Numbered from the stretch's first letter, positions 1-64,000 are shown. The stretch: 64,000 nt of DNA from Actinomadura craniellae (GCF_003289645.1 NZ_QLYX01000023.1:1-64000), one strand, 5' to 3'. Numbers and translations: made by a program. The notes: a model not told the origin generated them from the letters alone.

Positions 1-132
1 ACCTCAGAAACCCAACGCCGCCAAGCACTCCCCACCTGGCTCCACACCTACAACCACCACCGCGGCCACACCGCCCTGGACGGCCAACCACCCGCCAGCC
101 GCGTCACCAACCTGTCAGGACAGAACAGCTAG
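1..132 (+). CDS. IS481-type transposase, C-terminal fragment (cut by window edge)
   Basis: The first 43 codons are open and end at a TAG at 130-132. The peptide contains YNHHRGHTALDGQPPASRV, which fits the integrase-core C-terminal signature (YN-x-RPH-x-AL-x-G-x-P) of IS481/IS3-type transposases. The DDE catalytic residues would lie to the left of the window, so it cannot be judged whether the element is intact. Its stop codon overlaps the stop of the convergent inositol monophosphatase gene by two bases, so the element abuts that gene directly. The family call rests on the short tail only. Confidence 0.6.
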   Translation, partial: TSETQRRQALPTWLHTYNHHRGHTALDGQPPASRVTNLSGQNS

Positions 133-941
133 TCGCGGGCCGGATCGAGCGGGGCCAGCAGGTCGTGCAGGGCCTCGAAGGTCCCCGGACCGGCCGCGAG
201 GGTGAACTCCGGACCGGCCGCCGCCCCGGCCAGGCCGCCGACCCTTCCGCCGGCCTCCTCGACGATCAGCGAACCCGCCGCGATGTCCCAGCGCTGGGTA
301 CCGCGCTCGTAGTAGGCGTCGACCCGGCCCGTGGCCAGCGCGCACATGTCCACGCAGCAGGAGCCGCCCCGGCGGATGTCTCGGACCCGGGGCAGCACCT
401 CCGTCAGCACGGCGGCCTGGTGCGCCCGGCGCTCGGCCGCGTACCCGAACCCGGTGGCTACCAGGGCCCGGTCCAGCGGCACCTCTGCGTTCACCCGCAG
501 TTCGACGGTGCCGGTCGCGGTGTGCAGCAGCGCGCCGCGGCCGAGCGCCGCGGTGTACGTCTCGCCGCGCCGCGGCATCTCGATGGCCCCTGCGACGACG
601 CGGCCGTCGACCTCGGCGGCGATGCTGACCGCCCAGTCGGGCAGGTCGTAGAGGTAGTTGACGGTGCCGTCGATGGGGTCGACGATCCACCGGACCCCGC
701 TGCTGCCGCCGCTCGCGGCGCCCTCTTCGCCGAGGAAACCGTCGTCGGGCCGGACCGCGCGGATGCGTTCCACGATCAACCGTTCCGCCGCCTGGTCCAT
801 CTGGGTGACGACGTCGGTCGGGCTCGACTTGGTCAAAACGACGGCGGGGCCTTCGACGGGACGCTTGTCGATCAGCATGCGGCCCGTCTCGCGGGCTGTC
901 GCCACGGCCAGTTCGAGCAACTCATCAGCCAGATTTGTCAT
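129..941 (-). CDS. Inositol monophosphatase family protein
   Basis: A 270-residue Mg-dependent sugar-phosphatase-fold enzyme that probably hydrolyses myo-inositol-1-phosphate or a related phosphate monoester in the cytoplasm. The metal-binding motifs are visible: GEEG at residues 71-74, DPIDGTVNY starting at D88, and a WDIAAG motif near the C terminus. Length matches the family (about 260-280). The ATG is preceded by AAGGGGGA at suitable spacing. It faces the transposase fragment tail to tail. Inositol phosphatases feed mycothiol and phosphatidylinositol synthesis in actinomycetes, but some members act on other substrates such as histidinol phosphate or fructose-1,6-bisphosphate, so the exact substrate is open. 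Confidence 0.9.
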   Translation of the reverse strand: MTNLADELLELAVATARETGRMLIDKRPVEGPAVVLTKSSPTDVVTQMDQAAERLIVERIRAVRPDDGFLGEEGAASGGSSGVRWIVDPIDGTVNYLYDLPDWAVSIAAEVDGRVVAGAIEMPRRGETYTAALGRGALLHTATGTVELRVNAEVPLDRALVATGFGYAAERRAHQAAVLTEVLPRVRDIRRGGSCCVDMCALATGRVDAYYERGTQRWDIAAGSLIVEEAGGRVGGLAGAAAGPEFTLAAGPGTFEALHDLLAPLDPARD

Positions 942-977
942 GAGAAATCCCCCTTGGTCCGCACCACTCTCCCATGA

Positions 978-1964
978 TCAGGAGGTGCGGCGGCAGCAGC
1001 CCGGGGAGCAGGAGTCCGGGCGCGGCGGCAACGTACCCGGTACCGAGCGGGGCACGCCGGGCGGCTCCGCCAGCAGCTCGCGGGCCAGCGCCACGAAACG
1101 CGGATGGGTACCCGGGGTGGGCACCCGGCGGAAAGCCAGGCCGAGCCGCGCGGCGAGCTCCGCGGCCTCCACGTCGAGGTCGTACTTGACCTCCATGTGG
1201 TCGGACACGAACCCGATCGGCACCACGGCCACAGCCGGTGTCCCGGCCGCGTGCAGCTTCCCGAGGTGGTCGAGGACGTCGGGCTCCAGCCAGGGCTGCG
1301 CGGGCGGGCCGCTGCGGCTCTGGTAGACCAGGTCCCACGGCGCGCCGGGCGCCGCCCGTTCGACGACGGTCCGGGCGACGGCGGCGAGCTCGGCGGCGTA
1401 CCGCTGCCGGCCGGGCTGGTCCAACGGCACGCTGTGCGCGGTGAACACCAGGCGCGCGCCGGCCGGCAGCTCGGCCAGCGCGGCGCGGGCACCCTCGACG
1501 AACGGCTCGACGAAGCCGGGATGGCCGCAGTACACCCGGAGCTTGTCGATCTCCGGGGCCCCGGGCACCTCGGCCCGGGCCCGGTCGATGTCGTCGAGGT
1601 ACTGGCGGCAGCACGAGTAGCAGCTGTAAGCGGACGTCACGAAGGCCGCGGCCCGGCGCACCCCGTCGGCCGCCATCTCACGCAGCGTGTCGGCCAGGTA
1701 CGGGGTCCAGTTGCGGTTGCCCCAGTACACCGGCAGGTCGACGCCGTGCGCGGCGAAGTCGGCCTCGATCGCGGCCTTGAGCGCACGGCACTGCCCGTTG
1801 ATCGGGCTGACCCCACCGAACCGGTGGTAGTGCTCGGCGACCGCGGCCAGCCGCTCGTCGGGGACGTTACGGCCGCGGGTGACGTTCCGCAGGAACGGCA
1901 GCACGTCGTCGGGCCCCTCCGGCCCGCCGAAGGACAGCAGCAACAAGGCGTCATGCGACGGCAT
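978..1964 (-). CDS. hemH: Ferrochelatase (actinobacterial coproporphyrin type, CpfC/HemH)
   Basis: Inserts ferrous iron into a porphyrin in haem synthesis. In actinobacteria the established substrate is coproporphyrin III (coproporphyrin-dependent pathway). The N terminus reads DALLLLSFGGPEGP, diagnostic of ferrochelatases, and length (about 328 residues) is normal. A VYCGHPG cysteine in mid-protein and the C-terminal CSPGCC cluster are candidate ligands for the [2Fe-2S] cluster described in actinobacterial enzymes; the spacing of the terminal cysteines differs from the one I recall for mycobacteria. Two in-frame ATGs exist (1976 and 1964). The second is chosen because homologues start just before DALLLLS. 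It lies just upstream of the phosphatase gene on the same strand. Confidence 0.92.
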   Translation of the reverse strand: MPSHDALLLLSFGGPEGPDDVLPFLRNVTRGRNVPDERLAAVAEHYHRFGGVSPINGQCRALKAAIEADFAAHGVDLPVYWGNRNWTPYLADTLREMAADGVRRAAAFVTSAYSCYSCCRQYLDDIDRARAEVPGAPEIDKLRVYCGHPGFVEPFVEGARAALAELPAGARLVFTAHSVPLDQPGRQRYAAELAAVARTVVERAAPGAPWDLVYQSRSGPPAQPWLEPDVLDHLGKLHAAGTPAVAVVPIGFVSDHMEVKYDLDVEAAELAARLGLAFRRVPTPGTHPRFVALARELLAEPPGVPRSVPGTLPPRPDSCSPGCCRRTS

Positions 1965-2016
1965 GACTCCATCCAACCAGGCCCGCCCGGTGCCCCGTGC
2001 GCGGTGCCCCGTGCGC

Positions 2017-3138
2017 TCAGCGGTACCGGGTGGCGTACGCCCGGGCCAGGGCCAGCACCTTCTGCACGTACCAGTCGGCGTGGTTGTAGTGCCAGATCGC
2101 CTGATAGAGCTGGCGGCCCCCCGCGCCCGCTCCGGTGGCGCACAGGTACCGGGCGGCGGACGGCACCGCGTCGTAGGGGTTCATGATGTCGGCCCGGCCG
2201 TCCCCGTCGCCGTCCACCCCGTACGCCTGCCAGGTGGCGGGCATGAACTGCATCGGGCCGAGCGCCCCGGCGCTGGAGCGGCCGGCGTTGCGGCCGTGGT
2301 CGCTCTCGATCTGGCCGATGGCCGCCAGGACGGTCCACGACAGGCCCCGGCAGGTGGCGGCGGCCTTCCGATACAGGTCCAGGTAGCTGGAGCCGCCGGC
2401 GGAGGCCCGGTTCTCGGCGGCGTTCAGGTCGAGCACCTGCGCCGAGCCGCCGAGGACCCGCCGGACGGCCACCGCGAGCCGCCGCGGATCAGCCCCCGGC
2501 GCGTTGATCAGCACGGCGACCTCGGGGACCAGCCCGAGCCGCTCGCCGGTGCTCCGGCTCACCAGCACGTCGAAGCCGGGCATCCCGAGCGGGCCCGCGC
2601 CGCCCAGCCGCAGGTTCTCGACGTTCTTGCCGACCACCGGGTACTCCCAGCCGGGGCGCAGGCCCAGGGTCCGCGCGGCCTGGTCGGAGACGACGAGCTG
2701 GGCGCCGGCCAGGGCCGTCCACAGCTCGGACCGCTTGGCGGTGCCCGGTGGCGTCCACGACCGGAACGCGGCGGGTTCGACCGCGAACGCGTTGACCTGG
2801 CGGCCCTGCAACTGGACGGCCCCGGCCGCCAGCACCAGCACGTCCCTGACCTGGGGGATCCGGGCGAGCCGATGCGCCCGGGCCCGGCCGATCGGGATCT
2901 TGGTCACCGCCAGCAGGTCGGGTGGGACGATCCGGTGCAGCGGCGCGAGCTGCCCGCCGTCGGTGCCCACGTTGGTCACCGCGCCGGACGAGCGGGGCGC
3001 CGGGGCCGGCCGGGTGGCGCCGGGTGAGGAACCGGCGGTCACCGCCGCGATCACTCCGGACGCCAGCGTGGCGGCCACGGCGACCGCCAGGGCCGCCGCG
3101 AGCCGTCCGACGGTGGGGACGCGCGGTGCTCGTGCCAC
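2017..3138 (-). CDS. Secreted lytic murein transglycosylase (SLT/MltB-like)
   Basis: A 373-residue exported protein with a hydrophobic N-terminal segment (about residues 12-35). Its C-terminal 150 residues carry the lysozyme-like transglycosylase signature: AIGQIESDHGRNAG (catalytic Glu in IESDHG), ALGPMQFMPATW, and DIMNPYDAVPSAARYL. Such enzymes cleave peptidoglycan glycan strands to 1,6-anhydromuropeptides during wall remodelling. The long stretch between the signal and the catalytic domain is unassigned. Start: a longer ATG frame exists to 3204, but GTG at 3138 has GGGAGG just upstream and places the signal segment at the N terminus. The MFS gene runs divergently, 137 bp away. Confidence 0.88.
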   Translation of the reverse strand: MARAPRVPTVGRLAAALAVAVAATLASGVIAAVTAGSSPGATRPAPAPRSSGAVTNVGTDGGQLAPLHRIVPPDLLAVTKIPIGRARAHRLARIPQVRDVLVLAAGAVQLQGRQVNAFAVEPAAFRSWTPPGTAKRSELWTALAGAQLVVSDQAARTLGLRPGWEYPVVGKNVENLRLGGAGPLGMPGFDVLVSRSTGERLGLVPEVAVLINAPGADPRRLAVAVRRVLGGSAQVLDLNAAENRASAGGSSYLDLYRKAAATCRGLSWTVLAAIGQIESDHGRNAGRSSAGALGPMQFMPATWQAYGVDGDGDGRADIMNPYDAVPSAARYLCATGAGAGGRQLYQAIWHYNHADWYVQKVLALARAYATRYR

Positions 3139-3275
3139 TTTCCCTCCCGGCCTCTCGTCTCGTCCCGGCCCGTCAGGGCCGGCGGGCCACCGGCCCTGGG
3201 ACACCGGAACTACGGGTAACGTGCTCCGGGCATCGGAGGAAGGGGCCTCCGAACTGGGGATACGGGGAAAAACGG

Positions 3276-4472
3276 GTGGTCGGTCCGTACCGGGATCTGC
3301 TCGCCGTCCCCGGGGCGCGGGTCTTCGTCGCCGCGGGGTTCGTCGGGCGCATGTCGATGTCGATGTTGGGCATCGGCATCGTCCTCTTCGTCTCGGCGGT
3401 TACCGGATCGTACGGTATCGCCGGTGCGGTCTCGGCGGTCTGCGCCCTCTGCTTCGCCGCCGCCTCCCCCGTCATCGGGCGGCTCGCCGACCGGTACGGC
3501 CAGCGGCGGGTGCTGGTCAGGCTGGTGCCCGCGAACACGGCGAGCGCGGCCGTCCTGGTGCTCTGCGCCGAGTTCGGCGCCCCGGTATGGACGCTGTTCA
3601 CGGCGGCCGGCGCGGTCGGCCTGACCTCCCCGTCGCTGGGCGCGATGGTCCGGGCCCGGTGGACGCACGCGCTACGGGCCCGGGCCGGCGGCCCGCCCCT
3701 GCACACCGCGTTCTCCTTCGAGTCGGTACTCGACGAGCTGATCTTCGTCACCGGGCCGGTTCTGGTCACTTTCCTGGCCACCCAGGTGCATCCGGCGGGC
3801 GGGGTGGCGGCGGCCAGCCTGTTCACGCTGGTGGGGTCCCTGGTGCTGGCCGCCCAGCGGCGCAGCCAGCCGCCGTCGCAGGGGGACGCGGGCGGCCGAG
3901 CCGGGACGGCGCTGGGCGTTCCCGGGGTGCGCGTGCTGGTGGTCGTCTTCCTGATGCTCGGCGCGGTGTTCGGGGCCGTCGACGTGACCGCCATCGCGTT
4001 CGCGGCCGAGGACGGCCGGCGGGAGCTGGCCGGGGTGCTGCTCGCGCTCTACGCGCTGGGCAGCGGGTCGGCCGCGCTGTGGTACGGCGCCCGGAGCTGG
4101 ACGGTCCCGCTCGACCGGCGGTTCCTGGCGGGATTGCTGCTGATGGTCGCCGGGCTGGTGCCGCTGGCGCTGATCACGCGGCTGCACCCGATGATGTTCG
4201 TGATCTTCTTCTCCGGCCTGGCCATCTCGCCGACGATCATCCCGGGATACGGGCTGATCGAGCGGCTGGTCCCCGCGCACCGGCTGACCGAGGGGCTCAC
4301 CCTGGTGTCGACCGCGGTCGGCATCGGGGTGGCGGTCGGCGCCTCGGCGGCCGGGCAGGTCGTCGACGCCCGGGGCGCCCACACCGCGTTCCTGCTCCCG
4401 CTCGCCGCGGGGGTGCTCGCGGCGCTGGTGGGGCTGGCCGGCCGGCGGACTCTGGCGATCAAGCAAACATGA
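3276..4472 (+). CDS. MFS transporter (sugar/drug efflux type)
   Basis: About 398 residues with roughly twelve hydrophobic segments, typical of major facilitator proteins. The loop motif RLADRYGQRRVLV after the second helix is the MFS motif A (G-x-L-x-D-R-x-G-x-R). The substrate cannot be read from sequence; it resembles uncharacterised actinomycete exporters. GTG at 3276 is chosen because the protein then begins a few residues before the conserved PYRDLLAVPGARVF and is preceded by a G-rich purine tract. The upstream frame is open to 2922 but overlaps the lytic transglycosylase gene. It lies 35 bp upstream of the lactone oxidase gene, so the two may be cotranscribed. Confidence 0.82.
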   Translation: MVGPYRDLLAVPGARVFVAAGFVGRMSMSMLGIGIVLFVSAVTGSYGIAGAVSAVCALCFAAASPVIGRLADRYGQRRVLVRLVPANTASAAVLVLCAEFGAPVWTLFTAAGAVGLTSPSLGAMVRARWTHALRARAGGPPLHTAFSFESVLDELIFVTGPVLVTFLATQVHPAGGVAAASLFTLVGSLVLAAQRRSQPPSQGDAGGRAGTALGVPGVRVLVVVFLMLGAVFGAVDVTAIAFAAEDGRRELAGVLLALYALGSGSAALWYGARSWTVPLDRRFLAGLLLMVAGLVPLALITRLHPMMFVIFFSGLAISPTIIPGYGLIERLVPAHRLTEGLTLVSTAVGIGVAVGASAAGQVVDARGAHTAFLLPLAAGVLAALVGLAGRRTLAIKQT

Positions 4473-4507
4473 ATGCTTTTCACGATACTCGGGAGTAGAG
4501 TCCCGCC

Positions 4508-5827
4508 ATGGCCCTCGTGAACAGGCGGACCGCGGCCGAGCGGACCTGGCGGAACTGGGCGGGCAACCAGCGAGCCGTCCCCCGGCGCGTCCTGACACCC
4601 CGCACCGTCGAGGAGGTCGCGGCCGCCGTCCGCGCGGCCGACGGCGGAACCGTGCGGATGACCGGCACCGGTCACTCGTTCACCGGTGCCGCGGTCGCCG
4701 AGGGCACCCTGCTGCGCCCGCACGGGCTGACCGCGGTGCGCTCGATCGACACCGCGTCCGGGCTGGTCACCGTGGAGGCCGGGCTCCCACTGCACGCGCT
4801 CAACCGGCTGCTCGACGACCACGGCCTGGCGCTGGCCAACATGGGCGACATCCAGGAACAGACCGTCGCGGGCGCCATCCAGACCGGCACCCACGGCACC
4901 GGGCGGGACGCCGCCGGGCTGGTCTCCCAGGTCGCCGCCCTGGAACTCGTCCTCGCCGACGGCTCGCCGGTGACCTGCTCGCGTGAGGAGCGGCCCGACC
5001 TGTTCGACGCCGCCCGGGCCGGGTTGGGCGCGCTCGGCGTGGTCACCGCGATCACCTGGCGGACCGTCCCCGCCTTCCTGCTGCGCGCGCAGGAGGAGCC
5101 GATGCGGTGGGACGAGGTCCTGGCCCGGCTGGACGAACTCGCCGCGGCCAACGAGCACTTCGAGTTCTACTGGTTCCCGCACACCGAGGGCTGCCTGACC
5201 AAGCGCAACAACCGGATCGAGGGCCCCGCCCGGCCGCTGTCGCGGGCTCGGCACCTGCTGGACGACGAACTCCTGTCCAACGCCGTCTTCGGGGCGGTCA
5301 ACCGGACCGTCCGGCGGTGGCCCGGCGCCGTACCCGCCGTCAACGGCGTCTCGGCCCGGGCGCTGGGGGCCCGGACCTACAGCGACACCTCCTACAAGGT
5401 CTTCACCAGCCCGCGCCGGGTGCGGTTCAAGGAGCAGGAGTACGCGATCCCGCGCGAGGCGCTGGTGCCGACCCTGCGCGAGCTGCGCGCGCTGTTCGAC
5501 CGGCGCGGCTGGCGCATCAGCTTCCCGATCGAGGTGCGCCTGCTGCCGCCCGAGGACGCCTGGCTGTCCATGGCCTACGACCGGCCCACCGCGTTCATCG
5601 CGGTGCACGTGTACCACCGCAACCCGCACCAGGAGTACTTCACCGGAGTGGAGGAGCTCATGACCGCGGTCGGCGGCCGGCCGCACTGGGGCAAGCTGCA
5701 CACCCGCGACGCCGGTCACCTCACGACCGTTTACCCCCGGTTCGGCGACTTCCTGACGCTGCGCGACGAGCTCGACCCCGAGCGTCGGTTCGCCAACCCC
5801 TACCTGCGCCGGGTCTTCGGCGACTAG
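4508..5827 (+). CDS. FAD-linked sugar-1,4-lactone oxidase (D-arabinono-/L-gulono-lactone oxidase family)
   Basis: A 439-residue member of the vanillyl-alcohol-oxidase fold. The N-terminal PCMH-type FAD domain contains GTGHSF at residues 53-58; the His of this motif is the residue that can carry covalent FAD in the family. It is followed by MGDIQEQTVAGAIQTGTHGTG. The C-terminal ALO domain ends with HWGKLHT at 393-399, the active-site signature of aldonolactone oxidases. Length is normal. Oxidation of an aldonolactone to an ascorbate-type product is the family reaction; actinomycete relatives prefer L-gulono- or D-arabinono-lactone or xylitol/alditols, so the physiological substrate is unknown. 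It follows the MFS gene on the same strand. Confidence 0.88.
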   Translation: MALVNRRTAAERTWRNWAGNQRAVPRRVLTPRTVEEVAAAVRAADGGTVRMTGTGHSFTGAAVAEGTLLRPHGLTAVRSIDTASGLVTVEAGLPLHALNRLLDDHGLALANMGDIQEQTVAGAIQTGTHGTGRDAAGLVSQVAALELVLADGSPVTCSREERPDLFDAARAGLGALGVVTAITWRTVPAFLLRAQEEPMRWDEVLARLDELAAANEHFEFYWFPHTEGCLTKRNNRIEGPARPLSRARHLLDDELLSNAVFGAVNRTVRRWPGAVPAVNGVSARALGARTYSDTSYKVFTSPRRVRFKEQEYAIPREALVPTLRELRALFDRRGWRISFPIEVRLLPPEDAWLSMAYDRPTAFIAVHVYHRNPHQEYFTGVEELMTAVGGRPHWGKLHTRDAGHLTTVYPRFGDFLTLRDELDPERRFANPYLRRVFGD

Positions 5828-6139
5828 GACCGAAAGTCACCAACAGGCTGTCCGAAACCCGCTCCGCGGGCGGCCTAGCCCGGCCACAGGTGTCCCACCC
5901 GGCACAGGGAACCCAAGGGATTCACAAGAAACGGGCAGGCCAGCACCACTCACCCCGGTGAAACGGCAAGCTGGTCCGGTCGGCTCCGCAGCTATGAGGC
6001 ACTGCGGGAGCGGCGATGTTCGGACATGCCGGGTACGGTGCTGGCAGCAGGCGTGTCCGGAGGGGAGACTTCGGGAAACCGGGGGGAAGGGCACGCATGC
6101 GCCCCGAGCCGTCGCAAGGACAGGGCAGGAAGGACACGC
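5828..6139. other. 312-bp non-coding region, structured leader candidate upstream of sepH
   Basis: No credible gene. On the + strand there are three consecutive potential stems: CCAGC at 5940-5944 with GCTGG at 5970-5974; GCTCCGCAG at 5983-5991 with CTGCGGGAGC at 6002-6011 (one bulge); and CGGACATGCC at 6021-6030 with GGCGTGTCCG at 6050-6059 (one wobble). A long purine-rich tract precedes the sepH ribosome-binding site. It could be a 5' leader or small RNA; no known riboswitch class was recognised. Confidence 0.4.
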
Positions 6140-7948
6140 ATGCAGGAGCTGCGCCTCGTCGCGGTCAGCGAGGACGGTACGTACCTCGTGCTGGCGACCG
6201 CGGGCCGAGGCACCCGGTTCACCCTGCCCGTCGACGACCGGCTGCGTGCCGCTGTACGTGGGCACTTCTCCCGCCTCGGCCAGTTCGAGATCGAAGTGGA
6301 GAGTCCCTTGCGCCCCAAGGAGATCCAGGCCCGGATCCGGGCCGGCGAGACCGCGGAGGAGATCGCCGAGTCCGCCGGCATCCCGGTGGAGCGGGTCCGC
6401 TGGTTCGAGGGCCCCGTGCTCCAGGAGCGCGAGTACATGGCGCAGCAGGCGCAGCGGGTCACCATCCGCCGGCCGGGCGAGTCCAGCCCCGGACCGCCGC
6501 TGGGCGAGCTGGTCGAGGAGCGGCTGGGCCGGGGTGGGGTCGACCTGGAAGAGGTCGAGTGGGACGCCTGGAAATGCGAGGACAGCACCTGGCGGGTACG
6601 GCTGTCCTTCTTCGACGAAGGCCGCCCGCACGCCGCCGAGTGGATGTTCGACCCGCGCCGCCGCCATCTCTCCCCGCTGGACGAGGTGGCAGCCAGGCTG
6701 TCGTCGCTGGACTGGCGCGAGCCCGCCGGTGACACCGTCACCCCGCTGCTGCCCCGGCGCCCCGCCATGAAAGTGGTGTCCGATGCCCGGGAGATCCCCG
6801 CCCCGCGCACCGAGCCCGACCCCACCGGCCGGCCCGGCGAGCCACGCCGCGAGTACATCGTCGAACGCGGCCGGATCGTCGACCCCCGGCCGCAGCCGCT
6901 GGGCCGGCCCGCCCGGCCCGTGGGCCCGCCGTCCCGGGAGGAGACGGCCCGGCTCGCCGAACGCGCCGCCTCCGTGGTGCGCCCGACCGAGCCGCCCCGG
7001 GAGATCCGCCCGGAACCCGCGGCCGTCACCGTGCCGCGCCCCGCCCCCGCCGAGCCGCCCGCGGCGCCACCTGCACCCGTGGTCGCCCGCCCGCTGCCGC
7101 CGGCCGCGGCGCCCGAAGCCGTCAAGGAGAGCACACCGGCGCCCGAACCGGCCGAGGGCGTCGCCGCCCGCCCGGCCCTGGAGCGGGACGAGCGTCCCGG
7201 CACCTCGGCCGGCGAGACCGTGCGGACCGCGGACGACGCCGCGGACGACTCTGTGGACTATTCCGTGGACGAGGCACCCGGCGCGGCCGACCCGCACGCG
7301 GACGACCCCGTCGAGGACGTGGCCGAGGGCTCCGCCGAGACCGAGCCGCCCGCCGCGCAGCGGCCCGAGCCCGATGACTCCGTCGCGGCCGAGGAGCACG
7401 AGGCCGGCCCGGCGGAGCAAGGCTCCGCCGACCCGGAACCGCCCGCCCCTGAGCCGCTTGCCCCCGAACCACCCGCCGCCGCGGCCCCCCCGGCCGAACC
7501 CGCGGCGGCGAAGCCCGCATCCCCGCCGGCCGAGCCGGAGCCCGAACTCCCGGCCGAGCCCGCCGCGGAGGATCCGGCGGCCGACGCCCCGGCCGCCACC
7601 ACCCCCCCGAAGACTCCTGCGGCACCCGCCGCGGAGAACGAGGAGGAGGGTCCCGTGGCCCAGGCACCACCCGTCGAGGTCCCCACGCCCGCTCCGGCGG
7701 AGCAGCCGGCACCGCCCCGCCCGGCCACCGCCCCGGAGACGCGACGGCGGCCCGCCAAGCCCAAGTCCAAGCCGGTCCCCCGGCCCCGCCAGCCGGCGGC
7801 CGATCCGGGCGGCGAGACCGAGGCGGCCGAGACCGTGGCCCCGCCGCGGCAGCCGGCGGCCCGGGGCAACCGGCGCAAGGCCAAGAGCAAGCGCGCCTCG
7901 GTGCCTTCCTGGGACGAGATCATGTTCGGTGCGCGCCGCCCCGACTGA
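6140..7948 (+). CDS. sepH: Septation protein SepH (DUF3071 family)
   Basis: SepH is an actinobacterial cell-division protein that stimulates FtsZ assembly. The N-terminal domain (about 1-125) starts MQELRLVAVSEDGTYLVLA and holds the helix-turn-helix-like RAGETAEEIAESAGIPVERVRWFEG region followed by an EREYMAQQAQR helix, matching SepH/DUF3071. The conserved C-terminal tail SVPSWDEIMFGARR is present. The protein is about 602 residues; between domain and tail is a very long Pro/Ala/Glu-rich disordered linker (about 215-560), far longer than in Streptomyces SepH (about 345 residues as recalled). ATG at 6140 has AGGAAGGA eight bases upstream; the open frame before it is rejected. Confidence 0.93.
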   Translation: MQELRLVAVSEDGTYLVLATAGRGTRFTLPVDDRLRAAVRGHFSRLGQFEIEVESPLRPKEIQARIRAGETAEEIAESAGIPVERVRWFEGPVLQEREYMAQQAQRVTIRRPGESSPGPPLGELVEERLGRGGVDLEEVEWDAWKCEDSTWRVRLSFFDEGRPHAAEWMFDPRRRHLSPLDEVAARLSSLDWREPAGDTVTPLLPRRPAMKVVSDAREIPAPRTEPDPTGRPGEPRREYIVERGRIVDPRPQPLGRPARPVGPPSREETARLAERAASVVRPTEPPREIRPEPAAVTVPRPAPAEPPAAPPAPVVARPLPPAAAPEAVKESTPAPEPAEGVAARPALERDERPGTSAGETVRTADDAADDSVDYSVDEAPGAADPHADDPVEDVAEGSAETEPPAAQRPEPDDSVAAEEHEAGPAEQGSADPEPPAPEPLAPEPPAAAAPPAEPAAAKPASPPAEPEPELPAEPAAEDPAADAPAATTPPKTPAAPAAENEEEGPVAQAPPVEVPTPAPAEQPAPPRPATAPETRRRPAKPKSKPVPRPRQPAADPGGETEAAETVAPPRQPAARGNRRKAKSKRASVPSWDEIMFGARRPD

Positions 7949-7965
7949 CGTCCGGCCACCGAAGT

Positions 7966-9381
7966 TCAGGAGTTCAGGAACGGCCGCACCCAGGCCGGGG
8001 TGACCTCCTCCGCGAAGGCGACCGCGTCCTGCTCGGCCATGTCGATCGCCGGGTAGCCGCCCTCGCCCGCCCCGACCGCGACGACCAGCGTGGCCAGGCC
8101 CAACCGGCGCTGGAACAGCGTCTGCCGGAGCCGCCAGCCGACCACGGCCCGCCGCTCCACCACGGCCTGCCGCCGGCGCAGCGCCCCGGAGCGCACCGTC
8201 AGCCGGTCCCGGTCGAGGGCGTGCCCGAGCTGGTGGTAGCGGTCGGCGCCGAGCGGCACGGCGAGGATCATCAGGACGAGGCCGGCGCACGCCGCCCACG
8301 GCCGGCCGGCCAGCAGGGCGATGACGGTGAACGCCAGCGGCGGGATAATCGCCCGGACGACGCGGCGGCGCAGCGCCGCGGGCGGATGCGTCACCAGCGG
8401 GCCGGGCACCGTGCCGACCACCCGCGCGGCGACGTCCCGGGAGATCGTCACCGGCGCGGTGGGCAGCAGCCGGCCGCGCTGGGCCGCGTCGCCCAGCCCC
8501 GTCACCAGGGCGCCCAGCCGGGCCGCGCCGGCCAGCCGCTCCAGCGGGTTGTCGATCAGTTCGACCCCGCGGATCCGGCGGCGTTCCAACGAGACGGTGC
8601 GCCGGGTGAGCAGGCCGCGCTCGGCGATCAGTTCCTCGCCCCGGGCCCGCAGTGAGAAATCCCAGTTGAACAGGGCGAAAGCGATCACCGAACCGATCGG
8701 CATGGCGACCAGGAACAGCAGCGCCACCACCACGCCGACCGTGACGGGCAGCCCGAGCACGTCCCGGCCCAGATGCGACAGCCGGCGCTCGTCGATGAAG
8801 CCGAACTCGTCACCGAGGTTGTAGAGGGTGCCGAGCACGCTGCCGGCCACCGCGAACGGGGTGAGCAGGTAGGTCCCGCCCAGCGGCGCGTAGAGGTTCC
8901 AGCGGGGGGACGCCCGGGCGAGCTCGGTGTCGTCCGCGGGGGTGCGCCGCATCTCGGCCACGTGGCTGAGCAGCACCCGGCGCAACCGGTCGGCCTCCTG
9001 CCGGGAGACCGCGTTCAGCGTGCCGTCCCCGCCGTCCGAGCCGGCGTCGACGTGCACGACGGCCAGCCCGAGCAGCCGGTGCGGGAGCGTGGAGCTGATG
9101 TCGACGCCGCGGACGCGCTCCCGCGGAATGATCTTCACCGACCGGCCGATCAGCGCGCGGCGCAGTTCGATCCGGTTGTCGTGCACCGTGTAGGTGAACG
9201 TGGCCCACTTGACCAGGTGCAGGACGAGGCCGAAGCCGAGCCCCAGCAGGGTGAAGTAGAACGCGGTGGACAGCCCGCCGACCGCCAGCCCGGCGGCGCC
9301 CGCCACCAGCAGCGCGATCAGCTCGCGGATCGCTCCGACGAGGATGGTCAGCGGATGCAGCCGGATGGCGCGGCCGGTCAT
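7966..9381 (-). CDS. PH-domain membrane protein (YdbT-like)
   Basis: A 471-residue integral membrane protein with repeated bacterial-PH (bPH2) units. Each unit follows a hydrophobic pair and carries the recurring pattern of an R-rich strand with IPRERVRGVDISSTLPHRLLG or LERRRIRGVELIDNPLERL, typical of YdbT. These pairs are thought to act at the envelope; their biochemical role is not established. The start codon overlaps the stop of the upstream YdbS-like gene by four bases (ATGA), indicating translational coupling. It converges with sepH, with 17 bp between the stops. Confidence 0.85.
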   Translation of the reverse strand: MTGRAIRLHPLTILVGAIRELIALLVAGAAGLAVGGLSTAFYFTLLGLGFGLVLHLVKWATFTYTVHDNRIELRRALIGRSVKIIPRERVRGVDISSTLPHRLLGLAVVHVDAGSDGGDGTLNAVSRQEADRLRRVLLSHVAEMRRTPADDTELARASPRWNLYAPLGGTYLLTPFAVAGSVLGTLYNLGDEFGFIDERRLSHLGRDVLGLPVTVGVVVALLFLVAMPIGSVIAFALFNWDFSLRARGEELIAERGLLTRRTVSLERRRIRGVELIDNPLERLAGAARLGALVTGLGDAAQRGRLLPTAPVTISRDVAARVVGTVPGPLVTHPPAALRRRVVRAIIPPLAFTVIALLAGRPWAACAGLVLMILAVPLGADRYHQLGHALDRDRLTVRSGALRRRQAVVERRAVVGWRLRQTLFQRRLGLATLVVAVGAGEGGYPAIDMAEQDAVAFAEEVTPAWVRPFLNS

Positions 9382-9974
9382 GTGGCGTCATCGCCCAGGG
9401 TGTGGGCGCGGTGCGCCAGCTGCTCCGCGAGCCGGGTGGCCAGATCCACCGGCAGGCCCGCGACCAGCGACGACCCGGCGTGCGAGGCGGTGTTGATCTC
9501 CAGCGTGGCCAGCCCGAGCAACCGTTCCAGCGGGCCCTGCCCGGTGTCGACCGTCTGGATGCGGCCGACCGGCACCAGCAGCCACTCGCGGCTGAACCAG
9601 CCGGTCCGGGTGTAGACGACGTCGGCGCTGATCTCCCAGCGGTGCACCCGGTACCGCCACACCGGGGCGACGGCGGACACCAGCAGCCCCAGCGCGGTGA
9701 TCGCGATCGGCGGCCACCAGAGGCGGTCGGCCAGCCAGCCGGGCATGCCCGACCAGCCCGCGTCGGAGCCGGCCCACGCGGCGGCGCCCCAGACGACCGC
9801 GATGACCAGCCCCCAGGCCATCAGGTAGTCGATCGCCCAGTGCGCCATGGCCCGGGGCGACACCCGGTGCGCGGGCGGCCTGAGCCACGGCCCGGAGCGG
9901 GTCGCACGCTCCGGAACGGGCCGGACGGGCCGCTGCGCGGGCGGGCCGTCGTCGGCGGGCCGCGTCGAGGTCAC
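9378..9974 (-). CDS. PH-domain membrane protein (YdbS-like)
   Basis: 198 residues with two transmembrane segments (about residues 45-70 and 82-105) followed by one bPH2 domain. This domain contains YTRTGWFSREWLLVPVGRIQTVDTGQGPLERLLGLA, read here as separate strand and loop pieces: the RIQTVD and GPLERLLGL elements are diagnostic. YdbS and YdbT genes occur in tandem in many Gram-positive genomes, as here, with a four-base overlap into the YdbT-like gene. The start is a GTG at 9974. No promoter is evident by eye in the 299 bp that separate it from the divergent ABC exporter operon. Confidence 0.83.
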   Translation of the reverse strand: MTSTRPADDGPPAQRPVRPVPERATRSGPWLRPPAHRVSPRAMAHWAIDYLMAWGLVIAVVWGAAAWAGSDAGWSGMPGWLADRLWWPPIAITALGLLVSAVAPVWRYRVHRWEISADVVYTRTGWFSREWLLVPVGRIQTVDTGQGPLERLLGLATLEINTASHAGSSLVAGLPVDLATRLAEQLAHRAHTLGDDAT

Positions 9975-10273
9975 CCTGTGAAGTCTAGATTGCCACGCCT
10001 ACCTGGGCCGGAGCGCCCGGGCATCATGTCCGGGGACGGCCGGTTCCGCGGGTTCTGTCAGACCCCCGTGCAAGGGTGCCCGTGAGCCGCCGAGCCCCGC
10101 CGGCAGACCGCCAGGGGTATGTCAGCGCCCTGTCAGGGCACCGTCAACGTGCGGCCAGGGTCCCATCAGCACCGACCTGAAAACTGGATGCATTCCGCAC
10201 CGTTCGCCGCCTAACGTGATGGGCCGCCCCCTCACCTCCAGCCGTCCGGTGTTCGCCTTATCAGGGAGAATTC
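9975..10273. other. Divergent intergenic region, YdbS-like gene / ABC exporter
   Basis: 299 bp between divergent starts, presumably holding both promoters. It contains short repeated GTCAGG/CCTGAC-type motifs around 10115-10145 but no convincing operator or RNA. A less GC-rich stretch around 10175-10215 lies in the position expected for the ABC operon promoter. Confidence 0.3.
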
Positions 10274-11284
10274 ATGACTTACGCCATCCAGGCCGAGGGC
10301 CTGGTGAAGCGCTTCGGCGAGACTCAGGCGCTGGCCGGGGTCGACCTGGCCGCCCGGACCGGCACGGTGCTCGGGGTGCTGGGCCCGAACGGGGCCGGGA
10401 AGACCACCGCCGTCCGGGTGCTCGCCACCTTGATCCGCCCCACCGGGGGCACCGCGACCGTCGGCGGGTACGACGTCGTCAAGGACGCGCACCGGGTACG
10501 CCAGCTGATCGGCCTGACCGGCCAGTACGCGGGCGTCGACGAGATGCTGACCGGAACCGAGAACCTGCTGCTGATCGGCCGGCTGCTCGGCCTGTCCCGG
10601 CGCGGTTCCCGGGCGCGCGCCGAGGAACTGCTCAAGCGGTTCGACCTGTGGGACGCCCGCGAGCGGGCCGCCAAGACCTACTCCGGGGGCATGCGCCGCC
10701 GGCTCGACCTGGCGGCCAGCCTGGTGGGCCGGCCGCAGATCCTCTTCCTCGACGAGCCGACCACGGGGCTCGACCCGCGCAGCCGGGGCGGGTTGTGGGA
10801 CATCGTCCGGGGTCTGGTCGGGGACGGCGTGACCGTCCTGCTGACCACCCAGTACCTGGAGGAGGCCGACCAGCTCGCCGACGAGATCGTGGTCATCGAC
10901 CACGGCCGGGCGATCGCCAAGGGCACCCCCGACGAGCTGAAGACGCACGCCGGCGGCCAGGTGCTGGAGGTCCGGCCGGTCACCTCGGCCGACGAGGTGA
11001 CCGTCGCCAGGGTCGTCGGCGATCTGGTGGGCGCCCCGCCCGAGGTCCGCGACGGCCTGGTCAGCGCGCCGATCGGCGACCCGGCGGTGATGCCCGCCGT
11101 GGTCCGCCGGCTGGACGAGGCGGGCGTGACCGTGGCCGAGCTGTCGCTGCGCAAGTCCAGCCTCGACGAGGTGTTCTTCGCGCTGACCGGCCACCGCGCC
11201 GAGACCGACGAGACCGACGGCGCCGCCCCCGAAGACACCGCCGAGGGCGAGCGCGGGCTCGTCCAGGAAGGAGCCGCCCGATGA
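10274..11284 (+). CDS. ABC transporter ATP-binding protein, DrrA-type exporter
   Basis: A 336-residue ATPase that powers export by the adjacent permease. Walker A is GPNGAGKTT near residue 38, the signature is YSGGMRRRLDLA, and Walker B is ILFLDEPTTGLD. The region after the nucleotide-binding domain (about 225-315) resembles the DrrA C-terminal extension. The acidic tail beyond 310 is variable. The family includes daunorubicin-resistance exporters, but the substrate here is unknown. The stop overlaps the permease start (ATGA at 11281-11284), so the two are coupled. Confidence 0.92.
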   Translation: MTYAIQAEGLVKRFGETQALAGVDLAARTGTVLGVLGPNGAGKTTAVRVLATLIRPTGGTATVGGYDVVKDAHRVRQLIGLTGQYAGVDEMLTGTENLLLIGRLLGLSRRGSRARAEELLKRFDLWDARERAAKTYSGGMRRRLDLAASLVGRPQILFLDEPTTGLDPRSRGGLWDIVRGLVGDGVTVLLTTQYLEEADQLADEIVVIDHGRAIAKGTPDELKTHAGGQVLEVRPVTSADEVTVARVVGDLVGAPPEVRDGLVSAPIGDPAVMPAVVRRLDEAGVTVAELSLRKSSLDEVFFALTGHRAETDETDGAAPEDTAEGERGLVQEGAAR

Positions 11285-12096
11285 GCGCCGCCACCACGGT
11301 CCCCGCCGCGCCCCGGCTCGACCGGCGGGTGTCGCCCGCCACCACCGGCCGCAACGTCCTGACCCTGACCTGGCGCAGCCTGGTCCAGATCAAGCACAAC
11401 CCGATGGAGCTGATCGACCTCAGCATCCAGCCCCTGATGTTCGTGCTGCTGTTCGCCTACGTCTTCGGGCCGGCGATGGCGGGCAGCGTCGAGGCGTACC
11501 TGCCGATCGTGATCCCGGGCATCATCGCGCAGAACGCGCTGTTCGCCACGATGAGCACCGGCTTCGGGTTGAACATCGACATCACCAAGGGCATCTTCGA
11601 CCGGCTGCGCAGCCTGCCGATCTCCCGGATCGCGCCGCTGGCCGGGCGCATCATGGCCGATACGGTCAAGCAGGCGTGGTCGATGGCGGTGCTGCTGGCG
11701 GTGGGCTACGCGATCGGGTTCCGGATCGAGACCGGGATCGTCGCGCTGGGCGGGGCGTTCCTGCTGCTGCTGGCGTTCGCGATGCTCGTCTCCTGGTCCT
11801 CGGTGCTCATCGGGCTGTCGGTCAACGAGCCGGAGAAGGTGCAGATCTTCGGATTCGTGATCATCTTCCCGTTGAGCTTCCTGAGCACCGCGTTTATCCC
11901 CCGGCTCGACGGGATCCCCAGCGGGCTGGCGTTCGTCATGCGCAACAACCCGGTGACCCACCTGGTCGACGCGGTCCGCGGGCTGCTGGTGGGCGGCCCG
12001 GTGGCCGAGCACGCGGCCCTCGCCCTGCTGTGGGGGGCGCTGATCGCCGCGGTGTGCATCCCGCTGTCGATCCGCCAGTTCCGCCGCCGCGTGTGA
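11281..12096 (+). CDS. ABC transporter permease, DrrB/ABC-2 type
   Basis: 271 residues with about six membrane spans and the ABC-2 family features NPMELIDLSIQPLMFVLLFAYVFG near the N terminus and NNPVTHLVDAVRGL near the C terminus (short motifs within these stretches define the family). It forms the membrane pore of the exporter with the upstream ATPase. It converges on the large SARP regulator gene; both genes end close to a shared hairpin, so the regulator may or may not control the exporter. Confidence 0.9.
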   Translation: MSAATTVPAAPRLDRRVSPATTGRNVLTLTWRSLVQIKHNPMELIDLSIQPLMFVLLFAYVFGPAMAGSVEAYLPIVIPGIIAQNALFATMSTGFGLNIDITKGIFDRLRSLPISRIAPLAGRIMADTVKQAWSMAVLLAVGYAIGFRIETGIVALGGAFLLLLAFAMLVSWSSVLIGLSVNEPEKVQIFGFVIIFPLSFLSTAFIPRLDGIPSGLAFVMRNNPVTHLVDAVRGLLVGGPVAEHAALALLWGALIAAVCIPLSIRQFRRRV

Positions 12097-12117
12097 AGCC
12101 GCTGCGGGACGTGCCGG

Positions 12118-12146
12118 GAGGTGACGGGGCCGGGCGCGGTCACCTC
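12118..12146. terminator. Candidate bidirectional terminator hairpin
   Basis: GAGGTGAC (12118-12125) and GTCACCTC (12139-12146) form an eight-base-pair stem with a GC-rich loop between the convergent permease and SARP genes. The right arm overlaps the SARP stop codon. No T-tract follows, which is usual in actinomycetes. Confidence 0.4.
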
Positions 12147-15100
12147 TTGGCGCGTCCCGGGTCCGGCCCCGCCGCGGTCGGTGCGGGCCGGTCGGCCGGG
12201 CACTCGACACCGAGGCGGGCCGGCACGTCCTCGGACGCCGTCGCGCGCCCCCGGGCGTACGCGGCCGCGTAGCCGTCCGGGCCGAGGGCGGCACGGGCCT
12301 CCTCGGCCAGGCGCACGGCGTCCGGCGACGACCGGTCGGGCATCCCGCGGAGCGCGTCGGAGCAGCCGAGCAGTTCGGCGCACTCCGCCGGGTCGCCCGC
12401 ACGCATCGCCAGGTCGGCGAAGCCCACCACCGTCTGCGCGACCACCGGCGAGTCCTCCGACGCGATCGCCGCGCGCATCGCCTCGGCATGGCGGGCGCGG
12501 GCCCGCTCCAGGTCGCCTCGGCCGGCGTCCAGCAATCCCTGCGCCGAGATGATGATCGCCCTGAATTGGGGCGGGGCGTGTGGCCGGCCGTCCGTGCCCC
12601 CCACCAGTTCCAGGGCCCGGTCGAACCGCCGGCCCGCCTCGGTGAGGTCGCCCAGCCGCCGGGCGAACTCCCCGTACGCGTACTCCGCACCGGCCAGGGC
12701 CTCGATCGACCCGGTCCGCTCGGCGCTCGCCCGGACCGACTCGACCAGTGCGAGGGCACGGTCGCGCTCCCCCAGCAGCCACAGCTCGTAGGCGTTGCGC
12801 ACGTGGATGTGCGGCGAGTTCTCCCTGGTGCCCAGCTCGGTCAGCAGCCGGGACGACTCCGTGTAGAGATCGACGGCCGTCCGCCGCTCGCCCCGCCAGC
12901 TGGCGACCTCGGCCAGCGAGGACAGGGCGAACGCCAGCCCCCAGCGCTCCCCCAAGGCCAGGAACCGCTCCCGGGCCGCGGTGTAGTGCGCCTCGGCCTC
13001 CTCCGCCAGACCCTCGTTGATCATGGCCAGCCCGTACAGCAGCCGGGAGAAGGCGCGCACCCAGACGTCGGGGTCCTCGAACAGGGGGACGAGCGCCTGC
13101 CCGGTCCGCCGCCACCCGCCGGCCTCGTAGATCAGGCACAGCGGTTCGAGCAGCCGCAGCAGCGGGTGCGACGTCCCGGCGGCGCCGTCCAGGGACTCCA
13201 CGACCTCCTGTGCGGCCCGCAACCAGTCGCCCGCCCGGTCGAAGCGGCCCGTGCCCTCGATGGCGGTCAGCGCGCTCACCATGTAGGCCAGGGCGGTGGC
13301 GCGATCCGCGCCGAGATCGGGCCGGGCCAGCGTGGCGTCGGCGAGTTCCCCACCCTCGGTGAGGTGCCCGCGCAGCAGCCAGTACCAGCCCAGCGCGGCC
13401 ACCAGCCGGACGGCCGCGGCCGTGTCGCCGGCCGCGAGCGACCGGCGCAGCGCCCCGTGCAGGTTGTCGTGCTCGGCCGACAGCCGGTCCAGCCAGGCGA
13501 GCTGCTCCGGGCCGCGCAGCCGGGGCTCGGCGGCCTCGGCCAGGGCGGTGAAGTGGGCGGTGTGGGCGCGCCGCGTCCGGTCGAGATCACCCGCGGCCTG
13601 CGCCCGGTCCAGCCCGTAGGCGCGGAGCGTCTCCAGCATCCGGTAGCGCGGCTCCTCCGCGGGCTCGGCGTCGCCGGTCACGGTCACCAGCGACTTGTCC
13701 ACCAGCGCCGCGAGGGTGGCCAGGACGTCCGCGGCGGGCAGCCCCGGCCCGGCACAGACCGCCTCGATCGCCGCCACGGTGGCGCCGCCGGAGAACAGGG
13801 AGAGCCGCCGCCAGAGCACCTGCTCGGCGGGGTCGAGCAGGTCCCAGCTCCACTCCACCGTGGCGCGCAGCGTGCGGTGCCGGGGCAGTGCGGTGCGGCT
13901 GCCCCCGGTGAGCAGCCGGAACCGGTCGTCGAGCCGGCCGGCGAGCTGCGCGGGGGTGAAGGCGCGCAGCCGGGCCGCCGCGAGCTCGATGGCCAGCGGC
14001 ATCCCGTCCAGCGCCCGGCAGATCGCCGTCACCGCCGCAGCGTTGGCGTCGGTGACGGCGAAGCCGGGCTGCACGGCGGCGGCCCGGTCGGCCAGTAGCC
14101 GCACCGCGGGAGAGCGCAGGGCCGCCGCGGCGTCGGCGCCCTCCGGCGGGGACGGCAGCGGCTCCACCGGCCACAGCGCCTCCCCCGGGACGGCGAGCGG
14201 CTCCCGGCTGGTGGCCAGGATCCGCACCCCGGGACAGGCGGCGAGCAGCCGGTCCGCCAGGTCCGCCGCGGCGTCGACCAGATGCTCGCAGTTGTCCAGG
14301 AGCAGCAGCGCGCGCCGGGTCGCCAGCGCCCCGGCCAGCCGGGCGAGGGGCCCGGGGCCCTCGGCGGACCGGCCTCGGGGGGCGGGCACCGGCGGCGCGT
14401 CCCGCAGTCCGAGGGCGGTGAGCGCCGCGTACGGCACCTCGGCCGGGTCGGTGAGGGGGGCCAGTTCCACCAGGTGGACCCCGTCCGGCGAGCGGCCGGC
14501 CAGCCGGTCGACCGACTCCAGGGACAGCCGGGTCTTGCCCGCCCCGCCGGGCCCGGTGAGCGTCACCAGCCGTGTCTCGGCGAGCAACCCGACGATCCGG
14601 TCGATCTCGTCCTCGCGGCCGACGAAGCTGGTGCGCCGGGGCCGCGGGCCCGGGGCGTCCGCGGGTGGCGGGACGGGCTCCTCGTCCCGGAGCAGCGACA
14701 GGTGGACGGCCCGCAGTTCCGGGGACGGGTCGGCCCCCAGGGCGTCGGCGAGCGATCGCCGGGTCTCCTCGTACACCGCCAGCGCCTCCGCCCGCCGCCC
14801 GGCGGCCCGCAGCGCGCGCATGAGCTGGCCGCGCGGCGGCTCCCGCAGCGGGTCGGCCGTGACGAGGGCGCTCAGCTCGGGGATCAGCTCGGTGTGCCGG
14901 CCGAGGGCCAGGTCGGCCTCGATCCGCCGGTCCAGGGCGGCGCGGCGCAGCCCGTCCAGCCGGGCGATCGGGGCCGCCGCGCACGGCAGGTCGGCCGCGT
15001 CGGCGAGGGCGGGGCCGCGCCACAGCCCGAGTGCGGCGCGCAGCCCGTCCGCCGTCGTGGCCGGGTCGGCGCTCGTTCGGGACCGCTCCACCCGGGTCTC

Positions 15101-15397
15101 GAAGTCGAAGGCGTCCACGGCGGCGGGCGGGACGGCGAGCCGGTAACCGCCGGCCGTGGACGCGACGCGGTCCCGCCCCAGCAGCGCGCGCAGCCGGGAC
15201 ACCAGCGACTGCAGCGCGTTGGCGGCGCCCGCCGGGGGGTCGCCCGCCCAGAGGTCGTCGATCAGCTGCTCGGCGGGCACCGGGCGGTCCGCCCGCAGGG
15301 CGAGCAGGGTCAGCAGGGCGCGCAGCCGGGGTCCGCCGATCTCGACGGGCCGGCCGTCCGCCCGCACTTCCAGCGGCCCCAGAATCCCGATCCGCAC
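12140..15397 (-). CDS. SARP-family transcriptional regulator with NB-ARC ATPase and TPR-like repeats (AfsR-type)
   Basis: A 1085-residue multidomain regulator. An OmpR-like winged helix (about 1-90, MRIGILGPLEVRADGRPV start) is followed by a bacterial transcriptional-activation domain (about 95-240, ending in ADPSPELRAVHLSLL). An NB-ARC ATPase begins with FVGREDEIDRI and has Walker A GPGGAGKTRLS and a LLLLDNCEHL Walker B. The C-terminal half is helical and TPR-like. Such proteins act as ATP-dependent switches for secondary-metabolism or transport genes. No biosynthetic cluster is in the window; the only candidate neighbour target is the convergent DrrAB exporter. Start ATG; length is normal for the AfsR/large SARP class. 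Confidence 0.92.
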   Translation of the reverse strand: MRIGILGPLEVRADGRPVEIGGPRLRALLTLLALRADRPVPAEQLIDDLWAGDPPAGAANALQSLVSRLRALLGRDRVASTAGGYRLAVPPAAVDAFDFETRVERSRTSADPATTADGLRAALGLWRGPALADAADLPCAAAPIARLDGLRRAALDRRIEADLALGRHTELIPELSALVTADPLREPPRGQLMRALRAAGRRAEALAVYEETRRSLADALGADPSPELRAVHLSLLRDEEPVPPPADAPGPRPRRTSFVGREDEIDRIVGLLAETRLVTLTGPGGAGKTRLSLESVDRLAGRSPDGVHLVELAPLTDPAEVPYAALTALGLRDAPPVPAPRGRSAEGPGPLARLAGALATRRALLLLDNCEHLVDAAADLADRLLAACPGVRILATSREPLAVPGEALWPVEPLPSPPEGADAAAALRSPAVRLLADRAAAVQPGFAVTDANAAAVTAICRALDGMPLAIELAAARLRAFTPAQLAGRLDDRFRLLTGGSRTALPRHRTLRATVEWSWDLLDPAEQVLWRRLSLFSGGATVAAIEAVCAGPGLPAADVLATLAALVDKSLVTVTGDAEPAEEPRYRMLETLRAYGLDRAQAAGDLDRTRRAHTAHFTALAEAAEPRLRGPEQLAWLDRLSAEHDNLHGALRRSLAAGDTAAAVRLVAALGWYWLLRGHLTEGGELADATLARPDLGADRATALAYMVSALTAIEGTGRFDRAGDWLRAAQEVVESLDGAAGTSHPLLRLLEPLCLIYEAGGWRRTGQALVPLFEDPDVWVRAFSRLLYGLAMINEGLAEEAEAHYTAARERFLALGERWGLAFALSSLAEVASWRGERRTAVDLYTESSRLLTELGTRENSPHIHVRNAYELWLLGERDRALALVESVRASAERTGSIEALAGAEYAYGEFARRLGDLTEAGRRFDRALELVGGTDGRPHAPPQFRAIIISAQGLLDAGRGDLERARARHAEAMRAAIASEDSPVVAQTVVGFADLAMRAGDPAECAELLGCSDALRGMPDRSSPDAVRLAEEARAALGPDGYAAAYARGRATASEDVPARLGVECPADRPAPTAAGPDPGRAKR

Positions 15398-15462
15398 CCG
15401 CCCATTGTCCCCCGCCCGCTCCGCCCGCGGGACGCCGTGTGCGGGCGCCCCGCGGGAGCGGG

Positions 15463-16836
15463 TCAGGCGGCCGTGGAGTCCGATCGCGCCTCGGTCCGGG
15501 TGTCCGTCCGGCTGGCGAGCTCGAACTCGGCGCGCGGCTGCTCGATACTGCCCAGCGAGACGGTCTCCCGCCGGAACACCAGGGCCAGGGTCCAGTCGGC
15601 CAGCACCCGGACCTTGCGGTTGAAGGTCGGCACCCGCGAGACGTGGTAGCTGCGGTGCATGAACCAGGCGGCCAGGCCACGGACCTTGATGCCGTAGACG
15701 TGCGCGACGCCCTTGTAGAGGCCGAGGCCGGCCACGGAACCCACGCTGTCGTGGACGTACGGCTTGAGCGACTTGCCGCGCAGCGACCGGACGATGTTGT
15801 CGGCCAGCACCTTCGCCTGGCGCACGGCGTGCTGCGCGTTCGGGGCGCAGAACTCGGCGTCGCCGGCCAGGTCGGGCACGGCGGCGTTGTCGCCGGCCGT
15901 GTAGGCGCGGACCACGCCCTCGATCGTCAGGTACTCGGTGGCCTTGACCCGGCCGCGCTCGTCCAGCGGCAGGTCGGTGTTACGCAGCACCGGAGCCGCC
16001 TTGACGCCGGCGGTCCAGACCAGCGTGCCCGCCTCGAACCGCGACCCGTCCGACAGCTCGACGACCTCGTCGACGGCCGAGTTCAGGTAGGTCTTCATCT
16101 TGACGTCGATGCCCCGGCCGCGCAGCTGCTCGGCGGTCCAGCGGCCCATCTCCGGCCCGACCTCCGGCAGGATCTTGTCGGCGGCCTCGACCAGGACCCA
16201 CCGCATGTCCTCGACGTTCACGTTGCGGTGGTAGCGGACGGCGCTGCGGGCCATGTCCTCCAGCTCGGCCAGCGCCTCGACGCCGGCGAACCCGCCGCCG
16301 ACGAACACGAAGGTGAGCGCCTTGCGGCGGAGCTCCTCGTCGTCGGTCGTCTCGGCGATGTCGAGCTGTGCCAGCACGTGGTTGCGCAGGTGGATGGCCT
16401 CGCCGATGGTCTTGAACCCGATGCCGTGCTCGGCCAGGCCGGGAATCGGCAGCGTCCGGGACACCGAGCCGGCGGCCATCACCAGGTAGTCGTAGGAGAT
16501 CCGCTTGGGCGGGCCGGCCACGGGCTGCACGATCGCCCAGCGCTCGGCGTGGTTCAGCTCGGTCACCCGGGCGTTGAGCACCGTGCATGCGGGCAGCACC
16601 CGGCGCAGCGGGGCGACGACGTGGCGGGGCGAGACGTTTCCGGCGGCCGCCTCAGGCAGGAACGGCTGGTAGGTCATGTACGACTGCGGGTCGACGACGG
16701 TGATCCGCACCTCGTCGCGCCGGAGCTCGCGACGCAGCTTCTGCTGCAGCCGGAGCGCGGTGTACATGCCGACGTAGCCGCCGCCCACGATGAGGATGTG
16801 GGGAGCGCCGGTGGGGTCCTGGGCTTTTCTGGCCAT
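15463..16836 (-). CDS. ndh: Type II NADH dehydrogenase (NDH-2)
   Basis: A 457-residue FAD-dependent NADH:quinone oxidoreductase of the inner membrane surface that passes electrons to menaquinone without pumping protons. The N-terminal FAD site is ILIVGGGYVGMYTALRLQ; the NADH site is FVFVGGGFAGVEALAEL. A third conserved motif is AYTAGDNAAVPDL, and the C-terminal region carries hydrophobic/amphipathic segments. Length fits NDH-2. The promoter region contains a perfect CTTGTGAA-N4-TTCACAAG palindrome, the form of the Rex operator known to regulate ndh in Streptomyces, implying control by NADH/NAD+ ratio. Confidence 0.92.
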   Translation of the reverse strand: MARKAQDPTGAPHILIVGGGYVGMYTALRLQQKLRRELRRDEVRITVVDPQSYMTYQPFLPEAAAGNVSPRHVVAPLRRVLPACTVLNARVTELNHAERWAIVQPVAGPPKRISYDYLVMAAGSVSRTLPIPGLAEHGIGFKTIGEAIHLRNHVLAQLDIAETTDDEELRRKALTFVFVGGGFAGVEALAELEDMARSAVRYHRNVNVEDMRWVLVEAADKILPEVGPEMGRWTAEQLRGRGIDVKMKTYLNSAVDEVVELSDGSRFEAGTLVWTAGVKAAPVLRNTDLPLDERGRVKATEYLTIEGVVRAYTAGDNAAVPDLAGDAEFCAPNAQHAVRQAKVLADNIVRSLRGKSLKPYVHDSVGSVAGLGLYKGVAHVYGIKVRGLAAWFMHRSYHVSRVPTFNRKVRVLADWTLALVFRRETVSLGSIEQPRAEFELASRTDTRTEARSDSTAA

Positions 16837-17157
16837 GACGGGCTCCTAGGTCACGGGGTCACGGTCCACTGGCTTGTGAAGACATTCACAAGCTACCCGA
16901 CGGAACGCTCCCACACCAATCGAAAGTCATGGAAGAACATGATTAGTTCTCGTTACAGCAAGATCGACCACGACTTGCCAAGTGAATTACGCCACTTCTT
17001 TCCATTAATTACCCCATTCGGGAACATAACGACCATGGTCAGGATCACAGCGAGCGAACCGGGCAGCGGGCAGGCGCCGGGGAAAGGACCCGCTCTCCCC
17101 TGCCGACGGCCTAGGGTGGGGCCTCGAGATACGAGGGGCGCAGCGGAGCGTTATGCG
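16837..17157. other. Divergent intergenic region upstream of ndh and the YbhB-like lipoprotein
   Basis: 321 bp, clearly richer in A+T than its surroundings between about 16900 and 17045. It holds the Rex-type operator (16873-16892) and presumably both promoters. No ORF or RNA gene is supported. Confidence 0.5.
16873..16892. promoter_or_regulatory. Rex-type redox operator upstream of ndh
   Basis: CTTGTGAA (16873-16880), spacer GACA, TTCACAAG (16885-16892): a perfect 8+8 palindrome. It matches the established Rex consensus TTGTGAA-N4-TTCACAA. It lies 37 bp upstream of the ndh start codon, a position suited to repression. Rex releases DNA when NADH is high. A rex gene is not in the window. Confidence 0.8.
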
Positions 17158-17742
17158 ATGAAGAGCACACACCGGCGGTCGGTTCGGCGGTTCCGCGGCG
17201 CGGCCGTGGCACTGCTGGCCGCTTCGGGTCTGGCCGGTTGCGGCCTTCCCGGACAGACCAATACCAGCCCCGAGCTGGCGGAGTGGTTCACCGTGACCAG
17301 CCCCGCCTTCCGCGATGGCACCGTTCTGCCCGCCCGCTTCGTCTGCGCGACCTACCCTGGGGGGGAAGGCAAGACGCCGCCGCTGCACTGGTCCGGCACC
17401 CCGGCATCCACCAGGGCGTTCGCGATCGTCGTGGACGATCCGGACGCACCGGAGGGCGCCGCCGTCCTCTGGGTGATCGCCAATCTCGGCGGAACGACGA
17501 CCTCAATCGTCGAGGGCGCCCGGCCGGACAATACGGTCGAGGCACTCAATACAGATGGCAGAGTGGGGTACCGGGCACCTTGCCCGCCCAAGGGGGAACG
17601 GAACCGCTACCGGTTCACCGTCTACGCCTTGAGCGAGCCGGTGCCGCTGACCCGGGGGGCCCCGCTCAAGCAGGCCCTGGGCACAATCGCCAAGCACACC
17701 GTGGGGCGAGGCAGGATCACCGGGAACTTCGGAAACGGCTAG
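17158..17742 (+). CDS. YbhB/YbcL-type (Raf kinase inhibitor-like) lipoprotein
   Basis: A 194-residue lipoprotein precursor. The N terminus is positively charged (KSTHRRSVRRFRG), followed by a short hydrophobic stretch and the lipobox LAGC with Cys at about residue 24. The mature domain has the PEBP/YbhB hallmarks: SPAFRDGTVLPARFVC, PPLHWSGTP, FAIVVDDPDAP, and a C-terminal YRFTVYALSEPVPL strand. PEBP-like bacterial proteins bind small anionic ligands; function is generally unknown. Start ATG at 17158 is directly before the signal peptide, although the frame is open far upstream. Confidence 0.87.
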   Translation: MKSTHRRSVRRFRGAAVALLAASGLAGCGLPGQTNTSPELAEWFTVTSPAFRDGTVLPARFVCATYPGGEGKTPPLHWSGTPASTRAFAIVVDDPDAPEGAAVLWVIANLGGTTTSIVEGARPDNTVEALNTDGRVGYRAPCPPKGERNRYRFTVYALSEPVPLTRGAPLKQALGTIAKHTVGRGRITGNFGNG

Positions 17743-17813
17743 CCGGGACCGGCCGGCCGACGAGCGAGGGGGGTGCACGGGTTGACCGCACCGGTTGATC
17801 ATTCGCACCCCAC

Positions 17814-19715
17814 ATGGGGATAGATGTCAGCGAATGGTGTGACAAGGGTCATAGTGGTCGGCGACAATCAGTCTCGGTCTTCGAAGACTGGGCGCCGGCC
17901 GCTGGCGATAATCCGTACGAGACCGCGAGCCGCGCTGGCGACACACGCTGGGCCATGGCATTGGGTGGTGCAATGACTGTCATCGTCGTCCTCGGCCTGA
18001 TCGTGGTCGTGATCCTCGTAGTGGTCCTGGTGGCCCTCGGCATGCGCGCGAGCCGGGCCGGCCGCGACGACTCCGACCCCTGGGCGGAGGACGACCCGCA
18101 GATACAGATGCAGCCACGGGGCCGGCGCGGCGCCGTCGACGACCACTACGACGACGGCTACGCCGACGACCAGTACGCCGGTGAGCAGTACGCCGGTGAG
18201 CAGTACGGTGGCGAGCAGTACGGCAGTGAGCAGCAGTACGCGGCCGACGGCTACTCGGACGGTTACACCGACGGGTACGCCGAGGGCCACCAGGACCCCG
18301 CCGGCTACGAGCGGCGGGTGGCCGGCGGTCCGCTGGCCGCACCCACCCCACCGCCCGCGCAGGCGTCCCGGCGGGGCGGCGGCGCCCAGAACAGCGACGA
18401 GATGGGCGACGACGAGTACTGGTCGACCATCACCTTCGACAAGCCCAAGTTCCCCTGGCAGCAGGACTCCAAGCAGGAGCGCAGCGAGGCCGAACTGGCC
18501 GCCGACCCGCTGCGCGAGCAGCCCGTCCTCGACCAGCAGCCCGAGCCGCCGGCCCGGCACCCGGAGCCCCCGCACGCCGTGCCGACCCAGCCCGTGCAGA
18601 TGAACGGCGGCCCGATGAACATCCCGGGCCAGCCGCCCGTCCCGCCGCCGTCGTCCTTCACCGGCCCCGGCCAGCCCGACCTGTCGCCCGGCTACCGGCC
18701 CGACCCGCTGAGCCCGCCCGAGCCCGCCCCGATGCCCGCGGCCTTCGAGGCTCCGGCGCAGCAGCCCCCGGCCCCCTACCGCAACGACGCGCCGCTGGGC
18801 GAGCCCTCCCTCGGCGGCGGCCCCGGCCCGCTGCTCGGCGGCGGCCCGGCGATGTCGCCCCCGCCGCCGCCCACCCGGCCCGAGCCGGTGGACCCGCTCC
18901 TGCCCCCGGCGCGGCCCGAGCAGCCCTCCTACTCCCCGCCGGAGCCCGCCTACTCCCCGCCCGCCCCGCCGGAGCCCGCCTACGGCGGCTCGCCGGCCCC
19001 GGGCGGCAGCGACACCGACGGCCACCGGCTGCCGACCGTCGACGAGCTGTTGCAGCGCATCCAGTCGGACCGGCAGCGGACCACCCCCGACCCCTCCTCC
19101 TACGGCGGCTCCAGCCCGCTGAACGACCCGCTGAACGACCCGCTCAGCACCAGCAACGACGCCCCGTCCTACGGCTCGCCTTCCCCGTCGTCCTGGTCTC
19201 CGGGCGGCGGCGGCACCTCGGGCTACGGATCCGACTCCCTGCCCGGCTCCGGTGAGCCCGGCGGCTACTCCGGCGGCGGGTACGGCGGCGGCCAGTCCAG
19301 CTCCGGCTACTCCACCGACGGGTATCCCACCAGCCCGGCCTACGGCGCCGAGACGACCCGCTACGACGACCCGCTGAGCACCGGCCCCACGGGCGGGCGC
19401 GACTCCTACGACTCCTCCTACGGTTCCTACGGCGGGTCGAGCGAACCCGCCGCCCCCGCCCCGCCGCTGTCCGGCAACTACTCCGACTTCAGCGGCAGCA
19501 GCTACGGCGCCCCGGCCGGCCCCTCCTCCGGCGGGTACGGCGGCGACACCGGCCAGCAGCAGGGCGGCTACGGCGGCTACCCGCCCCCGGGCGGTGGCGA
19601 GCAGCCGGCGGGCTACTCCACCGGCGAACAGCCTGGTCAGTACGGTCAGGGCGACCAGCAGCGCCCGGTCGACGACTGGGACACCTACAACAACAATCGT
19701 TACCGAGGACGGTGA
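17814..19715 (+). CDS. Membrane-anchored Gly/Tyr/Pro-rich low-complexity protein
   Basis: Not recognised as a known family. There is one strongly hydrophobic segment (about residues 48-76, rich in Val/Ile/Leu), then more than 550 residues of low complexity. First come acidic and EQYAGEQYGGEQYG-type repeats, then a Pro-rich tract, then repeated SYGGSS/GGYGG units to the C terminus (DDWDTYNNNRYRGR). A short charged segment (DGHRLPTVDELLQRIQSDRQR, about 400-420) is a possible interaction helix. The tail looks disordered and could reach into the cell or the wall, depending on topology. The start is uncertain: ATG at 17955 or 17973 would put the membrane anchor at the N terminus, but no start has a strong ribosome-binding site. 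Confidence 0.65.
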   Translation: MGIDVSEWCDKGHSGRRQSVSVFEDWAPAAGDNPYETASRAGDTRWAMALGGAMTVIVVLGLIVVVILVVVLVALGMRASRAGRDDSDPWAEDDPQIQMQPRGRRGAVDDHYDDGYADDQYAGEQYAGEQYGGEQYGSEQQYAADGYSDGYTDGYAEGHQDPAGYERRVAGGPLAAPTPPPAQASRRGGGAQNSDEMGDDEYWSTITFDKPKFPWQQDSKQERSEAELAADPLREQPVLDQQPEPPARHPEPPHAVPTQPVQMNGGPMNIPGQPPVPPPSSFTGPGQPDLSPGYRPDPLSPPEPAPMPAAFEAPAQQPPAPYRNDAPLGEPSLGGGPGPLLGGGPAMSPPPPPTRPEPVDPLLPPARPEQPSYSPPEPAYSPPAPPEPAYGGSPAPGGSDTDGHRLPTVDELLQRIQSDRQRTTPDPSSYGGSSPLNDPLNDPLSTSNDAPSYGSPSPSSWSPGGGGTSGYGSDSLPGSGEPGGYSGGGYGGGQSSSGYSTDGYPTSPAYGAETTRYDDPLSTGPTGGRDSYDSSYGSYGGSSEPAAPAPPLSGNYSDFSGSSYGAPAGPSSGGYGGDTGQQQGGYGGYPPPGGGEQPAGYSTGEQPGQYGQGDQQRPVDDWDTYNNNRYRGR

Positions 19716-19771
19716 CTCTCCGCGCGCGCGTCGTCGCGCCCTGATCAGTCCCATCTGATTCGATACGTCAG

Positions 19772-22075
19772 GTGACCATCCGAACACCTGACGTGTCTAA
19801 CTTGCGCTGCGATCTGCCGGCTTCCTTCGTCGTCTTCCTCGTGGCGATCCCACTCTCCCTCGGTATCGCGGTCGCTTCGGGCGCACCGCTCGCCGCCGGG
19901 CTCATCGCCGCCATCGTCGGCGGGATCATCGCCGGGGCGGTCGGCGGCTCGCCCCTGATGGTCAGCGGGCCGGCCGCGGGCCTGACCATCATCGTGGCCT
20001 CGCTCGTCCAGACCTACGGCTGGCGGGCCACCTGCGCCATCACCTTCCTCGCCGGGCTGCTCCAGCTCGCGCTGGGCGCCGGCAAGGTGGCCCGCACGGC
20101 GCTGGCGGTCTCCCCCGCCGTGGTGCACGGCATGCTCGCCGGGGTGGGCGTGGTCCTGATCCTGGCCCAGATCCACGTGGTGTTGGGCGGGTCGCCGCAG
20201 CATTCCGCGGTGGCCAACCTCCAGGAACTGCCCGGCCAGCTGGTCGGCTCGCACTCCCACGCCGTGATGATCGGCGTGCTCACCGTCGCCGTGCTGCTGG
20301 CCTGGGACCGGCTGCCCGGCCGGACGAGCGACGGGAACGTGCTGCGCTGGGTGCCGGCGCCGCTGCCGGCCGTCGTGGTCGCCACGCTCGCCGCCTGGTG
20401 GCTGGGCTGGGACGTGCCCCGGGTCGACCTGCCCGACTCGCTGCTGGACGGCTGGCAGCCGCTCGCACTCCCCGAGGGGACGCTGCCCGGCCTGGTCGGC
20501 GCCGTGGTCTCGGTGGCCGTGGTGGCGGGCGTGGAGTCGCTGCTGTGCAGCGTGGCGATCGACCGGCGCCGGCCGGAGGGGGTGCCGAGCAGCGATCTCG
20601 ACCGCGAGCTGATGGGCCAGGGCGCGGCCAACACCGTGTCGGGCCTGCTCGGCGGCCTGCCGATCGCGGGCGTGATGGTGCGCAGCACGGCCAATGTGGA
20701 GGCCGGCGCCCGGTCCCGCGCGTCGGCCGTCCTGCACGGCGGCTGGGTGCTGGTGCTGGCGCTGCTGTGCGGGCCGGTGATCGAGCTGGTGCCGCTCTCG
20801 GCGCTGGCGGGGCTGCTGGTCGTGATGGGCGTGAAGATGCTCGACACCACCCGGCTGCGTGATGTCCGTCACCACCGGGAGGCCCCGATCTACTTCATCA
20901 CCCTCGCCGGAGTGGTGCTGCTGGGGCTCGGTGAAGGGGTGCTGCTGGGCATCGGAGTGGCCGCCTGGCTGGCACTACGCCGGCTGGCCCGGCTGTCGGT
21001 GGAGGTCGAGGAGGGGCCCGGACCCTGGCACGTCGTGGTCACCGGCTCCCTGACCTTCTTGGCCGTTCCGCGGCTTCTGCGGGTTCTTCAGCAGGTTCCT
21101 CCGGGTAAGACCGTGGACGTTGACCTGCATGTCGACTTCATGGATCACGCCGCCTTCGAGGCCCTGCACGACTGGCGGGTGGCCTACCAGCGGCTGGGAG
21201 GCCGGGTCGACATCGATGAGACGCACGAGAGTTGGTATGAAAGAGCCGTGACTGGCGAAATGTCCCCCGCGCGTAAGTCGCCCCTGCCTGTCCGCTGGTG
21301 GGCACCTTGGGCGAATCGTCGTCGTCAGGTCTCGACCAACGAGCCCGACGCCTCCGGCATGTCCCCGAGCGACCTCCTGCTCGCGGGGGTACGCGAGTAC
21401 CACGACAGCACCGCCCGGCTGGTCCGGCCCATCATGGCCGAGCTCGCCTTCCAGCAAACCCCGGAGCACCTGTTCATCACCTGCGTCGACTCCCGGGTGG
21501 TGCCCAACATCATCACCGCCAGCGGGCCCGGCGACCTGTTCATCCTCCGGAACGTCGGCAACCTGGTGCCCCGGTTCGACTCCCGGCTGCACGACGACTC
21601 GGTGGCGGCGACGATCGAGTACGCGACCAACGTGCTCAACATCAACACCATCACCGTCTGCGGCCACTCCAACTGCGGTGCCATGGCGGGGCTGCTGGCC
21701 GGCGGGTCCGAAATCGAGCACCTGCCGGGGCTGTCGCGCTGGCTCAGGCACGGCAACCACAGCCTGGCCCGCTTCCTCGACACTCCCCCCGGCGAATCGG
21801 GCGAGGACCCGGACGGGGAACTGTCGCCGCTGTCGCGGCTCTGCCGCATCAACGTGATGCAGCAACTCGACAACCTCCTCACCTACCCGTGGCTGCGCCG
21901 CCGGGTGGAGGCCGGGAAGGTCGAGCTCACCGGCCTGTTCCTGGAACTGGAGACGGCCCAGGTGCACATCCTCGACCCGACGGCCGGGCGGTTCGTCACC
22001 GTCCCGAGCCAGGTCCCGGACCAGGCCGAGGAGGGGACCCCGGGCCCCGGCACGGCCGTTCCGGATCGGCACTGA
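19772..22075 (+). CDS. SulP anion transporter fused to a beta-carbonic anhydrase
   Basis: 767 residues. Residues 1-410 form a SulP/SLC26 membrane domain starting RCDLPASFVVFLVAIPLSLGIA with about ten or more spans. A degenerate STAS-like segment follows (about 415-490), then a linker and a complete beta-carbonic anhydrase (about 520-750). Its zinc and catalytic residues are visible: C571, D573 and R575 in CVDSR, and H632 and C635 in CGHSNCGA. The architecture matches mycobacterial Rv3273-type proteins and implies coupled bicarbonate transport and CO2/bicarbonate interconversion at the membrane. The start is a GTG at 19772. It ends just before a strong bidirectional hairpin. Confidence 0.93.
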   Translation: MTIRTPDVSNLRCDLPASFVVFLVAIPLSLGIAVASGAPLAAGLIAAIVGGIIAGAVGGSPLMVSGPAAGLTIIVASLVQTYGWRATCAITFLAGLLQLALGAGKVARTALAVSPAVVHGMLAGVGVVLILAQIHVVLGGSPQHSAVANLQELPGQLVGSHSHAVMIGVLTVAVLLAWDRLPGRTSDGNVLRWVPAPLPAVVVATLAAWWLGWDVPRVDLPDSLLDGWQPLALPEGTLPGLVGAVVSVAVVAGVESLLCSVAIDRRRPEGVPSSDLDRELMGQGAANTVSGLLGGLPIAGVMVRSTANVEAGARSRASAVLHGGWVLVLALLCGPVIELVPLSALAGLLVVMGVKMLDTTRLRDVRHHREAPIYFITLAGVVLLGLGEGVLLGIGVAAWLALRRLARLSVEVEEGPGPWHVVVTGSLTFLAVPRLLRVLQQVPPGKTVDVDLHVDFMDHAAFEALHDWRVAYQRLGGRVDIDETHESWYERAVTGEMSPARKSPLPVRWWAPWANRRRQVSTNEPDASGMSPSDLLLAGVREYHDSTARLVRPIMAELAFQQTPEHLFITCVDSRVVPNIITASGPGDLFILRNVGNLVPRFDSRLHDDSVAATIEYATNVLNINTITVCGHSNCGAMAGLLAGGSEIEHLPGLSRWLRHGNHSLARFLDTPPGESGEDPDGELSPLSRLCRINVMQQLDNLLTYPWLRRRVEAGKVELTGLFLELETAQVHILDPTAGRFVTVPSQVPDQAEEGTPGPGTAVPDRH

Positions 22076-22082
22076 CCCGGTG

Positions 22083-22117
22083 CCGGAGCGCGGGCCGGGA
22101 CGCGGCCCGCGCTCCGG
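22083..22117. terminator. Strong bidirectional hairpin terminator
   Basis: CCGGAGCGCGGGCC (22083-22096) and GGCCCGCGCTCCGG (22104-22117) form a perfect 14-bp stem with a seven-base loop, between the convergent SulP-carbonic anhydrase gene and the small membrane protein gene. The right arm ends at the stop codon of the latter. Confidence 0.75.
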
Positions 22118-22324
22118 TCACTCCCGGTACGCGGCTCCCACCAGGGTGAGCTCCTCCTGGGGGCCTCGGGTGTAGACGCCGGTCACCCGGCGGGCCCGGC
22201 GGGCCCCTCCGCTGGACGCCGGCAGGAAGAGCGAGTCCCGGCGGCTGGCCCGCGCGAACTCGACGAGGTAGGCGAAGGACGCCAGCAGGATGACGATCGA
22301 GATGACGGCGATGAGCATGAACAT
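22118..22324 (-). CDS. Small single-span membrane protein
   Basis: A 68-residue protein of unknown function. Residues 2-22 are hydrophobic (MLIAVISIVILLASFAYLVEF) and are followed by a basic stretch (ARASRRDSLF) and a polar tail. The ATG at 22324 is preceded by GGGAGGAGCGACC, a very good ribosome-binding site, which supports it as a real gene. It stands alone between the SulP fusion (convergent) and the TetR gene. Confidence 0.6.
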   Translation of the reverse strand: MFMLIAVISIVILLASFAYLVEFARASRRDSLFLPASSGGARRARRVTGVYTRGPQEELTLVGAAYRE

Positions 22325-22513
22325 GGTCGCTCCTCCCTGCCGGGCCTCGACCGGGGAGCCTTCTGCCGTCCCGAGGACTCCGGCACACCATGAACGGTAG
22401 GAGCGTTCTTGCTGCGCCTTTGTGTCGCCTGACCTGAAACTCCCATGATTTGGGACGTCCAGCGGGAAAATATCCGGTGACCGGCCGGAGTCGGGACGCG
22501 ACGCGTCAGGCGG

Positions 22514-23143
22514 TCACCGCCGCTCCGCCAGCGCGGCGGCCAGCGCGGCCTCGATGACCTGGGCAGAGACCCGGGCCACCTCGTCGGGGGTGCGCCCGAA
22601 GTCGCCGGTGAGGGACTGCGTGGTGAACCCCGACAGGTGCACCGCCACGGTGTCGGCCAGCCAGGCGGGCGGGGCTTCCTGCCCGCCGCGGGCCTGCCAC
22701 AGGCGGGAGGTGACGGCAGCCGCGGCGGCCTTGCGGCTCTCCCTGCGCTCAGCGGCCGCCGCGGCGAGTTCGGCGGGAAGGTCGTCGGGCTGGAGCGCGG
22801 CGAGCTCCCAGTAGATGCGGCCGTTACGGGCGTTGAGCCGGTGGACGACGAGCAGCAGGTCGAGCAGCCAGACCCGCAGGTCGTCCCCCTCGGGCGGGGG
22901 CGGGACCTGGAGCGCGTAGGTGCGCACCCCCTCCTTGATCGCGGCGGCGAAGAGGCCGTCGCGGGTGGCGAAGTGGCGGAACACCGTGCGCCGGTTGACG
23001 CCGGCGGCCTCGGCCACGTCGTCAACGGTCGCGGCGAGGCCGCGCCCGGCGAGCACCTTCTGGGCGGCGCGCAGGATCCGCGACCGGGCGATGTCGCGTC
23101 GTTCGTCGGCGAGCGACGGGGCGATCGCGGAGTCATGGGTCAC
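22514..23143 (-). CDS. TetR family transcriptional regulator
   Basis: A 209-residue repressor. The N-terminal helix-turn-helix (about 18-64) contains RSRILRAAQKVLAGRGLAAT and VNRRTVFRHFATRDGLFAAA elements typical of TetR; the C-terminal ligand domain is variable. It is transcribed divergently from the Baeyer-Villiger monooxygenase gene, which suggests control of that gene in response to its substrate. GTG at 23143 is chosen: it directly precedes THDSAIAPSL and leaves a 99-bp promoter region; the frame is open further upstream into the monooxygenase gene only by chance. A palindrome overlaps the start codon, consistent with autoregulation. Confidence 0.88.
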   Translation of the reverse strand: MTHDSAIAPSLADERRDIARSRILRAAQKVLAGRGLAATVDDVAEAAGVNRRTVFRHFATRDGLFAAAIKEGVRTYALQVPPPPEGDDLRVWLLDLLLVVHRLNARNGRIYWELAALQPDDLPAELAAAAAERRESRKAAAAAVTSRLWQARGGQEAPPAWLADTVAVHLSGFTTQSLTGDFGRTPDEVARVSAQVIEAALAAALAERR

Positions 23144-23149
23144 CCGTGA
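23133..23149. promoter_or_regulatory. Candidate TetR operator overlapping the TetR start codon
   Basis: TCATGGGTCACCCGTGA is a 17-bp palindrome with seven of eight matching pairs around C23141. It spans the GTG start of the TetR gene and shares the TCATGGGT core with the second palindrome 23 bp away. Confidence 0.45.
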
Positions 23150-23172
23150 ATCGTACCGGCGGCACTTGCCGG

Positions 23173-23190
23173 TGTCACTCATGGGTGACA
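23173..23190. promoter_or_regulatory. Candidate TetR operator in the TetR/monooxygenase promoter
   Basis: TGTCAC-TCATGG-GTGACA: perfect six-base arms with a six-base spacer, located in the middle of the 99-bp divergent promoter region. A wider GGTGTCA...TGACACC pair (23171-23177, 23194-23200) surrounds it. Confidence 0.5.
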
Positions 23191-23242
23191 TGCTGACACC
23201 GCTGCGGGGCAGACGCTGCAGCGAAGACCCTTCGGAGCGTGC

Positions 23243-25069
23243 ATGACCGGCACCGGCCACCCCACCCGACCCGACGGCACCCCCATCGACAAAGAGGCCC
23301 TGCGCCGCCGCTACCTGCGGGAACGCGACAAACGGCTCCGACCCGACGGCAACGACCAGTACCTCCAGGTCACCGGGCGGCTCGCCCACTACCTCGAAGA
23401 CCCCTACACCCCGAGAACCGAGCGGGAACCGAAGACCGACCACGTGACGGTCGCGTTCATCGGCGGCGGCTTCGCCGGGCTCGTCACCGGGGCGCGGCTG
23501 AAGGAGGCCGGCGTCGGCGACGTCCGCATCATCGAGAAGGGCGGCGACTTCGGCGGCACCTGGTACTGGAACCGCTACCCCGGCGCACAGTGCGACACGG
23601 CGTCGCTGGTGTACATGCCGCTGCTGGAAGAAACCGGCCACATGCCGACGGAGAAGTACGCGCACGCGCCCGAGATCCTGGAACACTGCCAGCGCATCGG
23701 CAAACACTTCGGCCTCTACGACAACGCGCTCTTCCACACCGAGGTCCAGGACCTGCGCTGGGACCCGGAGCGGTCCCGCTGGACGATCCGCACCAACCGG
23801 GGCGACACCTGCACCGCCCGGTTCGTCGCGATGGGCACCGGGCCGCTGCACGTGCCGAAACTCCCCGGGATCCCCGGCATCGAATCGTTCCGCGGGCACT
23901 CCTTCCACACCAGCCGGTGGGACTACGGCTACACCGGCGGCGACCCCACCGGCACACCGATGGACGGGCTCGCCGACAAGCGGGTCGCCATCATCGGGAC
24001 CGGGGCGACGGCCGTCCAGTGCGTGCCCCACCTGGCGCAGGCGTGCCGGGAACTGTACGTGTTCCAGCGCACGCCCTCGTCGGTCGACGTCCGGAACAAC
24101 CGGCCGACCGACCCCGAGTGGTTCACCCGGATCGCGACACCGGGCTGGCAGCGGCGCTGGCTGGAGAACTTCACCGCCAACCAGACGGCCGGCATGGCCG
24201 ACGAGGACCTGGTGATGGACGGCTGGACCGACATCGCCCGGCGGATGCGCGCCCGGGTCGCGGCGCTGCCGCCCGAGGACCGCACCGACATGCGGAAACT
24301 CCTGGCGGCCTTCGAGGACTCCGACCACGAGAAGATGGAGGAGATCCGCGCCCGCGTGGACTCCGTCGTCGAGGACCCCGAGACCGCGCGGCAGCTGAAA
24401 GCCTGGTACCGGCAGATGTGCAAGCGGCCGTGCTTCCACGACGAGTACCTGCAGTCCTTCAACGTCCCCGGCACGCACCTCGTCGACACCGACGGCAAGG
24501 GCGTCGAGCGGATCACCGAGACCGGCGTGGTCGTCGCCGACCGGGAGTACGAGGTCGACTGCATCATCTACGCCTCCGGCTTCGAGGTCGGCACCGAGCA
24601 CGCCCGGCGGGCCGGCTACGACATGACCGGCCGCGCCGGCACCAAGCTGTCGGAGTACTGGGCCGAGGGCATGCGCACCCTGCACGGCACCCACGTGCAC
24701 GGCTTCCCCAACGCCTTCCTCGTGCAGCCGACCCAGGGCGCCAACCTCATCTCCAACGTCCCGCACAACCTCACCGAGTCGGGCCGGACGATCGCCACGA
24801 TCATCAAGCACGCCCTCGACCACGGCCATACCGAGGTCGAGGTCACCCAGGAGGCCGAGGACGCGTGGGTCGACCTCCTGGTCTCGGGAGCGGGGGCGAT
24901 CTGGCGGCAGCGGTCACCGGACTGCACGCCGGGCTACTACAACAACGAGGGTCAACCCACACCACGGGCAAAGTTCAACGTCGGCTACCCGCACGGTGCC
25001 CTGGCCTACTTCCACTACCTCGACCGGTGGCGCACCTCCGGCACCTTCGAGGGCCTGGAGTTCCGCTGA
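23243..25069 (+). CDS. Flavin-dependent Baeyer-Villiger monooxygenase
   Basis: A 608-residue FAD/NADPH monooxygenase of the phenylacetone/cyclohexanone type, which inserts oxygen next to a ketone to give an ester or lactone. The FAD site is FIGGGFAGL (about 72-80), followed by FGGTWYWNRYPGAQCD. The Baeyer-Villiger fingerprint FRGHSFHTSRWD is at about 216-227, and the NADPH site is GTGATAVQCVP. All key elements are present. The natural substrate is unknown. ATG has GGAG upstream. The divergent TetR gene and shared palindromes point to substrate-inducible expression. Confidence 0.92.
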   Translation: MTGTGHPTRPDGTPIDKEALRRRYLRERDKRLRPDGNDQYLQVTGRLAHYLEDPYTPRTEREPKTDHVTVAFIGGGFAGLVTGARLKEAGVGDVRIIEKGGDFGGTWYWNRYPGAQCDTASLVYMPLLEETGHMPTEKYAHAPEILEHCQRIGKHFGLYDNALFHTEVQDLRWDPERSRWTIRTNRGDTCTARFVAMGTGPLHVPKLPGIPGIESFRGHSFHTSRWDYGYTGGDPTGTPMDGLADKRVAIIGTGATAVQCVPHLAQACRELYVFQRTPSSVDVRNNRPTDPEWFTRIATPGWQRRWLENFTANQTAGMADEDLVMDGWTDIARRMRARVAALPPEDRTDMRKLLAAFEDSDHEKMEEIRARVDSVVEDPETARQLKAWYRQMCKRPCFHDEYLQSFNVPGTHLVDTDGKGVERITETGVVVADREYEVDCIIYASGFEVGTEHARRAGYDMTGRAGTKLSEYWAEGMRTLHGTHVHGFPNAFLVQPTQGANLISNVPHNLTESGRTIATIIKHALDHGHTEVEVTQEAEDAWVDLLVSGAGAIWRQRSPDCTPGYYNNEGQPTPRAKFNVGYPHGALAYFHYLDRWRTSGTFEGLEFR

Positions 25070-25125
25070 CGCCCTAGTCCACCGCCGCAAGGCAGACCCC
25101 GCCCCGAGCGGCCCGTAACACCCGG

Positions 25126-25380
25126 TTACAGACCGTCGCGCCGCCGCTGTTCGGCTTCGATCTCGTCCGCAAGTGCGGATCGCTCGGCCTGATGCAGGGC
25201 AAGGAGTTCAGCGCTGTACGCCACCCAGGCGGCCTCTTGTTCCGCTGTCATCTGGGCTCCGGAAACTTCGGATTCGATATCTGGATGAATGTCGAGGAAC
25301 GCTGTGAACAGGACGCCCATCTCGCGGCTGTGCCGGCGGTTGAGCTCGATACGTCGCGGGTCCATCGTTCTCACGCTCAT
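25126..25380 (-). CDS. Small acidic protein of unknown function
   Basis: 84 residues from ATG 25380 (a second ATG at 25365 is possible). It is largely helical and charged, with RRIELNRRHSREMGVLF at the N terminus and EQEAAWVAYSAELLALHQAE followed by a charged EIEAEQRRRDGL end. No family is recognised. It lies just downstream of rnpB on the same strand, so its messenger could come from read-through of RNase P RNA transcription. An upstream in-frame extension to 25461 would run into rnpB and is rejected. Confidence 0.5.
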   Translation of the reverse strand: MSVRTMDPRRIELNRRHSREMGVLFTAFLDIHPDIESEVSGAQMTAEQEAAWVAYSAELLALHQAERSALADEIEAEQRRRDGL

Positions 25381-25396
25381 CAGGCCGGCCGGATGG

Positions 25397-25795
25397 ACAG
25401 CGGACGAGTCGGCCTGTAGGCCGGGTTCTGTGCCCGCCGGGGGCGGGCGACGGTCATCCATCTCGGGCCGCCGTTGCCGGCGGCCTCCAGCGGTCTACCC
25501 GCAGGCTCGGGCGGGCCGCCCTCAGGCGCCTGCGCGGGGAACCGTCGGCTCCCCTTCTTGACCTTGCTCCAGGTGGGGTTTACCTAGCCGCCCGAGTCGC
25601 CTCGGGCGCTGGTGAGCTCTTACCTCACCGTTTCACCCTTACCGCCGGCCGAGGCCGGTGGCGGTCTGCTTTCTGTGGCACTGTCCCGCGGGTCACCCCG
25701 GGTCGGCGTTACCGACCACCCTGCCCTGTGGAGCCCGGACCTTCCTCGGCGGGGGCGAAACCCCCGACGCGACCGCCCGGCCGGCTCGTCCGCCG
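25397..25795 (-). ncRNA. rnpB: RNase P RNA (bacterial type A)
   Basis: The ribozyme subunit that removes tRNA 5' leaders. Read on the minus strand, the 5' part has the conserved GAGGAAGGTCCGGGCTCC and CAGGGCAGGGTG elements, the GGGACAGTGCCACAGAAA block, and a 3' part ending in CCCGGCCTACAGGCCGACTC. Helix P1 is formed by GCGGACGAG (complement of 25785-25793) with CTCGTCCGC (complement of 25400-25408), which sets both ends to within a few bases. Length is about 400 nt, as in other actinomycetes. ORFs crossing this region are not genes. Confidence 0.95.
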
Positions 25796-25805
25796 TCGTC
25801 CCAGC

Positions 25806-26927
25806 CTACTGCAGATGGTGCGTGTCGTTGAAAGCTCGCAGCACGGACGGACCGTCGTCGTACCAGTCGATCGCGGACAGCGAGGAGACGTCCAGGTGCA
25901 TGCGGTACAGCGCGGTCATGGGGGCGTCCAGCGCCGCCCGGACCAGCAGCTTGATCGGGGTCACGTGCGTGACCACCAGGACGGTCTCGCGGCGGTGCCG
26001 CACCTTGAGCTTGTCGAGCGCCACGCGCACCCGGCGGTCGGTGTCGGCGAAGCTCTCGCCGCCCGGCGGCGGCACCGACGGGTCGGCCAGCCACGCCTTC
26101 AGCTCGCCGGGCCAGCCCTGCTCGGCCTCGGCGAAGGTCAGCCCTTCCCACGCGCCGAAGTCGGTCTCGCGGAAGCCCTCCTCCACCCGTACCGGGGCCC
26201 CGGTCGCCTCGGCCACCGCGGCGGCGGTGTCGCGGCAGCGGCGCAGCGGGGACGTCACGATCACGGCCGGGCCACCGCGCCGGGCGAGCGCCCGCCCGGC
26301 CGCCGCGGCCTGCTCCAGGCCGGTGGCGGTGAGCGGGATGTCGCCGACGCCCGCGAACCGCTTCTCGGTGGAGTAGGGGGTCTCCCCGTGCCGCAGCAGC
26401 AGGGTGGTGGTCGGGGTCCGGCTCGGCGGCAGCCAGGACGGCTCCGCGTCGGCCTCACCGTCCGCCCCGGCGGCAGGCTCGGCGGTGGTCTCGGCGCGGC
26501 GCCAGGCGCGGCCCTGGGCGGCGGCGTCCATCGCCTCGTTGGCCAGCCGGTCGGCGTGGGCGTTGCGGGCCCGCGGCACCCAGGTGTAGGTCACCGCGCC
26601 CAGCCCGGACGCCACCGACCGGGCCTCGCGGGCCAGGGGGATCATGTCGGGGTGCTTGATCTTCCAGCGGCCGGACATCTGCTCGACGACGAGCTTGGAG
26701 TCCATCCGCGCCTCGACCCGGGCGGCCGGGTCGATCTCGGCGGCGGCCCGCAGCCCGGCGATCAGGCCCCGGTACTCGGCCACGTTGTTGGTCGCCTTGC
26801 CGATGGCCTCGGCCACCTCGGCCAGCACCTCGCCGGTGATCGCGTCGCGGACCACCGCTCCGTAACCGGCCGGCCCGGGGTTGCCGCGCGAGCCCCCGTC
26901 GGCCTCGACGGCGAGGCGGCGGCTCAC
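25806..26927 (-). CDS. Bifunctional RNase H / histidine acid phosphatase
   Basis: 373 residues. An N-terminal type I RNase H domain (about 1-135) shows VEADGGSRGNPGPAGYG (first catalytic Asp), NNVAEYRGL (Glu) and ARMDSKLVVEQM (Asp). The C-terminal histidine-phosphatase domain (about 168-373) starts LLLRHGETPYS and has the second-His region LVVTHVTPIK. This fusion is typical of actinobacteria (Rv2228c type), combining RNA:DNA hybrid cleavage with phosphatase activity; alpha-ribazole phosphatase has been proposed for the second domain. The GTG start overlaps the upstream zinc-ribbon stop (GTGA), so it is translationally coupled as the last gene of a three-gene operon. Confidence 0.93.
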   Translation of the reverse strand: MSRRLAVEADGGSRGNPGPAGYGAVVRDAITGEVLAEVAEAIGKATNNVAEYRGLIAGLRAAAEIDPAARVEARMDSKLVVEQMSGRWKIKHPDMIPLAREARSVASGLGAVTYTWVPRARNAHADRLANEAMDAAAQGRAWRRAETTAEPAAGADGEADAEPSWLPPSRTPTTTLLLRHGETPYSTEKRFAGVGDIPLTATGLEQAAAAGRALARRGGPAVIVTSPLRRCRDTAAAVAEATGAPVRVEEGFRETDFGAWEGLTFAEAEQGWPGELKAWLADPSVPPPGGESFADTDRRVRVALDKLKVRHRRETVLVVTHVTPIKLLVRAALDAPMTALYRMHLDVSSLSAIDWYDDGPSVLRAFNDTHHLQ

Positions 26928-27667
26928 AGCCCCGACTCGGGGGTGCGGACGAGGATCCGGCGGCACTCCTCGCAGCGGACGACCTCGTCGGGGGCGGCGG
27001 CCCGGATCCGGTTCAAGTCGACGGTGTTGAGCGCCAGGTGGCAGCCCTGGCACTGGCCGCGGAGCAGCGCCGCGGCGCCGACCCCGGAGAACTGGCCGCG
27101 CAGCTTCTCGTACAGGGCCAGCAGGTCGTCCGGGACGTCCTTGACCACGGCGGTCCGGGCGGCGCCGGTGGCGGCCGACTCGTCGTCGATCTGCTGCTGG
27201 GCGACCGCCCGCCGTTTGGCGACCTCGCCCAGTTCCTCCTGGACGGTGCCCTGCTCGGCGCGCAGCGTGGTGACCCGGCCGTCGGCCTCCTCGCGGCGCT
27301 CCATGATCTCCAGCACGACCTCTTCCAGGTCGGACTGGCGGCGCTGCAGCGAGGCGATCTCGGACTGCAGGTTGCCGAGGTCCTTGGCCGAGGTGATCTG
27401 ACCGGAGTCGAGCCGCTTCTGGTCGCGGTCGGCCCGGACCCGGACCTGGTCGACGTCCTGCTCGGCCTTGCGCTGCTCGCGGTCGAGATCGCTCACCTCG
27501 GTCTCGGCGGCCACCACGGAGTCGCGCAGCTCGGCCAGGCGGGCCTCCAGCCGCTCGGTCTCGGCGATCTCGGGCAGGGTGCGGCTGCGGTACGCCAGCC
27601 GGTCGAGCGCCGAGTCGAGCCCCTGGAGGTCGAGCAGGCGGAGCTGGGCTTGCGGTGCGGCTTTCAC
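26924..27667 (-). CDS. Coiled-coil zinc-ribbon protein (Rv2229c-like)
   Basis: 247 residues. About residues 30-175 form a long antiparallel-type coiled coil rich in Glu/Arg/Leu. The C terminus carries a four-cysteine zinc ribbon (GQCQGCHL and VVRCEECRRIL). Function is unknown; proteins of this architecture may bind nucleic acid. GTG at 27667 has AAGGAGAACA upstream. Both ends overlap neighbours by four bases (GTGA), tying it to the Nif3-like gene before and the RNase H fusion after. This order also occurs in mycobacteria (Rv2230c-Rv2228c). Confidence 0.9.
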   Translation of the reverse strand: MKAAPQAQLRLLDLQGLDSALDRLAYRSRTLPEIAETERLEARLAELRDSVVAAETEVSDLDREQRKAEQDVDQVRVRADRDQKRLDSGQITSAKDLGNLQSEIASLQRRQSDLEEVVLEIMERREEADGRVTTLRAEQGTVQEELGEVAKRRAVAQQQIDDESAATGAARTAVVKDVPDDLLALYEKLRGQFSGVGAAALLRGQCQGCHLALNTVDLNRIRAAAPDEVVRCEECRRILVRTPESGL

Positions 27668-28473
27668 TGTTCTCCTTCGAAGTGCAGCGTCCACGCGTCG
27701 GTGACGACGGCGGACACCCGGGTCTTGACGTCGAGCGCACCGGTCAGCCGGTGTTCGGCGGCGGCCAGCCACGGCCATTCGGTCGCCCAGTGCGCGGCGT
27801 CGATCAGCGCCGGGCCGCCCTGCTCGGTGAACTCCGACGCGGGGTGGTGGCGCAGGTCCGCGGTGAGGTAGACGTCCGCCCCGGCGGCCCGGGCGGTGCC
27901 GAGCAGCGAGTCGCCCGCTCCCCCGCAGACCGCGATCGTGCGGACGGGGCGGTCGGGGTCGCCCGCCACCCGCAGCCCGCCGGCGGTGGCCGGCAGCCCG
28001 GCCGCGGCCTGTGCCGCGAACGCGCGGAGCGGCAGCGGGGACGCCAGGTCGCCGACCCGGCCGAGCCCGCGCCGGGGGTCGCCGGGGTCGGGTTGCAGCG
28101 GGCGCAGCGGGCCGGTCAGGCCGACCGCGCGGGCCAGCGCGTCCGACACGCCGGGGTCGGCGACGTCGGCGTTGGTGTGCGCCGTGTAGAGGGCCACCCC
28201 GGCGCCGATCAGCCGGTGGACGAGCCGCCCCTTGGGCGTGGTGGCCGGGACGCCGTGCACCGGCCGCAGCAGCAGCGGGTGATGGGTGATGATCAGGTCG
28301 GCGCCCCAGTCGAGGGCCTCGTCGGCGACGGCCGCGACCGGGTCGACGGCGAAGAGCACCCGCCCGACCTCCTGGTCGGGGTCGCCGCACACCAGCCCGA
28401 CGGCGTCCCAGTCGGCGGCCCAGCCCGGATCGTAGAAGCCGTCGAGGACGGAGATGACTTGGGAGAGGCGCAC
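27664..28473 (-). CDS. Nif3-like dinuclear metal-centre protein
   Basis: 269 residues of the Nif3/YqfO family (related to GTP cyclohydrolase I type 2 by fold). Family signatures are DWDAVGLVCGDP near the N terminus, LIITHHPLLL (metal-binding His pair), ALYTAHTNADV, and the C-terminal DAAHWATEW region. The enzymatic activity of the family is not settled. First gene of the coupled three-gene operon; its promoter should lie between 28474 and 28663, a region shared with the divergent DUF6191-like gene. Confidence 0.92.
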   Translation of the reverse strand: MRLSQVISVLDGFYDPGWAADWDAVGLVCGDPDQEVGRVLFAVDPVAAVADEALDWGADLIITHHPLLLRPVHGVPATTPKGRLVHRLIGAGVALYTAHTNADVADPGVSDALARAVGLTGPLRPLQPDPGDPRRGLGRVGDLASPLPLRAFAAQAAAGLPATAGGLRVAGDPDRPVRTIAVCGGAGDSLLGTARAAGADVYLTADLRHHPASEFTEQGGPALIDAAHWATEWPWLAAAEHRLTGALDVKTRVSAVVTDAWTLHFEGEQ

Positions 28474-28663
28474 GTCCGCAGGCTACCGCTCCGGGCCCGC
28501 CCGCGCGGCCTTCGTCAGGGTACGGCCGGGGTACGGGCAATGCCCTGGACGAGCATCCCCAAAGGGCGTCCATAATGAGCGTCAGGGAGACTTCGCCGGC
28601 TCCCCGCCCGCGGGCGCGCGACCGCGCGGGATCAATCCGGCGACCCGGAGCGTTGGAGTCTGC

Positions 28664-29011
28664 GTGAAGTCACCCTTCCGCCGCCGGCCCAAGCGGGCCA
28701 AGGGCCGTGTCGCCAAGCCGAAGCCGGCCGAGCCCGAGGTCGTCGACTGGCCGCACGACGGCACCGGCCGGACGTCCCTGATGGGCGCGATCCGCGGTGA
28801 CGGCGAGACCGGCGCGGGGTTCGGCGCGGGCATGTTCGAGGAGTTGCACGCGGCCTTCAGCGGGTCGAAGAAGATCCAGTTGGAGGAGCAGGAGGCGGAG
28901 AAGATGCGCCGCCACGACGACCTGCAGCAGGCCGCCCCGCCGCGCGACGACCTGGAGTCCGGCAAGATCCGCATCCGCCGCCCCAGCCAGGACGACCCCG
29001 AGGACGGCTGA
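28664..29011 (+). CDS. Small basic/acidic hypothetical protein (possibly DUF6191)
   Basis: 115 residues from GTG 28664. A very basic N terminus (KSPFRRRPKRAKGRVAKPKP) is followed by a central segment GMFEELHAAFSGSKKIQLEEQEAEKM and an acidic end. The FEELHAAFSGSKKIQLEEQ region resembles what I recall of DUF6191; this is a tentative match from memory. There is no signal or membrane segment. A TTGGAG lies upstream of the GTG. Divergent from the Nif3 operon. Confidence 0.6.
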   Translation: MKSPFRRRPKRAKGRVAKPKPAEPEVVDWPHDGTGRTSLMGAIRGDGETGAGFGAGMFEELHAAFSGSKKIQLEEQEAEKMRRHDDLQQAAPPRDDLESGKIRIRRPSQDDPEDG

Positions 29012-29055
29012 ACCGGGCCTCGAACAAGGTTTCGATCCCGGGCTATCGTGGGGGT

Positions 29056-29424
29056 GTGAGCACGCACGTCCCACCGGGCTGGCCCGCCCCCGTCCATCCG
29101 CCGGGCAGCGAACGGTTCGAGGAGACCGCGATGACCTGGCTGCTGGAGACCGTGCCGCCGGAGTACCGCCGGCACGGCGTGCTGCGCCGCTACCCCGTGG
29201 CGCTGGCCCGGATGGCCCGCCATCACGCCGAGGCGAACGTCGAGGCCGCCCGGGCCGGCTTCCGCGGCGCCCGCACCGAACTCGCCGGGATCGTCCCGCC
29301 GCACGGGGTCGAGGCGATGCTCGACGTCTACCGGCAGGAGGGCGCCCGGCTCGTCGCGCTCGTCACCGCCGTCGAGCTGGTGGAGGCGGCGCTGCGCGCG
29401 CGATCTTCCGATCTCCCAGCATGA
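29056..29424 (+). CDS. Hypothetical helical protein
   Basis: 122 residues, start GTG at 29056. The predicted character is mostly alpha-helical with many Ala/Arg/Glu (for example RYPVALARMARHHAEANVEA). Conserved-looking features are ETAMTWLLETVPPEYRRHG and a C-terminal EGARLVALVTAVELVEAALRA helix. No family is recognised with confidence. It lies 44 bp after the preceding small gene and 78 bp before the Rsh-like gene on the same strand, so it may be cotranscribed with either. Confidence 0.6.
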   Translation: MSTHVPPGWPAPVHPPGSERFEETAMTWLLETVPPEYRRHGVLRRYPVALARMARHHAEANVEAARAGFRGARTELAGIVPPHGVEAMLDVYRQEGARLVALVTAVELVEAALRARSSDLPA

Positions 29425-29502
29425 TCGCTACCGGATGGCGCATAATGGTGGTCACCAGTCGTGGCGGATCGTCACCGTCCGCGATCAGCCGAAAGGCTCG
29501 CG

Positions 29503-31209
29503 ATGACTCTCGTCCAGTCCTCGTCCTCGGGGCGTGCGGCGCCGTCCCGCCCGCGCCGGCGGGCGTCCCGGTCTGATCCCGGCCCGGTCCAGGCCGCGGT
29601 CGCCCCGCTGCTGGCCGCGCACGGGTACCGCGACGCGCACGAGCTGCGCCGCGCCTACGCGGTGGCCGAGCGCATGCACCGCGGCCAGCTGCGCAAGTCC
29701 GGCGCCCCCTACATCACCCACCCGCTGGCGGTGGCGATGATCCTGGCGGGGCTGGGGCTCGACACCACCACCCTGGTCGCGGCGCTGCTGCACGACACCG
29801 TCGAGGACACCCCGTACACGCTGGGCGAGGTCCGGGCCGACTTCGGCGAGGAGGTCGCCGTCCTGGTCGACGGGGTGACCAAGCTGGACGGCGAGCGCTG
29901 GGGCGACCGGCGCGAGGCCGAGACCTTCCGCAAGATCGTGCTGGCCGCCGCGGCCGACCTGCGGGTGCTGGTGATCAAGCTGGCCGACCGGCTGCACAAC
30001 CTGCGCACGCTCGGCTTCCAGCCGCCGCACAAGCGGGAGCGGATCGCCCGGGCCTCGCTCGAACTGCTGGTCCCGTTCGCCGAGCGGCTGGGCATCCACG
30101 TCCTGCGGCAGGAGATGGACGACCTCGCCTTCAAGGTGCGCGACCCCGAGGCGCACGCCGGTACGGGGGCGGCGCTGGCCGCGGCGCTGCGCGTGGCCGA
30201 CGGCACCTTCGGGCCCGCCGCCGCCCGGTTGCGCGGCACGCTGGCCGAGCACCACCTGCGGGGCGAGGTCGCCGTCCGGCCCCGGCACCTGTACGCGCTG
30301 CACGAGGAGCTCGACGGCGATGTCGCCGGGCTGCGGCCGCACGAGGCGGCCCGGCTGCTGGTGGTCGTCGACGGCGACGAGAGCGACTGCTACATCGCGC
30401 TGGGCGCGGTGCACGCGGCGATGCATCCCATCCCGGGGCGGGTGAAGGACTTCATCGCGCTGCCCAAGTTCAACATGTACCAGTCGCTGCACACCCGGGT
30501 GATCGGCCCGGCCGGCGACCCGCTGAACGTGATCATCCGGACCCGGGCGATGCACCCGGTGGCCGAGCACGGGATCATCGCGCACCTGCGCGAGACGGGC
30601 GACCCGGCCGGCACCATGGCCGGGCGGCGCGACCTGGCCTGGCTGAGCCGGCTGCTGGCCTGGCAGTCCGACGCCCCGTCGGCACAGTTCCTCGACAGCC
30701 TGCGGGCCGACCTGACCTCCGGCCACGTGGCGGCCTTCACCCCCACCGGCGAGATCGTGACGCTTCCGGTGGGGGCCACCGCGCTGGACTTCGCGTACAC
30801 GCTCTCCCCGGAGACCGGCGAGCACTGCATCGGGGTGCTGATCAACGGCCGGCCGGCCCGGCTGGCGACCGAGGTGCGCAGCGGGAACGTGATCGAGGTG
30901 CTCACCGACCCGCAGGCCCACCCCACCGACGACTGGCTGGGGTTCGCCACGACCCCGCAGGCCCGGGTGCACATCCAGCGCCGGCTCAGCCACGACAGCG
31001 CCGAGGAGGCCTCCCGGGCGGGCCGCGACCGGCTGGACCGGGCGCTGGCCGAGCGTGGCACCGACCTGCTGGCCGCCGAGACGCACGGCGAATCGCTGGC
31101 CATCGCCCGGGACCTCGGCTTCGATGAGGTCGACCGGCTGTACGCGGCACTGGACGACGGCTCCGTGGCCCTCGACGATCTCCTCCCCCGCTTTCTGCCG
31201 CCCGGCTGA
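29503..31209 (+). CDS. RelA/SpoT homologue: (p)ppGpp hydrolase with degenerate synthetase domain
   Basis: 568 residues. The HD hydrolase domain (about 25-200) is intact, with HDTVED at 97-102. The synthetase-like domain (about 240-350) keeps PIPGRVKDFIALPKFNMYQSLHT, but the DLxAxR motif reads PHEAAR (279-284) and the ExQIRT motif reads NVIIRT, so both catalytic acidic residues are missing. A TGS domain follows (about 410-470). The ACT and helical regions of long Rel proteins are absent. It probably degrades rather than makes alarmone; it resembles the second, shorter Rsh found beside Rel in some actinomycetes. ATG at 29503 has GAAAGG upstream. Confidence 0.85.
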   Translation: MTLVQSSSSGRAAPSRPRRRASRSDPGPVQAAVAPLLAAHGYRDAHELRRAYAVAERMHRGQLRKSGAPYITHPLAVAMILAGLGLDTTTLVAALLHDTVEDTPYTLGEVRADFGEEVAVLVDGVTKLDGERWGDRREAETFRKIVLAAAADLRVLVIKLADRLHNLRTLGFQPPHKRERIARASLELLVPFAERLGIHVLRQEMDDLAFKVRDPEAHAGTGAALAAALRVADGTFGPAAARLRGTLAEHHLRGEVAVRPRHLYALHEELDGDVAGLRPHEAARLLVVVDGDESDCYIALGAVHAAMHPIPGRVKDFIALPKFNMYQSLHTRVIGPAGDPLNVIIRTRAMHPVAEHGIIAHLRETGDPAGTMAGRRDLAWLSRLLAWQSDAPSAQFLDSLRADLTSGHVAAFTPTGEIVTLPVGATALDFAYTLSPETGEHCIGVLINGRPARLATEVRSGNVIEVLTDPQAHPTDDWLGFATTPQARVHIQRRLSHDSAEEASRAGRDRLDRALAERGTDLLAAETHGESLAIARDLGFDEVDRLYAALDDGSVALDDLLPRFLPPG

Positions 31210-31298
31210 CCGGCCGGGAAACTGGGCGCCGGCCCATGTCCAGGGCGGACGGCCACCCCTAGCATCCGGGGGGCCGACCGCAGAGGGGTGAGCCGATC

Positions 31299-31817
31299 AT
31301 GAAGTACGGCCTGCAGGACCCGCGGTTGTGGTGGTCCCTCGGTGTGCTGTTCCTCTACACCGTCGCCCGAGCGCAGACGCTCTACTGGGTGGGGCGGGGC
31401 ATGGGGCTGGGGTTCCACTCGTCCCCGCTCGGCCGGCGGGTCGGCCGGGAGCGGATGGAACGCATCGAGCGGGCGATCCACTCCCGCGGGTCGGTGGTGC
31501 TCCTCGTGGCCGCCTTCATCCCCTTCGTACGGATCGGTGTCTGGGGCGCCGCCGGGGTGACCCGGCTGCCGTTCGCCCGGTTCGTGCTCTTCGGCACGCT
31601 GGGCGCGGCGCTCTACAGCGTGGTGCTGGGGCTGGGCGGGTACGCGCTCCTGGTGGCCTGGCTCGAACTGGCCGAACGGTCCCCGGTGCTGGCCGGCGCC
31701 CTGCCCGTGGCCGTGGCCGGGCTGGTGATCCTCCTGATCCGGCGCCGGCGCCGCGCCGAACCGCTCACCCCAGATCACGCAGCCGGGCGGCCACGCTCTC
31801 GGGCACCACGTCGTTGA
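31299..31817 (+). CDS. VTT/DedA-family membrane protein
   Basis: 172 residues, four to five hydrophobic segments. The conserved VTT core is visible: AAFIPFVRIGVWGAAGVTRLPFARFVLFGTLGAALYS matches the R-x-x-P-x-x-R...AG...M-x-x-x-x-F...G pattern of DedA/SNARE-associated proteins in parts (FIPFVR, AAGVTRLPFARF, TLGAALY). Members are lipid scramblases/flippases such as undecaprenyl-phosphate recyclers. The tail is highly basic (RRRRRAEP). Its 3' end overlaps that of the convergent galT gene by 53 bp. Confidence 0.75.
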   Translation: MKYGLQDPRLWWSLGVLFLYTVARAQTLYWVGRGMGLGFHSSPLGRRVGRERMERIERAIHSRGSVVLLVAAFIPFVRIGVWGAAGVTRLPFARFVLFGTLGAALYSVVLGLGGYALLVAWLELAERSPVLAGALPVAVAGLVILLIRRRRRAEPLTPDHAAGRPRSRAPRR

Positions 31818-32787
31818 CGAAGGCCCCCATCCCGGACTCCGAGCCGGCCAGGTACTTGAGCCGGCCGGCGGACCGGCGCACCGAGAACAGCTGCAGGTGC
31901 AGGTAGGACAGGTCCCGGTCGCTCCTGGCCGGGGCCTGGTGCCAGGCCGCCACGTAGGGCAGCGGGGCGTCGTAGAGCTGGTCGAGCCGGCCCAGCAGGT
32001 CGAGGTACAGGTCGCAGAAGTCGGCCCGCTCGGCTTCGTCGAGGGCGGGCAGGTCGGGTACCCGGCGGTGCGGGTAGAGGTGCACCTCCACCGGCCAGCG
32101 GGCGGCCTCGGGCACGAACGCGGTCCAGTGCCCGGTGCTGCGGATCACCCGGATGCCCGCTCGCCGCTCGGCGTCCAGGACCTCGGTGAACAGGCAGCGG
32201 CCGGTCTCGGCGCGGTGCCGGCGGGCGGAGTCGAGCAGCTGCCGGGTGCGGGGGGTGACGAACGGGTAGCCGTAGATCTGGCCGTGCGGGTGGTCGAGCG
32301 TCACCCCGATCTCCGGGCCGCGGTTCTCGAAGCAGAACACCTCCGCGACGTGCGGCAGCCGGGACAGCTCCGCCGTCCGGTCGGCCCAGGCCGCCATGAC
32401 GGTGCCCGCCCGCCGGGCGGTCAGCCCGCCGAAGGAGCCATGGTGGTCGGAGGTGAAGCACACCACCTCGCACCGGCCGCGTCCGCCGCCGAAGGAGGGG
32501 AAGCGGTTCTCGAACACCACGACGTCGTAGGAGGCGGCCGGGATCTCGGTGGGCCGGCCGGGCGCCGAGGGGCACAGCGGGCACAGGTCGGGCGGGGGCA
32601 GGTGGGTGCGGTCCTGGCGGTGCGCAGTGATCGCCACCCATTCGCGCAGCAGCGGGTCGAACCGCAGGTCGGTCGCCGCGGCCGCCGGCGGCAGCTCGCG
32701 CGGGTCGGCGGGCGGGACGCGGGGAGCGGCCTCGTCGTAGTAGATGATCTCCCGGCCGTCGGCCAGCCGCCCCGTCGTCCTGTGCAT
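31765..32787 (-). CDS. galT: Galactose-1-phosphate uridylyltransferase
   Basis: 340-residue HIT-superfamily enzyme of the Leloir pathway that exchanges UMP between UDP-glucose and galactose-1-phosphate. The active-site motif HPHGQIYGYPF (nucleophilic His in H-P-H-x-Q) is intact, as are FENRFPSFGG, WAWHQAP-type AAWHQAPARS and the metal-binding CPLCPSAPGRPTE segment. Length is normal. No galK or galE is next to it, so it stands as a single gene; upstream is the Ser/Thr kinase on the same strand. Confidence 0.92.
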   Translation of the reverse strand: MHRTTGRLADGREIIYYDEAAPRVPPADPRELPPAAAATDLRFDPLLREWVAITAHRQDRTHLPPPDLCPLCPSAPGRPTEIPAASYDVVVFENRFPSFGGGRGRCEVVCFTSDHHGSFGGLTARRAGTVMAAWADRTAELSRLPHVAEVFCFENRGPEIGVTLDHPHGQIYGYPFVTPRTRQLLDSARRHRAETGRCLFTEVLDAERRAGIRVIRSTGHWTAFVPEAARWPVEVHLYPHRRVPDLPALDEAERADFCDLYLDLLGRLDQLYDAPLPYVAAWHQAPARSDRDLSYLHLQLFSVRRSAGRLKYLAGSESGMGAFVNDVVPESVAARLRDLG

Positions 32788-32835
32788 CTTGCTCCTCCCG
32801 AAGGCTCCGGGACGCAGCCTAGGCGGCCCGCACGC

Positions 32836-34362
32836 TCAGCCCTGGTAGAGGACGGCGGTGGCGGAGTAGGAGCCGGCGGCGGTGTCGCGGCGGGCCGTGT
32901 AGACGAGGTCCAGGCCCCCGTCCGGGCGGGCCCGCAGGGTGATGAAGCCCTGGTCGGTGCAGGCGTCCCTGCCCTGGGTGATGTCCTCACGCAGCGTCAG
33001 GCCGGCGCCGGACCGGCTCAGCAGCGTGTGCGTCCCCGAGCAGCCGGGCGAGGTGTAGGAGACCTGCCCCACGTCAGCCCCGGCGGGCAGGACCAGCCGG
33101 ATCGGCCAGCTCCGCCCGTTGTCCTGCCGGACGACCCCGGTCCAGACACCGGAGTACTCCGCGGGGAAGCCGCCCTCCGTCCCGGAGACGGTCGGCGGCA
33201 CGGTGGACCGGCCGGATGCGGCCGGGGCACCGGACGGGCCCGGCGCGGCCGGCGCGGTGGCACCCGCGGAGCCCGGGGAGCGGGTCGGGCCGGTCGCCGG
33301 CTCGTCATCGCCGTTCAGTAGCTGGCTGCCCAGCAGGCCCGCCGCCGCGGCGACCACCGCCACCGCGCCGATCACCGCCAGGAGCGGAGCGGCGCCCCGC
33401 CAGGCCGGGGGCCGCCGGAACGTCTCCGTGGCGTCCGCTCCCGGCGAGGTGGCGGGCGCTCCGGGCGGCGGGCCCGGCGGGACGGGGGTCTCCGGGACGA
33501 CCCGGGTGGCCGCGCCGGCGGCCTGGGCGAGCAGGTCCGCGGGGGCTCCGCCGGTGTCGTGCCCGAGCATCCCGGCCACGATCCGCTCCGCGGTGGGCCG
33601 GGCCGCCGGGTCCTTGGCCAGGCACGCGGTCACCAGGCCGCGCAGCGGCTCCGGCAGCGCGCCGAGTTCCGGCTCCCCGTTCAGGATGCGGTTGATCACG
33701 GCCGGGATCGCGTCCTGCCCGAACGGCGGTGCTCCGGTGGCCGCGTACACGATCGTCGCCGCCCAGGCGAAGACGTCCACCTCGGGGCCCAGCAGGTCAC
33801 CCCTGACCTGCTCGGGCGCCATGTACGCGGGGGTGCCGACGACCTGGCTGGTCAGTGAGGTCGCCGCGTCCAGCGCCCGGGCGATGCCGAAGTCGATCAC
33901 CCGTGGCCCGTCGGGGCCGAGCAGCACGTTGTGCGGCTTGAGGTCGCGGTGCACCACCCCGGCCCGGTGGATGGCCGCCAGCGCGGTCGCGGTGCCGATC
34001 GCCAGCCGTTCCAGGGCGCCCTCGCTTCGCGGCCCCTCGCGTGCCACGACCTCCTGGAGGGAGACTCCCTCGACGTACTCGCTCACGATGTAGGGCCGGT
34101 CGCCGGCGACGTCGGAGTGCAGTACCCGGGCGGTGCAGAACCGGGCCACCCGCTGCGCGGCCGCCGCCTCCCGGACGAAGCGGCGGCGGGCGTCGGCGTC
34201 TCCGGCCAGCCGGGCGTGCAGCAGCTTGACCGCCACCCGCTCGCCGCCGGGCCCCTCGCCGAGGAAGACCGCGCCCTGGCCGCCCTCGCCTAACCGGCCG
34301 AGCAGCCGGTAGCCGCCGAGCTCGGCGGGGTCGCCCTGCGCCAGGGGGTCCGTACGCGGCAT
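32836..34362 (-). CDS. Membrane-anchored Ser/Thr protein kinase (PknB-type) with extracellular domain
   Basis: 508 residues. Kinase domain about 18-270: Gly loop GRLGEGGQGAVFLG, ATP-binding Lys46 in VAVKLL, catalytic HRDLKPHN (Asp140), DFG at 157-159, and GTPAYMAPEQ activation segment. A Pro-rich linker, one transmembrane span (about 325-348), a second Pro/Ser/Thr-rich linker and a globular extracellular domain (about 400-508) with a Cys pair (PGCSGTHTLL, RDACTDQGF) follow. The outer domain is not PASTA; it may sense an extracellular signal. All catalytic residues are present. Confidence 0.92.
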   Translation of the reverse strand: MPRTDPLAQGDPAELGGYRLLGRLGEGGQGAVFLGEGPGGERVAVKLLHARLAGDADARRRFVREAAAAQRVARFCTARVLHSDVAGDRPYIVSEYVEGVSLQEVVAREGPRSEGALERLAIGTATALAAIHRAGVVHRDLKPHNVLLGPDGPRVIDFGIARALDAATSLTSQVVGTPAYMAPEQVRGDLLGPEVDVFAWAATIVYAATGAPPFGQDAIPAVINRILNGEPELGALPEPLRGLVTACLAKDPAARPTAERIVAGMLGHDTGGAPADLLAQAAGAATRVVPETPVPPGPPPGAPATSPGADATETFRRPPAWRGAAPLLAVIGAVAVVAAAAGLLGSQLLNGDDEPATGPTRSPGSAGATAPAAPGPSGAPAASGRSTVPPTVSGTEGGFPAEYSGVWTGVVRQDNGRSWPIRLVLPAGADVGQVSYTSPGCSGTHTLLSRSGAGLTLREDITQGRDACTDQGFITLRARPDGGLDLVYTARRDTAAGSYSATAVLYQG

Positions 34363-34417
34363 TCCGCACCTCCGCCCCCAGCATGCCGGACCGAACCGGG
34401 CCGCGGGCGCGAACCGA

Positions 34418-35284
34418 TCAAGGTTCCTGGGAGGTGGCCTCCGCCACGGACAGGTCCTCCTCCGTCAGCCGGTGCGCCGGCTCGTCGAAGGGGAACAGCG
34501 AGGTGGCGATGAGGCCGTCGATGACCAGCAGTTCTCCGGAGTCCAGCAGCCGCCAGCGGGGGTCGTCGTTCATCGGCTCGCTGGCCACCACGTACGCCGG
34601 GGCGGGCGGGCCGTCCCCGGGGCCGCCCAGTTCCACCGTGCCGGGCTCGTGGTCGGCGTGCAGCAGGCGCGCCCCGGGCGGGCCGGCGGGCTCGGCGGGC
34701 GGCAGCACCCACAACTCGTTGGGGTCGGGGTAGCGCAGCGCCCAGATCCGCCGCGGTTCGGCCAGGACCAGGTTGAGCGAGTAGAGCGGCAGCTCGGCGG
34801 CGATCCGCCGGACCGCCTCGACCAGCCCGGCCGTGGTGTCGCCCTGCCGCTTGATCTCGGCGGTGACGAGGGCGAACACCCGTTCCGAGTCGGTCTGCCC
34901 CTCCAGCAGCGCCCGGTCGACGGGGGTCAGCCAGGAGTCGAGCACGTCCAGCCCCTTAACCACGCCGTTGTGCGCGAACAGCCGGTCGTGCATGTCGAAC
35001 GGGTGGGCGTTGTGGACGTGCACCGCGCCCGAGGAGGCGTACCGCAGGTGGGACACGAACGTGTGGGAGACCACGTTGCGGGCCTGGAGCGCGAAGTCGG
35101 CGTTCTGGTACGCGGCCACCGGCGCCCGGTCGCGCACCGGCTCGTCACCGAGCGAGAACCAGCCCAGGCCGGTTCCGTCAGGTTGCCGGTGGCTCTGCTG
35201 GTGCAGGCTCTGGGGGGCGTCCAGCAGCCAGAAGGAGGCCCGCACCCGCGGGCCCCCGGTGGTCATCGCGAACAGTCGGCACAT
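34418..35284 (-). CDS. Class II glutamine amidotransferase (EgtC/YafJ-like)
   Basis: 288 residues beginning MCRLFA, with Cys2 as the N-terminal nucleophile after Met removal. Further signatures are PDGTGLGWFS, SHLRYASSGAVHVHNAHPF and FAHNGVVKG, standard for the glutaminase/Ntn-hydrolase domain. EgtC, which hydrolyses gamma-glutamyl intermediates in ergothioneine synthesis, is one member, but no egtA/B/D/E genes are present here, so the substrate is open. The ATG at 35284 is chosen because it exposes Cys2; the open frame to 35476 is rejected. It sits between the kinase and the Hsp70-like gene, all on the minus strand. Confidence 0.88.
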   Translation of the reverse strand: MCRLFAMTTGGPRVRASFWLLDAPQSLHQQSHRQPDGTGLGWFSLGDEPVRDRAPVAAYQNADFALQARNVVSHTFVSHLRYASSGAVHVHNAHPFDMHDRLFAHNGVVKGLDVLDSWLTPVDRALLEGQTDSERVFALVTAEIKRQGDTTAGLVEAVRRIAAELPLYSLNLVLAEPRRIWALRYPDPNELWVLPPAEPAGPPGARLLHADHEPGTVELGGPGDGPPAPAYVVASEPMNDDPRWRLLDSGELLVIDGLIATSLFPFDEPAHRLTEEDLSVAEATSQEP

Positions 35285-35333
35285 GCCTCCACCATGCCGG
35301 ACGCGGAACAGTGCCACGTCCACCGGCGGAAAT

Positions 35334-36437
35334 TCAGCGCCGGGCGCCGGTCCGCGGAACCGTCCACGGGACGCGCCGCGCGTGCGGGCGGGCCACCAGG
35401 AGCGCGCCCAGCGCGACGCACGGGGAGTCGTCCTGCACCACCGGCGGGTAGTCCAGCGTCCGCCCCAGCAGGTCACCGATCTTGGGGACCCGGCTGGACC
35501 CGCCGGTCACGTAGAGCGCAGCGAGGTCGGCCGGGGCCAGCCCCACCGCCTCCATGGTGCCGCGCAGCCCCTGCACGCTGTGCCGCAGCGAGGGGGTGAT
35601 CTGCCGCTCGAACTCCGCCCGGGTGATCCGCAGGCCGGCCGCGAAGCCCTCGGGCCGAACCTCCGTGCTGAGCCGTTCGGACAGGGCGTGCTTGGCGCCG
35701 ACGACGTCGCGGCGCAGCCGGCCGCGGGCCGGGTTCCCGGTGCTGACCAGCCGCTCCCAGACAGCGGGCTCGGCCTCGGCCGCGCGCCGGCCGACGATCT
35801 CCAGCAGGGCCAGGTCGAGGTCCTCGCCGCCCAGCCGCTCGTCCCCGCCGGGGCGGCCGATCGGCACGAACCCGCCGAGCGTGCGCCGCAGCACCGTAGT
35901 GTCGAACGTGCCGCCGCCCAGGTCGTACACGGCCACGTACCGGCCCCAGTCGATGCGCTCGCGGCCGGTGCGGTGGACGGCCGCGGCCACCGGCTCGGCG
36001 ACGAACTCGGGCTCGGGCAGCCCGGCCCGCAGCGCCGCGGCGGCGAACAGCCGCAGCCGGGCGTTCTTCCACCGGACCGGGTGGGTCAGCACGACCCGGT
36101 CCGGTGCCGTCCCGCCCTGCCGGCGCAGCGCCGTCGTGTACACCTCGCCCAGCACCGCGGCGACCAGGTCGGCGGTGAGGACGCCCCGGTCGCCCAGCCG
36201 GACGGCCGTCTTCTGGACGAACGCGCGTTTGGGGGTGCGCTCGGCCCGCTCCGGGCACGCCTCGGCCCGGCGCGCCGCCTCCCGGCCCGCGATCAGCCCG
36301 CCCGCGTCGTCGAGGTAGACCAGCGACGGCAGCCGCCGGTGCCCGTCGAAGGCGAGCGCCTCGATCCGGCCGTCCGCCGCCACCGCCGCGGTGGTACAGG
36401 ACGTGCCGAAGTCGATCGCCAGCGCCCACCCGCCCAT
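35334..36437 (-). CDS. Hsp70-family ATPase lacking a substrate-binding domain
   Basis: 367 residues that cover only the actin-like nucleotide-binding domain. Phosphate-1 motif LAIDFGTSCTTAAV at the N terminus, phosphate-2 YDLGGGTFDTTVL, and adenosine motif LYVTGGSSRVPKIGDLL are all present. The DnaK interdomain linker and peptide-binding domain are missing; the protein simply ends after the ATPase. Such short Hsp70-like proteins in actinomycetes are of unknown function and may act as ATP-dependent switches. ATG at 36437 has GGGGAGGGG upstream. It is divergent from the zinc dehydrogenase gene. Confidence 0.88.
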   Translation of the reverse strand: MGGWALAIDFGTSCTTAAVAADGRIEALAFDGHRRLPSLVYLDDAGGLIAGREAARRAEACPERAERTPKRAFVQKTAVRLGDRGVLTADLVAAVLGEVYTTALRRQGGTAPDRVVLTHPVRWKNARLRLFAAAALRAGLPEPEFVAEPVAAAVHRTGRERIDWGRYVAVYDLGGGTFDTTVLRRTLGGFVPIGRPGGDERLGGEDLDLALLEIVGRRAAEAEPAVWERLVSTGNPARGRLRRDVVGAKHALSERLSTEVRPEGFAAGLRITRAEFERQITPSLRHSVQGLRGTMEAVGLAPADLAALYVTGGSSRVPKIGDLLGRTLDYPPVVQDDSPCVALGALLVARPHARRVPWTVPRTGARR

Positions 36438-36777
36438 CAGTCCCCTCCCCGTTCGTGCACGACGCCGGCCCCCGATCTCCCCTCGGCGTGGCGGCGCGAT
36501 CGGCGACGGACGCGCGGAATCCGGTCGCCGAGGGTCTTCGCCGTCTCGGCGGAGGATGCCGGCCCCCGGGCTGGCAACCGCCAAAATGACGAAAACGGCT
36601 GAACCTGCAGCGAATGCCGAATTTTATTGGCCCACGATCCGGGTGTCCAGCAAGACCGGAACCACCTCCCCCGCGAGAACGCCCTGCGCGACCCCTCCGT
36701 TTCCACCACCGCACCCGGGGAACCCGGTCAAAAAGGGCATTCATGGCGGATGCCGCAGGAACAGGGAGGAGCGGGAC
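36438..36777. other. Divergent intergenic region, Hsp70-like gene / zinc dehydrogenase
   Basis: 340 bp between divergent starts. The part around 36580-36635 is markedly less GC-rich (includes AATTTTATTGG at about 36620) and is the likely promoter area. Nothing else is recognised. Confidence 0.35.
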
Positions 36778-37977
36778 ATGAAGGCAGTGGTCTGGCACGG
36801 CATCGGGGAGATCTCGCTCGACGACGTTCCGATGCCGAAACTCGAGGGCCGCGAGGACGCGATCGTCCGGATCACCGGCAGCGCGATCTGCGGCACGGAC
36901 CTGCACTTCGTCCGGGGGACCATGCCGGGGATGCGCCCGGGGACGATCCTCGGGCACGAGGCGATCGGGGTGATCGAGGAACTCGGCCCGGACGTGCGCA
37001 ACTTCTCCCTCGGCGACCGGGTCGTGGTCCCGTCCACCATCGGCTGCGGGCGGTGCTCGTACTGCCGGGCCGGCTACTACGCCCAGTGCGACGTGGCCAA
37101 CCCCAACGGCCGCGACGCCGGGTCGGCCTTCTACGGCGGGCCCGCGTCCACCGGGCCGTTCGACGGGATGCAGGCCGAGTACGCCCGGGTCCCGTTCGCG
37201 CACACCAACCTGGTCGCCATCCCGCCGGGCGTCACCGACGAGCAGGCGCTGATGGTCAGCGACATCTTCCCCACCGCCTGGTTCGGCGCCCGGCTGGCCC
37301 AGGTGGGCCCCGGCGACGTGGTGGCGGTGCTCGGCGCCGGGCCGGTCGGGCAGCTGGCCGCGCTGTCGGCGCGGATGCAGAGCGCCGGGCGGGTGCTGAT
37401 CATCGACGGCAACGCCGACCGGCTGGAGACCGCCCGGCTGCAGAACGCCGAGACCATCGACTTCAACGCCGAGGACCCCGTCGAGACCGTCCGGGACCTC
37501 ACCGGCGGGATCGGCCCCGACCGGGTGATCGAGGCGGTCGGTGTGGACGCCCAGCACCCCGACCGGCCGATCGGCGAGGACGCCGAGCGCGCGTTCGCGC
37601 TGGAGCAGGTGGCGGCCGCGCCGGAGACCAACCCGCACGACGGGCAGTGGGTGCCGGGCGACGCGCCCAGCCAGGCGCTGCGCTGGGCCGTACAGATGGT
37701 CGCCAAGGCCGGGACCATCGGCATCGTCGGCCTCTACCCGCCGGGATTCGACGCCTTCCCGCTGGGCACGGTGACGAACCGGAACCTGACGGTGCAGGCG
37801 GGCACCTGCAACCACCGCCGGTACATCCCCCGGCTGCTCAGCAAGATCGCTTCCGGGGCGGCCGACCCCACCACCGTCATCACCCAGCAGGAGGGCCTGG
37901 TCTCGGCCATCGACGCCTACCAGGCGTTCGACCGGCGCGAGCCCGGCTGGACCAAGGTGGCGCTGGAGCTGACGTGA
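36778..37977 (+). CDS. Zinc-dependent alcohol/formaldehyde dehydrogenase family protein
   Basis: 399-residue medium-chain dehydrogenase. Catalytic zinc motif CGTDLH and GHEAIGVIEELG, structural zinc cluster CGRCSYCRAGYYAQC, and the Rossmann motif VLGAGPVGQLA are all present. The sequence resembles the formaldehyde-dehydrogenase-like subgroup (long FDAFPLGTVTNRNLTVQAGTCN region with short conserved pieces). NAD(H) is the likely cofactor; substrate unassigned. ATG at 36778 has AGGGAGGAG upstream. The stop overlaps the following small gene's GTG (GTGA), so the pair is coupled. Confidence 0.9.
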   Translation: MKAVVWHGIGEISLDDVPMPKLEGREDAIVRITGSAICGTDLHFVRGTMPGMRPGTILGHEAIGVIEELGPDVRNFSLGDRVVVPSTIGCGRCSYCRAGYYAQCDVANPNGRDAGSAFYGGPASTGPFDGMQAEYARVPFAHTNLVAIPPGVTDEQALMVSDIFPTAWFGARLAQVGPGDVVAVLGAGPVGQLAALSARMQSAGRVLIIDGNADRLETARLQNAETIDFNAEDPVETVRDLTGGIGPDRVIEAVGVDAQHPDRPIGEDAERAFALEQVAAAPETNPHDGQWVPGDAPSQALRWAVQMVAKAGTIGIVGLYPPGFDAFPLGTVTNRNLTVQAGTCNHRRYIPRLLSKIASGAADPTTVITQQEGLVSAIDAYQAFDRREPGWTKVALELT

Positions 37978-38207
37978 CGGGCAGCCACGACCGGCCGAAG
38001 AGCGCGCTGAACCTGCGGCTGGCACTGGCGATCTACGGCCTGGTGGTCTGCACGGCGCTGGCGGCACTCACCTGGTGGGCCGGGTTCCACGTGCTCTCCG
38101 TGGTGCTGGCGATCCTCGCGGTGATCGCCGCGGTGGACCTGGTGGTCGTCGCCCGCCGGATCCGCAGCCGGCGCCGCCGGGGCGAGCACCACACGCTGTT
38201 CGAGTGA
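37974..38207 (+). CDS. Small two-span membrane protein (DUF6343-like)
   Basis: 77 residues: two hydrophobic helices (LALAIYGLVVCTALAALTWW and VLSVVLAILAVIAAVDLVVV) separated by AGFH, then a basic tail (RRIRSRRRRGEHH). The arrangement and the LNLRLALAIYGL start resemble DUF6343, from memory. Its GTG start overlaps the dehydrogenase stop. The role is unknown; it may be translated with the dehydrogenase. Confidence 0.7.
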   Translation: MTGSHDRPKSALNLRLALAIYGLVVCTALAALTWWAGFHVLSVVLAILAVIAAVDLVVVARRIRSRRRRGEHHTLFE

Positions 38208-38250
38208 TCGGCCGGCCGGGCGGCGAGTTCCTCGGCGACCGGGCGGATCG

Positions 38251-38637
38251 CTAGCCGAAGGCCTCCGTCTGCTCGGCCGCCCGCTCGTCGTAGGCGGCGC
38301 GGTTCTTCTCGATCGTCTCGACGCGGGTCTCGGCCCAGCCGACCAGCGCCGTCACCGCGCCCAGCAGCTCGCAGCCCAGCGGGGTGACGGAGTACTCGAC
38401 GCGCGGCGGCATCACCGGGTACATGGTGCGGACGATGATGCCGTCGCGCTCCAGATTGCGCAGCGTGACGGTCAGCATGCGCTGGCTGATGCCGTCGATG
38501 CGCCGCTTCAGCTCGGTGAACCGCAGGGTCTCCTCGCCGAGCGTGGCGATGACGTACAGCGACCACTTGTCGCCCACCCGGTCGACGATCTCCCGCGCCC
38601 GGCAGTCGTGCCCACCCGGGAAGGACTGATCACTCAT
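38251..38637 (-). CDS. HxlR family transcriptional regulator
   Basis: 128-residue winged-helix regulator. The family signatures are CRAREIVDRVGDKWSLYVIATL, RFTELKRRIDGISQRMLTVTLRNLERDGI and MPPRVEYSVTPLG in pieces. A Cys is present in the N-terminal HDCRA segment, the position used for redox or aldehyde sensing by some HxlR proteins. ATG 38637 has GGAGG upstream; the frame open to 38739 runs through the operator region and is rejected. It is divergent from a YceI gene and probably represses it and itself via the repeats at 38711-38765. Confidence 0.9.
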   Translation of the reverse strand: MSDQSFPGGHDCRAREIVDRVGDKWSLYVIATLGEETLRFTELKRRIDGISQRMLTVTLRNLERDGIIVRTMYPVMPPRVEYSVTPLGCELLGAVTALVGWAETRVETIEKNRAAYDERAAEQTEAFG

Positions 38638-38710
38638 GGTTACCTCCAGGTGCCCAAGGCAGGTGAAAGTGCGTTCTTGTGTTTCCTCGGTGACCGTCCG
38701 CAGTATGGAG

Positions 38711-38765
38711 AGGTTCCCTTTCATAACCACACCACCCAAGGGAACCTACTTACCCTTGGGAACCT
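38711..38765. promoter_or_regulatory. Triple operator repeats between HxlR and YceI genes
   Basis: AGGTTCCCTT (38711-38720) pairs perfectly with AAGGGAACCT (38738-38747). The element CCCAAGGGAACCT (38735-38747) recurs as CCCTTGGGAACCT (38753-38765). These three GGGAACCT-type half-sites fill the divergent promoter region and are the likely HxlR-binding sites for both genes. Confidence 0.65.
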
Positions 38766-38777
38766 CTAGGAGACACC

Positions 38778-39350
38778 ATGACGACCGAGGTTGTCGAGAT
38801 CCCCGGATACGTCGCCGGCACCTGGGACATCGACGTGACCCACTCCTACGTGGGCTTCACCGTCAAGCACCTGATGTTCACCAAGGTGCGCGGCCGGTTC
38901 ACCTCGTTCGAGGGCCAGATCGTCACCGGGGCCGACCCGCTGGACTCCAGCGTGACCGCGACCATCGACCTGGCCTCCGTCGACACCGGCAACGCCCAGC
39001 GCGACGACCACGTCCGCAACGAGGACTTCCTCGAAGTCGACCGCTACCCGACCATGACCTACCGCTCCACCGGGCTGCGCCGGGACGGCGACGACTTCGT
39101 CCTCGACGGCGAACTCACCCTCAAGGGCCTGACCCGCCCGGTCCCGCTGCGGCTGGAACTCGGCGGGATCGGCTACGACCCGTTCGCCGCCGACCCGGAG
39201 AAGGGCGCCCGGATCGGCCTGACCGCCACCGGCGAGCTCAACCGGATCGACTTCGGGGTCACCTACAACGGCCCCATCCCCGGCGGCGGCGTCGCCCTGA
39301 GCGAGAAGATCCAGCTCACCCTGGAGATCCAGGCCGCGCTCCGGATCTGA
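38778..39350 (+). CDS. YceI family protein
   Basis: 190 residues, cytoplasmic (no signal peptide). The YceI lipocalin-like barrel signatures are visible: [28 protein letters not shown] in pieces, [26 protein letters not shown], and the C-terminal [26 protein letters not shown] strands. YceI proteins bind isoprenoid-like or amide lipids; some respond to base or chlorinated stress. Pairing with a divergent HxlR regulator is common in actinomycetes and suggests stress-inducible expression. Confidence 0.92.
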
Positions 39351-39402
39351 GCACCGCGGCGCCCGGGCGGCCGCACCGCCCGGGCGCCGTAGGGTTCCTA
39401 CC

Positions 39403-40332
39403 GTGCGCGACCTCCTCGTCCTCGGCACGGCCAGCGCCGTGCCCACCCGGCACCGCAACCACAACGGCTACCTGCTCCGCTGGGACGGGCACGGGCTGCT
39501 CTTCGACCCCGGCGACGGCACCCAGCGGCAGCTCACCCTGGCCGGGGCCGCCGCACACGACCTCACCTGGCTGTGCATCACGCACTTCCACGGCGACCAC
39601 TGCCTCGGCGTCCCCGGCGTCGTGCAGCGGATCGCCCGGGACGGGGTGCGCCACCCCGTCCAGGCCGCCTTCCCGGCCAGCGGCGCGCGGTACTGGGAGC
39701 GGCTGCGGCACGCGGCGGTCTTCCACGACACCGACGTGATCCGCGAGCAGCCGGTCTCCGGCGAGACGATGCGGCTGGACACCGGGGACGCCCCCTTCAC
39801 CCTGACCGCCCGGCGGCTGAACCACCCCGTGCAGGCGTACGGCTACCGGCTGGAGGAACCCGACGGCCGCACCATGCTCCCCGACGAACTCGCCGCCCGC
39901 GGCGTCCACGGCCCACTGGTCGGCGAGTTGCAGCGGCGGGGCCAGGTGACCGCCCCCGGCGGCCGCACCGTCACGCTCGAAGAGTGCAGCCGCCCCCGCC
40001 CCGGGCAGAAGGCGGCGTTCATCATGGACACCGGCCTGTGCGACGCGGTCCACGCCCTCGCCGACGGCGCCGACCTGCTGATCATCGAGTCGACCTTCCT
40101 GGACGAGGACCTGGCCCACGCCGAGGCCAACGGCCACCTCACCGCCGGCCAGGCGGGCCGCGTCGCGGCGGCGGCCGGGGTCCGGCGGCTGGTGCTGACC
40201 CACTTCTCCGGGCGCTACGACCCGGGCGCCGAGCCCCGCTTCGCCGAGCAGGCGGCCGCCGCCTACTCCGGCGACATCGTCGTCGCCCGCGACCTCGCCC
40301 GCGTCCCCGTCCCGCCGCGCCGCACCCCCTGA
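39403..40332 (+). CDS. rnz: Ribonuclease Z (tRNA 3' endonuclease)
   Basis: 309-residue metallo-beta-lactamase-fold nuclease that trims tRNA 3' trailers. The N terminus [21 protein letters not shown] and the metal-binding motif [12 protein letters not shown] are typical of RNase Z. Further His residues in LTHFSGRYD and the Asp in [10 protein letters not shown] complete the metal site. Start GTG at 39403. A role as arylsulfatase-like hydrolase is less likely given the ELAC-type motifs. Confidence 0.88.
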
Positions 40333-40390
40333 GCCCCGGGGACGCCCACCGCCTGCGACCATGGATGGACGCGGCTGATCGGGGGCGGGC

Positions 40391-40801
40391 GTGCGCGACT
40401 GCGTCTTCTGCGGGATCGTCGCCGGGAGCGAGCCCGCCGAGATCGTCTACTCGGACGACCGGGCGGTCGCCTTCCTCGACACCGCGCAGGCCACCCGGGG
40501 CCACACCCTGGTGGTGCCGCGCCGGCACCGCAGCGGGCTGGCGGACATCGAGGCCGGCGAGGCGGCGGCGGTCATGGCCGCCGTGGTGCGGGTGTCCGGG
40601 CTGCTGACCCGCGGGCTGGGAGCCGCGGGGATCAACCTCTGGCACGCCACCGGCGAGACGGCCTGGCAGCGGGTGTTCCACTTCCACGTGCACGTGATCC
40701 CGCGGTACACCGTTACGGACCTCTCACCGCCGTGGGTCGGGGTCGAGCTACCGGCCGCGTCACTGCGCGACCTGGCCGACCGCATCCGCCGGGCCCGCTG
40801 A
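40391..40801 (+). CDS. HIT family hydrolase
   Basis: 136 residues. Histidine triad VFHFHVHVIPR near the C terminus and DCVFCGIVAG with a zinc-type Cys pair at the N terminus. Such proteins hydrolyse nucleoside phosphoramidates or dinucleotides. Start GTG at 40391, 58 bp after the RNase Z gene on the same strand; likely cotranscribed. Complete and of usual length. Confidence 0.9.
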   Translation: MRDCVFCGIVAGSEPAEIVYSDDRAVAFLDTAQATRGHTLVVPRRHRSGLADIEAGEAAAVMAAVVRVSGLLTRGLGAAGINLWHATGETAWQRVFHFHVHVIPRYTVTDLSPPWVGVELPAASLRDLADRIRRAR

Positions 40802-40900
40802 ACCCCGGCCACCCGGGGGCGGCGGGCACGCGCCCGCCGGGTCCACCGGCCTTCGGCCACCCGGGAACGGCGGCGGGTGAGGAGCGGGGACCGGCGGGCG

Positions 40901-40914
40901 TCACCCTTGGGTGA
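40901..40914. promoter_or_regulatory. Short perfect palindrome upstream of lipoprotein gene
   Basis: TCACCC-TT-GGGTGA, perfect 6+2+6 palindrome 64 bp before the lipoprotein start. It could be an operator, since a promoter for the lipoprotein must lie in this gap; it is too short to assign. Confidence 0.3.
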
Positions 40915-40977
40915 TGTGGCGGTACGCCCTGTTATGGTCTGACAGACTTTCGCACCGTACCGTCAAGCCAGGAGATA

Positions 40978-41412
40978 GTGATCAAGAACATCGCGACTTC
41001 GCTCGCCGCCGCGTCCCTGGGAGTCGTGCTGTTGGGGACGGCGGCCTGTGGCGGCGATGACACCTCCGCCGCCCCGCCGACCGCGACCCCCTCGGCGGGC
41101 GGGAGCCCCACCGGGGCGGCTCCCACCCCGGCCGCCTCGCCGCCCGGCGCGGGCCCGGCGTCGAGTCCGGACCCCCGTCCCAGGGTGACCGGCTCCCAGG
41201 TGATCATGATTGATCCCGAGGGCAAGCGGTACACCCGCAAGCAGATGGTCGAGCTGGCGGCGGGGATGGCCGCCGCCTTCGAGGGCCGCGGCCTTCCCCC
41301 CAACTTCTGCGAGGTGTCCTACCAGCAGGGCGTCGACGAGGGCGGCCAGTTCCCGGCGGGCAAGGCCGCCTTCATGGAGGCCTGTCAGGAGGGCCTGAGG
41401 CTGGCGGGCTGA
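40978..41412 (+). CDS. Small secreted lipoprotein of unknown function
   Basis: 144 residues, start GTG at 40978 preceded by AGGAGA. Signal peptide KNIATSLAAASLGVVLL ends in lipobox GTAAC; a Pro/Ala/Gly-rich linker follows (about 25-65). The folded part (about 70-144) contains MIDPEGKRYTRKQMVELAAGMA and two Cys residues (FCEVSYQQG, MEACQEG) that could form a disulfide. No family is recognised. It stands alone before the SUKH gene. Confidence 0.7.
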   Translation: MIKNIATSLAAASLGVVLLGTAACGGDDTSAAPPTATPSAGGSPTGAAPTPAASPPGAGPASSPDPRPRVTGSQVIMIDPEGKRYTRKQMVELAAGMAAAFEGRGLPPNFCEVSYQQGVDEGGQFPAGKAAFMEACQEGLRLAG

Positions 41413-41540
41413 ACCGCCGCGCGCCGCGGCCTCACCCGCCACGAGATCACCGACGAGTGGCGCGACTGGTGACCCCGGTGGGCCAGGGGCCGGCCGGAGA
41501 AAGGCGGCCGGCGCCCTCCCGATCGGCGCGCGGCATGACG

Positions 41541-42293
41541 TCACCAGGGACCGGGGAGATGCCGGTCGAGTGCTTCGTCCCATACGTTGCCGCCGCCGGC
41601 CCAGGTCCAGAGCCATCGGCGCAGTGAGGCGGTGGCGTGGCACAGGCCATCGTGGGGGTCCTGGCCCTGGTCGGGGTCCCAGCCGTCGGCGTCGTGGAGG
41701 AGCACCGGGTTGTCGATCGCGAGCAACGAGACGTGCCACCGCATCGTGCAGCCACCGGACGCCAGGTGGAGCCACGACGCCGGCAGCCCCGCCGCGCGGT
41801 CGCGCTCGTGGGCGCGCACCGCGGACGGCCAGTCGCTCCGGTGCCCGGGCGCGCGGTTGCCCTCGGTCAGGGATGCGAGCCCGCCGTCGGGGCCGAAGCC
41901 CCCGTCGGCGACCTCGGTGTAAACGCGCCGGAGCAGTTCGGGCAGGCGGCGCCCGATCCTGCGCTCCGCGCCCTCGACCTCGGTCAGGGTGATCGGGGGG
42001 AACAGCGGGCCGCGGGGAGCGCCGGCGTAGTAGGCGGCCACTTCCCCGGCCCGTGCCTTGAACCGGATCATCCCGCCGCTGCAGTACCCCACGATGTCGC
42101 CGCGGGGCCGTTCCACCCGGTCCCCGCCGTGGCGCTCGGCCACCCACGCGGCGGGAACGTCCGCCGTGTCGAAGCGCAGGCCCGGGTCCCACGCGCGGGC
42201 TCGCAGCTTCTCGATCAACGCGTCGTCGTCCCCGAGCCCGGAGGGAGACTCACGGTGCGGCGCCGCAGGGATGTCGCGCGGGGGGTGGGTCAT
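41541..42293 (-). CDS. SUKH-family (SMI1/KNR4) protein
   Basis: 250 residues. The SUKH core is at about 90-190: PPITLTEVEGAERRIGRRLPELLRRVYTEVADGGFGP holds the family pattern (I-x-x-x-E...LP...LR..Y...N/DGG.G) in its parts. The C-terminal WDPDQGQ and WLWTWAGGGNVWDEAL are Trp-rich. SUKH proteins are established as immunity proteins to diverse nuclease and deaminase toxins in polymorphic toxin systems, and also occur as general interaction modules. No toxin is directly adjacent, but a deaminase-like gene lies 2.4 kb to the right. ATG at 42293; the next gene is divergent. Confidence 0.8.
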   Translation of the reverse strand: MTHPPRDIPAAPHRESPSGLGDDDALIEKLRARAWDPGLRFDTADVPAAWVAERHGGDRVERPRGDIVGYCSGGMIRFKARAGEVAAYYAGAPRGPLFPPITLTEVEGAERRIGRRLPELLRRVYTEVADGGFGPDGGLASLTEGNRAPGHRSDWPSAVRAHERDRAAGLPASWLHLASGGCTMRWHVSLLAIDNPVLLHDADGWDPDQGQDPHDGLCHATASLRRWLWTWAGGGNVWDEALDRHLPGPW

Positions 42294-42448
42294 GCACCGG
42301 GAGCCTACTGTCGCCGAGGAGGCCCGGCAGGTCGCTTCGGGCGGGCTCGCCGCCGGATCCGTCCGACTGGGAGAACCCGCCCGGTTCGCGGGGAGGGAGA
42401 GGTCTGGAGAGCGAGCGAAAACCGGACGTCAGGAACGGGGGATCGACG

Positions 42449-43198
42449 ATGACACGTCCACTCGCAGGAAAGACCGCCCTGGTCACCGGCGGATCCCGGG
42501 GAATCGGCGCGGCGATCGTGCGCCGGTTGGCGCACGGCGGGGCGCAGGTGGCCTTCACCTATGCCCGCTCCGGGGACCTGGCCGGGCAGATCGTGCAGGA
42601 GGTGGCGGACGCCGGAGGCCGCGCGCTGGCCGTCCAGGCCGACAACGGCGATCCGGAGGCGGTCCGCGCCGCCGTGGCGCGGACGGTGGAGGACTTCGGC
42701 GGCCTGGACATCCTGGTGAACAGCGCCGGCACGAACATCGCCAAGCCCGTCGGCGAGGTCACCCCGGAGGACTTCGACACGATGGTGGCGGTGAGCCTGC
42801 GCGGCCCGTACGCGCTGATCCAGGCGGCCCTCGCCCACCTGCCCGCGGGCGGCCGGATCATCAACATCGGCAGCATCTGGGCGGACCACCAGCCGCTGGT
42901 GGTGGCCCCGCTGGGCTTGTCCCTGTACACGATGACCAGAGCGGCGATAGCCGGCCTGACCCGCTCCCTCGCCCAGGAGCTCGGCCCGCGCGGCATCACG
43001 GTCAACAACGTCCAGCCCGGCACCACCAGGACGGATCTGATCTCCGACCGGCTGGCGGAAACCATGCTGCCGACGATCCCGGTGGGACGCCTCGGAGAGC
43101 CCGCCGAGATCGCCGGTGTGGTCGCCTACCTCGCCGGCCCGGACGCCGGTTTCGTCAACGGCGTCAGCTGGAACGTCGACGGTGGTTACCTGACGTGA
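42449..43198 (+). CDS. Short-chain dehydrogenase/reductase with altered YxxxK motif
   Basis: 249 residues. Nucleotide-binding TGGSRGIGAAIVRRL, NSAGTN, and the C-terminal GFVNGVSWNVDGGYLT are standard for classical SDRs of the FabG-like group. The catalytic Ser is in INIGSIW. The active-site Tyr motif reads Y-T-M-T-R, so the normally invariant Lys of YxxxK is Arg. Arg may partly replace Lys, or the protein may be a weak or non-canonical oxidoreductase. The gene is complete. ATG at 42449. Confidence 0.9.
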   Translation: MTRPLAGKTALVTGGSRGIGAAIVRRLAHGGAQVAFTYARSGDLAGQIVQEVADAGGRALAVQADNGDPEAVRAAVARTVEDFGGLDILVNSAGTNIAKPVGEVTPEDFDTMVAVSLRGPYALIQAALAHLPAGGRIINIGSIWADHQPLVVAPLGLSLYTMTRAAIAGLTRSLAQELGPRGITVNNVQPGTTRTDLISDRLAETMLPTIPVGRLGEPAEIAGVVAYLAGPDAGFVNGVSWNVDGGYLT

Positions 43199-43290
43199 GG
43201 ACGGGCGGCCGGGGCCGCCCGCCACCGGGCGCCCCTGTCGATCGTGCTCGTGCCGACGGTTCCCGGGCGTTCTGGCATGGGTGCGCCACC

Positions 43291-43319
43291 TTGCGACACA
43301 AGAACGTATACATTATTTT
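43291..43319 (+). promoter_or_regulatory. Candidate promoter for the LLM oxidoreductase gene
   Basis: TTGCGA (43291-43296) and TATTTT (43314-43319) are separated by 17 bp within an unusually AT-rich patch (about 43290-43335). It lies 77 bp before the downstream GTG start. This is a pattern match only. Confidence 0.3.
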
Positions 43320-43395
43320 AAATCGTCCATTCACAGAAGGCGCCGTGGGAGTCCCCGGGGCAGGGGCGAGGCCGTCGCCGGCAGGGAGCTCTGAC

Positions 43396-44382
43396 GTGGC
43401 GTTCTTCGTTCTGCGCTTCGACCTCCGCAACCCGCCCGTCGCCGGCACCACCATGGCCGAGCGCTACCGGGCAGCCCTGGACATGGCCGAGTGGGCGGAC
43501 CGGGCCGGCTTCTACACCATCGTGCTGTCCGAGCACCACGGTTCGGCCGACGGCTACCTGCCCGGCGCGCTGGCGATGGCCGCCGCGATGGCGGCCCGGA
43601 CCTCCCGGATCCGGATCCGGGTCGCCGCAGTCGTCGCGGCGTTCCACGATCCGCTGCGGCTGGCCGAGGACGCCGCGGTGGTCGACAACCTCTCCGGCGG
43701 CCGGCTCGACCTGGTCGTCGGCGCGGGCTACGTGCCCGCGGAGTTCGCGATGTTCGGCGTCGAGCCCAAGGAGCGGGTCCGCCGCACGGTCGAGACCGTC
43801 ACGACGCTGCGGAACGCGTGGACAGGCGAGCCGTTCGAGTACCGGGGCAGGACCGTCCGCGTCACCCCGGCGCCGTGCAGCCCCGGCGGGCCGCCGCTGG
43901 ATCTGGGCGGCAGTTCCGAGGCCGCGGCCCGGCGGGCGGCCCGGCTCGGCGTGGGTTTCATGGCCACCGACCCCGGCGTGTGGGAGTTCTACCGCGACGA
44001 GACGATCCGGCTCGGCCGGCCGGACCCCGGCCCGTACCTGGGCGGGAACACCGGCTTCGTGCACCTGGCCGAGGACGTCGAGGAGGGGTGGGAACAGATC
44101 GCCCCGTACGCCCTGCACGAGTCGGCCTCCTACGGCGGCTGGCTGGCCGCCGGCGGGCCGGGCTCCGCCGAGGTGTACCGGCCGATCGGGTCGGTCGCCG
44201 AACTGCGCGCGTCCGGGCAGTACCGCGTGCTGCGGCCGGCGGAACTGGTCGCCGAACTCACCGAGCGCGGCCCGCTGGCGGTCGGGTTGCTCCACCCGAT
44301 GATGGGCGGTATCCCGCCCGAGATCGCCTGGCGAAGCCTGCGCCTGCTGGAAACCGAGGTCCTGCCCCGGCTCGACGCGTGA
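43396..44382 (+). CDS. LLM-class flavin-dependent oxidoreductase
   Basis: 328 residues of the luciferase-like monooxygenase fold. Signatures are FYTIVLSEHHGSADGYLPGALAMAAAMA, FHDPLRLAEDAAVVDNLSGGRLDLVVGAGYVPAEFAMFGV in pieces, and the typical RVRRTVETV and ARLGVGFMA segments. The cofactor may be FMN or F420; the sequence alone does not decide. GTG at 43396 has AGGGAG upstream; the frame is open further left over the SDR gene but out of frame with it. It is the last gene before a lower-GC gap. Confidence 0.85.
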   Translation: MAFFVLRFDLRNPPVAGTTMAERYRAALDMAEWADRAGFYTIVLSEHHGSADGYLPGALAMAAAMAARTSRIRIRVAAVVAAFHDPLRLAEDAAVVDNLSGGRLDLVVGAGYVPAEFAMFGVEPKERVRRTVETVTTLRNAWTGEPFEYRGRTVRVTPAPCSPGGPPLDLGGSSEAAARRAARLGVGFMATDPGVWEFYRDETIRLGRPDPGPYLGGNTGFVHLAEDVEEGWEQIAPYALHESASYGGWLAAGGPGSAEVYRPIGSVAELRASGQYRVLRPAELVAELTERGPLAVGLLHPMMGGIPPEIAWRSLRLLETEVLPRLDA

Positions 44383-44673
44383 TTCGCAATTGTTCGACGC
44401 TCTGAACCTGCATGGTTTTTGGCAGCCCTCCACCAGCCCGAAAGGGCGACCGCTTTCTGAAACTTCATGGCTCTCGCTGGCGTTCACGAGACCGCACCGG
44501 CCGATGCTCTACGGCCTGAGCTGCACAACATGGCGTTACAGTGCCATCTTGATGACCTGCGAGTAAGTCCGCTGAAGTATCTTTTCCCGAAGATGCCCTT
44601 CCACCCTCGCACGCACGATGGGATGTTGAAATCCCAAATTCGAGGCAATTCAGCAAATCAAAAGGGGGCTTCG
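44383..44673. other. Lower-GC intergenic region before the deaminase-like gene
   Basis: 291 bp with visibly lower GC than flanking genes. The deaminase frame is open back to an ATG at 44467, but that extension lacks a ribosome-binding site and coding character. A promoter is expected here; no repeat or terminal inverted repeat is recognised. Confidence 0.4.
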
Positions 44674-45993
44674 ATGATCGGCGATAATGGAAACGGTCAG
44701 TGGGTCGTTTCCCGGAACGGTGAGTACTTCAGCGCCGTACTGAACGGCGCCAACTCCGACGGCGTGCTTCTCTACGACCTGTACCGGTACCAGATCAGGC
44801 CGGGACAGGACCACACGCCGCAGCACGAGCAAGAGGGAGATTGGGTGCTGGCCGTCTCGGGCGTCCTGGCCACCGATGACGGCTACGACCTCTGGACCGT
44901 CCCGGTACCCGAGCCCACCGTCGGCCCCACGGAGGTCACGCCCACCGACGATTTCGCCCGCCTGTCCCAGATCGAGGAGAAGTTCGCCGAGGCGTTCGAG
45001 GCGAGGATCGGGGCGATCCCCTCCGGCTGGACCGAGGTCGACGACGAGGTGCGCCGGTTCGCCCGGGTGGCGTGGGTCGTGACCCACCTGGACCGGGCAC
45101 GCCGGGTGTGCGGGGTGCTCGGCCGGCTGACCGACAAGATCACGATCTCCGTCAACTCGGACACCGGCAACGTCGATAGCATCACCGCCCTGGGCGACGA
45201 CCTCGCCGCGCTGGTCAAGGCGAGCGGCGACCCAGAAGAGTTCGCCGAGCTGCTGGAGGTGCTGCGGCAGCAGTCGGGCATGAGCGACCACCACCTGAAG
45301 CGCAAGCTGCGCAAGGCCTCGACCACGGTCGCGAAACTGCCGGGCGCCGTCGAGGTCCTCGCCGACCCGCTCGGCGAGGAGGGCGCCACGCTGCACGCCG
45401 AACTGATCTTCGCCGATCAGGTGCTGAAGTCCAGGACCGGCGACCAGGCCATGATCGGCCTCTCGATGCGCTGCTGCGCCAAGTGCTACCTCGCGCTGAA
45501 GGCCGTCCAGGAGGTCGACCGCATCGCCTTCACCATCGAGGGCAGCCACGGCAACGCCTACGACAAGTGGCGGATCCCATCCTTCCTGCTCACCAGCGGA
45601 CCCCGGATGAAGGCGTTCCTCGGGGACGAGGCGTACGGGCTCTACGTGCAGGCCCCTGACGTCTGCCAGGAGGTGATCAGAAACTTCAAGCTCGTCCACG
45701 GCGGCGTTGAGAACTACTACAGCAGCGAGGAGGAGCCCGACGAGAAGAAGCCCGCCGTGGTGGCGGACGAGCCGGCGGAACTCACGGACGACACCGAGAA
45801 GGGCGAGACCGGAGGATCCGCCGGCAGCGGCCAGAAACACCTCCGCGACGAGGACAACCAGGAAGGGACCGGTTCGAACAAGCGTCTCAAGACCGGAACG
45901 CCCCCCGGCAGCCCGCCCACCGGAACCGACACCCACGTCCCACCCGGCAGCGGAGCCGGCACCGACCCACCCCAAATTCTGGACATCCAATAG
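44674..45993 (+). CDS. Deaminase-fold protein (OTT_1508-like deaminase signature), putative effector
   Basis: 439 residues from ATG 44674, which has AAAGGGGG upstream. The central-to-C-terminal region carries a cytidine-deaminase-superfamily zinc signature: H241-A-E243, then IG-x-S at 261-264 leading into C268-A-K-C271, and then GSHGNAYDKWRIP at 290-302. The G-x-S-x3-C-x2-C plus GSHG-x2-Y-x2-W-x-x-P combination resembles the OTT_1508-like deaminases predicted in toxin/effector systems. The N-terminal 230 residues (helical, about 95-230) are unassigned and have no signal peptide. The last 90 residues are disordered, acidic, then Pro/Gly/Thr-rich with a small KRLK patch. The substrate (DNA, RNA or nucleotide) is unknown. 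Confidence 0.65.
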   Translation: MIGDNGNGQWVVSRNGEYFSAVLNGANSDGVLLYDLYRYQIRPGQDHTPQHEQEGDWVLAVSGVLATDDGYDLWTVPVPEPTVGPTEVTPTDDFARLSQIEEKFAEAFEARIGAIPSGWTEVDDEVRRFARVAWVVTHLDRARRVCGVLGRLTDKITISVNSDTGNVDSITALGDDLAALVKASGDPEEFAELLEVLRQQSGMSDHHLKRKLRKASTTVAKLPGAVEVLADPLGEEGATLHAELIFADQVLKSRTGDQAMIGLSMRCCAKCYLALKAVQEVDRIAFTIEGSHGNAYDKWRIPSFLLTSGPRMKAFLGDEAYGLYVQAPDVCQEVIRNFKLVHGGVENYYSSEEEPDEKKPAVVADEPAELTDDTEKGETGGSAGSGQKHLRDEDNQEGTGSNKRLKTGTPPGSPPTGTDTHVPPGSGAGTDPPQILDIQ

Positions 45994-46062
45994 CAACAGC
46001 GGCGAACCCGGCGGCGCGGAGCGGAGTCTCAACCGACGTCACTCCCGCCGCCGGAGGTCCCC

Positions 46063-46644
46063 ATGCCACCCGCCCCAAGGCCGAACCCGCCGCTGCTCGC
46101 GGCCGCGCTCACCCTGGCCCTGGCGCTACTCGCGGGATGCGGCACCACACCGAACCGCCCCCCGGCCCAACCCGCACCGAACGCCGCGCAGAGCACCGAA
46201 GAGGCCGCCTTCGCCCGAGCGGCAGGCCTGCCCGCGGCGGAGGCCACCGACGCCCTGACCCGGGGCGAGGCGTTCTGCCGAGGCGAGGAACCCGGCACCC
46301 CACCCACCCTGGACACCCTGATCGAGCAGGCGCACGACCCGGTGTACGCGACCGCGGTCACCCGACTCTGCCCGAAACACCTCCCCCTCCTCCACCAGGC
46401 CAAGGGCGGATTCACCGAGGGCACCCACCGGGTCGGAAAGGGCGGCAGCGACATCACCCCCGGCCAGTACCGCACCACCCACCGCAACCTGCACGGTTGC
46501 TCCTGGCACAGATGGACCCCCAGCGGCCGCACCATCGACAAAGCCACGACCACAACCGCCCCCCAGGGCGTGACGCTCACGATCGCCCCCACCGACGGCG
46601 GCCTCACCACCGAGAACTGCGGCAACTGGATCCGCACCCAATGA
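46063..46644 (+). CDS. Secreted lipoprotein of unknown function
   Basis: 193 residues. Signal peptide with hydrophobic LLAAALTLALALLAGC (lipobox LAGC, Cys about 26), then a Pro-rich linker. The first domain (about 50-110) has EEAAFARAAGLPAAEATDAL and paired Cys residues. The second (about 125-193) shows HRVGKGGSDITPGQYRT, GCSWHRW and ENCGNW, a pattern also present in other actinomycete lipoproteins (G-x-D-I-x-P-G-x-Y). Not a named family. It follows the deaminase-like gene by 69 bp on the same strand, so the two may be cotranscribed. Confidence 0.7.
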   Translation: MPPAPRPNPPLLAAALTLALALLAGCGTTPNRPPAQPAPNAAQSTEEAAFARAAGLPAAEATDALTRGEAFCRGEEPGTPPTLDTLIEQAHDPVYATAVTRLCPKHLPLLHQAKGGFTEGTHRVGKGGSDITPGQYRTTHRNLHGCSWHRWTPSGRTIDKATTTTAPQGVTLTIAPTDGGLTTENCGNWIRTQ

Positions 46645-46758
46645 ACCGAGCCGAAGAGGGCGGGCCCTGAGGGCGCTCACCAGGCCCTGCCTCAGAGCGA
46701 GACCAGAAACCTCTGCGGTACCACCCCCGGCTGTGCCCACCCCCGGCCCCTTGCTCAC

Positions 46759-46804
46759 GTGATCGTTGAGGATGGGTGGGCCCCCACCCATCCTCAACGA
46801 TCAC
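46759..46804. repeat. Perfect long inverted repeat / terminator-like dyad
   Basis: Left arm 46759-46780 begins GTGATCGTTGAGG and right arm 46783-46804 ends CCTCAACGATCAC; all 22 pairs match with a two-base centre. It can form a very stable hairpin on either strand. It may terminate the lipoprotein transcript. Its GTGATC...GATCAC ends are shared with the two palindromic repeats near 52.2 and 53.6 kb. Confidence 0.75.
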
Positions 46805-46998
46805 CAACGCAGGCGCTTGCGCCAGGCGGCAAGTTTTTGATCAAGTCAACAGGGTGAGCCAGGCCAGTACCGGCAACCCCAGCGGCACACCACCAGCACT
46901 GCCGAGTCCTGCACGAACAAACCGTGGCCAACCCCCACCCAGCCACACCACAGAAAAGAAACCCCGCACCAGAAAACCCGCACCGCACCGGGGAGCGT

Positions 46999-47019
46999 GG
47001 GGGACGAAGTCCCCCACAT
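46999..47019. terminator. Hairpin downstream of tRNA-Val
   Basis: GTGGGGGAC-GAA-GTCCCCCAC, perfect nine-base-pair stem with a three-base loop, about 87 nt beyond the tRNA 3' end on the minus strand. Probable terminator of the tRNA transcript. Confidence 0.5.
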
Positions 47020-47105
47020 CGGGGGTCCGGGGGTCGCCCCCCGGGAAGGAGATGCGGGCCCCGGCGAAGGTGAGCCGGGCTCACCGAGCAGGCGTGACCG
47101 CCACG

Positions 47106-47177
47106 TGGGCGCAACAGGGTTCGAACCTGTGACCCCTCGCTTGTAAGGCGAGTGCTCTACCACTGAGCTATGCGCCC
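47106..47177 (-). tRNA. tRNA-Val (anticodon TAC)
   Basis: A 72-nt tRNA without encoded CCA. The acceptor stem pairs GGGCGCA (5' end at 47177) with TGCGCCC, discriminator A. The D arm contains AGCTCAGTGGTAGAG, the anticodon stem CTCGC/GCGAG frames loop CTTACAA with anticodon TAC (valine, GTA codons), and the T arm has the GGTTCGAACC loop motif. It decodes a rarer valine codon in this high-GC genome. A hairpin lies downstream. Confidence 0.95.
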
Positions 47178-47247
47178 CCGCGCCAGGTTCCGGCCCGGCG
47201 ACCGGTCAAGCGTATCGGGTCGGGGCAGGACGGCGCGAAACGGTTGT

Positions 47248-48159
47248 TCAGTCGGGGCGATCTTGCTCGGCGAGGAAGCGTTCGAACTCGGCGCCGAGTT
47301 CTTCCGCGCTGGGGACGTCCTGGTCTTCGGCTAGGAGGCTTTCGCGTTCGGCGGCGCCGGCGAAGGCGTCGTACTGCTGTTCCAGGGCGTGGACGACCTT
47401 GCCGACTTCGTCGGAGCCGGCGACCTGTTCGGCGATCTCGGCCTCGGTGCGGGTGGCGGCTTCGCGCAGGGTGTCCGAGGGGATCACCAGGCCGGTGCAG
47501 GCGACGACCGCGTTGAGTGCGGCGACGGCGGCCGACGGGTGGGTGGACTGGGCGAGGTAGTGCGGGACGTGCACCGCGTAGCCGATCGCGTCGTGGCCGG
47601 CCTCGCCGAGCCGCAGTTCCAGCAGGGCGGAGGCGCTGCCGGGCACCTGTACCTTGTCGAACCAGGAGTTGGTGGTGATCAGCTCGGGGCGGGTGGCGTG
47701 CGCGGTCATCCCCACGGGGCGGGTGTGCGGTACGCCCATGGGGATGCCGTGGAAGCCCACCGTCAGCCCTACGCCGAGCCGTTCCACCAGGGAGCGGACC
47801 GCGGCGGCGAAGCCCTCCCAGAGCCGGTCGGGTTCGGGGCCGGTCAGGAACAGGAAGGGGCTGCCCGCGGAGTCGTGGACGAGGTGGACGACCAGTTCGG
47901 GGGCGTCGTAGGACTCCCAGTGGTCCTGGTCGTAGACCATCAGCGGTCGCCGCGCCCGGTAGTCGATCAGGGAGTCGACGTCGAAGCGGGCGATCACGCG
48001 GTGGTCCAGCACCTCCAGGATGTGCTCGCGCACGAGTTGCCCGGCCGAGCCTGCGTCGACGAAGCCGTCCAGGCAGTGCAGCAGCACCGGCCCGGACATC
48101 TCCGGCAGGTCGGATTCCAGCTCGTACAGATCCTCGGGTTTCGGCACCGTCTCCCCCAC
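47248..48159 (-). CDS. PAC2 family (proteasome-assembly-chaperone-like) protein
   Basis: 303 residues of the PAC2/DUF75 family. Signatures are LLHCLDGFVDAGSAGQLVREHIL, the FDVDSLIDYRARRP region, FHGIPMGVPHTRPVG and HVPHYLAQSTHPSAAVAAL in pieces. Actinobacteria encode a 20S proteasome and several PAC2-like proteins, but a direct chaperone role is not shown for this one. The C terminus is an acidic helical tail. A conserved-looking TCATCCCTACGGGGGAA motif lies 45 bp upstream of its start. Confidence 0.87.
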   Translation of the reverse strand: MGETVPKPEDLYELESDLPEMSGPVLLHCLDGFVDAGSAGQLVREHILEVLDHRVIARFDVDSLIDYRARRPLMVYDQDHWESYDAPELVVHLVHDSAGSPFLFLTGPEPDRLWEGFAAAVRSLVERLGVGLTVGFHGIPMGVPHTRPVGMTAHATRPELITTNSWFDKVQVPGSASALLELRLGEAGHDAIGYAVHVPHYLAQSTHPSAAVAALNAVVACTGLVIPSDTLREAATRTEAEIAEQVAGSDEVGKVVHALEQQYDAFAGAAERESLLAEDQDVPSAEELGAEFERFLAEQDRPD

Positions 48160-48203
48160 ATCGTCCCGCCACTACTTGAGCCCAACATAGGACATCCGCG
48201 GTT

Positions 48204-48220
48204 TCATCCCTACGGGGGAA
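48204..48220. promoter_or_regulatory. Candidate response-regulator site upstream of the PAC2 gene
   Basis: TCATCCCTACGGGGGAA matches 15 of 17 bases of a site (55543-55559) in the promoter between the NarL-type response regulator and prk. The CCCTACGGG core is palindromic in type. Position fits a -35/upstream site for the PAC2 gene. Confidence 0.4.
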
Positions 48221-48258
48221 GCCAGAATCCGCCTGTGCCGCGGGCGGTTCGGGCCTTT

Positions 48259-49215
48259 TCAGGGGGCGGCGAAGACGCGGCTGGCCAGGAAGTCCTCGGG
48301 AGTGAGGGTGGTGAGTTCGGCGAGGCCGACCTCACCGGCGGTGGCGATCAGCCGGTTGGCGTGCCGCAGCCGGGCGCGTTCGATGGCGTTGCGGACGGAG
48401 CGGGCGTTGGCGAACCGGGGTTGCTCGCGGCGCCGGTCCAGGTATTCGCGGAACACCGGGATGGCTTCTTCCGCCAGCGAGTAGCCCTCCCGGGCCAGCA
48501 TCAGCCGCCCGATCGCCTCCAGTTCGTCGCCGGTGTAGTCGGGGAAGTCGATGTGGTGGGCGATCCGGGAGCTCATCCCGGGGTTGGAGGCGAAGAAGGA
48601 GTCCATCCGGTCCTTGTAGCCGGCCAGCACCACCACCAGGTCGTCGCGCTGGTTCTCCATCACCTGGAGCAGGATCTCGATGGACTCCTGCCCGTAGTCG
48701 CGCTCGTTCTCGGCCCGGTACAGGTAGTACGCCTCGTCGATGAACAGCACCCCGCCCATGGCTCGTTTGAGGACCTCCTTGGTCTTGGGCGCGGTGTGGC
48801 CGACGTACTGGCCGACCAGGTCGTCGCGGGTCACGGTCACCAGGTGGCCGCGCCGCAGGTAGCCCAGCCGGTGCAGCAGTTCGGCGAGCCGGACGGCCAC
48901 GGTGGTCTTGCCGGTGCCGGGGCTGCCGGTGAAGCACATGTGCAGGTTGGGCCGGGCGGAGTCGATGCCGAACCGGGCGCGGACCCGGTCGATGAGCAGC
49001 AGCGCGGCGGTCTCCCTGATCCGGGTCTTGACCGGGACGAGGCCGACCAGTTCGCGGTCGAGCGCGTCCAGGACCTCGTCGGCGTGCGAGTCGGCGCGCT
49101 CGCGGGCCAGGTCGATCCGGGCGTCCGGCGGCAGTGTCGCCACCGCCGGCTCCTCTTCGGCCGCGGCGTCGCCGTTCGGCGCGGGGCGCATCCCGAAGCC
49201 CAGTCGTTCCGTCAC
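48259..49215 (-). CDS. cbbX: Red-type RuBisCO activase CbbX
   Basis: 318-residue AAA+ ATPase that remodels inhibited red-type RuBisCO. Walker [14 protein letters not shown], Walker [13 protein letters not shown], the pore-loop region [15 protein letters not shown] and sensor residues in [20 protein letters not shown] are all clear. GTG at 49215 has GAGGAGGG upstream; the longer frame to 49608 overlaps cbbS and is rejected. It follows cbbL and cbbS, the standard red-type operon order cbbLSX. Confidence 0.95.
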
Positions 49216-49280
49216 GGACGTTCCCTCCTCGCGAAAAGGGGTCCCGCCGGGCGGTGGCCGCCCGGCGGGACCGGTCGTTC

Positions 49281-49703
49281 CTAGCGGGTGTACCGGTCGC
49301 CCTCGGGCCGGTCGAGCGCGTAGGCGTGCATCTGGTAGCGGACCTGCCGGTCGGCGGTTTCCTGCCGGTCGAGGCGGAAGCCGGGCTCGACGGCGGGGCG
49401 CTGCACGATGAAGGACAGCGCGGTGGTCTGCCGGCCGTACCGGGCGTCGTAGGCGTTCAGCCGGATGTACTGGTCGGGGTACGCCTGCCGGCACTGGTTG
49501 ATCTCGTAGAGCACCCCGGCGGGGTCCTTGAGGTCGAACATCGGCAGGCCCCACATCTCCCAGTAGGAGTTGCGCGGGTGCGGGTCGTCGGTGAACTCGA
49601 CCGAGCACGGCCAGCCGTTGTCCAGCGCGTAGGCGATCTGCGCGCTGATCTCCTCGTCGGTGAAGTCGGGCAGGTAGGAGAAGGTGCCCTGGGTGATGCG
49701 CAT
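49281..49703 (-). CDS. cbbS: RuBisCO small subunit
   Basis: 140 residues, red-type small subunit. [19 protein letters not shown] at the N terminus, [16 protein letters not shown] and a long C-terminal extension (about 105-140) typical of red-type S subunits that form a central barrel. It lies 11 bp after cbbL and is cotranscribed with it. Confidence 0.95.
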
Positions 49704-49714
49704 CGGCCGGCTCC

Positions 49715-51175
<1,461 letters not shown>

Positions 51176-51215
51176 TCAGCTCGTCGCCTGGACGTTCCGA
51201 GGGTGCATCCGAGAC

Positions 51216-51254
51216 ACTTGCCCTGTCCATCAAGTGTTCTGGGCTGATACTTGA
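51216..51254. promoter_or_regulatory. Candidate CbbR operator between cbbL and cbbR
   Basis: TCAAGT (51230-51235) and ACTTGA (51249-51254) form a perfect inverted repeat with 13 bp between, the T-N11-A-type layout of LysR sites. A third ACTTG half-site is at 51216-51220. All lie in the 121-bp divergent promoter between cbbL and cbbR. Confidence 0.7.
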
Positions 51255-51281
51255 GCGAATAGTTGAACCAGTGAGGTCGGG

Positions 51282-52181
51282 ATGACGGAGGCGCGGCTGC
51301 GGACGTTCGTCGCGGTCGCCGACACCGGGTCGGTGCGGGCCGCCGCCGAGCGGCTGTACGTGACCGAGTCGGCGGTGTCGGCGGCGGTGACGGCGCTGGC
51401 CCGGGAGCTGGGGGTGGCGCTGGTGGAACGGGTCGGCCGGGGGCTGCGGCTGACCCCCGCCGGCCAGGTGTACGCCGGGTACGCCCGCCGGGTGCTGGGC
51501 CTGCTGGAGCAGGGCCGGGCGGCGGCACGCGGCGAGGCCGATCCCGGGCACGGGTCGCTGCGGCTGGCCGCGGTGACCACGGCGGCCGACCAGGTGCTGC
51601 CCCGGCTGCTGGCGGGGTTCCGGGCGCGCTGGCCCGGGCTGGCGCTGGAGCTGGCGGTCGGGCCGAGCCGGGAGGTATGGGGGCGGCTGGCCGACCACGA
51701 GGCCGACCTGGTGCTGGGCGGGCGGCCGCCCGCCGGGATCCCGGCGACCGTGCTGGCGGTGCGGGCCAACGACCTGGTGGTGGTGGCCGCGCCCGCGGTC
51801 GCGGCGGCGTTCGCGCTGGACACCACGCCGTGGGTGATGCGCGAGCCGGGGTCGGGCACCCGGGTCACCGCCGAGGCGTATCTCGCCGAGCGCGACGCCC
51901 GCCCGCCCGAGCTGGTGCTCGGCTCCAACGGCGCGGTGATCGCTGGCGCCGCGGCCGGGCTGGGCGCGGCGCTGGTTTCCCGCGACGCGGTGGGCGCGGA
52001 GCTGGCGGACGGCCGCCTCCAGGTCATCGACGCGCCCGGCACTCCCCTGCACCGCCCGTGGCACGCGGTGGCGGGCCCGGCCCCCACGGCCACCACCCGC
52101 CTCTTCGTCGACCATCTCCTGGCCGCCCCCGGCTGGCACCATCCGCCGCCCTTCGACCCTGCGGCGTTCAGGGGGCCCTAG
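51282..52181 (+). CDS. cbbR: LysR-family regulator CbbR
   Basis: 299 residues. The N-terminal LysR helix-turn-helix (about 3-62) reads [31 protein letters not shown] in pieces and ends in the [12 protein letters not shown] region; the rest is the periplasmic-binding-like effector domain. The divergent position next to cbbLSX, with an inverted repeat between, is the classical CbbR arrangement; the effector is usually a Calvin-cycle metabolite or a redox signal. Confidence 0.93.
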
Positions 52182-52190
52182 TGCTCGGTC

Positions 52191-52304
52191 CCGGAGGATC
52201 ATCGGTGCGTTGCCCCGCTCAGGTGATCCTTCGGCTTTCGGGGGCATGGTGCCTCCGATCCCGATGGATCACGCGCCCGGAACGTCCGTTCAGCGATCCT
52301 CCGG
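52191..52304. repeat. Nested inverted-repeat region upstream of the saccharopine-dehydrogenase-like gene
   Basis: Outer arms CCGGAGGATC (52191-52200) and GATCCTCCGG (52295-52304) match perfectly and enclose palindromic repeat copy 1 (52223-52272). It could fold as a large compound hairpin. It fills most of the gap between cbbR and the next gene. Confidence 0.5.
52223..52272. repeat. Palindromic repeat element, copy 1
   Basis: A 50-bp element with GTGATCC at the left end and GGATCAC at the right, and an inner GGGGGCA/TGCCTCC pair. The left 19 bases match copy 2 (53594-53645) at 17 positions (GTGATCCTTC[G/A]GCTTTCGG core). Confidence 0.55.
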
Positions 52305-52418
52305 TGTGCGGATGCTCCGGCGGTCCGTGGCCGGGAGCGGGGTTACTGGATTGTGGGTCCAGTTGCCGCCGGAGTCACGTCCGGGACAGAATCGAGTTCG
52401 GTATCGAGAGGGGTTCGC

Positions 52419-53597
52419 ATGGGGAACGACGATCGGCCGTACGACGTCGTGCTGCTCGGCGCGACCGGCTTCACCGGCGAGCTGACCGCCGAGTACCTGG
52501 CCGGGCACGCGCCGGCGGACACCCGGTGGGCGCTGGCCGGGCGCAGCCCGGACCGGCTGGCGGCGGTGCGCGACCGGCTCACCGCGATCAACCCCGCCTG
52601 CAAGGACCTGCCGCTGCTGCGCGTCGACACCGGTGACGCCGCGTCGGTGCGGGAGATGGCCGAGTCCGCCCGGGTGGTCGCCACCACCGTCGGGCCGTAC
52701 GTCCGGTACGGGGAGCCGGTGGTGGCCGCGTGCGCCCGGGCCGGTACCGACTACGTGGACCTGACCGGCGAGCCGACCTTCGTGGACGAGATGTACGTGC
52801 GGCACCACGCCGAGGCGGTGCGCACCGGGGCGCGGATCGTGCACGCCTGCGGGTTCGACTCGATCCCGCACGATCTGGGGACGTACTTCACCGTCCAGCA
52901 CCTGCCCGAGGGGACCGCGCTGCGGGTCGAGGGTTTCCTGCGGGCCGCCGGCGCGGCGTCCGGCGGCACCCTGCACTCCGCGGTGGGCATCGTGGGCGGG
53001 CTGCCCCGCATGGTGCGCGCCGAACGCGAGCGGCGGCGGGTCGAGCCGCGTCCGGCGGGGCGCCGGGTCCGGTTGCTCCGGGGGCCGCTCCCCCGCGCCC
53101 GGCGGGCCGGCTGGACCCTGCCGATGCCGACGATCGACCCGCAGATCGTCTGCCGCTCGGCCGCCGCGCTGCAGCGGTACGGACCCGACTTCTCCTACGG
53201 CCACTACATCTCGCTGAAGCGGCTGCCCAGCGCGGTCGGGCTGGCCGCCGGAGCGGTCGGCATGACCGCGGCCGCCCAGGTGCCGCCGACCCGCGCGCTG
53301 CTGCTCAAGCTGATCGAGCCGGGGGACGGGCCGTCCGCAGAGCGGCGCGCCCGCAACTGGTTCAAGGTCCGTTTCGTCGGCGAGGGCGGCGGCCGGCGGG
53401 TGGTCACCGAGGTCTCCGGCGGCGACCCGGGCTACGACGAGACCGCCAAGATGCTCGGCGAGTCCGCGCTCTGCCTGGCCCACGACGACCTGCCCCCGAC
53501 CGCCGGGCAGGTCACCACCGCCACCGCCATGGGCGACGCCCTGATCGGCCGCCTCCAGCGCGCCGGCATCTCCTTCCGCGTCCTCCAGCAGCCGTGA
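52419..53597 (+). CDS. Saccharopine-dehydrogenase-like trans enoyl reductase family protein
   Basis: 392 residues. Nucleotide-binding Rossmann motif YDVVLLGATGFTGELTAEYL at the N terminus, then TTVGPYVRYGEPVV and DYVDLTGEP, and HACGFDSIPHDLGTY: together typical of the actinobacterial saccharopine-dehydrogenase-like group that includes trans-acting enoyl reductase (mycobacterial Rv2953) and Rv2449c-type proteins. The substrate is unknown; a lipid or polyketide enoyl intermediate is possible. ATG 52419 has GAGAGGGG upstream. Its stop codon lies inside repeat copy 2 (53594-53645). Confidence 0.85.
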   Translation: MGNDDRPYDVVLLGATGFTGELTAEYLAGHAPADTRWALAGRSPDRLAAVRDRLTAINPACKDLPLLRVDTGDAASVREMAESARVVATTVGPYVRYGEPVVAACARAGTDYVDLTGEPTFVDEMYVRHHAEAVRTGARIVHACGFDSIPHDLGTYFTVQHLPEGTALRVEGFLRAAGAASGGTLHSAVGIVGGLPRMVRAERERRRVEPRPAGRRVRLLRGPLPRARRAGWTLPMPTIDPQIVCRSAAALQRYGPDFSYGHYISLKRLPSAVGLAAGAVGMTAAAQVPPTRALLLKLIEPGDGPSAERRARNWFKVRFVGEGGGRRVVTEVSGGDPGYDETAKMLGESALCLAHDDLPPTAGQVTTATAMGDALIGRLQRAGISFRVLQQP

Positions 53598-53645
53598 TCC
53601 TTCAGCTTTCGGTGCGCCATAGCGCCTCGAAAGCTGGAGGATCAC
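53594..53645. repeat. Palindromic repeat element, copy 2 (terminator-like)
   Basis: GTGATCCTTCAGCTTTCG (53594-53611) and CGAAAGCTGGAGGATCAC (53628-53645) form an 18-bp stem with one mismatch and a 16-base loop. It overlaps the stop of the upstream gene and lies tail to tail with the histidine kinase gene, so it may be a bidirectional terminator. It is homologous to copy 1 at 52223-52272. Confidence 0.65.
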
Positions 53646-53669
53646 CGCTCCGGCGGCGGATCGGCGGGG

Positions 53670-54812
53670 TCAGGGTTTGAGGGGGACGACGGCGCGGATG
53701 GTGGTGCCGTTGCCGGGGCGGCTGTTGACGGTCAGGCGGCCGCCGAGGAGTTCGGCGCGTTCGGCCATGCCGCGCAGGCCGTAGGAGTCGGGGCGGCGGC
53801 CGGGGGCGAAGACGTCCTGGATGGAGAAGCCCGTCCCGTCGTCGATCACCGCCAGCCGGACCTGGTCGGTGTCGTGTTCCAGGACGATGTCGACGGTGGT
53901 CGCGGCGGCGTGCGCCAGGCAGTTGCCCACCGCCTCCTGCGCGATCCGGTAGAGGGCGGTCTGGATGTGGCCGGCCAGCGCGTCCTCCAGCTCGCCCGAG
54001 ACCGCCACGGTGATGTCGAGCTCCCGCTGCCGGCTGCTCGCCTCCCGGGCGAGGGTGGCCAGCGCCGCGGACAGGCCGAGGTCGTCGAGCACCGGCGGGC
54101 GCAGCCCCCCGATCGCGGCCCGGGTCTCGGCCGCGGCCAGCTCGCACAGCTCCCGGGCCAGCACGATCTGCTCGCGCGCCTCCCGGTGGTGGTCAGGCAG
54201 CGCCCGGTCGGCCGCCGACAGGTGGAAGCCCAGGCTGGCCAGCCGCTGCGCGATCCCGTCGTGGATGTCGCGGACCAGCCGAGCCCGCTCAGCCTCCTGC
54301 ACCTCCACCGCCCGCTCGGCGAACCGTTCCGCCGACAGCTCCCGCTCCTGGGCGGTGCGCAGCCGCCGGCCCGAGCACAGCACCGGCGCGAACAGCGCGG
54401 CCAGCGCGGTCACCAGTTCCAGGTCCTCGGGCAGGCAGCCGCCGGCCGACCGGACGTCGACGACCCCGATCGTGGCGCCCCCGCTGTACACCGGCACCGC
54501 CGCGCCCCGGCCGTCGGCGTGCCGCCGGGGCCGGCCGTGCGCCGCGACCCAGCCCACGTCTCCCTCGCCCAGCGGCACCGGGCCGGTACCGCCGCCCTCC
54601 AGCACCCGCTCGTCCTCGTCCAGCACGTGGACGTCGCAGAAGGTCAGGGCCGCCGCCGACCGCACCACCAGCCCGGCCAGTTCGGCGGACAGGTCCGGCA
54701 GCGCCCGGTCCGAGCAGGCCACCGTGACGATCCGCACCAGCAGGTCGGGGCCGCGCGCGGCCAGCAGTTCCAGCGCGGTCGCCGCGCCGGCCCGGTCCCG
54801 GCCCGCGTTCAC
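53670..54812 (-). CDS. Sensor histidine kinase, NarL-type partner (HisKA_3)
   Basis: 380 residues, cytoplasmic. A GAF-like sensor domain (about 25-155) is followed by HisKA_3 (RLVRDIHDGIAQRLASLGFHL, phospho-acceptor His in DIHDG) and an HATPase_c domain (GNCLAHAAATTVDIV, AVIDDGTGF, YGLRGMAERAELLGGRL). GTG at 54812 overlaps the response-regulator stop (GTGA), so the pair is translationally coupled. No membrane helix, so a soluble or diffusible cue is likely. Confidence 0.92.
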   Translation of the reverse strand: MNAGRDRAGAATALELLAARGPDLLVRIVTVACSDRALPDLSAELAGLVVRSAAALTFCDVHVLDEDERVLEGGGTGPVPLGEGDVGWVAAHGRPRRHADGRGAAVPVYSGGATIGVVDVRSAGGCLPEDLELVTALAALFAPVLCSGRRLRTAQERELSAERFAERAVEVQEAERARLVRDIHDGIAQRLASLGFHLSAADRALPDHHREAREQIVLARELCELAAAETRAAIGGLRPPVLDDLGLSAALATLAREASSRQRELDITVAVSGELEDALAGHIQTALYRIAQEAVGNCLAHAAATTVDIVLEHDTDQVRLAVIDDGTGFSIQDVFAPGRRPDSYGLRGMAERAELLGGRLTVNSRPGNGTTIRAVVPLKP

Positions 54813-55465
54813 CGGAACAGCCCCTCGCGGAGCGCGACGGCGATGGCGGCGGAGCGGTCGGTGACCTCGAGCTTGCGGTAGAGGGCGCGCAGGTGGCTCT
54901 TGACGGTCTCCTCGCTGACCACCAGCCGGGCCGCGATCGCCTTGTTGGACAGGCCTGCGACCAGCAGGGACAGCACTTCGCTCTCGCGCTGGGTGAGCCC
55001 GCGGTTGGCGCCGGGCCAGAACTCGCCGCGGTTGAGCCGGGCGGCGCTGGCCGCCATCCGGCCCGCCAGGGTGGGATCGACCACCGTCTCCCCCTGCGCG
55101 ACCTCCTCCAGCCGCCGGACCAGCTCCGGGCCGTCGACCCGTTTGAGCAGGTAGCCGCTGGCGCCGGCGCGCAGCGCCTCGAAGACGTACTGTTCGTCGT
55201 CGTAGACCGACAGGAAGACGACCCGGCAGTTCACCGCCGGGCCGGTGATGCTGCGACACAGGTCCAGGCCGCTCTCCGGGCCGAGCCGCACGTCCAGCAG
55301 CACCACGTCCGGGCGCAGCGCGCTGACCAGCCGCGTCGCCTCGGCGGCCGTGCCGGCCTGGCCGACGACGCGGACGCGCCCGGCGAATCCGGCCAGCATC
55401 GCCTGCAGTCCGGCAAGGATCATCTCGTGGTCGTCGACGAGGACCACGCGTACGGGGGCGCCCAT
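54809..55465 (-). CDS. NarL/LuxR-type response regulator
   Basis: 218 residues. Receiver domain with VRVVLVDDHEMILAGLQ and phosphorylation Asp in PDVVLLDVRLG, then a LuxR helix-turn-helix (LTQRESEVLSLLVAGLSNKAIAARLVVSEETVKSHLRALYRKL in pieces). ATG 55465 directly precedes the receiver domain; the open frame to 55573 covers the promoter. Divergent from prk, with a TCACCC-N4-GGGTGA site between, so prk is a plausible target of this regulator. Confidence 0.92.
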   Translation of the reverse strand: MGAPVRVVLVDDHEMILAGLQAMLAGFAGRVRVVGQAGTAAEATRLVSALRPDVVLLDVRLGPESGLDLCRSITGPAVNCRVVFLSVYDDEQYVFEALRAGASGYLLKRVDGPELVRRLEEVAQGETVVDPTLAGRMAASAARLNRGEFWPGANRGLTQRESEVLSLLVAGLSNKAIAARLVVSEETVKSHLRALYRKLEVTDRSAAIAVALREGLFR

Positions 55466-55529
55466 TCCGGAAAGATAACAACCGCAAGCTACTCGCCAGT
55501 AGGTACCGGTGCACAAGGGCTCGCGTGAT

Positions 55530-55559
55530 TTCACCCATGCTCTCACCCCTACGGGTGAA
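55530..55559. promoter_or_regulatory. Repeat operator between response-regulator gene and prk
   Basis: TTCACCC (55530-55536) is followed by TCACCC (55543-55548) and GGGTGAA (55553-55559), giving TCACCC-CTAC-GGGTGA with an extra upstream half-site. It is 78 bp or more from the regulator start and about 68 bp from prk. The segment 55543-55559 matches the site at 48204-48220. Confidence 0.55.
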
Positions 55560-55626
55560 GAACGCCGGAACACCCCCGCCTACCGTCCAGTACGACAGCT
55601 GAACCGCCTGCGGACGGAGGAACCTG

Positions 55627-56586
55627 GTGCCCCATCGGATCGTGCATATGCTCCGGGCCCGCGGAACCAGCCGGCGCCCCGTCATGCTCGCCATCGCCGG
55701 GGACAGCGCGGCGGGCAAGACCACGCTCACCAGGGGGCTCGTGCAGTGTCTGGGGGAGGACCGGATGACCGCGGTCTGCGTGGACGACTACCACCGCTAC
55801 GACCGCACGGAACGCAAGGACAAGCCGTTCACCGCGCTGCACCCCGACTGCAACTACGTCGAGATCATGGAGCAGCACCTGCAGCTGCTGGCCATGGGCG
55901 AGCCCATCCTCAAGCCGGTGTACGACCACTCCACCGGCGAGCTCGTCCGGCCCGAACTGGTCGAGCCGCGCGACTTCGTCATCATCGAGGGGCTGCTTCC
56001 CCTGCACACCCGGATGGCGCGCGCCTGCTTCGACATCACCGTCTACCTCGACCCGCCGGAGCCGCTGCGGCACCAGTGGAAGATCCAGCGTGACTGCGCC
56101 AAGCGCGGCTACACCCCCGACCAGGTGCGGGCCGAGCTGGACCGGCGCGAGCCCGAGAGCGCCGCGTTCATCCGCCCGCAGCGCCGCTGGGCCGACGTCG
56201 TGGTGAAGTTCGCCGAGGTCATCGGGCGCGACGACCCGCCCAACACCCCCCTCTCGGCCGAGCTGCTGCTGCGGCCGACCATCGACCACCCCGAGCTGAG
56301 CGGCGTGCTCGACGACGCCGAGCACCGGGCGATGCACCTGAAACTGCACCGCGACACCGACGGCCGCCCGGTCGACGCACTGCACGTCCACGGGTACGTT
56401 TCGCCCGAGGAGTCCGAGATCGTGAAGAAAGCCATCTGGGAGCGGCTGGACGTCGCCAGCGGCATCCCCCGGTCGCTGGGCCGGATCGCCGACGGCGCCG
56501 ACGACACCGTCAGCGATCCGCTGGCGATCACCCAGTTGCTGCTGCTCTACCACATGCTCGACGCGGACCGCCGCCGCGCGGCATAG
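55627..56586 (+). CDS. prk: Phosphoribulokinase
   Basis: 319 residues. P-loop LAIAGDSAAGKTTLTRGL (Walker A), VDDYHRYDR and VIIEGLLPLHTR, with the C-terminal HVHGYVSPEESEIVKKAIW region, are typical of phosphoribulokinase rather than uridine kinase. It makes ribulose-1,5-bisphosphate from ribulose-5-phosphate and ATP, the substrate of the RuBisCO encoded 4.5 kb away. Start GTG at 55627 with GGAGGA upstream. Followed by an 18-bp-arm hairpin. Confidence 0.94.
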   Translation: MPHRIVHMLRARGTSRRPVMLAIAGDSAAGKTTLTRGLVQCLGEDRMTAVCVDDYHRYDRTERKDKPFTALHPDCNYVEIMEQHLQLLAMGEPILKPVYDHSTGELVRPELVEPRDFVIIEGLLPLHTRMARACFDITVYLDPPEPLRHQWKIQRDCAKRGYTPDQVRAELDRREPESAAFIRPQRRWADVVVKFAEVIGRDDPPNTPLSAELLLRPTIDHPELSGVLDDAEHRAMHLKLHRDTDGRPVDALHVHGYVSPEESEIVKKAIWERLDVASGIPRSLGRIADGADDTVSDPLAITQLLLLYHMLDADRRRAA

Positions 56587-56681
56587 CCCACAGACCCGCA
56601 AGGTCGTGCGCAGGGCTCAGGTCACGGTCCGAGGCGCACGACCGGGAGCGGCCGAGGAGGTGTCGGCCGTTCCCACGCGGC

Positions 56682-56730
56682 GCCGGGAGGGCACTGAGGT
56701 TCATTGCGGGCTCCTCAGCGCCCTCCCGGC
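56682..56730. terminator. Terminator hairpin after prk
   Basis: GCCGGGAGGGCACTGAGG (56682-56699) and CCTCAGCGCCCTCCCGGC (56713-56730) form an 18-bp stem with one mismatch and a 13-base loop, between the convergent prk and the small membrane gene. Confidence 0.75.
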
Positions 56731-56783
56731 CACCCTCGGTCTTCCCGGCGGCCGGTGACGCCCCCGGCTCAGTCCCGGTGGGG

Positions 56784-57398
56784 CTACTCGGCCCGCCCGT
56801 CGCGATCTTGCAGGTACCGGGTCTGGTCCCGGAGCCGCCGGGCATCCGTCTCGTAGACCCGCTCGGCCGTCTCCAGCAGCTGCGCCGCGATCAGGTCGAG
56901 CTGGGCGGCCAGTTCCTCGGCGGCGCTGCGCCGGCCGCCCGGAGTCCGCCCGGAGGCGAACCAGCCGGGCAGGTTGAGGTAGGTCTCGAACCCCTCCGGC
57001 AGGTCGGTGCGGACGACCCGGGCGATCTCGTACCGCGCGTCGGGGTCCAGGGACAGCACCTCCCGGCGCGCCAGCAGCTCGCGCACCAGCCCCACGATCT
57101 CGCCGAACCTGACCATGGCCCCCGGCGGCACCCGGCCGGCCTGCCCGGCCACCCGCTCCACCAGCACCTCCAGGTCCGCGCGCAACCGGCCGGACTCGGC
57201 CGCGGTGTCGTCGAGCACCAGCACGACCCGCTCCGGCGGCGCGGCCAGCGCCCCGGCCGCGTACAGCCCCGCCACCACGAACAGCCAGTACGGCCCGGCC
57301 AGCCCCGCCAGGTGCAGCCCGAGCCCGGCCAGCCCGCAGGCCGAGCCGGCGAGGTTCTTGGTCGAGCCGAGATAGGCCCAGGCCCTACTGGTAGCCAC
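56784..57398 (-). CDS. Two-span membrane protein of the TelA-linked operon
   Basis: 204 residues. Two to three hydrophobic segments near the N terminus (about 15-55), then a soluble helical part with conserved-looking GAMVRFGEIVGLVRELL and RRSAAEELAAQLDLIAAQLL. The gene is last in an operon with TelA- and VWA-type proteins, where XpaC-like small membrane proteins are often found; the XpaC relation is inferred from context and not from a clear motif. It overlaps the VWA gene by 14 bases. Confidence 0.7.
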   Translation of the reverse strand: MATSRAWAYLGSTKNLAGSACGLAGLGLHLAGLAGPYWLFVVAGLYAAGALAAPPERVVLVLDDTAAESGRLRADLEVLVERVAGQAGRVPPGAMVRFGEIVGLVRELLARREVLSLDPDARYEIARVVRTDLPEGFETYLNLPGWFASGRTPGGRRSAAEELAAQLDLIAAQLLETAERVYETDARRLRDQTRYLQDRDGRAE

Positions 57399-58977
57399 GG
57401 ATCTCCCGGAAGACGGTCGCCAGGGACTGCGACCGCGCGTCGAAGGTACGGCCGCCGGTCAGCCGGGCGAGCTCGGCCATCTCGTCGGCCCTCGCCTCGC
57501 CGAACAGCACCGCGAACACCGGCACGGCGCGCGGCCCCTCCGGCAGCCCGGCGTGGAACAGCCGGAACTGGGCCAGGCGGGTGCCCGCGGTGTTCTCCCC
57601 GTCGCTCATCAACACGATCGAGGTGTACCGGTCGGGGTCGCGGGCGGCCTGCTCCCCGGCGACCCGGTAGGCGGCGGCCAGGCTGTCATAGATGGCGGTG
57701 CCGCCCCGCGGGTTCCGTAGCGCGCCCGCGTAGTTCCTGATCCGGGCCAGTTCGGCCGCCGGATCGCGCTCGGGGATGACGTAGGACACCGGTCTCCCGG
57801 GCCGGCTGTTGAAGAGCATGAGCGTCACCTCCTCCCGGTTGTGGAACCGCTGGAACCGGCCGGCCAGGCTGCCGTCGGCGCCGGTCAGCGCGGTCAGCGC
57901 GGAGCGCAGCCCCGCGATCCGGTCCCCGGCCATCGACCCGGAGACGTCCAGGACGTAGATCGTGCGGGCGGGCCGCCGGAACTCGTCGTAGTACGCGGCC
58001 ACCAGCGTGTCCACCGCGTCGAGGCGGGAGGGGAACGGCAGCTCGGGCGGGCTCTCCCCGAACCTCGCCTCCGGCCGGACCTCGGGCACCGCCGGCCGGC
58101 GGTGCGTCCGGGACATGATCTGGCGCTGCACCTCGGGGCGCCGCAGGTAGCCGGTCAGCCTGGCATGGGCGTCACGGGCGGCCGCGGGCGCCGAGGCCAG
58201 CAGGGTCAGCGGGTAGTCCGCGGTGATCACCCCGTCCCGCGGACGGATGATCGTGAACTGTTCAGGCAGCCGGCCCGACGCGTTCAGCGCCAGCAGCTCC
58301 GACTCGTAGTTGAACATGCCGTCCACCTCGGCCCCCGCCGAGTTCCGGTCCACCAGCCGCTCCGACAGCCAGCCCGAGGATCCGGAGGTGAGCCGCTGGG
58401 CGGAGAAGAACCGCTTCAGCCCGGGGGCCTGCGCCCGGATGGCGGCGGCGTCCAGCGCTGTCCCGCTACCGGACAGGGCCGCGGTCACCGCCACCAGGGT
58501 GGAGAAACCGGAGTTGGAGGCGGCCGGGCTGGTCATGCCGTAGCCGAACCGTCCCTTCCCGGCGGCGTCGGCGATCTCGGCCCAGGTCGGCGGCGTGGCG
58601 TCCCAGCCGAGCTGGGACGCCACGGAGGCGCGCAGGCCCAGCACCACCGGCGACCGCATCGTCCGGACGGAGGTGCCCAGCTTGGCCCGGGCACCGGTGT
58701 GCAGCGTCAGGTACCGGTCGGAAGAGAACCAGACGGCCTCGTACCGGCCGTCGGCCTTGCCGTCCAGCACCCGCTGCACGCCGTCGAGGGTGCCCGCGAA
58801 GTCCAGCTCCACCTCCACCCCGATCTCGTCCTCGGCCTGTTCGAGGATCGGCCGCAGGTCGGCGAGCTCGCTGCCGGCCAGCACGCGCAGGGTGGTCTCG
58901 TCCTCGCCCAGGTCGACGTCACAGGCCGCCGTGACGGCCAGCAGCGTCAGCGCGGCCAGCGCCGCCCGGAGCCTCAC
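57385..58977 (-). CDS. Lipoprotein with solute-binding and VWA domains
   Basis: 530 residues. Signal peptide (RLRAALAALTLLAVTAAC; lipobox Cys about 19), then a periplasmic-binding-type solute-binding domain (about 30-300) and a von Willebrand A domain (about 335-520). The metal-ion-dependent adhesion site is DVSGSMAGDR (D-x-S-x-S), with a later SDGENT-type loop (IVLMSDGENTAGT). Such proteins bind a ligand outside the membrane. The GTG start overlaps the TelA stop (GTGA), so the two are coupled. Confidence 0.88.
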   Translation of the reverse strand: MRLRAALAALTLLAVTAACDVDLGEDETTLRVLAGSELADLRPILEQAEDEIGVEVELDFAGTLDGVQRVLDGKADGRYEAVWFSSDRYLTLHTGARAKLGTSVRTMRSPVVLGLRASVASQLGWDATPPTWAEIADAAGKGRFGYGMTSPAASNSGFSTLVAVTAALSGSGTALDAAAIRAQAPGLKRFFSAQRLTSGSSGWLSERLVDRNSAGAEVDGMFNYESELLALNASGRLPEQFTIIRPRDGVITADYPLTLLASAPAAARDAHARLTGYLRRPEVQRQIMSRTHRRPAVPEVRPEARFGESPPELPFPSRLDAVDTLVAAYYDEFRRPARTIYVLDVSGSMAGDRIAGLRSALTALTGADGSLAGRFQRFHNREEVTLMLFNSRPGRPVSYVIPERDPAAELARIRNYAGALRNPRGGTAIYDSLAAAYRVAGEQAARDPDRYTSIVLMSDGENTAGTRLAQFRLFHAGLPEGPRAVPVFAVLFGEARADEMAELARLTGGRTFDARSQSLATVFREIRGYQ

Positions 58978-60146
58978 GCGCCGGACTCCTCGCCACGGTG
59001 GCGGGCGCGCTCCAGATGGGCGCCCGCCCGGGTGAGTTCGGCGCCGAGCGCGTCCACGGTGGCCTGCATGCTGGTCAGGGACTGGGCGCGGAAGCCGTCG
59101 ATCGCGTCGATCGTCTGGTAGATCTGCTCGAACGAGCGGCGCAGCGTCTCGACCCCGACGGCCGGGTCGGCCGCGATCTGCTGGATCTGCGCGCTCTGCC
59201 CGGCGAGCATCTCGGCGTTGGCCCGGATCAGGTCCTCGGTCGTGCCGCGCAGCGCGCCCACCTGTTCGATGACCTGTTTCTGGTTGGCGAGCGCGGCGGC
59301 GACGGTGACCGCGATCCGCAGCGCGGAGACCGTGGTGGACGCGGCCCGGTCCACCCCCTTGATCAGCTCGTCGTTGTTGCGCCGCACCGCGTCCAGGGCC
59401 AGGTAGCCCTGGGCGCAGACGGCGAGCTGGGTGAGCAGGTCCTGGTGCCGCTGCCGGACGGGGAAGAGCACGTCGGCGCGGAGCGCGTCGGCCGCGGCCG
59501 GGTCGGCGGTCTCGGCGACGGCCCGTTCCACGGCGGTGTCGACGGCCTGGGCGTACACGGCGTGCTCCTGCAACCGCCCCATGGTCCGCCACAGGTCGGC
59601 GCGCTCGTTCTGGATGGCCGCGTTGTCGCGGCGCAGCTCGTCCTGGCCGGACCGGAGCGACATCACGATCTTGTTGATGTTGGTGTTCGCCGACTGGTAG
59701 CGGGAGACGAAGTCGCGCAGCGCGTTGCCGAACGGCAGCCGCGACAGCAACCGGCGGGCCGTCGGCCGGCCGGCGTCCTTGGGGTCGAGGTCTTCGACGG
59801 TCCGGCGCAGCTCGACCAGGCCCTGGGCGACCCGCTGCTGGGCGCTCCGGTCCGCGCCCTTGGCCGCGGCCAGCGACGCCACCGTGCGGTCGAGCATCCG
59901 GTCGGCGGCCCGGGCGGAGGTGCGCATCTCCCCGTCGCCCAGTGCGGTGACCTCCCCCGCCCGGGTGACGAACTCGGGCGAGCGGGGGTCGAGGCCGGTG
60001 AGCACGCCGGCGAACTCGGCCGCCCGGCGGCCGAGTTCGACGCGGGTGTCCCCGTCCACCGGGATGAGCGTCGCGGCCCGCTCCGCCGGAATCGGTTCGA
60101 CCGGTTCGGGCGGGGTGAGGACCAGGTCGGCGCCGGTCTCTGCCAT
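58974..60146 (-). CDS. TelA-like toxic-anion resistance family protein
   Basis: 390 residues, largely alpha-helical and coiled-coil, no signal peptide. TelA family features: PFGNALRDFVSRYQSANTNINKIV in pieces, LRRDNAAIQNERADLW, and the C-terminal ANQKQVIEQVGALRGTTEDLIRANAEML. TelA proteins were linked to tellurite and membrane-stress resistance, but the mechanism is unknown. ATG 60146 has CTGGAG upstream; a longer start at 60191 overlaps the previous gene by 14 bases and is less likely. Confidence 0.88.
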   Translation of the reverse strand: MAETGADLVLTPPEPVEPIPAERAATLIPVDGDTRVELGRRAAEFAGVLTGLDPRSPEFVTRAGEVTALGDGEMRTSARAADRMLDRTVASLAAAKGADRSAQQRVAQGLVELRRTVEDLDPKDAGRPTARRLLSRLPFGNALRDFVSRYQSANTNINKIVMSLRSGQDELRRDNAAIQNERADLWRTMGRLQEHAVYAQAVDTAVERAVAETADPAAADALRADVLFPVRQRHQDLLTQLAVCAQGYLALDAVRRNNDELIKGVDRAASTTVSALRIAVTVAAALANQKQVIEQVGALRGTTEDLIRANAEMLAGQSAQIQQIAADPAVGVETLRRSFEQIYQTIDAIDGFRAQSLTSMQATVDALGAELTRAGAHLERARHRGEESGA

Positions 60147-60177
60147 GTTCGGGAACTCCAGTCGCTCGCGGACGCGG

Positions 60178-61251
60178 CTAGGGCGGGCCATAGCCCTGCT
60201 CGATGCCGCGCACCAGGTTCTCGAGGGTGCCGTAGGAGGGGGTGTCGACGACGTCGACGAGGTCCGCGGTCACCGGCACCCGGTTCTCGGCGACGACCTT
60301 CGCGAACCGGGCGGCGTCGGCGGTGCGCAGGCCGTGCCGGGCGGCCGCCTGCTGGAGCGCGGGATCGGAGGTGAGCAGCCGGCCCACCCGGTCGCCGCCG
60401 GAGTTCAGCGGAACCAGCGTGTGCTTGGACACCACGGTCGGCGACGGGTACATCAGCACCATCCCCGGCCGGATCTGCCCGGTGACGGCCCGCCCGACGA
60501 ACTGGGCCTCGTAGATGCAGACCAGCGGCGTCTTGCCCATCCCCACCGCCAGGTAGTCCTCGAAGGGGCCCTCGCTGGAGTTCTCGCTGTAGCCCTGGTC
60601 GAGGAAGAGCCGCGACAGCAGCGGCAGCACCCGGCGCTCGGCCTCGGCGCCCTGCACGATCGCGTCCCCGTTGGCCACGTGGCTGACGAGCGACAGGTAC
60701 ATGGCCGCGGAGTTGGAGTCGCGCACGTCGGTGGTGGAGACCAGCACGTTCTTGCGCACCGGGTAGGCGGTGTTGCCCCTGATCTGGTCCCAGCGGGTGC
60801 CCTTCTCCACCAGTTCCAGGTAGCGGCGGACGTCGAAGATCCAGATGCCGCCCGCGCCCCGGCGTGCCACGCCCGCCCCGGCGAGGACATCGACGATCGG
60901 CTGGAAGCTGGCGATCGCCATCGGCGTGGAGAACGGCGCGTACTTGGCCGTCCGGCCGTGCCGGCGCAGGATCTGCTCGGCGGCGGGCGCCCCGCCAGGG
61001 AAGGCGAAGGCGTAGTTGTCAAGGTTGACGGTGGTGGCGATCTGCCGGGACCCGGCCGGGTCCACCTCGACGCGCAGCCCATGCCGGGCGAACGCGTCCC
61101 GGACGGCCGGGTCGGCGAAGAACGGGAGCTTCTCCGAGCCGATCACGCCTCGGACGGTGACCGTGTCCGAGGCCCCCCGGCCCAGCACGATCGCGATGAT
61201 GACCCCGATGGCGAGCCCCGTCGCCAGTATTAGGGAGAGAACCCTTTTCAT
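60178..61251 (-). CDS. Membrane-anchored extracellular solute-binding protein
   Basis: 357 residues. One N-terminal hydrophobic segment (about 5-25) with no lipobox Cys, then a periplasmic-binding-protein-like domain with VIGSEKLPFFADPAVRDAF, LDNYAFAFPGG and a late ADLVDVVDTPSYGTLENLV. It is the first gene of the TelA/VWA operon. The related solute-binding part of the downstream VWA lipoprotein suggests the two partner. No permease or ATPase is encoded beside it, so it is not a normal ABC importer. Confidence 0.8.
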   Translation of the reverse strand: MKRVLSLILATGLAIGVIIAIVLGRGASDTVTVRGVIGSEKLPFFADPAVRDAFARHGLRVEVDPAGSRQIATTVNLDNYAFAFPGGAPAAEQILRRHGRTAKYAPFSTPMAIASFQPIVDVLAGAGVARRGAGGIWIFDVRRYLELVEKGTRWDQIRGNTAYPVRKNVLVSTTDVRDSNSAAMYLSLVSHVANGDAIVQGAEAERRVLPLLSRLFLDQGYSENSSEGPFEDYLAVGMGKTPLVCIYEAQFVGRAVTGQIRPGMVLMYPSPTVVSKHTLVPLNSGGDRVGRLLTSDPALQQAAARHGLRTADAARFAKVVAENRVPVTADLVDVVDTPSYGTLENLVRGIEQGYGPP

Positions 61252-61327
61252 TTACCGCCCAGGATGGGCAGGCCGAAAGACCCCTGGGCAAGCCGAACAT
61301 GGCGCGAAGGTAAAAGGATAGAAAAAT

Positions 61328-61633
61328 TCAGTCCGATGGGCGGCGGAGCAGCCTGTTCAACGCCGCCGCAACCTCTTCGGAAAGGCCCGGAGCGGGCTCG
61401 GCGGGCTCGGTGGAACGGACGGCCTCGCGGACATGCCCGCAGTCACGGCACTCGACCTCGCCCAGCCGGCAGATCAGCGCCACCGACCCGCAGGAGGCGC
61501 ACCGGTCGAGTTCGGCCGCCTCCTGGCAGCCAGGGCAGATCAACACCTGGCGGTCGGCCCGGACCCCACGCCGCCACGGGCTCGGCCCCCGGGTGGGGTC
61601 GGTCTGCCGCGCCCCGCAGCGGAAGCAGGGCAT
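61328..61633 (-). CDS. Small zinc-ribbon protein
   Basis: 101 residues with several CxxC pairs: CFRCGA at the N terminus, LICPGCQEA, DRCASCGS and VECRDCGHV, i.e. a duplicated zinc-ribbon (rubredoxin-like) arrangement. The C-terminal helix (LSEEVAAALNRLL) follows. Function unknown. It is 76 bp upstream of the solute-binding gene on the same strand and may be cotranscribed, although an AT-rich spacer could hold a separate promoter. Confidence 0.7.
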   Translation of the reverse strand: MPCFRCGARQTDPTRGPSPWRRGVRADRQVLICPGCQEAAELDRCASCGSVALICRLGEVECRDCGHVREAVRSTEPAEPAPGLSEEVAAALNRLLRRPSD

Positions 61634-61685
61634 CGCGCCTCCCGTAAGGGAGGGGCGGGCCCGGCTCGCGGGCCCGCCCCGACGA

Positions 61686-62144
61686 TCACAGTCCGGCGAG
61701 CGCCTTGCGGTACTCGTCGATGTCGCGCGCGTCCGGAATCGCGTTCACGACCTTCCAGCGCACCACGCCCTCGGTGTCGATGATGAAGGTGCCGCGCACG
61801 GCGAGCCCCTTCTCCTCGTCGAAGACGCCGTAGCGCTGCGCGGTCCCGCCGTGCGGCCAGAAGTCCGCCAGCAGCGGGAACTGGTACTTCTCCTGGTCGG
61901 CCCACGCCCGCAGGGAGAACACCGAGTCAACGGAGACCGCGAGGACCTGGACGTCGTCACCGCCAAGGCTCGGCAGTTCGTCGCGGACCGTGCACAGTTC
62001 ACCGGTGCAGACACCGCTGAACGCCAGCGGGTAAAAAATAAGGACGACATTCTTCTGCCCGCGGTAATCGGACAGTTTCACCGGAGTTCCGTGCTGGTCC
62101 TTCAGCTCGAAATCCGGAGCGACGCCCCCTACCTCGACCGCCAT
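61686..62144 (-). CDS. ahpE: AhpE-like peroxiredoxin
   Basis: 152 residues. Peroxidatic Cys region FYPLAFSGVCTGELC (P-x-x-x-T/S-x-x-C), then VRDELPSL and FWPHGGTAQRYGVFDEEKG, matching the actinobacterial one-Cys AhpE group. It reduces hydrogen peroxide and organic hydroperoxides, in mycobacteria with mycothiol/mycoredoxin as reductant. A second Cys in the GELC turn lies four residues after the peroxidatic Cys. ATG 62144 has AAGGAG upstream; the longer open frame is rejected. DUF3052 and aceE nearby match the mycobacterial arrangement. Confidence 0.92.
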   Translation of the reverse strand: MAVEVGGVAPDFELKDQHGTPVKLSDYRGQKNVVLIFYPLAFSGVCTGELCTVRDELPSLGGDDVQVLAVSVDSVFSLRAWADQEKYQFPLLADFWPHGGTAQRYGVFDEEKGLAVRGTFIIDTEGVVRWKVVNAIPDARDIDEYRKALAGL

Positions 62145-62262
62145 TGCACTCCTTGTGGCTCTTCCCCACGGACGGCGTGGGGCGACGATGCGCGCCAGGC
62201 GCGCTTTGATCACGCCCAGTCTGCCACCGTGGCGGTCACCACCTGGCCGGCCACCCCTGCGG

Positions 62263-64000: not shown

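Follow-up and report, generated by a model that had tools for sequence, protein, structure and literature searches.

Four overlapping genes on the minus strand of the window, as we call the whole 64,000-nucleotide stretch of Actinomadura craniellae DNA that was analysed, make up what we consider with high confidence to be a single functional unit. They occupy positions 56784-61251 and encode a membrane-anchored binding protein (S), a TelA protein (T), a binding protein fused to a VWA domain (V) and an XpaC-like membrane protein (M). The features of these proteins are given in Table 1. It may well be that S and V constitute an extracytoplasmic receptor that signals via M to TelA in an envelope-stress response, and this is the reading we prefer. 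The operon would then be a set of candidate external sensors and a membrane adaptor for TelA, all encoded side by side.

Table 1. Coordinates of the S-T-V-M genes and of features within their products, counted from the first letter of the window.
Feature	Position	Strand	Basis
S: substrate-binding protein of class II (sulfate/molybdate-like fold), anchored in the membrane by its N-terminus, 357 aa	60178..61251	-	ORF, model, fold match
S: N-terminal hydrophobic helix, residues 4-24, putative signal anchor	61180..61242	-	model helix 2-24; position same in homologues
T: cytoplasmic coiled-coil protein of the TelA family, 405 aa	58974..60191	-	PF05816
V: SBP-VWA fusion lipoprotein, 530 aa	57385..58977	-	Pfam; GTG start
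V: lipobox cysteine C19 (VTAAC)	58921..58923	-	Cys in 91/94 homologues
V: MIDAS DxSxS, D344-S348	57934..57948	-	invariant in 94/94 homologues
V: MIDAS T427	57697-57699	-	invariant in 94/94
V: MIDAS D459	57601-57603	-	invariant in 94/94
M: XpaC-like adaptor, membrane hairpin and helical cytosolic domain, 204 aa	56784..57398	-	ORF, model
M: predicted membrane hairpin, residues 13-52	57243..57362	-	two model helices

Neighboring genes overlap by 14 nt (S/T), 4 nt (T/V, where the GTG start of V overlaps the TelA stop) and 14 nt (V/M), which is the pattern of a translationally coupled operon. A longer mechanical ORF for V, beginning at 59592, was rejected as the start, the extra part running inside T. 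A scan of the operon for sigma-70 promoters and terminators gave nothing useful. A preliminary description of this DNA had listed two solute-binding-like proteins, one of them fused to a VWA domain with an intact DxSxS site, on either side of a TelA-like protein, with a small membrane protein at the end of the operon and with neither an ABC permease nor an ATPase. Our analysis is in full agreement with it. The minus strand carries all four ORFs, the fold of S and the SBP_bac_11 match of V mark these two as binding proteins, T lies between them, and the last gene encodes a protein with a predicted hairpin of borderline hydropathy. The permease and the ATPase that together with a binding protein make up an ABC importer are absent from the operon, and no family of either kind recurs beside its relatives in a clustering of neighbor genes from 94 loci in 23 clades.

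No Pfam family was matched by S, and a search of PDB sequences with it returned nothing significant. Its AlphaFold model (pLDDT 91 with a 23-sequence alignment) has the two-lobed fold of class II substrate-binding proteins, and S is a binding protein by this predicted fold only. In a VIA-align comparison the best match of the model was the sulfate-binding protein 1sbp (Z 24.9, 275 residues, 3.1 Å), followed by further sulfate-binding matches 5um2 (Z 24.8) and 6ddn (Z 24.1). Weaker matches were to thiamin, hexose-phosphate and iron binders and to 6lkg (Z 20.9), which we take to be HptA, a sensory binding protein, the PDB title itself naming a two-component system protein. Such sensory proteins resemble S in that a binding-protein fold is used for sensing, but there is no histidine kinase in the S-T-V-M operon and the sequence relation is remote. 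The modelled fold of S hints at an anionic ligand, although a shared fold is no proof of one. When the profiles of S and V were compared, the match was 98% with an E-value of 2e-14 across the SBP domain, and stretches conserved in both proteins (GSE, AG[ST], SNS and YE) were aligned with each other. S and the N-terminal, SBP-type half of V are paralogous, or sister, domains.

The N-terminal half of V belongs to SBP_bac_11 (PF13531, 39.1 bits versus a cut-off of 25), and the C-terminal half is over the cut-off for VWA_2 (29.4 bits versus 27) and also for VWA_CoxE. The DxSxS motif reads D344-V-S346-G-S348, and with the threonine and the second aspartate all five MIDAS residues are in place. A search of PDB sequences with V found just VWA domains and a weak SBP match. 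The same domain order is seen in the RefSeq “Substrate-binding and VWA domain-containing proteins”, a name that is borne by the V protein of a Variovorax plasmid. This wider family is more distant (E about 1e-45 to V) and its function is likewise undescribed.

In the model of M (pLDDT 87), two hairpin helices spanning residues 13-30 and 35-52 are followed by helices that cover residues 62-203. The hydropathy of the hairpin is borderline in the window protein (1.53) but clear in its homologues, where it reaches 2.16. Pfam does not match M to any family, PF10112 (XpaC, cut-off 29.8 bits) included, and this cut-off is exceeded by no protein in the window's own genome. A fold search with the M model similarly gave no PDB match at E ≤0.001. 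When M was compared with the XpaC profile by hhalign, the result was 72% (E 3.5e-5) for an alignment of 18 sequences and fell to 21% for a larger alignment of 66 sequences. The controls, in which reversed M, TelA and M' (a different membrane protein, see below) were compared with XpaC, all stayed below 1%. Because 21% compares with less than 1% for the controls, we keep the relation between M and XpaC as a remote similarity and do not claim membership of PF10112. In an Eggerthellaceae-type operon of Coriobacteriia that also contains V, S and TelA (L067), the place of M is taken by a PF10112 protein (39.5 bits versus 29.8). Judging by its role and by this distant resemblance, M appears to behave like an XpaC protein.

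T is a TelA protein (PF05816, E 2.7e-81, 273.7 bits versus a cut-off of 30, profile positions 14-331 of 332) and the sole one of its genome. A PHROGs search with T gave only a weak match, to a TelA-like tellurite family, and phage records contained no close TelA relative. The ability to tolerate nisin, daptomycin-like peptides and tellurite has long been linked with TelA and XpaC, and we know of no input or mechanism for either of them.

The preliminary description had linked TelA to membrane stress, and the literature supports this. The xpaC-yaaN (XpaC-TelA) genes belong to the sigma-W regulon of B. subtilis (PMC3498285), the XpaC-like and TelA genes of L. lactis are induced through CesSR (PMC3139573), and the corresponding Listeria genes lmo1966-1967 are induced by bacteriocin, with the lmo1967 mutant reportedly being more sensitive to nisin and tellurite (PMC12791056). 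In addition, E. faecium with a mutated liaR has an increased level of xpaC (PMC10269926). The presence of XpaC-TelA pairs, or of xpaC, in these envelope-stress regulons speaks for the envelope-stress role that we propose for the operon. TelA has also been proposed to build sub-membrane structures in the Ter system (PMC7824862), and its name is shared by an unrelated LXG toxin (PMC5555719). The S-T-V-M operon resembles xpaC-yaaN of B. subtilis and the related operons of Listeria and Lactococcus in that TelA is paired with a membrane protein bearing a helical cytosolic domain. It differs in that a further two binding proteins, both extracytoplasmic and one of them with a VWA domain, accompany this pair, and in that the window M is unmatched by PF10112.

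A check of co-conservation across actinomycetes had been suggested earlier, and we found the four genes kept together in the window organism's family, in a reshuffled order in Coriobacteriia and in another phylum. The operon was first seen in a number of genera of the family and in a single genome from beyond its order. In the sample of 201 family genomes, V is present in 76 and TelA in 56, and all 56 TelA genomes also bear V (hypergeometric 4e-33, a value not corrected for kinship). TelA there always lies between S and V, and the neighborhoods read S-T-V-M. In a sample of 296 genomes of the phylum, S was found in 10 and TelA over the cut-off in 13, and the eight genomes that have both always carry them next to each other. 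Coriobacteriia, a class assigned here from the gene content of the genomes, keep all four genes in the order S-V-M-T or V-M-S-T. Outside the phylum, the same four genes are carried by a Sphaerotilus plasmid (Betaproteobacteria; identities of 47, 46, 43 and 34%), the S-T-V-M set is present on a Variovorax plasmid (Betaproteobacteria), and S-V-M is kept in Deinococcus. The gene set spans three bacterial phyla, the share of Deinococcus being S-V-M only. The neighbor-gene clustering placed S in 20, V in 18, M in 9 and T in 9 of the 23 clades, counts that are lower bounds owing to the simple gene caller. No other neighbor family was found in more than 4 of the 23 clades, and the flanks are not conserved.

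The earlier statement that the function of such clusters is not described was borne out by the open-access papers, among which we found no published description of an SBP/VWA/TelA cluster. As judged from sequence comparison, the present analysis adds to the preliminary description the likely role of M as an XpaC-like partner of TelA, the paralogy of S with the SBP half of V, a range beyond actinomycetes and the putative other outputs of S-V.

The co-occurrence of the genes was counted at 111 V loci. T is present in 72 of them and M accompanies it in 72 of 72 (the M at three Coriobacteriia loci was assigned by hand), so that every TelA-bearing V locus has the arrangement of an XpaC-TelA module, in which the gene next to TelA encodes a membrane protein whose cytosolic domain is helical. 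M without T occurs at 10 loci, S-V without M or T at 16, S-V with the different membrane protein M' at 8, and V alone at 5. Since TelA at these loci is always accompanied by M while M can stand without T, TelA appears to depend on M and not vice versa. The tree of V calls for a minimum of 11 changes in T and of 9 in M. Of six independent pairs, M changed in the same direction as T in five and in the opposite direction in none (p 0.06, with few pairs). A strict joint gain and loss of T and M turned out to be too strong a claim because one family (f19) keeps M without a linked TelA. Its S-V-M operon stands apart from TelA, which at the six loci that were read (L171-L176) is found in a separate operon that also encodes a TerD-domain protein (PF02342, 141 bits) and a paralogue of M devoid of membrane segments. 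Furthermore, one genome has a bare TelA-M pair (L069), solitary TelA genes occur as well (L070 and L073), and one genome (G381) contains S-V-M and no TelA anywhere. TelA in V-bearing operons therefore seems to need an M-type partner, whereas M seems able to serve S-V without a linked TelA. The 16 loci with S-V only and the 5 with V alone indicate that V has some use of its own. In L125, L134, L136 and L137, a solitary V lies at or near the genes that flank the window operon, encoding a peroxiredoxin and a zinc ribbon, which suggests a step-wise loss of S, T and M.

The S-V pair is also found with other partners. At one locus (L029:6336-8369), a Ser/Thr kinase and a membrane stretch are fused ahead of S, which forms the extracytoplasmic part, and V follows; this fusion was seen once, its genus being represented by three genomes. 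The window's own genome contains a second S-V pair (L030:7234-10814, contig C1), in which M and TelA are replaced by M', a membrane protein of about 250 aa with a YLD motif, and further copies of M' follow S-V elsewhere. M' is not over the cut-off of any Pfam family, and profile comparison rejected it as a relative of M or XpaC. In four other loci (L019:7235-8764, L059:6526-8007, L060:6980-8536 and L126:6131-7630), S is extended at its N-terminus ahead of the membrane helix by a sequence that carries the motif RF.G..[VI]RDFVP.LVER and belongs to no Pfam family. V lies alongside the extended S in L126 only; none adjoins the L019 copy, L059 or L060. Such swaps of the output (the kinase fusion, M' and the S extension) are the pattern expected of a receptor pair and not of an importer. 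We propose that S-V may be a general extracytoplasmic receptor pair with interchangeable outputs, namely M with TelA, M alone, M', a kinase fused to S and an N-terminal cytosolic domain fused to S. If this is true, S-V is an undescribed class of bacterial envelope sensor, a portable pair that would be new among the known ones, and its TelA branch is the first with a defined input for TelA.

The mechanism that we envisage is as follows. The products of the four genes would form one membrane-spanning complex for envelope-stress sensing and response. On the outer side, S with its anchor and the lipoprotein V would act as a receptor pair whose ligand is probably either a small anionic molecule or a component of the envelope, and the Mg2+ site of the VWA domain probably serves the two proteins for docking, be it with each other or with a partner. 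M would cross the membrane as a hairpin and communicate what state S/V is in to the helical domain that it has in the cytosol, and this domain would hold or release TelA. TelA would then act beneath the membrane and protect against envelope stress. The scheme builds on several direct observations: the four genes and their overlaps, the folds of their products, a MIDAS with no residue missing, conservation of the genes as a set, and the reliance of TelA on an M-type neighbor in these operons. From these we infer the physical complex, the class of ligand, the direction of the signal and the output. Both the kinase-S fusion and the extended forms of S are as expected of a sensor. On the other hand, S-V without M or T at 16 loci, V alone at 5, M without a linked TelA at 10, the G381 genome devoid of TelA, the remote homology of M to XpaC, the single occurrence of the kinase-S fusion and the borderline hydropathy of M all speak against the scheme. 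With the candidate sensors and the adaptor encoded next to TelA, the question of the TelA input is open to deletion and pull-down tests.

Several other explanations have to be weighed against this one. The operon could be a variant of Ter toxic-anion or xenobiotic resistance, in which V and S capture an oxyanion or a peptide outside and TelA with its partner builds a sub-membrane barrier. This is unlikely, but it overlaps with the receptor scheme and differs from it mainly in the ligand and the output. The published Ter model (PMC7824862), the oxyanion-type SBP fold of S and the presence of TelA beside TerD in a Curtobacterium plasmid all point in this direction. The Ter stress system (TerC, TerD, the VWA protein TerF and TelA) shares TelA and a VWA protein with S-T-V-M, and in family f19 TelA and the M paralogue are in one operon with TerD. 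However, TerC and TerD, one or both of which accompany TelA in a Ter system, are absent from the window operon and do not recur beside it. PADLOC found no match of the operon to known defence models, and V is an extracytoplasmic lipoprotein fused to an SBP domain, whereas TerF is cytosolic. We regard it as rather improbable that S and V are orphan binding proteins that feed an ABC importer encoded elsewhere, perhaps for sulfate, molybdate or phosphate, with TelA and M as bystanders. Across clades the locus has no recurrent family of permeases or ATPases, importers do not include a VWA domain, S is fused to a kinase in L029, and T and M are retained through changes of gene order and across phyla. 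These observations stand against the sulfate-binding-protein fold of S and the SBP_bac_11 match of V, as well as against a polyphosphate kinase gene beside S-V in two genomes and PhoX upstream of the Sphaerotilus operon, all of which would suit an importer.

A machine of the VWA/MoxR type that serves as a chaperone or assembles the envelope, with V as an extracytoplasmic co-chaperone and TelA as a scaffold, is quite improbable. VWA domains bearing a MIDAS often partner MoxR ATPases (PMC7824862) and V also matches VWA_CoxE, yet no AAA ATPase is found in the operon or recurs beside it, and V is a lipoprotein outside the cytosol. Finally, we give hardly any credence to the possibility that the linkage is a neutral gene order inherited by descent without joint function. 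The co-occurrence counts do come mostly from one family, but Coriobacteriia have reshuffled the order and kept all four genes, the same set is found in Pseudomonadota, and the flanking genes are not conserved.

Some features of the surroundings should be mentioned. A 101-aa zinc-ribbon-like protein with no Pfam family over the cut-off is encoded at 61328-61633, on the same strand and 76 nt upstream of S, and a similar gene lies upstream of S or V in four relatives (L032, L117, L125 and L121). Downstream of the operon, on the other strand, is a phosphoribulokinase-type gene (55627-56586; PRK07429, 408 bits), and the host is not expected to fix carbon. In two genera, S-V is directly followed by the polyphosphate kinase gene and a NUDIX-like gene (L131:2275-6197 and L135:4826-8691), and these neighbors together with PhoX in Sphaerotilus raise a possible phosphate link. 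Near the Variovorax copy, a flotillin and an OB-fold protein are encoded on the opposite strand (L077:1515-3910); flotillins in Bacillus are envelope-stress proteins too. In the Vibrio plasmid pAM7 (L080:1-9022), parts of an ABC transporter stand in one cluster with TelA, a VWA protein and two SBP proteins, one of them of the SBP/OmpA kind, and the SBP and VWA genes are not close relatives of S or V. Also of note is that PLSDB lists NZ_LT559118.1, which comes from Nonomuraea and measures 11.85 Mb, among the plasmids, although this record almost certainly represents a chromosome.
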